Positions 1 to 32,486 of a stretch of DNA of 32,486 bases are shown piece after piece. Location: contig PAPR01000041.1 in the NCBI GenBank assembly GCA_002709085.1, forward strand, positions 1-32,486. Reading direction: 5' to 3'. The translations under genes were made by a program, and so were the position numbers. The notes below the pieces were generated by a model. That model saw only the letters and a program-made list of their open reading frames with translations. It searched no databases and was not told where the DNA came from. Origin of the DNA: Pseudooceanicola sp. (GTDB lineage Bacteria > Pseudomonadota > Alphaproteobacteria > Rhodobacterales > Rhodobacteraceae). Numbering within the stretch: the first letter of the stretch is position 1; the number at the start of each line of letters is the position of its first letter.

Positions 1-1
1 C

Positions 2-196
2 AAAGAAGCCTCTGAATCGCAGATCACACGTCAGCTCGAAAGTGTGCGGGCGGCGCACCGCTTACAGACTGACACGAATTTTCTTGCCCCGTTGTCAATG
101 CGAACTGAACCGCGCCGGTTCGTCATGTCCAGCCCTCATCGACATCGATACCGGAGCTTCGGCGTCACCGAATTCGTCGGCCATTCGTCGCTTTGA
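2..196 (+). CDS. possible 3' end of a gene entering from the left edge
   Basis: A reading frame open from the first bases of the window runs 64 codons to a TGA at 194-196. Its product is rich in Arg, Ser and His and matches no family I recognise. It lies upstream of, and in the same direction as, the recombination module. It may be the tail of a longer gene or simply an open frame by chance, and there is no motif to decide. Confidence 0.3.
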   Translation, partial: KEASESQITRQLESVRAAHRLQTDTNFLAPLSMRTEPRRFVMSSPHRHRYRSFGVTEFVGHSSL

Positions 197-313
197 TCCA
201 GAAATGTTGTGCTGGACGAGTGTTACATTCCTTGTCCGCCACGTAAGCCGACCCTAACGACCGACATTTTGGTCAACTCCATCTCGGACCCATCTCCCGC
301 CAAAGGAGATGCC

Positions 314-889
314 ATGACATTCGAATTGTATCGGCCCGAAATCATTCCTGCCAAAGACGCTGGGCTGTCCACTAAAGAGCTCAAACTTTATCTCGGTGTC
401 GGTCGCAACAGCGTGGCTGAGATTGCCAGACGGTTTGGCGTCGAAAAGATGCACGGCATCTATCCAGAGAAGGTCCTATGGCGCCAATTGTTCGGCGTCC
501 TTCCCGCGGACGACTCCACAAGGAGCCTACTGCGCGAAAGCCTCGTCGACATCAACTGGGTTCGCAAGGTCACCGGTGTCACTAACTCGACGATCCGGGA
601 CAACCTCCGGACCGGGCGCTGGCAATACGACCGTGGCGTTCAGCTCGGCGATGCAGACGCTGAGCAAGCACCCCGCATGCGCCGCTGGCTGCCCGCGCTA
701 ATCCGGACCCGAGTCCTTGGTTCCCCTGTTCCAAGTTTCGAGATTGTGGAACCGGTGCCGGTGCCAGCACCTGGCTCAAATCCGCGATGCGAACCTGCCT
801 CTCCAGCCGACGCAGGCGACGTTTTCGAGACACTCTTCGCCTCCGAGGCCGCTCGTCCCTCCAACGCCGAAAATAACAACTGTCAGTAG
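314..889 (+). CDS. helix-turn-helix protein of recombinase module
   Basis: A 191-aa protein that I do not recognise as a named family. The ATG at 314 is chosen because AAAGGAGA sits directly before it; a longer frame to 209 lacks such a site. Two stretches look like DNA-binding helix-turn-helix units: residues about 17-45 (STKELKLYLGVGRNSVAEIA) and about 79-105 (WVRKVTGVTNSTIRDNL, followed by GRW), the second like excisionase/MerR wing entry. The C-terminal part is Pro-rich and probably flexible. It precedes two tyrosine-recombinase-type genes in the same direction, so a role as directionality factor, accessory DNA-binding subunit or regulator of recombination is likely. That role is inferred from position only. 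Confidence 0.7.
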   Translation: MTFELYRPEIIPAKDAGLSTKELKLYLGVGRNSVAEIARRFGVEKMHGIYPEKVLWRQLFGVLPADDSTRSLLRESLVDINWVRKVTGVTNSTIRDNLRTGRWQYDRGVQLGDADAEQAPRMRRWLPALIRTRVLGSPVPSFEIVEPVPVPAPGSNPRCEPASPADAGDVFETLFASEAARPSNAENNNCQ

Positions 890-930
890 GTTTTCGGCAC
901 GGGAAAACCCACCGGTTCTTATTACCCGCA

Positions 931-963
931 TCCCGATAACGCTCACCCCTTCCCGATATCGCT
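931..963. repeat. pair of 13-bp direct repeats upstream of recombinase
   Basis: TCCCGATAACGCT (931-943) and TCCCGATATCGCT (951-963) differ at one base and start 20 bp apart, about two helical turns. They end 21 bp before the ATG of the 641-aa recombinase. The second copy contains the palindrome CGATATCG. They could be an operator for the upstream helix-turn-helix protein or an accessory recombination site. No function is shown by sequence alone. Confidence 0.5.
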
Positions 964-984
964 GACCAGCAGAAAGACAGAAAG

Positions 985-2910
985 ATGCTCCAGAGCATGC
1001 CCACAATGTATGACATCGTAGTCCACGGCCTGAACCATGAATACCCGACCGTTCGCCAATATGCTGCCCACCTACAGCGGATGCTACGCGATCGAGGTTA
1101 CCAGGACCGCCATCTCAAAGTCATGGCCGGTGCGCTTGCGGATTACCTCGAGATAGCTCCCAAATACACCAAGACGGATGCGCGACTGAACGCCCGGATC
1201 GGCGCCTGGGGAATCAAGCCCAGCACCTACAGGCAATATCAAGGCGACGGTAGGCGCTGTATCGAGCACTACCACGGAGATCTTCAAGCCCGAGTAGCAC
1301 GCCGAGAGCTACAGGATACGTTCTCACGGCTTAGGGAAGTTCTGCCCGAACTGATCGAGGCCAACCTCGTCAAGGAGTCGCAGACCCGAGGCTTCCCCAA
1401 GCTTTGCGATCTCAGCCGCGCGCGCGGATGGGACATGATCAATCTAACCCGGGATCGCATCATTCAACTACACACAGACTGTTGGTCCTCAAAACAATGG
1501 GAGCAAGTGAAACGAGGAGCCAAGCTCCTCGACCACCTTCGTCAGTTCCCCACCTGCACCGTTATGCTGCCACCGCACAAGATCGGCTCTCTGAATGGTG
1601 TTTTTCGGAAAAACAACGACATCCCCTGCTTCCTGACAGATGAAACTGCACAGTGGGTTCAAAACGCGACGACCGTATATGACGAGACCGCGATCACGGC
1701 CGAGGCCAAGGAAGCTACGGCCAAACCGCAATCGGACGGCAGCGTCGGCATCTACCGGGCTGCATTTCACACCTATATTCGAACGGCAGGCGAGTTCTGC
1801 AACCTTAAAATAACGAATGGCCTGCCAGCATTGTTCGATATTGAGATCATCGAAAAGGTTCTTGTAGCGCTTTGCGACCGCTCCAAGTTGCCAAACGGTT
1901 TGGCACCCAGAACTCTGCATGAATACGCTGACAAGTTGAGACTGACCCTGCAACGACAAGACTATGTTGAAGAGGCCGACAAGATCAGCAGTCTGATGTC
2001 TCGGCTCCCGGCCCTGATTGAGGGTGAGAACGCAAGTGAACTGATGTCAACACGGACTGAGGCCTGGTGTCGTGCACTGCTTGGCGACCCGGTTAAAACT
2101 GAGATCTTCGAGACGCAACACCTCCAATACGCGGCAAGAGCAAACGCAGCTTTAGAAATCGCCGACATCGAAGGTATTAATCTGGAGCAGTTCGCAGAGA
2201 ACCCGACTATTCTCGGCTATTCGCCCGAGGAAAAACGGATGGCGACAAAGCTCCTCCGCCAGGCCAGGATGTTCGGCGTCTGTGCTGCATTTGCTGCTCT
2301 TGAACTCGATGTCGCTCCGTTCCGAAAGTGCAATATCTTGCATGACCTGAGTTTGGATGGACACCCCCAAACCTTATTCGACTTCCGAACTGACAAAAAA
2401 GATCGCCATTTCGTCGTTCATGTGCCCACCGAGCTTCTCAAGAACGGGTTGGCTATGATTAAGCGCGGACAGCGCATGCCGGCGTTCACGGTATCGGCAA
2501 TCGGCCATAGCGCTGACGCGTTTGAAATTCTCGACTTTTACCTCACACGGATCCGTCCGCTGTTTGGCGGCGCCCGATTGTCTGGCTTTGCCTTCCCTGC
2601 TATTGAAAAAGAAGCCAAGGCCTTGGTCACACAGACATTTGATGGCTGGCTGTCTGAATGCTCGCTGTCCATCGGATTGCCACTGACAGCGCATAATTTC
2701 CGGCACGGCCTATGCTCTATTGAGGTCAACGCCGATCCCGGTTGCTTCCCCGAACTCGAAACAATCACGGGCGATACCGAGAGGGTCCTGAGAAGAAACT
2801 ACGCTTTCATTGACGCAGATAAGCGGAGTGTCGACTTCCAGGCAAAGCGCTATGCTCGGAGAGCAAATAGGTCGACATGGTCGGGTTCAGTTCGGAGGGT
2901 AACCGAATGA
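985..2910 (+). CDS. tyrosine-type site-specific recombinase, 641 aa
   Basis: Long member of the tyrosine recombinase/integrase superfamily, which cuts and rejoins DNA through a covalent phosphotyrosine. The C-terminal catalytic domain is readable: Arg447 (APFRKCN), a basic hairpin (TDKKDRH), His570-x-x-Arg573 followed by His574 (AHNFRHG), and the candidate nucleophile Tyr606 (RNYAFID). Residues about 60-100 (GIKPSTYRQY) resemble the N-terminal core-binding region. At 641 aa it is much longer than phage integrases (300-400 aa) and closer in size to TnpB-type recombinases of Tn554-like elements. Its stop overlaps the next start by ATGA (2907-2910), so the two are probably translationally coupled. 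Confidence 0.85.
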   Translation: MLQSMPTMYDIVVHGLNHEYPTVRQYAAHLQRMLRDRGYQDRHLKVMAGALADYLEIAPKYTKTDARLNARIGAWGIKPSTYRQYQGDGRRCIEHYHGDLQARVARRELQDTFSRLREVLPELIEANLVKESQTRGFPKLCDLSRARGWDMINLTRDRIIQLHTDCWSSKQWEQVKRGAKLLDHLRQFPTCTVMLPPHKIGSLNGVFRKNNDIPCFLTDETAQWVQNATTVYDETAITAEAKEATAKPQSDGSVGIYRAAFHTYIRTAGEFCNLKITNGLPALFDIEIIEKVLVALCDRSKLPNGLAPRTLHEYADKLRLTLQRQDYVEEADKISSLMSRLPALIEGENASELMSTRTEAWCRALLGDPVKTEIFETQHLQYAARANAALEIADIEGINLEQFAENPTILGYSPEEKRMATKLLRQARMFGVCAAFAALELDVAPFRKCNILHDLSLDGHPQTLFDFRTDKKDRHFVVHVPTELLKNGLAMIKRGQRMPAFTVSAIGHSADAFEILDFYLTRIRPLFGGARLSGFAFPAIEKEAKALVTQTFDGWLSECSLSIGLPLTAHNFRHGLCSIEVNADPGCFPELETITGDTERVLRRNYAFIDADKRSVDFQAKRYARRANRSTWSGSVRRVTE

Positions 2911-4418
2911 GTATTCACACCATTCTCGCAAAGCAGATCTGGCAAAGTATTTCCTTACGGCCTGGGTTTGCCAGCCTGACGGAAGCAGCGATTTCGACGA
3001 CAGACACATTCTTCGATTTCTTGCTGGAGCACGGGCTGAACAAGCCTGGGCCCAGCGATATCGCCATTTGGCTCGAAGGCAGGGATAGCGTGGTCAGACC
3101 CTTGTCGTTGGAGCTCCTTGAAGAGGCTTTCTCCGTTATCGATCCAAGTTTTCTCCGCGTTGTTGCAGATGCGCGCAGTCACCGGCGCCCCAAGCCTGCG
3201 CCGGATGAGCTGCGGGACGTGGTCGCTCCGTTTGATGATGTGCGTAGGCAACTTTATGAAGCGTCCGGCTGGGACCCTATTGCACCTCCCAGCCGCCGTC
3301 CCCCCCGTCCTCGCGAGTTCTCTATCCAACCAGATGAGCTGAAAGAGTCTTACAAAGATACACTTCGCCGCACGGCAAACGGACTGCCTGGCAGAGATGA
3401 AGACTTCAAGGTTCCTGCTCGCAGTATGACCGTGCGCATGCGAGAAAAGCTGTGCCAATATTTCTGGTCTATCGCCCGTCACGAACTCGCCCCCGAAATG
3501 TCCATCGTCGGTATCGACAAATACGTTGCCGATCTGACCAAACGGTATTCGGCCAAGCCTCACGGGCTCCGGTGGGCATCTCTCCGCGCGTCCATCGACG
3601 GTCTATACCTCCTCGCGCGCTTGCACGGCGAGAGTTGTGAGGTAGTGGCCCACTTGCGATCCTACCGAAGGGAGTTCGAAGCGCGGGAGAGAGCCCAGCG
3701 TGCGCTAAAATTTTTCAAGCTGACTCGCAGCGGCGAAACGACAGACAGCATTCTGGATCAAGCTGATCGTCTATTTGCCGGTGTAGATGCGGAACTGCGA
3801 CCAAAAAAACGACATCAAATGCGAAATGGTGCTGCCGTTCTCGCGATCTTCGCTAACGCACCGCTCCGGAATGCGTCGTCTCAGCTATGCTTCGGCATCA
3901 CGCTGTTTTGGAAAGCCAAACATTGGATCATCAGAATGAAGGTCCAGAAGACCCATGACGCCCGACCGCAGTTATTGGTTCTTCCACTCCATGCGGAATG
4001 CGGCAAGTTTATCGACGCAGTCATACTGGGCGATGCTTCACCAGTCATGCTGCCCTCTTTGCGAGACAAAGCCTTGAAGGAGAGGCGCCAACTATTTTGT
4101 CTCTATGACGGGACGCCAGCAGCTGCGCACTATATCCCGCACGTCTTTAAGCGGCTGACGGGTAACAGTTTCACCACGCTGAGGGTCATGCACTATTCCG
4201 ACGCGATCGAGCATCACGGTGTCGAAGGTATTGAACTCGCCAGGTCCGCCGCTCATCACTCGCCAGCAACCACAACGACGGACATCGTCAAGCTGCACTA
4301 CATCGCAGAGGAGGTCGGAAAACTCCATGCGGAGAGACTCAGGGCCAGACGTGGGGAACGAACGCGTGACGTGCGGGACCGTTACCGTAGCGAGTTCTCA
4401 TGGCGCGATGATGCTTGA
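2907..4418 (+). CDS. tyrosine recombinase-like protein, 503 aa, atypical active site
   Basis: Second recombinase-type protein of the module. The start at 2907 forms an ATGA overlap with the preceding gene and has GGAGGG just upstream. Catalytic-like positions in the C-terminal half are Arg321 (APLRNAS), Arg426 in TTLRVMH, and Tyr465 (KLHYIAE). The first His of the usual HxxR box is replaced by Thr423. Known families tolerate some variation here, but the change leaves open whether this subunit cleaves DNA or acts as a structural partner of the 641-aa enzyme. The three-gene layout recalls Tn554 TnpABC and the gamma-mobile-trio elements, though gene order and sizes do not match exactly. Confidence 0.78.
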   Translation: MSIHTILAKQIWQSISLRPGFASLTEAAISTTDTFFDFLLEHGLNKPGPSDIAIWLEGRDSVVRPLSLELLEEAFSVIDPSFLRVVADARSHRRPKPAPDELRDVVAPFDDVRRQLYEASGWDPIAPPSRRPPRPREFSIQPDELKESYKDTLRRTANGLPGRDEDFKVPARSMTVRMREKLCQYFWSIARHELAPEMSIVGIDKYVADLTKRYSAKPHGLRWASLRASIDGLYLLARLHGESCEVVAHLRSYRREFEARERAQRALKFFKLTRSGETTDSILDQADRLFAGVDAELRPKKRHQMRNGAAVLAIFANAPLRNASSQLCFGITLFWKAKHWIIRMKVQKTHDARPQLLVLPLHAECGKFIDAVILGDASPVMLPSLRDKALKERRQLFCLYDGTPAAAHYIPHVFKRLTGNSFTTLRVMHYSDAIEHHGVEGIELARSAAHHSPATTTTDIVKLHYIAEEVGKLHAERLRARRGERTRDVRDRYRSEFSWRDDA

Positions 4419-4581
4419 GATGGGACCAAGGGGATGGCCGGATGAACAGGCAGCCAGCCGCCGCGCAAAACCTCGGCATAACCCTACTCTTTCGGCGGGG
4501 CCTTTCCACCATCCTTGTCGTTTTCCTCGTCTTCGAGAGGCTTTCGCCAATTGCCTGGCACAGGATATCCCTGCACGATTT

Positions 4582-4986
4582 TCACGCGGTTCCTTCCTGC
4601 TCCATCTGTTCGGACGAGCGATCGAAGGCTGCGACTAAGCTTTCTCTGAATTGAAGCGGGAATATATCGGCGACGTTTGACCAGCCTCCTTTGACCTCCA
4701 GATTGGGCTCGAACCAAGACCGTTGCCATCCCCTGACAGCCAGTGTGTTTCCAATCTGCATTGCTATATCCTCACTCGCTACGACGTCGACGATGTCCGT
4801 CAGTTCTCGTCCCCGCACCGTGATGTCGAATATGCGGCTGTATTCCTCCCGCTCGGCGAGGACTCCAAGCCGAACACCCTCAGAGACCCACTCTGCCGGC
4901 AACCAGCCAGAAATTCGCAACCTAAAGACCTCCTGCCAACCAGCTTCTCGCCAGCGCATATCCGCCCACGTGATTCCCGTATCCAT
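4582..4986 (-). CDS. hypothetical protein, 134 aa
   Basis: Unrecognised family. The ATG at 4986 is chosen because AGGAG lies about 10-14 bases upstream on this strand; an upstream extension to 5070 would run into the XRE gene. The product is Trp-rich and acidic, without membrane segments or a signal peptide. It is transcribed divergently from an XRE-type regulator, and the intergenic palindrome overlaps its ribosome binding site, so it is probably a target of that regulator. It converges with the recombinase operon. Confidence 0.6.
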   Translation of the reverse strand: MDTGITWADMRWREAGWQEVFRLRISGWLPAEWVSEGVRLGVLAEREEYSRIFDITVRGRELTDIVDVVASEDIAMQIGNTLAVRGWQRSWFEPNLEVKGGWSNVADIFPLQFRESLVAAFDRSSEQMEQEGTA

Positions 4987-4995
4987 GCTCGCATC

Positions 4996-5012
4996 ACTCC
5001 TATTTTGGGAGT
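4996..5012. promoter_or_regulatory. palindromic operator candidate
   Basis: ACTCCTATTTTGGGAGT is a 17-bp imperfect palindrome (arms ACTCC/GGAGT) lying between the divergent 134-aa gene and the XRE gene. It includes the ribosome binding site of the 134-aa gene, so binding there could block both transcription and expression. Control by the neighbouring XRE protein is inference. Confidence 0.45.
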
Positions 5013-5059
5013 ATTCAGTAACCCACGTATAAGTGCCTGTCCAATTAAAAAGCACGGCA

Positions 5060-5317
5060 ATGGCAGGCACCCTTCACTCTCGCGAATATAAAGACGTGGT
5101 AGCTGCACTCGTGAAAGCCCGGAAGACGGCTGCTCTGTCTCAAGCGGCCCTCGCGGACATACTTGGTCGGCCACCGTCTTACGTGGCGAAGGTCGAGCTG
5201 TGCGAAAGGCGACTCGATATCGTTGAGTTCTTGGTCTGGTTAACGGTCGTGTCCGACGAACCAATGGCATTTGTCGCTGAAGTCATTGAAGGATTGCCGA
5301 AGCGACTCCCCCACTGA
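5060..5317 (+). CDS. XRE-family transcriptional regulator, 85 aa
   Basis: Small single-domain repressor-like protein. After a short N-terminus, residues about 15-60 form a Cro/C1-type helix-turn-helix: an Arg-containing first helix, then LSQAALADILGRPPSYVAKVE, the canonical SQxxLA turn followed by the recognition helix, and ExxERRLD. The size is typical for this group, which is common on mobile elements. The ATG at 5060 is preferred to the GTG at 5033 because homology-like sequence begins there, although the ribosome binding site is weak. It is divergent from the 134-aa gene around a palindrome, as expected for an autoregulator. Confidence 0.75.
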   Translation: MAGTLHSREYKDVVAALVKARKTAALSQAALADILGRPPSYVAKVELCERRLDIVEFLVWLTVVSDEPMAFVAEVIEGLPKRLPH

Positions 5318-5419
5318 CCCAGCAAAGGCCTCCACCAGACTAATATGCGCTGGCAGAATGCCGATTAGATCGTATTACCGATAGGCTAACAGGCTGCTGA
5401 AAAACACCGGACTCAATGC

Positions 5420-5659
5420 GCTTTTGAGAATATCGCCCTCGGCAGGAAGAACCACCTCTTCGTCGGCTCGCTGACCGGCGGTCGCGCTGCCGCCATCGCC
5501 TACACCCTGATCGAAACCGCAAGGCTGAACGGCGTCGACCCGCAGGAATGGCTGGCCAACACCTTGGTCCGCATCCCGGACTACAAGATCAACCGGGTCC
5601 ACGATCTGCTGCCTTGGCATTGTCGGACCGCCAGACAGAAGGACACCGTCCGAGCATGA
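5420..5659 (+). pseudogene. IS66-family transposase TnpC, C-terminal remnant
   Basis: The frame from 5420 encodes GRKNHLFVGS, then AAAIAYTLIETARLNG and IPDYKINRVHDLLPWH, the conserved C-terminus of IS66 TnpC (DDE transposase). Everything upstream is missing; the sequence before 5420 does not continue the frame as IS66. A GGCTGCTGAAAAAC string just upstream (about 5389-5402) resembles an insertion-sequence end and may mark the break. The remnant's stop overlaps the next gene by ATGA, which suggests the passenger gene was once translationally coupled to tnpC. Confidence 0.8.
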
Positions 5660-6228
5660 CCATCACCCGACTGAAACTGACCCTGGAAGGTGTCGTGCCC
5701 CTCGTCTCACGGACCCTCGAGGTGCCCAGCGAAATCCGTCTCGACCGGCTGCATCTCGCCATCCAGGCGGCGATGGGCTGGGAGAACTGTCATCTCTACG
5801 AGTTCATCGCAGGTGAGACCCGCTGGGGCTTGCCCGATCCGGACTTTGGCACCGACGCGCGGCCGGCCACCAAGGCCAGCCTCGCTGATGTCATCGACGC
5901 CGCCAGATCGGCTCCGATCCGTTATGTCTATGACTTCGGAGATGAGTGGGTCCATCTGATCGAAGCCGAAAACATCGGCGATCCCACACCAGGAAACCTC
6001 TATCCACGGCTTGTCGACATGATCAACAAATGCCCGCCCGAGGACGTCGGCGGCCTCCCGGGATATGAGAACTTCCTCGACGCAATCGGCGACCGTGCCC
6101 ATCACGAACACGGCGAGCTGATGGAATGGGCGGGCGGGTCATTCGATCCGCATACCCTCGACGCCGACAAACTCCGCCTCGACGTCCTCAAGCTGGCAAA
6201 AAAGTGGAAAAAACAAAAAAGGAAGTGA
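5656..6228 (+). CDS. plasmid pRiA4b ORF-3-like protein
   Basis: A 190-aa protein of the pRiA4b ORF-3 (IS1096 TnpR-like) family. Family hallmarks are the N-terminal beta-rich KLTLEGVVPLVSRTLEVP, LHLAIQAAMGWENCHLYEF, the YVYDFGDEWVHLIE box and CPPEDVGGLPGYENFL near residues 135-155. The C-terminus is Lys-rich. The biochemical function is not established, but the family often travels with IS66-type elements. Here the ATG at 5656 overlaps the stop of the IS66 TnpC tail, making it a surviving passenger of a degraded IS66 element. Full length and apparently intact. Confidence 0.85.
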   Translation: MTITRLKLTLEGVVPLVSRTLEVPSEIRLDRLHLAIQAAMGWENCHLYEFIAGETRWGLPDPDFGTDARPATKASLADVIDAARSAPIRYVYDFGDEWVHLIEAENIGDPTPGNLYPRLVDMINKCPPEDVGGLPGYENFLDAIGDRAHHEHGELMEWAGGSFDPHTLDADKLRLDVLKLAKKWKKQKRK

Positions 6229-6265
6229 GCGGCGTCACCGGACGGTTGCGGTAGCGGCCTGGAAC

Positions 6266-6497
6266 CGTTTTTTAGAATATCCCCCTCCTCCTTGAGGAGC
6301 TTAATCTCGCGCCGAAGCCGACCATTCTCTTTGGCGAGGTCAAAATCCTCTTTCGACGCCACATCCGTATCCCGATGCGCCGTGATCCATTTATTCTACG
6401 TCGACATGCCAACGCCCAGATCATCAGCCACCTGCTTACACGTTAGCCCACTGTTTAGCGCGATATGCACCACATCTTGGGGGAATTCCTCCGTCCG
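6266..6497 (-). pseudogene. IS3-family OrfA (HTH transposase subunit) remnant
   Basis: Read on the - strand this gives EEFPQDVVHIALNSGLTCKQ, a helix-turn-helix, then TAHRDTDVASKEDFDLAKEN and the leucine-rich LKEEGDILK tail typical of IS3-family OrfA. An in-frame TAG at 6396-6398 interrupts it (normally ST-L-NKW), the start region is missing, and homology stops at the A-rich tract after LKN, where OrfA-OrfB frameshifting normally occurs. No OrfB is present. It separates the IS66 passenger gene from the helicase remnant. Confidence 0.8.
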
Positions 6498-6501
6498 TTA
6501 A

Positions 6502-6842
6502 TGCTATCAAAGGAGCGGTATCAAACCGCGACAGGTCGACCCCGAAACATGGCGGCCCGACGCAATTGTCTTAGCTCAATCGCTACGCTTCAGCTCTGAA
6601 AGATTCGCGACGGTGGAAAATTGGCACGACGAAGCCCGTCGGCTTCTTGCACCGCTCCTTCCAGCGGCGGGCGAACCATCAATCAGCGGCTTCGTCGAAA
6701 TAAAGATTTGGGGGAAGCTTTGTCGGTCGAGCCCACGTCTGGCCATCCCGCGCGAACCATCCATGCCGTAAAAGGCATGGAATTTCCCGCGATCTGTGTG
6801 GTTATGTCGCCGAGCAGTGCGAAGAGTCTCATTGATTATTTA
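6502..6842 (+). pseudogene. UvrD/Rep-type helicase, left fragment
   Basis: 5'-truncated helicase coding sequence. One frame reads PETWRPDAIVLAQSLRF to SISGFVEI (about 6541-6702); the sequence then resumes in another frame as NKDLGEALSVEPTSGHPART and IHAVKGMEFPAICVV up to 6842. The TIHAVKGMEF box is the conserved superfamily-1A motif (T-H-x-KGxEF). So there is a frameshift near 6697-6706, as well as loss of the N-terminal half and a transposon inserted after codon Leu (TTA at 6840-6842). The gene continues at 10059. A role in DNA repair or in a Gabija-like defence pair is possible but unproven. Confidence 0.75.
6835..6842. repeat. left 8-bp target site duplication
   Basis: ATTATTTA immediately left of the transposon terminal repeat, identical to 10051-10058. 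Eight base pairs is the duplication length expected for IS1595-family insertion. Confidence 0.92.
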
Positions 6843-6864
6843 CCCGCTTATCCACAATAAAAAG
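6843..6864. repeat. left terminal inverted repeat of IS1595 element
   Basis: Begins CCCGCTTATCCACAATAAAAAG. It matches the reverse complement of 10029-10050 at 19 of 22 positions, with the first 13 identical. It is the probable transposase binding and cleavage end. Confidence 0.9.
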
Positions 6865-7003
6865 TAGCGAATATTGCAAGGTGTTGGTGTAACTTAGGTT
6901 TTCCGCTCTTTTGCCGTATTTTGCGCGATTCTCCCGGTTTTTTCTTCGTCAAACAGCCTACGAGCCAACATTGCTCGCCTGGCGGAACGAACGGAGAGCA
7001 TTG

Positions 7004-8035
7004 ATGATCACCGAACTGAAGTCGATCCCGGACATCTGGAAGAGAATGCCGAGCGAGATGCACGCGCGACGCTTCCTGGAGAATATCATATGGTCAACTG
7101 GCAGGCACTGTCCGCACTGCGGGTCGGTGGCCTCGTCGCCGCTACGAGGCAAGACATGCCGCCCTGGGCTCTACCAGTGTCGTGATTGCCGTCTCCAGTT
7201 CACGGTCACCACACTGACCCCGATGCATAGCACCAAGCTCGACTTGCGTGTCTGGATTTCCGCGATGTTCCTGGTGCTGACATCGAGCAAGGGGATCTCT
7301 TCGGTCGTGATGGCGCGGCTACTTGGCGTGAACCAGAAGACCGCCTGGAAAATGGGGCATGCGATCCGAGAGATGATGGACGACCGGAATGGTGAGCTGC
7401 TGCCTCTGGAGGACATCGTCGAGGTCGATGAGGCCTATGTCGGAGGAGCACCGAAGTCTCTGTCAGGTGCCTACAACAAAAGGGGAAAGGGCACAGCAAA
7501 GCCGATGATCTTCGTCGCGGCCTCTCGCGACGGACAGGCGCGCGCCAGGGTCGTTTCTGATGACAAACGGACCACGCTCGAGCCGGTTCTTCTGGAATGG
7601 GTCGATCCGGCGACGACCAGTCTAATGACCGATGGCAGCAAGAGCTACATCGGACTCGGAAAGACCATGGCCGACCATCAGTCTGTGATCCATAGCCAGA
7701 AAGAATACGCCAATCCAGAGACCGGCGCGCACGTGAACACGGCCGAGGCCGTGATCTCCCAGGTGCAACGTGCCCTGGTCGGGGTCTACCACAATCTTGG
7801 AAGGCAGCACCTTCAGCGATACCTCGACGAGATTGTCTGGCGGTGGAACCACCGTGAGCCCGTTCGGGAAGTGGTCAAGCAATGGACCACGAGAGACGGC
7901 GTTGCACGAGAGAAATCGACAACAATCTGGCGTCCGATCCCAGTGGTTGACCAGATGCGCGTCCTCCTACAGGGCGCGGTCGGCAAGCAAGTCCGCCGCT
8001 CGAAGGAATACGGCCTATGCAGGCCGTTATGCTGA
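7004..8035 (+). CDS. IS1595-family transposase
   Basis: A 343-aa DDE-type transposase. The N-terminal zinc ribbon has CxxC pairs at residues 36-39 and 59-62. The catalytic core contains Asp142 in VDEAYVGG, the second Asp in MTDGSKSY, and the HVNTAEAV segment supplying the third metal-site residue, followed by QVQRALVGVYH and YLDEIVWRWNHR, all characteristic of IS1595 (ISXO2-like domain). The ATG at 7004 follows GGAGAG by 6 bases; a TTG at 7001 is an alternative. The frame is intact, so the element is potentially active. Its TGA is the first three bases of a perfect 15-bp inverted repeat. Confidence 0.93.
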   Translation: MITELKSIPDIWKRMPSEMHARRFLENIIWSTGRHCPHCGSVASSPLRGKTCRPGLYQCRDCRLQFTVTTLTPMHSTKLDLRVWISAMFLVLTSSKGISSVVMARLLGVNQKTAWKMGHAIREMMDDRNGELLPLEDIVEVDEAYVGGAPKSLSGAYNKRGKGTAKPMIFVAASRDGQARARVVSDDKRTTLEPVLLEWVDPATTSLMTDGSKSYIGLGKTMADHQSVIHSQKEYANPETGAHVNTAEAVISQVQRALVGVYHNLGRQHLQRYLDEIVWRWNHREPVREVVKQWTTRDGVAREKSTTIWRPIPVVDQMRVLLQGAVGKQVRRSKEYGLCRPLC

Positions 8036-8100
8036 CGCATTCCGTTCCGTGGGACATACAGAGCACGCATTGCTGCGATCCCAAAGAACGGAATGCGTCA
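8033..8100. repeat. perfect 15-bp inverted repeat after transposase gene
   Basis: TGACGCATTCCGTTC (8033-8047) and its exact complement GAACGGAATGCGTCA (8086-8100) flank a 38-nt loop. The left arm includes the transposase stop codon. The RNA could form a stem that insulates hipBA from tnpA transcription; there is no T-run, so it is not a standard terminator. A third, direct copy lies at 10000-10015. Confidence 0.8.
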
Positions 8101-8157
8101 TCGCGTGCGGGGCACCAGGTCTACTTCCTTCTTGCTCCAAGATAACGACCAATATAG

Positions 8158-8191
8158 TATCCATAATAGCAAAAAGGCCAAATAACGGATA
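8158..8191 (+). promoter_or_regulatory. hipBA promoter/operator candidate
   Basis: TATCC (8158-8162) and GGATA (8187-8191) half sites face each other across 24 bp in an AT-rich stretch directly upstream of hipB. E. coli HipB operators use TATCC/GGATA halves with an 8-bp spacer, so the match is partial. A TATAGT string just before the first half site may be a -10 element. Autoregulation by HipB is likely from family knowledge. Confidence 0.4.
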
Positions 8192-8196
8192 TCATA

Positions 8197-8508
8197 ATGA
8201 CCCTTATACTTAACCTCGACACGCCGTCCGAGATGCAGGATCGGGTTCGCGAGGCTGCTCGCGACCGCCGGCTCGCACTTGGGCTAACTCAGAGCGACCT
8301 GGCCACGCGGTCCGGAGTTCCTCTGGCGACCCTAAAAGTCTTCGAGCAGAAGGGGAAGATCAGCCTCGCCGGCCTGCTCGCCCTCGCCGACGCGCTCGAC
8401 GCCATCGCTGGCTTCGGCACCCTGTTCCCGGCTGTCGAGGCGACTCGTCTCGATGATCTCGACAAGCCAACGACGCGACAGCGCGCTCGCACCCGCAGGA
8501 GTTCGTAA
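8197..8508 (+). CDS. hipB: HipB-like XRE antitoxin
   Basis: A 103-aa antitoxin and autorepressor. Residues about 24-75 form a Cro/C1 helix-turn-helix (LGLTQSDLATRSGVPLATLK, then FEQKGKISLAGLLALADAL) as in HipB. The basic C-terminus (TRQRARTRRSS) is probably disordered. The stop is followed two bases later by the hipA ATG, giving a tight operon. There is no strong ribosome binding site before the ATG at 8197. Carried as cargo inside the IS1595 transposon. Confidence 0.85.
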   Translation: MTLILNLDTPSEMQDRVREAARDRRLALGLTQSDLATRSGVPLATLKVFEQKGKISLAGLLALADALDAIAGFGTLFPAVEATRLDDLDKPTTRQRARTRRSS

Positions 8509-8510
8509 CC

Positions 8511-9737
8511 ATGGCCCGCCGCCTTCGCGTCGATATCGCCTTCGACTCGGACGATGTCCGCCCCGTGGGACAGATCGCTTGGGATTCCGCCCGCCGCTCC
8601 GCTGCGGTCGAATGGGACCCTTCTTTCGTCGCAGCCCCGCTCCCGATCTCGCCCTACCACATCAAGACGCTGGCCGGGCTCTATCGCACCGGCAATACGG
8701 CCGCCTTCGAAGGCCTGCCTGGAGTCTTCGGCGACTCGCTCCCTGACGGCTGGGGACGGTTGCTCATCGACCGCGAACTCGAGCGCCGCGGCAGCGGTCG
8801 CACCGCCATCACTCCGGTTGACCGTCTGGCGATCGTCGGCACCCACGGCATGGGCGCCCTCATCTATCGTCCAGAAGAGCGAGTGGTCGGCCCGAACAGC
8901 GTCGACCTCGAGTGGTTCGCCGATCTCGCGACCAGCATGGCCGAAGACGCTTCCGTGGAGGACCTCCGCAAGGCCCGCGCGGCGGCCGGCGGCTCTGCCG
9001 GCGCCCGGCCGAAACTCGTGGCCCTGCTCGATGTGGAGACCGGCCGCGTGCGCGACCATCGGCGAACCCCGGAGCGCGGCGAACGGCAGGTGCTGATCAA
9101 GCACCGGGCGACAACCGACAGCCCGACCGCGATCGAAGAGGAAGAGGCCTACGCGAGGATGGCGCGGGCGGCCGGTATCGCCATGCCCTGGACGATGGTG
9201 CTGCGCTCTGGGCGCGGTGATGCTTTCTTTGCCGTTGAGCGCTTTGACCGCAGAGGCGCCGGACGGGTGCATATGCATACCGCCGCCGGCATGCTCGACG
9301 TCGACTTCCGGCAGCCGTCCACCGATTACGAGAACCTGCATAAGCTGGTGCGTTGGACCACCCGGCATGCTGGAGATCAGGACGAAATGTTCCGCAGGAT
9401 GGCCTTCAACGTCCTCGCCCACAATCGGGATGATCATCTGAAGAACCACGCCTTCCTGATGGACGCTGGGGGCGGTTGGCGCTTGTCGCCGGCCTACGAC
9501 GTCAGCTTCTCCGACGGGCCCGGCGGCGAGCACCATCTCGCCATCGCCGGAGAGGGGCGCCGGCCCGGCAGGAAGCATGTAGAGGCAGTCGGGCAGGCGC
9601 TCGGGATGAAACCCGCAGCGATCGCCGCGCTCATTGATCCGGTTCGCGCCGCCATCGCCGACTGGCCGCGACACGCAGACGCCGCCGGAGTTCCGTCGCG
9701 GCGCGCCAGGCAGATCGCCGACTACTTCGCCACGTAA
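8511..9737 (+). CDS. hipA: HipA-family serine/threonine kinase toxin
   Basis: A 408-aa HipA-type kinase; the E. coli relative phosphorylates glutamyl-tRNA synthetase and causes growth arrest. Visible landmarks: the N-terminal GxxPDGWGRLL block (couple_hipA-like region), HGMGALIY, the ATP-binding lysine in QVLIKH, FFAVERFDR, the catalytic loop NRDDHLKNHAF and the metal-binding Asp in SPAYDVSFS. All core residues are present, so the toxin is probably functional. hipB and hipA sit between direct copies of a 16-bp sequence (8086-8101 and 10000-10015), suggesting the pair entered the transposon as a unit. As cargo it could stabilise the element after insertion. Confidence 0.88.
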   Translation: MARRLRVDIAFDSDDVRPVGQIAWDSARRSAAVEWDPSFVAAPLPISPYHIKTLAGLYRTGNTAAFEGLPGVFGDSLPDGWGRLLIDRELERRGSGRTAITPVDRLAIVGTHGMGALIYRPEERVVGPNSVDLEWFADLATSMAEDASVEDLRKARAAAGGSAGARPKLVALLDVETGRVRDHRRTPERGERQVLIKHRATTDSPTAIEEEEAYARMARAAGIAMPWTMVLRSGRGDAFFAVERFDRRGAGRVHMHTAAGMLDVDFRQPSTDYENLHKLVRWTTRHAGDQDEMFRRMAFNVLAHNRDDHLKNHAFLMDAGGGWRLSPAYDVSFSDGPGGEHHLAIAGEGRRPGRKHVEAVGQALGMKPAAIAALIDPVRAAIADWPRHADAAGVPSRRARQIADYFAT

Positions 9738-9999
9738 GGCCGGGTTGCGAGATACCGGTGTTACCCCCTCCGCACATGCAGGTGCCGACCGGGCGTTTCC
9801 GTCGCACGGGACTTGTGGCAAATGCTTTGGGTCCTACACTCCCCGTGCCCGTGTCACCGTTGTCAGGTGGGCGCCATTGCGCTGCTGGATGGGAATCGTC
9901 ATCCGAGAAGCTTTGCTCGGATGGACCCGGTTCTGGGCTGCCTGAAAAGCAAACCCCCAACTCGCCTTGGGACGCCTGTCATGGACGGCGTGCCCCGCT
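9738..9999. other. non-coding tail of transposon with one hairpin
   Basis: No convincing gene between hipA and the right end. ATCCGAG (9901-9907) pairs with CTCGGAT (9916-9922) across an 8-nt loop. This may help terminate hipBA transcription, although no T-run follows. Confidence 0.5.
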
Positions 10000-10015
10000 G
10001 AACGGAATGCGTCAT
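10000..10015. repeat. third copy of GAACGGAATGCGTCAT
   Basis: Identical over 16 bp to 8086-8101, in the same orientation. It lies 35 bp from the right end of the transposon. Together the two direct copies bracket exactly the hipBA module. Confidence 0.85.
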
Positions 10016-10028
10016 TGTGATGCTGCCG

Positions 10029-10050
10029 CTTTCTTTGGTGGATAAGCGGG
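10029..10050. repeat. right terminal inverted repeat of IS1595 element
   Basis: Ends GTGGATAAGCGGG, the exact complement of the outermost 13 bases of the left end; 19/22 match over the full repeat. Directly followed by the target duplication. Confidence 0.9.
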
Positions 10051-10058
10051 ATTATTTA
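10051..10058. repeat. right 8-bp target site duplication
   Basis: ATTATTTA, identical to 6835-6842. It reads on in the helicase frame (GAT TAT TTA ATT GGC gives DYLIG). Confidence 0.92.
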
Positions 10059-10220
10059 ATTGGCAATGTCTCTGGCGACAATGAGGAAGCACGCAAAATT
10101 TACGTAGGCGCGTCGAGAGCGCAGCGCCTCTTGGCAATTGCTACGCCGCGAACTCAAGCGCCACGCCTAAAAGACTTACTGCTGAGTATGGGCGGTAAGG
10201 TCGATCTAATTACAGTGTAG
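10059..10220 (+). pseudogene. UvrD/Rep-type helicase, right fragment
   Basis: Continuation of the split helicase. The frame reads IGNVSGDNEEARKIYVGASR, then AQRLLAIATPR, ending at a TAG at 10218-10220. EEARKIYVGASRA is helicase motif VI (E-x-x-R-x-x-YVxxSRA), which contacts ATP. Fusing it after LIDYL at 6842 gives a normal spacing between the KGxEF motif and motif VI. The short C-terminus (SQA-like TQAPRLKDLL) ends as in stand-alone UvrD-like proteins that partner with OLD-type nucleases; that partner is not in the window. Confidence 0.75.
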
Positions 10221-10510
10221 CTTCAGAGATTTTCCCACAATAAGAAGATAGTGTCTCGTGACTCACGTGCGCTAACGAGTCATTATGAACGAGTCTGTTT
10301 TTCCGCAGCTCGTGGTCGTCCACAGCACCCTGCCTCGAGGGACAACGCATCCGGATTGAATTCTTCGTGCAAGAGCGGTTCGGTAGCCCCAAAACTCTTT
10401 CCTACCAGCCCCCTTCGCGCCTGGACCGTGCTGCCGCTTGATCCCGTATGCACATATAGTTTCGTAAATGACACTCGCCCAGGCTATCCTGGGCTTCTCG
10501 CACTAAGACC
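10221..10510. other. intergenic, nothing clear
   Basis: No supported gene. Contains GACTC/GAGTC half sites near 10260-10295 and a short CCCAGG/CCTGGG hairpin near 10480, just downstream of the tcmP stop on the - strand, which could act as a weak terminator. Confidence 0.4.
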
Positions 10511-11671
10511 TCAAGGCGGTGTCTTCGAGCCACCAGCGGAAATCATCGTGCCTGGCTTGGGCTTCTTCGCCTTCGGGGGAAGCGAATATCTTATCAACCC
10601 TCGCGTTCGCATGCTAACACAGACATCCTTCACATGGGTCTCCCGCATTGGCATGCGTTCCATCACCTCCAAGGCAAGGTCATCGAAGTCTATCTCCTGC
10701 CTCTTGGAGAGCGCATCGACTATGATCTCCTCGGTGACTTCCCTGTAGCGTTTACAGCCGATGCCGCGTTCACCCTGCTCGTATTGAGCGAAGTCGGCGT
10801 CCGAGAACAGCATATCCTGACTGGTATCAGCCGCCTTCGCTTGCCGGCGTTTCTCAAATTCCTCTTTCTCTACCTTCTCGTGGATGTCTCGGAAGAGCTT
10901 CACCCCCTTGGGGTTATTTGTTCCGAGCATAAGGCGCATTTTTTCTCGATTTATCAGAGGCTTGAGGATCGAGAAATCTGGAAGAAACTTTGCCGAACCG
11001 CACTTTCGGAATGCGTCTTTGAGCAGATGAAGAACCCTCAACTCGCCCTTCATCCCCTCTGGCAGCAGTTTCACCGTCTCTTGCCAGTTTGAATCGCCAA
11101 CGAAATCGCCGAATTGGTGAGCAACCTTGGGGTTCACAGAGTGTCGACTGACTTCTTCGGTCATGAAATTGAAAAGGAACTCGCCGGTTCGGGCATTCAG
11201 AAATCGGCCAACTTCGGTGATCCGGACTACCCAGTTTGTGGGGTCAATGAAGGTGAAGGTGAAACCGTCGGGAATTCGCTGTGCAATCTCATCAAGGTTG
11301 TTCTCAAACTCGCCGTCGAACACGTGAATTTCGATAGCGGGATGCCGTTTTGCGAACTCGCGAAGGCGCTGCACTGAGCCGGGTTCCTTCTCGCAGAGGC
11401 AGAAGCGGACCTTCAGTTTCCTTCCAGGCCTCTGCTCCTCCACATACCGCCGAACCTGCTCCAAAAGTTCAACTGCAAGCCCGAAGGACGAGTCCGAGCA
11501 ACCTTCATTGTCGATAGTGTTCCACGGCCCGGCGAACCCGTCGACGTAGTTGAAGGTGGTAAAACCACCCATGAGCACCTTCACCGCGAGCGCCTCAAGA
11601 TAACGGCGCAGAAAGGTGTGCTTGATGTAGGTCTGTTCGCGGCCTTCATAGAGTTCAGACGGTAGGTTCAT
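10511..11671 (-). CDS. tcmP: three-Cys-motif partner protein TcmP
   Basis: A 386-aa TcmP-family protein. The start at 11671 overlaps the stop of DUF5131 as ATGA and gives the family N-terminus (ELYEGREQTYIKHTFLRRYL); longer frames to 11731 are unlikely. The fold looks like a Rossmann methyltransferase: FNYVDGFAGPW as motif I, FCLCEKEP as the acidic motif II strand, and FTFIDPTNW as motif IV (DPxxW). A winged-helix-like C-terminus (residues about 310-365) suggests nucleic-acid binding. Function is not established; it is nearly always paired with DUF5131, as here. A modification or defence role is a hypothesis. Confidence 0.87.
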   Translation of the reverse strand: MNLPSELYEGREQTYIKHTFLRRYLEALAVKVLMGGFTTFNYVDGFAGPWNTIDNEGCSDSSFGLAVELLEQVRRYVEEQRPGRKLKVRFCLCEKEPGSVQRLREFAKRHPAIEIHVFDGEFENNLDEIAQRIPDGFTFTFIDPTNWVVRITEVGRFLNARTGEFLFNFMTEEVSRHSVNPKVAHQFGDFVGDSNWQETVKLLPEGMKGELRVLHLLKDAFRKCGSAKFLPDFSILKPLINREKMRLMLGTNNPKGVKLFRDIHEKVEKEEFEKRRQAKAADTSQDMLFSDADFAQYEQGERGIGCKRYREVTEEIIVDALSKRQEIDFDDLALEVMERMPMRETHVKDVCVSMRTRGLIRYSLPPKAKKPKPGTMISAGGSKTPP

Positions 11672-12429
11672 GCTGCGCCGAGTTCCACCATTATCGATGA
11701 TGGAACGATCTGCCATGGGAAGCCGTTCCACTCCGCGCCTTCGAGTAGCCGACCGCCGGACTTAGGTCTCGCACCGCCCCACTGCTTGAAGAAGAACGCG
11801 ACATCGAAATGTTCGCAAGCGTGGCGCAATTCCGTCGCCCACTCAGGCTGCATCGGGCGAGCATACGGGCCACTTTCACCGCCGACGATTGCCCAAGCAA
11901 TGTTTGAAAGGTCTACCTCGCCGATCGGTCCCAACAGCGGCTCAAACGAAATAAAGCGGGCCTCTGAATTGATCTGGCGAAGATGCTCGATCCGGCTCTT
12001 GTGAGCAGCGTCCTCGACCGAGACGCCAAGCCAGATATGTGCTGGGATTGGGCCTCCTCCGTAGCGAGTGCGGACGTAGTTTCGCATGAGAGAAGAGCGC
12101 TTCGTAAGGATCTGATAGACGTGCCAGTCGGCTGCCTCCATCGCGTCGAAGACTTTATCGATGTGACTACGGTCAATGTCCTTGTGGAACAGATCGCTCA
12201 TCGAGTTCACGAATATCATGCGCGGTTTCTTCCAAAGCCCGGGCTGCGCCAGACGGGAGGGCCAGAGTCGCAGGTCGAAACCCTGTTCATATGGATGCCC
12301 CTCCACGCCGCGCCAGCGCTCGGCGAAGCGTTCCGCATAACAATTGTCGCACCCAGGACCGACCTTTGTGCACCCGGTAACAGGGTTCCAAGTAGCGTCA
12401 GTCCACTCAATCTCTGATTTTTGGGCCAT
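11668..12429 (-). CDS. DUF5131 (phage Gp37/Gp68) three-Cys-motif protein
   Basis: A 253-aa protein of the DUF5131 family, distantly like radical-SAM enzymes. The N-terminal IEWTDATWNPVTGC is diagnostic, and cysteines C20-x6-C27-x2-C30 could hold an iron-sulfur cluster. Further family boxes are MIFVNSMSDLFH, VYQILTKR, HIWLGVSVED, FISFEPLLGPI, WAIVGGESG and FFFKQWGG. The ATG at 12429 is preceded by GGAGGAAG. Translationally coupled to tcmP downstream. The reaction is unknown. The family is frequent on phages and islands. Confidence 0.9.
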   Translation of the reverse strand: MAQKSEIEWTDATWNPVTGCTKVGPGCDNCYAERFAERWRGVEGHPYEQGFDLRLWPSRLAQPGLWKKPRMIFVNSMSDLFHKDIDRSHIDKVFDAMEAADWHVYQILTKRSSLMRNYVRTRYGGGPIPAHIWLGVSVEDAAHKSRIEHLRQINSEARFISFEPLLGPIGEVDLSNIAWAIVGGESGPYARPMQPEWATELRHACEHFDVAFFFKQWGGARPKSGGRLLEGAEWNGFPWQIVPSSIMVELGAA

Positions 12430-12610
12430 GTTAGCTTCCTCCCACACTGTGGATAACTCTCGTGCACCACCAAGACAAGGATCTCGACTAAGTCTAATTC
12501 GCACGGTGGGGGCGACGACTTCGCTGACGATTCTGAGCACGGCCCCAAGTGAATTGAGTTACGAAGTAAAAATTTCATTCATGGGACCTTTGGAAAAGGC
12601 TCCTTGGGAT

Positions 12611-12727
12611 GGCGCGTCGACCTTCAGCATCAGAAGAAAGAAAAAATCGACGCGCCCATCGTCAGTGATCCGCCTGACGAAACGGACCCGAGGGTCCCAA
12701 GAAGCGGCACCTAAGAAAGGTGCCGCT
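12611..12727 (-). other. three consecutive perfect hairpins in a 303-bp gap
   Basis: Within 12430-12732, which has no gene, three perfect inverted repeats occur: AGCGGCACC/GGTGCCGCT (12703-12711 with 12719-12727, 7-nt loop), GGACCC-GA-GGGTCC (12684-12697), and GGCGCGTCGA/TCGACGCGCC (12611-12620 with 12647-12656, A-rich 26-nt loop). They lie downstream of the 139-aa gene and upstream of DUF5131 on the same strand. They may form terminators, a leader, or a structured RNA. The first hairpin starts only 6 bases after the 139-aa stop. Confidence 0.55.
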
Positions 12728-12732
12728 GCATA

Positions 12733-13152
12733 TCAGTCAGCCGTCAGCTTCATGGCTATGACATCGACCCGAGCGACATCGAGCGCGCGAGCAATGGCCG
12801 ATCGAAAAACCTGCAAGTTTGGTAGAACTGCTGCGATCTCCTTGGCGCAATCATCGCGGTAAATAATCTCATATCCAGGTGGTAGATCCCGCCTCGACAA
12901 TCGAGATATTTCGCCTTCATTTTCGGCACAAGACTGCCCCACAAAGGGGTCGGTTTTCAGGAACCCCATCCGGAGCCGGAAGGAGCGGTTTCGCCCTAAA
13001 AACTTGGGTTCATCTTCTTCGACAGGGAAAAACCGGATGTCCCACAGAACAGCCTCTCCCTGGGACATGACCGGCAAGGCCAGCAGACGGAGGTATCTGC
13101 AAACCAGTTCCGGAGAAGTCCCTCCCAGTCCGCAGCAAACGTGAGCGATCAC
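12733..13152 (-). CDS. hypothetical protein, 139 aa
   Basis: Not recognised. The best start is GTG at 13152; the frame stays open without ATG back to a stop at 13234-13236. The N-terminus has VCCGLGG and a further Cys, then mixed alpha/beta sequence, with QSCAENEGE midway and a helical C-terminus (FRSAIARALDVARVDVIAM). No signal peptide or membrane segment. It is co-directional with DUF5131/tcmP and divergent from the 328-aa gene, with a repeat array in its upstream region. Regulation through that array is plausible. Confidence 0.5.
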   Translation of the reverse strand: MIAHVCCGLGGTSPELVCRYLRLLALPVMSQGEAVLWDIRFFPVEEDEPKFLGRNRSFRLRMGFLKTDPFVGQSCAENEGEISRLSRRDLPPGYEIIYRDDCAKEIAAVLPNLQVFRSAIARALDVARVDVIAMKLTAD

Positions 13153-13156
13153 AATT

Positions 13157-13305
13157 TCGCGACCTTCAGCGTATATTTCGTGCGACTTGAAGCATGCGTC
13201 GTGCGGCTTCGGCCCGGCTGAACGCGACTTTAATCAGGCTTTTCGCGACTTCACGCAGACATCCTGCGACGCAAGCAAGGTTCGTTGCGACCCGTCCCTA
13301 AATAA
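13157..13305. repeat. seven-copy GCGAC array with 21-bp period (iteron-like)
   Basis: GCGAC or GCGGC cores start at 13159, 13182, 13203, 13224, 13245, 13266 and 13287: one spacing of 23 and five of exactly 21 bp. Four of the middle copies extend to GCGACTT or GCGGCTT. The bases between cores are not conserved. Even phasing at two helical turns is typical of plasmid iterons and multi-site operators. The array fills most of the gap between two divergent unknown genes and is followed by an A/T-rich stretch (13297-13333). Read on the - strand, the cores fall on the same codon positions (AAG TCG C) every seven codons. Confidence 0.7.
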
Positions 13306-13393
13306 GCAGCTGAAATAGAAGAACAAAAACCTCCCCTGAATCAAGAGAATCCCAGAATCCATAGAACCCCCGAAGGGTGGAAGTTGGTCGGTT

Positions 13394-13436
13394 TTTTTGC
13401 TTTCGGTCACAGACACCCCGATTTTTGCTTTCCACA
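13394..13436 (+). promoter_or_regulatory. direct repeats and DnaA-box-like site near the array
   Basis: TTTTTGCTTTC occurs at 13394-13404 and again at 13422-13432. CTTTCCACA (13428-13436) is one base off the DnaA-box consensus TTWTNCACA. Both lie between the 21-bp array and the 328-aa gene. They would fit an origin or a promoter region; evidence is limited to these matches. Confidence 0.35.
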
Positions 13437-13457
13437 AAAGCGGCCAATATTCGCTAC

Positions 13458-14444
13458 ATGACAGACACAGCACCACAGACGACCAGTGATGAGCACTATC
13501 AGCACTCCAGAACTCCCGCCAAAGCGCCCAGCACACGGGCGAACTCGCGAGAGCGTTCCAACCAGATGGCGGTCTCCAGAGGGACCGGCATCATGGACTG
13601 CGGAGCACTCTTCGAAGAGCTTTCCTGTTCGGAGCCCCGGAAGGCGTTGACCCGGGCAGGTTCCTGGTTTGCGCTGACGACGGACCTGTCTATCTTGGCG
13701 AAGATGGAAGCAACACCGTTAATGATGCTTCGATACTCTGGAACCATGCTGTGCGAACGTTTGCCAGCTGACGACATCCCGAAAGCCGCTCGAAAGATAC
13801 TTGGCGGCGAGTTTGCACGATACCGTGGATTTCGCAGACGTCTGCTCGACCTCCAGTTGCTCGCTACCCGGTCGCGGGTGGATGAAGACCCTATTCGCGG
13901 TTTGCAACGATTGGCCCGACTGGAGATTAGACCCTCTGCGGAAAATCCATTCTACGAGCTAAGGCGCGTGTTGAACGCCACACTGGAACCCTGCGAGCTC
14001 TCCAGACGCATTGCCATCGACTTGGATAAGAATCTGACCGGTCTGAACAGGCAAACTTTTCGTGCCGCGCTTGGCACATTGGATCGGCTCCACGGATCCG
14101 CTCTTGCGCAGGCCACCGGCCTCCTTCCGAAGAACATTATCGGATTTTTGCCCAAGCCATCGGATAACGCATACATAACGCCACTTCCCCAAAAACTCGC
14201 GCAGCTACATGAGACTGCGGAACCGCCCCTTCGCTCCGCGATATCAGCAGGATATCGTGTCGCTCTCGGGCTTCAGCTGTTCAATGACGACGAAGATCCC
14301 ACGCTCAAGGAATTACTCTCTGAGCGCAACATAGAAAGGCTCATGAACACCGATCCCGCATCACTCGGCATCAAAAGGCTCAAACCGGCAACTTTCCGTG
14401 CATACGTGAATCGCTTGATCAAAGCGTGTTCGAAGATGAACTGA
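13458..14444 (+). CDS. hypothetical protein, 328 aa, downstream of repeat array
   Basis: Unrecognised. The ATG at 13458 gives 328 aa; no good ribosome binding site precedes it, and ATG 13593 (after AGAGGGACC) is an alternative. The N-terminal 45 residues are polar and low-complexity. The rest is strongly helical and basic, with many Arg/Leu. The C-terminal GIKRLKPATFRAYVNRLIKA resembles the SAM-like core-binding segment seen near residue 80 of the 641-aa recombinase, but no catalytic R-HxxR-Y set follows. A DNA-binding or replication-initiator role is suggested only by the adjacent array. Confidence 0.6.
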   Translation: MTDTAPQTTSDEHYQHSRTPAKAPSTRANSRERSNQMAVSRGTGIMDCGALFEELSCSEPRKALTRAGSWFALTTDLSILAKMEATPLMMLRYSGTMLCERLPADDIPKAARKILGGEFARYRGFRRRLLDLQLLATRSRVDEDPIRGLQRLARLEIRPSAENPFYELRRVLNATLEPCELSRRIAIDLDKNLTGLNRQTFRAALGTLDRLHGSALAQATGLLPKNIIGFLPKPSDNAYITPLPQKLAQLHETAEPPLRSAISAGYRVALGLQLFNDDEDPTLKELLSERNIERLMNTDPASLGIKRLKPATFRAYVNRLIKACSKMN

Positions 14445-14620
14445 TTTTTTGGTCGAGCGTTGATGCGATGCACTCGCTGGTCAACATGCGTGATCTGACT
14501 ACGCATAATTCGACTTCCCGCTTATGGATCAAAAGGATCTTCGACAGGCCGATGTCCAAGCCTTGCTTTGCACGGACAAATGGTTACTATTGTTAGTGCG
14601 AAGTGTGGATGGAGGATCCC

Positions 14621-14878
14621 ATGACTAACCTTACTATCCGAATGGCCCCGCAGGAAAAGGACAAACTGACGGCTTGGGCTGCGGTCAAGGGAACAAGTGT
14701 CACTGACTACATCAAGCAATTGGTCGCCGCTGACATGGCAGCCGGAAGCCCTCAGGATCGCGCCGATGCCTGGTTTCATGAAAACGAAGCCGCGATTTCC
14801 AGCGAGGCGCAACATATCAGAAACGGGGGTCTTCCAGGATCGCATCTGGCGCTGAACCACCCCTGGCCCGATGCATAG
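14621..14878 (+). CDS. ribbon-helix-helix antitoxin
   Basis: An 85-aa protein with an N-terminal MetJ/Arc-type ribbon (NLTIRMAPQEKDKL) and helices (WAAVKGTSVTDYIKQLVAAD), the usual DNA-binding part of type II antitoxins. The C-terminal 40 residues would bind the toxin. GGAGG at 14611-14615 supports the start at 14621. It overlaps the downstream CcdB-like gene by 8 bases, a typical toxin-antitoxin arrangement. Not a classical CcdA by sequence. Confidence 0.8.
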   Translation: MTNLTIRMAPQEKDKLTAWAAVKGTSVTDYIKQLVAADMAAGSPQDRADAWFHENEAAISSEAQHIRNGGLPGSHLALNHPWPDA

Positions 14879-15170
14879 ATTTGACGTCCTCGAGATCGAA
14901 GGCAATCTGTATCTGGTTGTTCAGGCAGAACACTTATTGAGTCTCAACACGGTCGTTCTACTGCCGATCTTGCCGGCTAAAGCGCTCCCTGCCCTGAGTC
15001 AGCTTACCATCGATTTCCGGATCGAGGACAACCTCTATCGCATTCGAGCCCACATGCCACTTACGGTGGATGCGCACCGCTTGCGGCACCTGAAGCCGGT
15101 CCATCGCCTCTCTCCAGATGAAGGTCAAAAAGTGATGGATGGCCTTTACGCGATCCTGTGGGGGCTTTGA
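14871..15170 (+). CDS. CcdB-like toxin
   Basis: A 99-aa protein of the CcdB fold: MHRFDVLEIEGNLYLVVQAE, then the LLSLNTVVLLPILPAK beta-strand block, IDFRIEDNLYRIRAHMPL and the C-terminal GLYAILWG helix. CcdB poisons DNA gyrase; the C-terminal W-G seen here is part of the gyrase-contact end in the family. The start at 14871 lies inside the antitoxin gene, so translation is coupled. It probably stabilises the plasmid or island, in addition to hipBA. Confidence 0.8.
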   Translation: MHRFDVLEIEGNLYLVVQAEHLLSLNTVVLLPILPAKALPALSQLTIDFRIEDNLYRIRAHMPLTVDAHRLRHLKPVHRLSPDEGQKVMDGLYAILWGL

Positions 15171-15587
15171 GAGGGATTTCGGAAACCTCGCCTGGCCGCA
15201 ACAATCATTTCGACATTTGTCACAATCGAGTCCGTTTCTGGGTCGAAGTCCGTAGTGGCGGCCACCACGTAGCCCGAGGCGCGGTCCACAGTTGCCGCAT
15301 GAAAACTGTCGCGGTCCGACACTGACGTGCCTGCGCAACTGGCGGCCAACCGACAGCGGCCGACTATTGCTGGTGCTGAGCCATCTTTTCCGGCAAGTTA
15401 AACTTAAACGTAGGATACGTGGGGCAGCCGAATACGCGCGGACATGGGGCACCGCAATCACCTGCTGCGCTGCGCGAGTTCAAAGCTACGCGCACCGCCC
15501 GATTGCTCCCCCGCGTCAATCTGGGCAAACACCAAGCGGAGGCCAGTCGTGGCTGGATGACAGTATAATGGCAGGTCAGAGGCACAA
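15171..15587. other. gap with possible coding remnant and a -10 element
   Basis: No intact gene. On the - strand, 15146-15349 encodes SFHAATVDRASGYVVAATTD followed by FDPETDSIVTNVEMI, which looks like protein sequence (perhaps a PIN-like tail) but has no reliable start or family. TATAAT at 15564-15569 lies 18 bases before the methionine aminopeptidase ATG, with no matching -35. GC content rises across this gap, marking a boundary between modules. Confidence 0.35.
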
Positions 15588-16340
15588 ATGACGATCACGC
15601 AACAAGATGAACTGGATGGCCTTAGGAAGATCGGAAGGATCGTTGCGAACACCATGCATGCGATGGCCGCAGCCATTGAGCCCGGCATGACGACGCGCGA
15701 GCTCGACGGTATCGGCCATGATCTGCTCGAGCGGGAGGGGGCCGTATCGGCCCCCCGGGCGAGCTATGGTTTTCCGGGCGCGACATGCATCAGCGTCAAC
15801 GAGGAGATCGCCCATGGCATCCCCGGTGAGCGCCGGCTTGCCGCCGGGGATCTCGTCAACATCGATGTGTCAGCCTCCCTGCACGGCTACTTCGCGGACA
15901 CGGGGGCAAGCTTCTGCCTCGGGGCGGTTCGGCCCTCGCTTCGCCATCTGTGCCGCGACGGGACGCGCGCGATGCGGATCGGCATCGCGCAGGTCAGGCA
16001 TGACAGGCCGCTGGCCGGGATCGGCAACGCGATCGGGGCTTTCGCGTCGAAGCGGGGCTATACGTTGATCCGGAACCTGGCCAGTCACGGGGTGGGCAAG
16101 GCCCTGCACGAGGCCCCCGAGGAGATCGCGACCTGGCCCACCAGCGGAGACAGGCGCCGGATGCACGACGGCCTCGTCCTGACCGTAGAGCCGTTCCTGT
16201 CGCGCGGCGGAGAATGGGCGAGGTCCGGCTCCGATGACGATTGGACGCTCTACAGCGTGCCTGCCGCACCAGTCGTGCAATACGAGCATACCGTCGTCGC
16301 GACCCGCCACGGCGCCATCGTCACCACCTTGCCGGGCTGA
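15588..16340 (+). CDS. map: type I methionine aminopeptidase
   Basis: A 250-aa metalloprotease removing N-terminal Met from nascent proteins. The dinuclear metal site is complete: Asp93 (NIDVSA), Asp104 (FADTGASF), His167 (SHGVGKALHE), Glu201 (VEPFLS) and Glu233 (YEHTVV), with catalytic His76 (EEIAHGIPG). Length and spacing match the bacterial type I enzyme. The - strand-free context next to metal-efflux genes suggests an accessory copy rather than the housekeeping one. AGAGG precedes the ATG. A phosphoesterase gene follows 14 bases after the stop, likely in the same operon. Confidence 0.9.
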   Translation: MTITQQDELDGLRKIGRIVANTMHAMAAAIEPGMTTRELDGIGHDLLEREGAVSAPRASYGFPGATCISVNEEIAHGIPGERRLAAGDLVNIDVSASLHGYFADTGASFCLGAVRPSLRHLCRDGTRAMRIGIAQVRHDRPLAGIGNAIGAFASKRGYTLIRNLASHGVGKALHEAPEEIATWPTSGDRRRMHDGLVLTVEPFLSRGGEWARSGSDDDWTLYSVPAAPVVQYEHTVVATRHGAIVTTLPG

Positions 16341-16354
16341 AGGAGCTCCGCGCG

Positions 16355-16855
16355 ATGACTGACAGCGGCTCTTCCATGCGGCCACCGCCGCCCGGCAAGC
16401 TCATCGGCGTCATCTCGGACACCCACGGCCTGCTCCGCCCCGAAGCGCTGGAGGCCCTGGAAGGCGTCGATCACATCTTGCACGCAGGCGATATCGGCAA
16501 TCCTGCGCATCTCGACATGCTGGCGCGCCTCGCCCAGGTGACGGCGATCCGCGGCAACATCGACCGCGGCCCCTGGGCCGAGGCCCTGCCCGAGACGCTG
16601 ACCCTCACGATCAAGGGCCTGCGCATCCACATGATCCATGACCGCAAGGATCTGCGGGCAGATCCGCAGACCGAGGGGTGGGATGTCGTGATCTCGGGGC
16701 ACTCCCACAAGCCCGGCATCGAGGAGACAGGCCCCCTCCTCTGGCTGAACCCCGGCGCGGCCGGCCCCCGCCGCTTCCGCCTGCCGATCACGCTGGCTTT
16801 TCTTTGGAGCGAGGCGGGTCGCCCGCGCGCCATGATCCATCCCCTGCCCGTCTGA
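16355..16855 (+). CDS. YfcE/MJ0936-type metallophosphoesterase
   Basis: A 166-aa calcineurin-like phosphodiesterase. Metal-binding motifs in order: ISDTHG (Asp22, His24), HAGDIGN, RGNIDR, MIHDRK and ISGHSHKP, followed by LNPGAAGPRR. The family hydrolyses simple phosphodiesters, usually with Mn. The ATG at 16355 follows GAAGGAG; a longer frame upstream overlaps map and is rejected. The co-directional position after map suggests co-transcription of two metal-dependent enzymes. Confidence 0.88.
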   Translation: MTDSGSSMRPPPPGKLIGVISDTHGLLRPEALEALEGVDHILHAGDIGNPAHLDMLARLAQVTAIRGNIDRGPWAEALPETLTLTIKGLRIHMIHDRKDLRADPQTEGWDVVISGHSHKPGIEETGPLLWLNPGAAGPRRFRLPITLAFLWSEAGRPRAMIHPLPV

Positions 16856-17123
16856 CCTGCTTCGGCATTGGCATCTGAACCGCCCATGGCGATGGACGCT
16901 GGCGACTATTCCTCGTGTCCCTATCCAAGCGCACACGGCTCACAGCGAAAATCCGCATAATCAGCCAATGCTGCATCGCAGTTTCCCGAAATACGGCGCT
17001 CGCAATCAGCTGGCCGCAAAGTGCTATGTCCCTACTGACCAGCTGATGGTCAATCGCCCAAAGCATCGTTCCCGAAACTCTCTCTCAAGGCGTTCGTTCA
17101 GATGATTTCGTCAGGTCTGGGCT

Positions 17124-17441
17124 CTAACGCGGCGCCGCGAGAATAACGATGGCTCCCAGAAGGCACATGCCCGTGCCCGCAATATCCCAGATATCCGGCC
17201 GCTGTCCTTCCGCTCCCCACATCCACAGCAGCGAGGCGGCGATGTAGACGCCGCCATATGCGGCAAAGGCGCGTCCGGCGAATTCGGCCTCAACCAACGC
17301 AAGCAGCCAGCCGAACAGCGCGAGGCTCGCGAGCCCCGGCAGCAGCCAGAAACCCGAGGCGCCGCGCCACCAGGCCCAGATGGCAAAGCAGCCGGCGATC
17401 TCGGCCATTGCGGCGAGCGGATAGACAAGGACCGCTGGCAT
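17124..17441 (-). CDS. YnfA-family (UPF0060) membrane protein
   Basis: A 105-aa small membrane protein with four hydrophobic helices, related to SMR transporters. Family boxes are [36 protein letters not shown] and [15 protein letters not shown]. The ATG at 17441 overlaps the stop of merR by one base (TGATG), so it is translated from the merR transcript. A link to metal or drug efflux is inferred from this coupling. Confidence 0.88.
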
Positions 17442-17869
17442 CAGGCACCGGGCCGGTCGTGATCGGCAAGGCATTCCTCGTGGTCGCGCAACACCTCGAG
17501 GATGCGGCAATCGGCAACCCGGTCGGCGCTGCATTCACTGATCATCCGTTGCAGTTCGATCCGGAGTGCGTCGAGACGGGCAATGCGCGCCTCGACATCG
17601 CGGAGGTGTTTCTGGGTGACCGCATCGACCTTTGCGCAAGACCGTTCGGGACTGTCGGAGAGGTCCAGCAACTCCCGGATCGCCTCCAGCGAAAAACCAA
17701 GCTGTCGGGAGTGCCGGATGAATGCGAGGCGGTCGAGTTCTGCCTCGCCGTAGCGCCGCTGGCCGCCCTCGCTCCGACCGGGCGTTGGCATCAGGGCGAT
17801 CTGTTCGTAGTAGCGGATCGTCTGCACCTTGGTGCCGGTCCGCTTGGCCAGGGTGCCGATGGACAGCAT
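17441..17869 (-). CDS. MerR-family heavy-metal regulator
   Basis: A 142-aa MerR-type activator: N-terminal winged helix ([20 protein letters not shown]), coiled-coil dimer helix, and a metal loop. Cys in [10 protein letters not shown] is at the position that marks regulators of divalent ions (ZntR, CadR, PbrR), whereas CueR-type Cu(I) sensors have Ser. Two more cysteines, in [14 protein letters not shown], complete the site. Divergent from the Zn/Cd-type ATPase, with its operator between -35 and -10. Likely senses Zn, Cd or Pb. Confidence 0.9.
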
Positions 17870-17952
17870 TGTCGTCTCCTCGCGGATCTTCAATCGTGAT
17901 GGTCGCCTGGGCCCTGCCTGGGGCGGAAATGCGGGAAACCCGCCTGCGAGGC

Positions 17953-17983
17953 TTGAACCTACAGTAGCTGTAGCTCGTATATC
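17953..17983 (+). promoter_or_regulatory. MerR-type promoter of the P-type ATPase gene
   Basis: TTGAAC (17953-17958) and TATATC (17978-17983) are separated by 19 bp. The spacer contains the perfect dyad CTACAG-TAG-CTGTAG (17959-17973). An over-long spacer with a dyad inside is the hallmark of promoters that MerR proteins untwist on metal binding. Confidence 0.85.
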
Positions 17984-18017
17984 AAGATCCGACAGGGAAT
18001 CACAACGGAGGGCCGTC

Positions 18018-20303
18018 ATGGCCGACGGGATCGCAGGACAGCGCGAGTGGCGCGTGACAGGCATGGATTGCGGCTCCTGCGCCGCGAAGGTGCGCGGCGC
18101 GGTCGAACGCCTGCCCGGTGTCGGGGATGTCGATGTCGCGCTCATGGCCGAGCAACTGCGCCTGACGCTCGACGAAAGCCAGACGTCGCCCGAGAGGATC
18201 GAGAAGGCCGTGCGCAGTGTCGGCTTCGGCATCGCGCCCAAGGGCGCACGGCCAGAAAAGCCCAAGAGTGGCTTCATCCTGCCCGATGGCGCGTTCCCGG
18301 CTTCAGCGGAGCCCCCGGAGGCCGGCACCGTGCCGGAAGACGCCGGGGCGCCCGAGGTTGTGCCGGCCTCGTGGTTGAAAACCGCCAAGGGTCGCCTTGT
18401 GCTCGGCACCGGTGTGCTGCTCGCGGCGGCCTGGGCGTCCCGGCTCGTCCTTCCGGCCGAAACGGCGCATTGGGCCTTCGTCCTGGCGACATTGGTCGGG
18501 CTCGTGCCTGTGGCGCAGCGCGCCTTCGCCTTGGCGCGCGCCGGCATGCCCTTCACTATCGAGATGTTGATGACGATCGCCGCCGGCGGCGCGCTGATAA
18601 TCGGCGAGCCGGAGGAGGCGGCGCTCGTTGTCTTCCTCTTCGCAGTGGGTGAACTGCTTGAAGGCGTCTCAGCCGGCAAGGCACGCGACAGCATCCGGGC
18701 GCTCTCGAACCTCGTGCCGAAGACGGCAAGGCTTGAAACAGGCGGCAAGACTCGGGAGGTCTCGGCCGAGGAGCTCCAGGTGGGTCAGGTCGTGCAGGTC
18801 CGCCCCGGCGACCGGGTGCCCTGCGATGGCGAAGTGATCGAGGGCACGTCGGGCGTCGACGAGAGCCCGGTAACCGGCGAGAGCATCCCGAGCCTCAAGG
18901 AACCCGGTGCGGAGGTCTTCGCCGGGTCCATCAATGCCGAGGCAGTGCTGCGGGTGCGGGTTTCAAAATCGGCCAAAGACAACACCATCGCCCGCATCGT
19001 GCGGCTGGTCGAAGAGGCCGAGAGCGCCCGCGCACCGACCGAACGGTTCATCGATCGGTTCAGCCGGGTCTACATGCCCGCCGTGGTGGGGGCTGCGCTT
19101 TTGGTCGCGATCGTCCCGCCGCTGGCCTTCGGACAGGCCTGGGGCGAATGGGTCTACCGCGCTCTGACCCTGCTGCTGATCGGCTGCCCCTGCGCGCTGG
19201 TGATCTCGGTGCCCGCCTCGATCACCTCGGCGCTCTCGACCGGCGCCCGGAACGGCCTTCTCATGAAGGGCGGTGCAGTGATCGAGGCGGCGGCCCGCAC
19301 CACACATGTCGCCTTTGACAAGACCGGCACGCTTACGCACGGCAAGCCTCGCGTGACCGACGTCACTGTGCTGACCGGGAGCGAGGATGAGCTCATGTCT
19401 CTCGCGGCCGGGGTGGAAAGCGGCGCGAGCCATCCGCTCGGGCAGGCGATCTGCGCAGAGGTCGAGCGGCGGGGCATTGATGGGGCTGCGGCCATCGGCG
19501 GCCGCGCGCTGCCCGGCAAGGGCGCCGAAGCGTCCATTGACGGCGTCACCGTCTGCGTGGGTTCCCCGCGACTGGCGGAGGAGCGTGGCGCGCTCTCGGA
19601 CGACCTTCGGAGCCGCGTCGCGACGCTGGAAGCCGATGGCAAGACGGTGGTGATCGTGCTGCGCGAGGACGTGCCCCAGGGCCTCATCGCACTGCGGGAC
19701 GAGCCGCGCGCCGACGCGGCGGAGGCTGTCGCGCAGCTTCGCGCCCTCGGCATCTCTTCGATCATGCTGACCGGGGACAATGCACGCACTGCCCGGGCCA
19801 TCGCGGATGGACTCGGGATTGAGCATCGGTCCGAGCTGATGCCGGAAGACAAGGTGACGGCGATCCGCGATCTGACGACGTCCGCGCGCGTGACGATGAT
19901 CGGCGACGGGATCAACGACGCTCCCGCGCTCGCCGCCGCGCATGTCGGCGTCGCCATGGGCTCGGGCACCGACGTGGCGCTGGAGACCGCCGACGCGGCT
20001 ATCTTGCGCAACCGCGTTACGGACGTGGCCGGGCAGATCCGCCTCGCCCGCGCGACCATGGCCAATATCCGCCAGAACATCGCCATCGCACTGGGGCTCA
20101 AGGCGATCTTCCTCGTGACCACCGTGCTCGGGATCACCGGCCTCTGGATCGCGATCCTCGCCGACACCGGTGCCACGGTGCTTGTCACGATGAACGCCCT
20201 CCGGCTGCTGTTCTCCCGACCTTCCGGGCCGGAAGACGTGGTCGGACCTGCCGGTAACGCCCAACTGAACTCGGATCGCGAACGCGCATCCGCAACGACC
20301 TGA
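18018..20303 (+). CDS. zntA: heavy-metal translocating P1B-type ATPase (Zn/Cd/Pb type)
   Basis: A 761-aa metal-exporting ATPase in the inner membrane. One N-terminal heavy-metal-associated domain (GMDCGSC, Cys18/Cys21); membrane helices from about residue 130; TGES actuator box; Cys390-Pro-Cys392 in IGCPCALVIS; phosphorylated Asp434 in DKTGTLT; an SHPLG box; and GDGINDAPALA. The C-terminal helix ends without a His-rich tail. The ATG at 18018 is preceded by ACGGAGGG. It is controlled by the divergent MerR protein. The CPC motif and MerR type point to Zn(II), Cd(II) or Pb(II). Confidence 0.93.
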   Translation: MADGIAGQREWRVTGMDCGSCAAKVRGAVERLPGVGDVDVALMAEQLRLTLDESQTSPERIEKAVRSVGFGIAPKGARPEKPKSGFILPDGAFPASAEPPEAGTVPEDAGAPEVVPASWLKTAKGRLVLGTGVLLAAAWASRLVLPAETAHWAFVLATLVGLVPVAQRAFALARAGMPFTIEMLMTIAAGGALIIGEPEEAALVVFLFAVGELLEGVSAGKARDSIRALSNLVPKTARLETGGKTREVSAEELQVGQVVQVRPGDRVPCDGEVIEGTSGVDESPVTGESIPSLKEPGAEVFAGSINAEAVLRVRVSKSAKDNTIARIVRLVEEAESARAPTERFIDRFSRVYMPAVVGAALLVAIVPPLAFGQAWGEWVYRALTLLLIGCPCALVISVPASITSALSTGARNGLLMKGGAVIEAAARTTHVAFDKTGTLTHGKPRVTDVTVLTGSEDELMSLAAGVESGASHPLGQAICAEVERRGIDGAAAIGGRALPGKGAEASIDGVTVCVGSPRLAEERGALSDDLRSRVATLEADGKTVVIVLREDVPQGLIALRDEPRADAAEAVAQLRALGISSIMLTGDNARTARAIADGLGIEHRSELMPEDKVTAIRDLTTSARVTMIGDGINDAPALAAAHVGVAMGSGTDVALETADAAILRNRVTDVAGQIRLARATMANIRQNIAIALGLKAIFLVTTVLGITGLWIAILADTGATVLVTMNALRLLFSRPSGPEDVVGPAGNAQLNSDRERASATT

Positions 20304-20313
20304 AGGAGACACA

Positions 20314-20781
20314 ATGACCATCACCAGACGCGCCATGCTGGCTTGCACGGCAGGCTTCGCCGCTGCCACACCGTTCGCAGCAATGACGCAGGGCATGCCT
20401 GCGATCCACGTTCTGAAGGACCCGAATTGCGGATGTTGCTCGGCGTGGATCGACATCCTGCGCAAAGACGGCTTCACCGTGACCACCGAGAGCAGCTTCG
20501 GCACGCTTCTTATCAGACACAAGTTCGAGAAGGGCATCCCCCAGAACATGACCTCCTGCCATACGGGCGAGATCGAGGGCTACATCGTTGAAGGGCACGT
20601 GCCAGTGGCCGACATACGCAAGCTCCTCGATGAACGCCCCGATGCCGTGGGTCTGGCCGTGCCCGGCATGCCCTACGGATCACCGGGCATGGGTCCGGAA
20701 GACGCGCGCGAAGCCTATGATGTCTTCCTGATCCGGCGGGATGGCAGCACGGAGGTATTCTCTCGCTACAAGGCCGCATGA
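20314..20781 (+). CDS. DUF411 periplasmic metal-binding protein
   Basis: A 155-aa DUF411 protein. The N-terminus carries a twin-arginine-like signal (MTITRRAMLACTAGFAAATP). The metal-binding signatures are DPNCGCCSAW and TSCHTGEIEGYIVEGHVP, then GLAVPGMPYGSPGM and a YDVF strand. Members occur in copper and mixed metal-resistance operons. It begins 10 bases after the ATPase stop with AAGGAG upstream, so is probably co-transcribed and could bind metal delivered to the periplasm. Confidence 0.9.
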   Translation: MTITRRAMLACTAGFAAATPFAAMTQGMPAIHVLKDPNCGCCSAWIDILRKDGFTVTTESSFGTLLIRHKFEKGIPQNMTSCHTGEIEGYIVEGHVPVADIRKLLDERPDAVGLAVPGMPYGSPGMGPEDAREAYDVFLIRRDGSTEVFSRYKAA

Positions 20782-20958
20782 GGGCAGGTCGAGATGGTGT
20801 GCCCTGCGTGGACGCCGACACTGTCTCGCGCGCGATCACGGCGACAGGGGCGCACAGGTGTCGGACGGCTCTCCATACGCCCGATCCGCAACTTTCGCGT
20901 CCGCACATTCGAGCCATTTATAACGCCACCAAACCACTCGTCGCACAAGGAGCTTGTC

Positions 20959-21612
20959 ATGACAGAGCAGCAAAATGACCGTCAGACGGACCTACGGCGT
21001 GGGCTTCGCGTCGAGGTCGCCAGTCTCGTCTACAACATTTTGGAAGTTGTCGTCTCGGTGACTGCTGGCCTCCTCACCGGCAGCGCCGCTCTGGTGAGTT
21101 GGGGGCTCGACAGCACCGTCGAAGCCACCTCTGCGGGCACGCTGATCTGGCGTCTGCGGGCCGAGGAACGGGGTGCCGACCAGCGCACGGTTCTCAAACG
21201 CAAAAAGGTCGCCCTTTCGGTCGTCGCCGCGGCGTTCTGGATCGTCGTTACCGCGATCCTCTACGAGGCGGTATCAGCCTTCGTCTCGCGAGAATCGCCG
21301 GGCTTCTCGTGGTGGGGAATCGCGATCCTGTTGGTTTCCCTCGTGGTCAATCCGTTCCTGGCGTGGGGCAAGCACCGCTACGGCAAGCGCCTGGGCTCGC
21401 CCGCGCTGAAGTATGACGCCAAGGACACGCTGATCTGCGAGTATCAGACGGTGGTGGTCCTGATCGGCCTCGCCCTGACGCAGACGCTCGGCTGGTGGTG
21501 GGCCGATCCCATCGCCGCGCTTCTCATCGTCCCCTACGTCGCCTGGGAGGGATTCAACGCCACCAAGGATGCATGGTCGGTCGAGCCGGACGAGGCCGAG
21601 GGGGCGGCATGA
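20959..21612 (+). CDS. cation transporter (CDF-like, short form)
   Basis: A 217-aa membrane protein with about five or six hydrophobic helices and the cation-efflux-like block LTGSAALVSWGLDSTVEATS near residue 35. The second intramembrane metal site may be DAKDTLICEYQ near residue 155. It lacks the usual C-terminal cytoplasmic domain and the classical DSxHxxxD box, so it is a divergent short member. AAGGAG precedes the ATG at 20959. Located 177 bases after DUF411 in the same direction. Probably Zn/Fe/Co efflux; substrate unknown. Confidence 0.82.
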   Translation: MTEQQNDRQTDLRRGLRVEVASLVYNILEVVVSVTAGLLTGSAALVSWGLDSTVEATSAGTLIWRLRAEERGADQRTVLKRKKVALSVVAAAFWIVVTAILYEAVSAFVSRESPGFSWWGIAILLVSLVVNPFLAWGKHRYGKRLGSPALKYDAKDTLICEYQTVVVLIGLALTQTLGWWWADPIAALLIVPYVAWEGFNATKDAWSVEPDEAEGAA

Positions 21613-21743
21613 CAGGTAGCAGCTTCTTCGCGCGTGTATGAAGGCTGCTGTGCGCTTGTGGCGGGACAGCACAGTGATGCTCGGCATGCACGATGCCTCG
21701 TCCGCTCCCGCATAGAGAAGGACACTTGAGCTGGTGGGCCACC

Positions 21744-22684
21744 ATGCCTCACGATCACGCCCCTATCCGCCCCGAAAGCGGAGACCGCAGGGTGTCCATC
21801 GCCATCTGGGCCAACGCGCTTCTGACCGTCGCGTAGATCGCGGGTGGCATCCTGTCGGGCTCGCTCGCCCTGATCGCGGATGCACTGCACAACTTCTCGG
21901 ACATGGCTTCGCTGGTCATCGCGTCCGTGGCCCGCAAGATCGCGCGGCGCCCGGCGGATGCGCGCATGACCTTCGACTACGGACGGATCGAGATCGTGGC
22001 GGCCCTGATCAACTACCCCACCCTTATCCTGATCGGGATCTACCTGATCTACGAAGGCGGGATGCGCATGATCGATCCGCCGGAGGTGGCGGGCTGGACG
22101 GTGGTGATCCTGGGCGGCGTCGCGCTCGTGATCGACACCCTGACCGCAGGGCTGACCTATTCGATGCAGAAGGGCAGTGTGAACATCCGGGCGCTCTTGG
22201 GCGCGGCCGCTTGGACCCGCTGGCCTCGGTGGCGGCACTCTCATCATCCTCTACGACCTGCGCTGGGTCGATCCCGCGGTCACCATCGACATCGCGCTCT
22301 ACATCCTCTACCTCGCCCTGACTGATCGGCGCACCCGCCCGCATCCTGATGCTCGGCAGCCCGCCGGACATGGACGCCGATGCGGTGATCCGGGCGATGA
22401 GGGAGCTCGGGGGCGGCCGCGACGTGCACCATGTCCACCTGTGGCAAATGCAGGAGCACGAGGTGACACTCGATTGCCATGTCGTGCTGGAGGACGACAA
22501 CTGGTCGCGCCTCAGGGCGGTGAAGTCGGCGCTGAAGGAGAGACTGGAAGAGGATTTCGGCATCGGCCATTCCAGCCTCGAGTTCGAGACCTCCGATGAA
22601 CGCCATGAAAACGCGGACCTATTCGGACACGATGACCTGTCAGCGGATGCGAGTGCAGGTGCAAGTGCAAGTGCGGACAGATGA
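21744..22684 (+). pseudogene. CzcD-type CDF transporter, broken
   Basis: Cation diffusion facilitator remnant. From ATG 21744 the frame reads HDHAPIRPESGDRRVSIAI, hits TAG at 21834-21836 (normally Gln in TVAQIAGG), then continues with SGSLALIADALHNFSDMASL and FDYGRIEIVAALIN. Near NIRALL (about 22190) sequence is deleted and the frame shifts; LYDLRWVDPAVTID is readable in another frame. The cytoplasmic domain MLGSPPDMDADAVIRAMREL resumes at 22349 in a third frame. It therefore carries at least three lesions. The intact cation transporter just upstream may compensate. Confidence 0.85.
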
Positions 22685-22689
22685 TTGCT

Positions 22690-22920
22690 CAGGCGAGTGA
22701 TGAAGTCGTCTATTTGTGTAGCGACCTCCAGTTTTGTTGATGACCCTGCAAGGCGGCGAGGATCGACAAGAGGGGAAAGGTATTCCCTATTATCCACGAA
22801 AAGAAGCAAAAGTGCGTCGAACTCGGGCGCGGCCGCTTGGCGGACGAAACCGGCTCTGGCCGCGAAGTCCGAAAGCTCGGAGAAGATCTGGTGCCGCCTT
22901 ATCGCGCTTGGTGCGCGCGG
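22690..22920 (-). other. possible coding remnant, unidentified
   Basis: On the - strand, directly after and in frame with the glyoxalase-family stop, the sequence reads IFSELSDFAARAGFVRQAAA, then DALLLLFVDNREYLSPLVDP and TQIDDFITRL. The amino-acid texture looks real, but there is no start codon with a ribosome binding site and no family I recognise. It may be the start of a truncated gene whose remainder was lost at the CDF pseudogene boundary. Confidence 0.3.
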
Positions 22921-23352
22921 TCAGGATGGCGCCCAGTCCACGGTAAGATGCGGTGTGCCATCCGATGTTTTGCGAGAGCTGCGGCCATCTTCGCCGATCG
23001 TGCCGCGAATGCGGTGGCGCCAGTTCGAGAAGCTGTCGAAGCGAACGGTGTCGATCGGCCGATCCAGCGCGATCTCGACGTGGCGATGCGCTGCCGGTCC
23101 CGCAAGGGCGACAATCTCTCCCCTGTAGGCCTGGCCGAGATGGTGGCCCGTTACCCTGGCCCCCAGGGCGAGGTCCAGCGGGGCCTTCCGCTGCGTGAGC
23201 CGCGCATGCAGCGTGTTCCAGTCACGAGCCCCGTGTTGTCGGGCGACAAGTTCGAGGGACTGAGCATGGCTGACCGTCGTTCCTTCGGCTTGCAGAGCCT
23301 CCCGGAGCGTCTTGGCCTGGGCTTTGACGGCCTCGAGAGATGACTGCGTCAT
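22921..23352 (-). CDS. glyoxalase-superfamily protein
   Basis: A 143-aa protein with the N-terminal signature LEAVKAQAKTLREALQAEG, then SHAQSLELVARQHGARDWNT, typical of small proteins annotated as glyoxalase superfamily, and a C-terminal beta domain (ARVTGHHLGQAYRGEIVAL and ARKTSDGTPHL-like end). The ATG at 23352 overlaps the MATE stop by ATGA. Enzymatic activity is not established. Coupled to the efflux pump, so a role in stress or drug tolerance is possible. Confidence 0.78.
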   Translation of the reverse strand: MTQSSLEAVKAQAKTLREALQAEGTTVSHAQSLELVARQHGARDWNTLHARLTQRKAPLDLALGARVTGHHLGQAYRGEIVALAGPAAHRHVEIALDRPIDTVRFDSFSNWRHRIRGTIGEDGRSSRKTSDGTPHLTVDWAPS

Positions 23353-24743
23353 ATTGCTTCCTTGATAGCCGGGGTCGCTGAAACAGAGGCGATCTGGCGA
23401 GTTTGGAGGACCAGGGTCAGTGCCAGGACAAGCAGCACTGCATCCGCGATCGGAAAGGCAAACCACAGATCATCTATCCCCAACCAGGCATTCATGACGA
23501 CAAGCAGGGCAGGCGTCAGCAGCCAGGGTTTGATCAAGGTCAGTGCCGCGGTCCGGAGTGGATAGCCCATAGCTTGAAAATGCAGGGCGAGGACGAGAAT
23601 GGGCCCGGTGAAGACGTAGAGAGCTGTCATGGGTCGTAGTATCGCGGCGATTGCCCCGATGACCTCTTGGTCGTTCGAGAATATCGCGCCCAGCGGCTCG
23701 CCCGCGACTGTTCCTGCCAGCGCCACGCCAAGACACCACAGGAATGCGCTCCCCATGGCAAGTCGCAGTGCTACGCTTGCCCGATCCAGGCGGCCCGCGC
23801 CGGCGTTGTTGCCGGTGATGCTCTGGGTGGACAGCGCTATCGCCATCTGCGGCAGAAAGGCCAGCCCGAGAAGGCGCGTCACCACACCGTAGGCTGCAAT
23901 ATAGGTGGCATGATCCGCGGCAGTGGTGCCGATGACGAGGATAACGGTGCTTGCCACTAAGGCCATCCCGACGAAGGTCAGGCAAAGGGGGAGGCCAAGC
24001 GAGAGGATCTGTCGCCACCCGGACAGCCAGCTGGCGTGCCGGAGCGCGCCAAGGGGTAGAAGGTCGCAATCGCGTCCCCGAATGACCAGCAACAGCGCCA
24101 GGCCGAAGGTCTGCGCGCCCACGGTGCCGAGGGCGGAGCCGGCCACGCCGAGCCCGAGGAGCACAATCGCGACATAGTTCGCTCCGATGTTCAGCAGGTT
24201 CACGAGCACCGAGAGCAAGGCGATGTGCCCGGCCCGTCCCTCGTTGCGGAAGGCGTCGGCGTGCAGACCTAAAGCGAACTGAATCGGCGCACTCAGGATC
24301 AGGATCAGCAGATAGCTCCGCGCCAGTTCCGCAACCGCCGAGTTTCCGGCAGCGAGTGCGGAGATGATGGCAGAACCCACTGTCAGCGCTCCGACGATCA
24401 GCATTGCAGAGATGGCGAGAGCCAGCCCGTGGGCTCCCGCGAAAACCGCTCCGGCCTCCGTGCGGGACCCGGCGCCCAAATGGCGGGCGAGCAGACTCGA
24501 CATGCCGCCGCCCGCCAGAGTGGTCAGGGCCGTGAGTAGCATGACGACCGGGAAAGCCAAGCTGACCCCTGCCAGGGCGTGGGCACCTACGAAGCGTCCG
24601 ACGAAGACCCCGTCAATCACGTTCAGCAGGCCGCCCGTCGACATGACGACGGCCATGGGCAAGGCATTCGACAGAAACAATCGTCCGACGGGTCGGGTCA
24701 GAAAACGGTTCTCAATTGTAGTCGGGGCGGGTCCAACCGACAT
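23349..24743 (-). CDS. MATE-family efflux transporter
   Basis: A 464-aa inner-membrane multidrug/toxin extrusion antiporter with about twelve helices in two similar halves (NALPMAVVMSTGGLLNVIDG near the start; LGLPLCLTFVGMALVASTVI in the second half). The VFVGRFVGAHALAGVSLAFP box is typical of NorM/DinF-like members. Length is normal and the frame intact. The glyoxalase-family gene overlaps its stop, forming a two-gene operon. Substrate unknown. Confidence 0.9.
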   Translation of the reverse strand: MSVGPAPTTIENRFLTRPVGRLFLSNALPMAVVMSTGGLLNVIDGVFVGRFVGAHALAGVSLAFPVVMLLTALTTLAGGGMSSLLARHLGAGSRTEAGAVFAGAHGLALAISAMLIVGALTVGSAIISALAAGNSAVAELARSYLLILILSAPIQFALGLHADAFRNEGRAGHIALLSVLVNLLNIGANYVAIVLLGLGVAGSALGTVGAQTFGLALLLVIRGRDCDLLPLGALRHASWLSGWRQILSLGLPLCLTFVGMALVASTVILVIGTTAADHATYIAAYGVVTRLLGLAFLPQMAIALSTQSITGNNAGAGRLDRASVALRLAMGSAFLWCLGVALAGTVAGEPLGAIFSNDQEVIGAIAAILRPMTALYVFTGPILVLALHFQAMGYPLRTAALTLIKPWLLTPALLVVMNAWLGIDDLWFAFPIADAVLLVLALTLVLQTRQIASVSATPAIKEAI

Positions 24744-25034
24744 CGCTCACTCCTCCGCGGAGGCATTTCGGATCAGGAGGGAGCCTGCATTACCCACCTG
24801 CGAAATGCTTCGAGGGTGAGATGTCGTCTTGCTCCGGGCTTCACCGTGACTCGCGTCCGCAGGCGGCAGGTGCCCGGCACCTTGCACGTTAGATACGAGG
24901 CAATCCGGACGAAGGCAATACGATTAGAGATGCCAGTGGTCCTCGAGATGTTTACCCTCGCGACGCCGAATAGCATCGGAACGGAGCTTAGGTGTTAGGT
25001 TTAGGCTACGCAGCCGACCTTCGCCTTCAAAGGA
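24744..25034. other. intergenic, upstream region of MATE operon
   Basis: No supported gene. Presumably holds the MATE promoter on the - strand. GGAGTGAGCG lies just before the MATE ATG and gives a plausible ribosome binding site. Confidence 0.4.
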
Positions 25035-25355
25035 TCATGGCCACCGAAGACCCCAGGAGTGTGTGCACCTTAGCTGACGGCCGACGGCCCCGCGAAGCAG
25101 GCCTCGCATCTGATTCACTACCGGGATCGGCTCCCAGACGATTCTGGTCTCCGTCGATGGAAGGCCAGACGCAGACTTGCGCTTGCGCACTTTGGCCGCT
25201 GGGACACGGTGGTTCCATCGCCAGATGATCTCGTCCAGATACGCTGAAGATGCTTCCGTCCGGGACGGTGATACACACCGATCAGAGCACGATGGACAAC
25301 CGCATTCACGGCCTCGACCGTGTTGATATGCGCACCGGTCTTGCTGTTTGGGCAG
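25035..25355 (-). pseudogene. IS1595-family transposase, C-terminal remnant
   Basis: On the - strand KTGAHINTVEAVNAVVHRAL then IGVYHRPGRKHLQR matches the intact transposase (HVNTAEAVISQVQRAL). Near 25240 one base is missing, and the sequence continues in another frame as YLDEIIWRWNHRVP to PIPVVNQMRGLLRGAVGRQL. The N-terminal two thirds are gone. It is clearly homologous to the transposase at 7004-8035 but diverged, and in opposite orientation. The gap 25356-25745 upstream holds no gene I can support. Confidence 0.85.
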
Positions 25356-25745
25356 CGTGCTTGCGCATGACTTGGCTGGCACAAAGATGTCTCTGGAGAT
25401 GGCCAGCACCGCAGCTGTGACTGATGTAGATCAAGTAGGCGATTGTCCCGCTTACACGCCAGAGGGCACGGAGGCCCTCGTCTGCGATCTGGATTGCACG
25501 GCGCCCGTTCTGTCGACGGTCCAAGATGCCCGGGCAGCCGCGCTGGAGCTGCGATCCTCATCCCTGGAAATGTCTGGCGATCTCGATCTCGCGGCCTCGA
25601 TCCGGGGGCCGCCCCCTTCCCGCAACGAAGCACCTTCCTGAGCTGCCCGGCCGCACCCCGAGGTGACGGCCCGGTCCCGTTGCATCTGCCGCAGTCCGGC
25701 CGATGCGCGATCGACGTCTTTCCGTTTTCTTCGGGAACTGCTTTC

Positions 25746-26000
25746 ATGTCTGTCTTTCATCCGCTCGACTTCTCGCGCAGGCGCTTTGGGCCGTGGCCTT
25801 GCCGCGCTCGGTGCGGCGCCAATTCTTCCGCATATCTCTCTCGCCGCGACCGGCCGCTCGCCCGGCTGCGCAAGACCGAAAACGTCTTCACGCGGCTCGG
25901 GGCGGATGTGACCACCCAAGTCTACCCTGGCCGCGGTCACGGCGTCGTCGAGGGTGAAATCAAGGCGCTACGGACCATTCTGAACCAGGCGCCGACATAA
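25746..26000 (+). pseudogene. chimeric remnant: Tat signal joined to hydrolase C-terminus
   Basis: From ATG 25746, FHPLDFSRRRF leads after a one-base shift into GRGLAALGAAPILPHISLAA, an excellent twin-arginine signal peptide with h-region and cleavage-like end. In the original frame the sequence ends RKTENVFTRLGADVTTQVYP then GRGHGVVEGEIKALRTIL, the C-terminus of a carboxylesterase/phospholipase-type alpha/beta hydrolase with the catalytic-like GHG His. Nearly all the hydrolase core is missing. It appears to join two different genes by deletion. Confidence 0.65.
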
Positions 26001-26010
26001 GGAGAAAACA

Positions 26011-26367
26011 ATGCGATACATTCTGCTGACCGTCAGCGTCCTCGCCGCCGGCCCGGTAGCCGGCGAGGTTGCCCTGACGGTTGATCTCGGCCCGACCGAT
26101 CAGGTGACGGCCGAAACCTACACCTGCGGCGCAGACGAGACGATCCCCGTGCGTTACGTCAACGCCGGCCCCAATGTCCTCGCGATCCTCCCGGTCGGCG
26201 GCGAGGAGCGCATCTTCGTGAACGTCGTTTCCGCCTCCGGGGCGCGTTACGCTTCCGGCGCGCATGTCTGGTGGAGCAAGGGCGATAGCGCGACGCTGGA
26301 ACACACGATCGAAGGCACCGTCAGAGACTGCACCCGCGATGATGAAGGGCCGGACACCGGGCAATAG
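26011..26367 (+). CDS. MliC-family lysozyme inhibitor-like protein
   Basis: A 118-aa secreted or periplasmic protein with a Sec signal peptide (MRYILLTVSVLAAGPVAG). The MliC core has YTCGADETIPVRYVNAG, LAILPVGGEERIFVNVVSAS and GARYASGAHVWWSKGDSATL; the ending ...DC supplies the second Cys of the disulfide. MliC proteins inhibit C-type lysozyme. AAGGAG precedes the ATG at 26011, ten bases after the hydrolase remnant. Confidence 0.87.
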   Translation: MRYILLTVSVLAAGPVAGEVALTVDLGPTDQVTAETYTCGADETIPVRYVNAGPNVLAILPVGGEERIFVNVVSASGARYASGAHVWWSKGDSATLEHTIEGTVRDCTRDDEGPDTGQ

Positions 26368-26687
26368 CGCGTCCCGGACATTGAATGGCGCCAGAAGGTC
26401 GCAGCCTGGCCGGTGGTCTTGATAAGCCTGCAAGGAAGGCCGATATACAGATCATGACCAAGTTCAGGTTTCATAGGAAGTTCCTGCTCAACGCAGGGAA
26501 CACACTGAACCGCCGGTAGCCCCGGGCGGGTGGCAGGCTATTGCTTGACCGCGCCTCGGGGTCTTCTCGATCTCAAACAGATCAGACGGATTGACGGACG
26601 CTTCCCTGCGCCCGGTTTGCGCATGTGCGCGGACCACGCGGTCGGGGCGCGTCCGTCGTGGTTCACCTTCCTTGACTGGAGCTCATC
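26368..26687. other. intergenic, possible 21-aa ORF only
   Basis: A short frame at 26454-26519 (ATG to TAG, 21 codons, Arg/Lys/Phe-rich) is the only candidate; it has no strong ribosome binding site. The rest presumably contains the promoter of the DUF1127 gene. Confidence 0.3.
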
Positions 26688-26996
26688 ATGCATCCCTACA
26701 TGCTTAACCGAAACGCCCCGTTCCTTTCTCAGTCCAACGCATCGCCGCTGCCGGCCATTGCCCGACCCGGCCTTTTGCGCCGGATCTTCGGCTCGATCGT
26801 CCACAACTGGAAACGCCGCAGGATGATCGCGGCGCTCGAAGCAATGGACGACCGTCTGCTGCGCGACATCGGCATCCATCGCAGCGAGATCCTGCACGTC
26901 GTCGACGGCCTCACCGCGCGCGAACTTTCCATGCCCCCTGTCTCGCCGGCCTTGCAGCGCGACGCAGCTCGCCTCCGGGCAGGCGAGCGCGCGTGA
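26688..26996 (+). CDS. DUF1127 domain protein
   Basis: A 102-aa protein with the DUF1127 motif at residues about 38-68 (NWKRRRMIAALEAMDDRLLR followed by DIGIHRSEI), an arginine-rich helical unit widespread in alphaproteobacteria; related small proteins influence phosphate uptake and RNA metabolism. N-terminal 35 residues are linker-like. GGAGC lies 9 bases before the ATG. Intact. Confidence 0.88.
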   Translation: MHPYMLNRNAPFLSQSNASPLPAIARPGLLRRIFGSIVHNWKRRRMIAALEAMDDRLLRDIGIHRSEILHVVDGLTARELSMPPVSPALQRDAARLRAGERA

Positions 26997-27065
26997 ATCA
27001 GGCGCGGCACCGGAGCCTCGGTGCCGCCCCGACCCATCCCTGTGATGCAAGAAAGGAGAAACGAG

Positions 27066-27287
27066 ATGATCAGCATGACTGATTTCGAAGACCTGTCCCC
27101 TGAAATCTTTCCATCGCGAGGCCCGAGTGCAGACTGCGTGGCCCGCTGGGAGGATGACGGCGGGCGTCCAGCGGAGCGTCCGGCCGCATCCGGCCGGACC
27201 GCCGACGCCGTGCATATCCCTCCCGCAAGCGTCAGTATCGTGGCGCGGGCGGCCGGACTGTGGGCCGCCCGGCCCGACACGGCGTGA
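27066..27287 (+). CDS. small hypothetical protein, 73 aa
   Basis: Unrecognised. The ATG at 27066 follows AAGGAGAAACGAG, a strong ribosome binding site. The start MISMTDFEDLSPEIFPSRGP is acidic; the C-terminus (SVSIVARAAGLWAARPDTA) is a short amphipathic helix. It lies between DUF1127 and dps in the same direction with short gaps, in a row of small stress-type genes. Confidence 0.55.
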   Translation: MISMTDFEDLSPEIFPSRGPSADCVARWEDDGGRPAERPAASGRTADAVHIPPASVSIVARAAGLWAARPDTA

Positions 27288-27341
27288 TCCCCCTCCCAGC
27301 ACACCCATGGCCCGAAACACCTGTATGACAGGAAACACGAC

Positions 27342-27836
27342 ATGACGATGCAAGCAGAGAAGACTACCATGGTCCCGGGGTCCGAGATCGGCGGCCGGAA
27401 CGACACGGCGGTAAGCGAAGGGCTAATCGGCGCGCTGGCGGGAACCTACCAGCTCATCACTAAGACCCACCTTTGCCACTGGAACATCACGGGGACGCAG
27501 TTTCATGCGGTTCACGAGATGACCGCGACGTTCTACCAGAACAAGTTCGCTGCCGCCGACGACCTGGCCGAGAGGGTCCGAGCGCTTGGCCGGCCCGTCA
27601 CGCTCGATCTGACGGACGCTCCGCGGTGGAACGGTCCTGCTCCGCAAGACGCCGGGGCCCCCGCCGGCAAGATGATCGGGGACCTTGTTCACGATCACCA
27701 CCAATTTGCGACCTGCCTTCGCGAACTTGTTGAAACCGCCGAGCACGCCCGCGATCCGGCGACCGCCGATCTGGCGACGGAGCGGGTGGCGTTTCACGAA
27801 AAGGCCGCCTGGATGCTCGGAGCACTGATCGCGTGA
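27342..27836 (+). CDS. dps: Dps-family ferritin-like protein
   Basis: A 164-aa DNA-protection/iron-storage protein. Ferroxidase-centre signature at residues about 43-80: HLCHWNITGTQFHAVHEMTA, then YQNKFAAADDLAERVRALG, with the HWN, His and D-x-x-x-E residues expected. Dps oxidises Fe(II) with peroxide and stores iron in a 12-mer shell. N-terminal 20 residues are polar and may bind DNA. It fits the metal and oxidative-stress content of this block. Confidence 0.9.
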   Translation: MTMQAEKTTMVPGSEIGGRNDTAVSEGLIGALAGTYQLITKTHLCHWNITGTQFHAVHEMTATFYQNKFAAADDLAERVRALGRPVTLDLTDAPRWNGPAPQDAGAPAGKMIGDLVHDHHQFATCLRELVETAEHARDPATADLATERVAFHEKAAWMLGALIA

Positions 27837-27951
27837 CCTGATCACACGCCAAGGGCGCCCCGGTCACGGCCGGGGCTCGTCAATAGCGGCATGTCGAAGC
27901 GATCTGTAAAATGATACGTTTGCACGTAGAGGGTTAACGACGGGCGTCGCA

Positions 27952-28862
27952 ATGATCCGTCAAGTTCGCGAGTTGCTGGCACCTGTCAAATCCCTCCTCG
28001 GGGGAACTACCCTCTTCATGGCCGGCAACAGTCTGTTGGGCGTCGTTCTGCCGCTTCGGATGGAGACGGCGGATTACCCGGTGGCACTGACCGGCGCGGT
28101 AATGGCAGCCTATTACCTCGGATTGGCGCTCGGCGGACTTCGGGCGAAACGGGTGATCCTGAGGATCGGTCATATTCGCGCCTTTTCGATTTTCGCAGCG
28201 ATGACCGCGGCGGTCTGTCTCGCCTATGGCTTTTGTGGACGCCGATCGCATGGGCAGCGCTGCGCCTGGTCAACGGTTTCTGCATCGCCGGCATGACGAC
28301 CTCGATCGAAAGCTGGCTCAACGATCGCAGCACCAACAAAACGCGAGGGCGCACACTGGGCAGCTACATGCTGGTCTTCTACTTCGCCGTGGCGCTCGGA
28401 CAGACGCTGGTTAACGTCGCGCCTCCGGCCGGCAGCGAATTGCTGATGCTCGCCTCCGCGCTGATCGGGCTGTCTCTCGTGCCGATCGCGCTCACTCGCC
28501 TCGGCGAACCCGAGCTGGCCGAGTTGCGTCCGCTCGGTCTCGGACTGCTTTTCGAAGCCTCGCGCGTCGGCGTGGTAGGAGCGGGAGTTGCTGGAATACT
28601 CGTCGGGTCCTTTTACGCGCTCGGCGTAGTCTTCGCGCGCCAGATCGGGCTGAACGTGACGGAGACGGCGCTATTCATGAGCACTGTCGTGCTGGGTGGG
28701 CTCGGTGCGCAGGTTCCCGTCGGGATGCTCGCCGACAGGTTCGACAGGCGCATCGTGATGGCTTGCATATTGCTCGCGGTCGGCCTGTCGTGGGGCCTAT
28801 TGGCGACCTCGGTCGCCAACGGCGTCTCGCTCGGTCCTCTCTTCGTGATGGCACTTGCCTTT
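27952..28862 (+). pseudogene. MFS transporter, frameshifted and 3'-truncated
   Basis: YcaD-like MFS permease. The first frame (MIRQVRELLAPVKSLLGGTT to AVCLAYGF) breaks at a TTTT run (28231-28234); adding one T restores WTPIAWAALRLVNGFCIAGM, then STNKTRGRTLGSYMLV and GMLADRFDRRIVM (the MFS loop motif). Homology stops at FVMALAFG near 28862, where the 3' end of a DUF488 gene in the opposite direction begins. About the last 100-130 residues are missing. The homopolymer shift could be sequence error; the truncation is not. Confidence 0.82.
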
Positions 28863-29202
28863 GGCCAAGATCCTCAAGTTCGGCCAGCGCGTGCTGAAAG
28901 TCTTCACCCAAGGCGTAGTCGGCGTAGTTGTGAAAACTCCGCACGCGCCAGAAAGCGTTCAGGTTGTCATCAACACCGGGCTGCTTCGGACGGCGGCCCC
29001 CGAGCGCCAGCATGTGCCGGTAGTCGATCTGGTATTCGGCCAGCCGTTGCGGAAAACTGTCGTCGTTGAAGTCCGGGTTGCTGCGGGATTTCGGGAACGA
29101 CCGCACATCGACCAGCAGCGGGACCCCGGCCTGGCGCAGCATGTCGATGACCGTCTCCGGCGGCCGGTTTGAATGTCCGATCGTCGCGAAACCGCCGCTC
29201 AT
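28863..29202 (-). pseudogene. DUF488 protein, 3'-truncated
   Basis: N-terminal two thirds of a DUF488 protein: ATIGHSNRPPETVIDMLRQA, LLVDVRSFPKSRSNPDFN, YRHMLALGGRR and FHNYADYALGEDFQHALAEL. The conserved C-terminal box (normally MCAE...WRCHR) is absent because the sequence runs into the 3' end of the MFS gene near 28862; the frame continues to 28675 as nonsense antisense to MFS. The ATG at 29202 overlaps the DUF2945 stop by ATGA. Confidence 0.82.
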
Positions 29203-29411
29203 GAATCAAGCTTGGTTAACGCGTCCTCCTTGTGCGCCGCGATATGATCGGTCTTGTCACTCTCGATCTCGTATTGCGGCTCATCCTTCGACGCGCGCCG
29301 GCGATGGCCCTTGTAGTCGAAATCCGCCTCGTGAACTTTCACAACGCGGCCCCTGACGCGGCCGGCTTCGGAATTCCAGCTCACATGATCTCCCGTGGAA
29401 AACTTCGCCAT
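29199..29411 (-). CDS. DUF2945 (TUDOR-like) small protein
   Basis: A 70-aa protein of the DUF2945/hypervirulence-associated TUDOR family: FSTGDHVSWNSEAGRVRGRV, then VKVHEADFDYKGHRRRASKD and PQYEIESDKTDHIAAHK. A small beta-barrel is expected; function is not established. AGGAGGTG lies just before the ATG. It is the first gene of an operon with DUF488, with which it commonly pairs. Confidence 0.9.
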   Translation of the reverse strand: MAKFSTGDHVSWNSEAGRVRGRVVKVHEADFDYKGHRRRASKDEPQYEIESDKTDHIAAHKEDALTKLDS

Positions 29412-29479
29412 GATACACCTCCTTCGTCACGTGAAACGCAGAGGTCGCGTGTCGCGTTCCTGACCTTATCTCCTCTGAA

Positions 29480-29507
29480 TTGACAAACCGGTATTCGTCC
29501 TTATCTT
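29480..29507 (+). promoter_or_regulatory. sigma70-like promoter candidate
   Basis: TTGACA (29480-29485) and TATCTT (29502-29507) with a 16-bp spacer, oriented towards the Rnk-like gene at 29663. The -35 is perfect, the -10 weaker. Confidence 0.4.
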
Positions 29508-29662
29508 GACCTGATGGTCACGCACGAAAATCATTTCCGGTTTCTGCTTCTGAACCGCCTGGCTCCCCGGGCGGTCTACGCATAAGCGCGTCTTCGACCA
29601 CCCGGGGCTTTCTCACATCCTTGAATTGAGAACGCGGGCTTCGCCGCCCCGGGAGATACATC

Positions 29663-30130
29663 ATGACCATCACCAGAATGACCGCCCTGCCTGCGGGCAG
29701 CAACTTTCGCTCGCCGTTCGAGCGCTCCGCTGTCGAGACCGGTTTTCTCCTCACGATGGAGGACCGGCTCGGCATCGAGCGTCTGCTTCGCCAACGGGGA
29801 ACCGAGAATGCGCCTAATCCTCCGCTCCTGAACGGGCTTCTGCGCCACAAGCTGCGGATATCGCGCCGCGCTCCCGAGCCCGCTCCACCCGAACTCGTCG
29901 TGGCCGCTTGCCATGTAACCTATATGATCAGCGGCGAGGGTGCGCGTTCGGGCGTGCTTTCCATGTCTCCGATGCCGATCCCCGGTTGCCTTCTCGTGGC
30001 ATCCTTGCTCGGGGCGACCCTGATCGGGATGCGGAAAATGCAGAAGGCGCCGCTTCTGCGGGACGACGGTCAGATCGAGACGGTCATCGTGTTGGATGTG
30101 AGGCCGCCGCACGACCACGACGCGGCTTGA
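29663..30130 (+). CDS. divergent Rnk/GreA-C-like protein, 155 aa
   Basis: A 155-aa protein whose second half (ELVVAACHVTYMISGEGARS, SPMPIPGCLLVASLLGATLI, then GMRKMQKAPLLRDDGQIETV) follows the plan of the GreA/GreB C-terminal (Rnk-type) domain: GxxVxY, a PxxxxLLG block and a final strand. GGGAGA lies upstream of the ATG. The next gene is a clearer Rnk homologue with the same layout, so this may be a diverged tandem copy. Confidence 0.65.
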   Translation: MTITRMTALPAGSNFRSPFERSAVETGFLLTMEDRLGIERLLRQRGTENAPNPPLLNGLLRHKLRISRRAPEPAPPELVVAACHVTYMISGEGARSGVLSMSPMPIPGCLLVASLLGATLIGMRKMQKAPLLRDDGQIETVIVLDVRPPHDHDAA

Positions 30131-30212
30131 TGCCCCGATCCGCCTCCTGCGGGCCAGGGAAGTTGGCAACCCACATGCATCCCGCCACCGAAGGGCGGAA
30201 AAGGAGAATCCC

Positions 30213-30656
30213 ATGAACACGCAGCGCTCCACCTCACGCAGCACCGGGCGGCGGCCCAGAGTCGTCATCGGTGCGGACTGCCTGGACAGGCTCGAAGCCC
30301 TTGCGGAGGGCGCGCTCCAGCGGAACCCGGACCTTGCAGATCGATTGCTCGGCGAGCTCGGCCGGGCGCGCATCGTTCCGGCGGCGAAACTTCCGCCGAA
30401 CGTGGTGGCGATCGGCCGCAGGGTCACCTACCGCGACGAAACGACCGGAAAGGAAACCGCGGTAACGCCGGTCTATCCCGAGGACGCCGACATCGCGCGG
30501 GGTCGGATCTCTGTCCTGACACCGATCGGGGTCGCCCTGATCGGCCTGGCGGAGGGGGCATCGCTGCACTGGGACACCAGGGACGGAAAACGGAGGGTGC
30601 TGACCGTCCTCCACGTCGCTCCTCAGGATGCTGCCGAAGGGGTGGAAGCCGGATGA
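30213..30656 (+). CDS. rnk: nucleoside diphosphate kinase regulator-like (Rnk)
   Basis: A 147-aa protein with an N-terminal helical region (GADCLDRLEALAEGALQRNP) and a GreA/GreB-like C-terminal domain (AIGRRVTYRDETTGKETAVT, PEDADIARGRISVLTPIGVA, LIGLAEGASLHW). Rnk-type proteins bind RNA polymerase through the secondary channel and affect nucleotide metabolism. AAGGAGAA precedes the ATG. Adjacent to a divergent relative. Confidence 0.82.
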   Translation: MNTQRSTSRSTGRRPRVVIGADCLDRLEALAEGALQRNPDLADRLLGELGRARIVPAAKLPPNVVAIGRRVTYRDETTGKETAVTPVYPEDADIARGRISVLTPIGVALIGLAEGASLHWDTRDGKRRVLTVLHVAPQDAAEGVEAG

Positions 30657-30800
30657 TCTGCTGTTTGCGGGGCCTACCCGAGGCCCATGACCTGCCCGGA
30701 AGGCGCCGCAGGGTGCGCTGAAGGCGCCATGACGCTCCTTCCGGGATATCGCAAATCGCCGCGCATCGGCGCCCTTCCCTTCCCGTCGAAAGAGAGTCTC

Positions 30801-31028
30801 ATGAACCGTCACCTTCCGCCTGCCTGCCCGTCCTGCAAGGCATCGCTTCCCCGCGCAGCCGCTCACCGATGTCCGACCTGTCGACACCCGCTCGGCGGCA
30901 TTTCCCTTCTCATCCGGATGTCCTGCCGTCGTTGCGGCGCGGCAATCGAGAAACGCGCCGGCGCCGCCGCGACCTGTCTAAGGTGCCGGTCTCTGCGTCC
31001 CTCCCGGCTCCGGCCGCAGGACAGCTGA
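30801..31028 (+). CDS. small four-CxxC zinc-ribbon protein
   Basis: A 75-aa protein with CxxC pairs at residues 9-12, 24-27, 42-45 and 59-62, enough for two zinc ribbons, and an Arg-rich tail. No family recognised. GAAAGAGAG precedes the ATG at 30801. It could be a zinc-binding nucleic-acid or adaptor protein; its place in a metal/stress block is noted. Same direction as the Rnk genes. Confidence 0.6.
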   Translation: MNRHLPPACPSCKASLPRAAAHRCPTCRHPLGGISLLIRMSCRRCGAAIEKRAGAAATCLRCRSLRPSRLRPQDS

Positions 31029-31394
31029 GAAAGAACTTGTTCTCGTCTTTGGTAGCCGGTCTGACCTTCGACCCTCATTCTTGTCGCTGTTGGCTTGATA
31101 ATCACTTGAACAGAATGGCGGATACAATCGGAGTGACATCCAGGCTGGCCGACGGCCTTGCCCCAACTTGAATGGGACGTCGGCTGTTCGGTCTTTTCGC
31201 AAATCGTAGAAGGCATCGCATGCGTCCTTACGGGTTGGACATGCCCGTTTGAAACCAATATATGCCGATTGCATGGCAGCGCGCGATGGCGTCGTGTTTT
31301 CGCTGCCGGAACTCCGCTATTCGCAACTGAATTCCTGAACGCCCGGATTTGCTCTCGCACCTCTTGTGCGGGGTTTGAAGTGAGGAGGTCTATC
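31029..31394. other. intergenic, nothing clear
   Basis: No supported gene in 366 bases. Upstream region of the DMT transporter, which starts after GAGGAGGT at 31382-31389. No terminator with a T-run seen. Confidence 0.4.
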
Positions 31395-32357
31395 ATGACA
31401 TTTACCTTGCCCGATACGTTCCGATCCTTGCGGACGGGGTCTGCCGCGGGAATGGCCTGCATGGCCGCGGCGATGGTTCTCTTGCCATTGGGCGACACGT
31501 TGTCGAAGCTGCTGACGGAGACACTGAACCCGATCGAGGTCGCGACTATGCGCGTTCTCGCCCAAGCGGCCTTCCTCCTGCCGGCGGCGGTGGTGCTGCG
31601 TAGCCGCCTGAGGGGCGCGATGTTTTCTCCGATCGTGGCGCTTTCCGGGCTTTTGGTAATGATCACGCTCATCTGCTTGATCGGTGCCTTCGCGGTCATG
31701 CCGATTGCCACCGCGATCGCCATTTTTTTCGTGGAACCGTTGATCCTGACGGTGCTGGCAGGCCCCCTCCTCGGTGAGACTGTCGGACCGCGACGCCTCG
31801 CCGCCGTCGGGGTCGGTCTCGTAGGCGCGTTGATCGTGATCCGCCCAGGCACCAAATTCGAGGTCGCCGCGCTCCTGCCGCTTGTCGCGGCCGCCGCCTA
31901 TGCGCTCAACATGATCGCCCTGCGCCGCGCCTCGCGCTCGCGGTCGGGGCTTACGGTGCAGTGCGGTGCCACGATCTATGCCTGCATCGGCATGGTGGCA
32001 CTTAGCATTGGCCTTCAAAGCGCGGGTCATGTCGCGTTGGACATTGGCGCACTGTCTGCCTCCGGTTGGGCTCTGATCCTGGGAAGCGGATTCTTCGCCG
32101 CCGCGAGCTACGTCCTGATCGCCGAAGCCTTCCGTCACGCCGAAGCGGGTCTGCTGGCGCCGTTCCAATATCTCGAGATCATCGGGGCCACCGCCGCCGG
32201 CTATCTGGTCTTCGGCAGTTTTCCGGATGGGATGACCTGGATCGGCATCGCAGTCATTCTCGCGTCGGGCCTTTACGTCGTCTACCGTGAGCAATCGCGC
32301 GCGACGACGTCTCTGGAACCGACGGCCCACAGAAGCCGCAGAATTCGGCCGCGGTAA
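31395..32357 (+). CDS. EamA/DMT-family transporter
   Basis: A 320-aa inner-membrane drug/metabolite transporter with about ten helices in two EamA repeats (first repeat from MACMAAAMVLLPLGDTLSKL to VGALIVIRPG; second from LPLVAAAAYALNMIALRRAS to GIAVILASGLYVVYRE). The start at 31395 follows a strong GAGGAGGT; the frame extends upstream to 31158 without support. The PxxxxxxFFVEPLI segment is typical of the rarD/RhaT-like group. Substrate unknown. C-terminus is Arg-rich. Confidence 0.88.
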   Translation: MTFTLPDTFRSLRTGSAAGMACMAAAMVLLPLGDTLSKLLTETLNPIEVATMRVLAQAAFLLPAAVVLRSRLRGAMFSPIVALSGLLVMITLICLIGAFAVMPIATAIAIFFVEPLILTVLAGPLLGETVGPRRLAAVGVGLVGALIVIRPGTKFEVAALLPLVAAAAYALNMIALRRASRSRSGLTVQCGATIYACIGMVALSIGLQSAGHVALDIGALSASGWALILGSGFFAAASYVLIAEAFRHAEAGLLAPFQYLEIIGATAAGYLVFGSFPDGMTWIGIAVILASGLYVVYREQSRATTSLEPTAHRSRRIRPR

Positions 32358-32486
32358 TGGCAGCCTCGAAGCGGTCGCTCACGCCCGTTGGCTTCCGAGT
32401 TCCGCGTCGACACCACGAGGAATGCTACAGAGTAACCGCACAGGCACACCGGTCGCGGTGCTACGCGCTGAAGATCGCCATCGTCG

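Follow-up and report, generated by a model that had tools for sequence, protein, structure and literature searches.

Apart from Rep_3-type plasmid origins, which are compared below, the described systems closest to the locus reported here are SGI1 and two groups of cargo islands, GInts and SEs. According to the passages of PMC7433901 on its replication, SGI1 replicates from an iteron oriV beside rep, with 17-bp iterons directly downstream of that gene, a putative DnaA box, and control by a helper plasmid. GInts (ginABCD) and SEs (intA-tfp-intB-srap) are described in sections of PMC5385486 and PMC10214605 as carrying two recombinases, a recombinase-fold protein lacking the catalytic set, and a small accessory gene. 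The relevant passages propose that SEs move by a copy-out route (PMC10214605) and suggest replicative excision for some GInts (PMC5385486), and these same passages name no origin; neither paper uses the word "iteron" in its main text, and the one occurrence of "oriV" there refers to a cloning vector. The section of Idola et al. on this point reports no ginC-ginD blocks in Alphaproteobacteria, and the corresponding section of Bardaji et al. mentions alphaproteobacterial homologues from a permissive search.

Here we describe an iteron array from Pseudooceanicola sp. that lies in what is best read as an iteron-type origin that GInt-like islands carry and that has no rep gene next to it. The window, meaning the whole 32,486-nucleotide stretch that was analysed, is the entire contig PAPR01000041.1 of a genome that is 77 percent complete. 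Among the titles and abstract openings listed by searches of the open-access literature, none dealt with such a cassette.

Seven iterons occupy positions 13157 to 13307 (forward strand), with a unit of about 21 bp and a first spacing of 23 bp. A sequence-only reading of this DNA had reported seven phased GCGAC repeats, and reading the letters directly bore this out: cores of the GCGAC type begin at 13159, 13182, 13203, 13224, 13245, 13266 and 13287, giving spacings of 23, 21, 21, 21, 21 and 21 bp. Six of these cores are exact GCGAC and the one at 13203 is GCGGC. Each unit contains two half-sites, GCGWC(C) and a TCCGRA-like sequence, and the family consensus for the unit is T-GCGWC-C-n4-TCCGRA-n3-T. 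A period of 21 scored best, with a five-column agreement of 29/30 (six units, fixed period). Among 1000 dinucleotide-preserving shuffles of 12733-13457, in which any period from 15 to 30 was permitted, the mean score was 21.2, the maximum was 25, and none equalled the array; the runner-up period across the whole window scored 24. The flanking genes were also as that reading gave them, a 139-aa gene at 12733-13152 (reverse strand) and a 328-aa gene at 13458-14444 (forward strand), but the array does not occupy the whole space between them, as had been claimed: it takes up no more than the first half of the 305-bp gap. The 139-aa protein had no Pfam matches and no plasmid relatives at the limits used. 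At 10511-12540 (reverse strand), a 406-aa protein and an adjacent DUF5131 protein give matches to PDC-M30A/PDC-M30B, a candidate defence pair of PADLOC.

The second half of the gap completes a recurrent layout, hereafter the cassette: five to seven iterons of 21 bp, 47-49 bp containing a TAAG..TGA-like motif, and then purine-rich 9-mers (CTGAATCAAGAGAATC). In the window the conserved mid-motif, TAAGCAGCTGAAAT, lies between the iterons and the 9-mer block at 13303-13316 (forward strand; from the cassette alignment). The purine-rich 9-mer direct repeats, CTGAATCAAGAGAATCCCAGAATCCATAGAA, at 13336-13366 (forward strand), 49 bp from the last core, form a putative DNA unwinding element; this block was absent from the earlier description, and we judge it the more telling neighbour of the array. 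A small GC inverted repeat, CCCCCGAAGGG, follows at 13367-13377, and a GC-rich inverted repeat of some kind occurs near the same place in many cassettes, both seen by eye and without statistics. The DnaA box consensus is TTATCCACA. The near DnaA box noted previously does exist, at 13428-13436, but its two mismatches put it at about chance level, as roughly two such sites are expected per 800 bp by arithmetic. The window offers nothing better than this two-mismatch site, and no box with one mismatch or fewer was found near the nine other cassettes examined. The 9-mer block holds three to four GAATC in the window and in several relatives; a cluster of CcrM (GANTC) methylation sites was nevertheless rejected as a common feature because the blocks of L076 and L110 carry AGAAC/AGAAA instead.

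The beginning of the window encodes a recombination module. A sequence at 66-140 (forward strand), shared with the related L020 element, lies upstream of its first gene and may belong to the island's left end region. All module genes are on the forward strand. The first encodes a 226-aa protein (cl3, 209-889), the second a 641-aa tyrosine recombinase (cl2, 985-2910; profile match to XerD 5dcf, E = 5.8e-6) with invariant R447, K486, H570, R573 and Y606, which we read as the catalytic set, and the third a 513-aa protein (cl1, 2877-4418), by position a putative recombinase partner, whose profile gave no significant sequence match in the PDB. The 328-aa protein (cl0) is shorter than most of its relatives (about 300-794 aa); these were found in 14/292 genomes, the window's own included, and mostly adjoin relatives of cl3, cl2 and cl1. 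Remote-homology comparison of this protein had been proposed. The cl0-family profile matched cl2 residues 129-316, a stretch that precedes its catalytic domain (E = 9e-10 in this single comparison, hhalign probability 96.5), and cl0 thus resembles the N-terminal, non-catalytic half of cl2. The same profile matched neither cl1 nor the Rep_3 profile, and Pfam gave nothing above cut-off for the 328-aa protein. Its AlphaFold model was helical, with a confidence no better than fair (mean pLDDT 73), and Foldseek against the PDB returned nothing significant for this model or for a 697-aa model that is unreliable beyond about residue 390. A protein scan of genome contigs with the 328-aa protein confirmed 0/69 stretches.

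Together, the neighbours of the cl0 genes and the match to cl2 place the 328-aa gene, as judged from gene content and profiles, in a recombination module resembling those of GInts and SEs. The module was likened to the GInt/SE set by description. GInts have two catalytic recombinases; here cl2 carries the catalytic set and cl1 is without a significant structural match. The place of the GinC-like protein might be taken by cl0 through its resemblance to the cl2 N-terminus. GInts have ginABCD in that order at their 5' end, att sites in direct repeat and a short AT-rich 3' end. The gene order here differs from that of GInts and SEs, and it also varies between the islands themselves. Precise att sites were not found, and flank searches for a clean empty site returned none. 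Directly after the 328-aa gene, at 14603-15170 (forward strand), lies a ParD-like and CcdB-like pair of the toxin-antitoxin type, with Pfam scores just under cut-off. L020 (2752-11307) and L021, from two genera, have in common an 8.6-kb segment that is 89.7 percent identical and set in different flanks, and the cl0 gene of L021 contains an in-frame stop. On their right flanks, the L020 and L022 elements both abut the 3' end of an NnrS gene that has an azurin-like gene beyond it; the NnrS 3' end may be a preferred insertion site.

The array recurs in other islands. Arrays of 21 bp adjoin the same module in L020, L021, L022, L024, L025 and L026, and accompany far more distant modules in L076, L110, L119/L402, L018/L401 and L172/L399. 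Twelve cassettes could be aligned, cut in register by hand so that the window's last units stand with the 11 others, and in the alignment the GCG.C of the cores never varies and a CTGAA-like block follows. The core-to-block distance was 47-49 bp in 12/12, although for L119 and L018 the search itself imposed a distance of 44-52 bp, which it did not for the other ten. The order of array then block was constant while the orientation relative to cl0 flipped, with the window, L020, L021 and L022 facing one way and L024, L025 and L026 the opposite way. In L024 and L401 a cassette with an 8-kb flank, the flank being 92 percent identical between the two, is joined to two different recombination modules, and the modules switch where the array has its outer edge (L024:8520). 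The cassettes of L020 and L021 lie inside the shared segment, with kilobases of it on either side. The far end of the window, 28855-32355, is about 82 percent identical to the cassette flank in L402 (genome G017) and is likewise related to the flanking DNA of L024, L398 and L401; cargo or a chromosomal neighbourhood common to them could account for the likeness.

We used a sequence model trained on the 12 cassettes (R1) to look for the same array in other genomes, a check that the sequence-only reading had suggested. Strong matches (E <= 1.1e-12) occurred in 14/394 family genomes and weak ones (E 1e-5 to 0.01) in nine further genomes. A cl2 relative was present in 13 of the 14 strong-cassette genomes versus 38/394 overall (Fisher p = 1e-13), a count that is partly circular as seven of the 14 (G000, G006, G149, G113, G155, G068 and G118) had been found beside cl0 or cl2 and used to train R1; without these seven, cl2 was present in 6/7 versus 25/380 (p = 1e-6). 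The cl2 match and the cassette lay on one contig in 9/14 strong-cassette genomes. For G392 and G406 the cassette is on a separate contig, with a cl0 gene next to it, and in G356 the cassette is flanked by another gene pair, one member of which matches Phage_integrase (Pfam) just under cut-off (E = 1.7e-5). No recombinase was recognised near the cassette in G395 and G380 within the stretches examined. Conversely, R1 had no match within the stretches examined at L023, L027, L028, L074, L075, L077, L100-L109 and L111-L118, so many modules are without a cassette nearby within those stretches; at L002 its sole match was the weak one to the Thioclava p5 origin described below (E = 0.028).

A strict block pattern (at most two mismatches) was found in 3/394 genomes, all at these islands. 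Five GCGWC spaced by 21 bp, with no further constraint, made an unspecific pattern, with at least 120 matches in the genome scan and at least 120 in the viral scan; none of the loci among the listed bare-pattern matches passed the block test. By eye, L172 (Phaeobacter) was judged to be a cassette and L196 was not. When plasmids were searched with five cassettes, the only cassettes recovered were those of Limimaricola, all other matches being weak or at chance level; two Limimaricola plasmids bear a cassette together with a recombinase.

The suggestion that the array might be an iteron origin was supported by comparison with Rep_3 plasmid origins, with which it has in common iterons, a spacing of 45-49 bp and the 9-mer block. 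R1 weakly matched the origin of Thioclava plasmid p5 (NZ_CP149930; E = 0.028), beside a Rep_3 gene whose product is Rep3_N/Rep3_C. We read seven Rep_3 loci and found 21- or 22-bp arrays in six of them; R1 matched one of the six loci added to Thioclava p5, that of Acuticoccus p4 (E = 9.6e-4), and gave nothing in five of the seven. Like the cassette, the alphaproteobacterial origins of Thioclava p5, Paracoccus sanguinis pPspOM44, Acuticoccus p4 and Pukyongiella p4 have 21-bp iterons and, 45-48 bp past the last half-site, a CTGAATC/AGAATC-like 9-mer block, and three of the four have a (T/C)AAG....TG-like mid-motif at about the cassette's place. The cassette block scored best at offset 45-48 in 4/4 of these origins (offsets 43-51 tried), which were those with an anchorable 21-bp array and enough downstream sequence. 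Shuffles reached the block score in 3, 31, 6 and 34 of 2000 (combined p = 2e-6), for a likeness that in some of these origins had been spotted by eye before testing.

The cassette also departs from these origins. They lie next to a Rep_3 gene and to the TTATCCACA box, which is present in five Rep_3 loci, whereas at the cassettes examined neither an adjoining Rep_3 gene nor a box with one mismatch or fewer was found. The iterons themselves read TGTGAGG..TTCGGGG in the Rep_3 origins and GCGWCC..TCCGRA in the cassette, and a different cognate initiator is therefore to be expected. Rep_3 was present somewhere in the genome in 9/17 genomes, and 5/10 of their Rep_3 loci show what appear to be their own 22-bp iterons of other sequences. 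Action of Rep_3 in trans on the cassette was rejected, as the repeats beside Rep_3 genes of the same genome differ where seen.

One contig, G155:C13 (57,338 bp), bears both a Rep_3 origin and a cassette with its module, and is probably a circular plasmid, since its ends overlap by 299 bp. At least three 22-bp repeats lie beside its own Rep_3 gene, and the Rep_3 origin has an AAGAATC block similar by eye to that of the cassette. The detrended GC-skew minimum falls at 53.2 kb, with the Rep_3 iterons at 54.4 kb and the cassette at 2.9 kb; without detrending, the minimum (about position 26) falls between the two. We dropped the cassette as the replicating origin of this plasmid because of the 22-bp Rep_3 repeats and the detrended minimum nearer to them.

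As far as comparison of sequences can tell, even very divergent islands conserve the iterons, spacing, mid-motif and 9-mer block, in a layout that matches Rep_3 origins. On balance, we think the array is probably the iteron half of a Rep_3-like origin that recurs in tyrosine-recombinase genomic islands of this alphaproteobacterial family. An initiator would bind the iterons and the 9-mer block would then open; the excised circle, or an island residing in a plasmid, might next replicate as SGI1 does. With no recognisable Rep gene adjacent, the initiator could be the recombinase-like 328-aa family or another factor. SGI1 uses another recombinase system than the islands here. As they would, it combines an iteron origin with a genomic island excising by its own integrase, as the passages on SGI1 excision and replication describe (PMC7433901).

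Co-occurrence makes the 328-aa family a weak candidate for this initiator. At E < 1e-30, a cut-off picked after seeing the matches, cl0 relatives were found in 11/14 cassette genomes versus 4/25 cl2-positive genomes without a strong cassette (p = 3e-4). Without the seven biased genomes the comparison became 4/7 versus 4/25 at the same cut-off (p = 0.047) and 4/7 versus 8/25 at the search tool's default E <= 0.001 (p = 0.38), where four of those eight were weak (E 1.8e-6 to 2.8e-5) and lay at or beside recombinase matches. At the sensitivity used, cl0 was not found in three cassette genomes and the two Limimaricola plasmids; cl0 profiles found none in 86 of the 97 kb of one of these plasmids, and tblastn with cl0 over the plasmid collection matched only Thioclava. 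Phased repeats upstream of homologues of the 328-aa gene, a test that followed from the earlier reading, were present in several cases, but none were found within the stretches examined at L002, L023, L027, L028, L077, L102 and L105. A specific version, in which the family is a new initiator type derived from a tyrosine recombinase's DNA-binding half and fires a Rep_3-like iteron origin on excised GInt-like circles, is improbable in our estimate, the more so as the supporting co-occurrence declines without the genomes found via cl0; if true, one protein lineage would serve recombination and replication.

The strongest rival to the origin reading is a recombination enhancer, in which the array provides accessory (arm-type or enhancer) sites and the helical domains common to cl0 and the cl2 N-terminus bind the 21-bp units one after another to organise excision or integration. 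The resemblance of cl0 to the N-terminal part of cl2 and its predicted helical fold would both fit, as would the co-occurrence of cl0 with the cassette (11/14 versus 4/25 at E < 1e-30, a biased count) and the switch of modules at the array's outer edge beside the 92 percent identical flank. However, a 9-mer block at a fixed distance and the likeness to Rep_3 origins are unexpected of arm sites, the cassettes of L020 and L021 sit kilobases from the ends of their shared segment, and some cassettes have no cl0 that we could find. We regard this explanation as rather unlikely.

Iterons are known to cause incompatibility, and the cassette might be a decoy that destabilises an incoming plasmid, its integrated iterons titrating that plasmid's Rep or pairing with it. 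The lack of a rep gene beside the cassette would suit such a role, and SGI1 replication is described, in the passages on its helper, as destabilising the helper plasmid (PMC7433901). A decoy has no need of a 9-mer block, however, and the apparent Rep_3 arrays in cassette genomes (5/10 loci) are 22-bp repeats of other sequence, leaving this role very doubtful. An operator controlling cl0 or the module promoters, the other possibility raised by the sequence-only reading, is just as poorly placed and was rejected as a general role because orientation and distance to cl0 vary: the array is just upstream of cl0 in the window, L020, L021 and L022, but it is inverted relative to cl0 in L024, L025 and L026, lies about 0.9 kb upstream of it in L398 and downstream of it in L399, has no cl0 found with it in L076, and a putative cl0 promoter motif (GACCAATATTC..ATGA, by eye) is present whatever the cassette's orientation.

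Returning to the reading as an iteron-type origin, a plasmid-like origin signature travelling with these little-studied islands suggests that they may copy themselves as circles. The conserved origin-like cassette in related islands is a candidate source for replication of the kind proposed for SEs and some GInts, and it is usable as a diagnostic mark for finding these islands. Through its iterons, moreover, an island may compete with plasmids.
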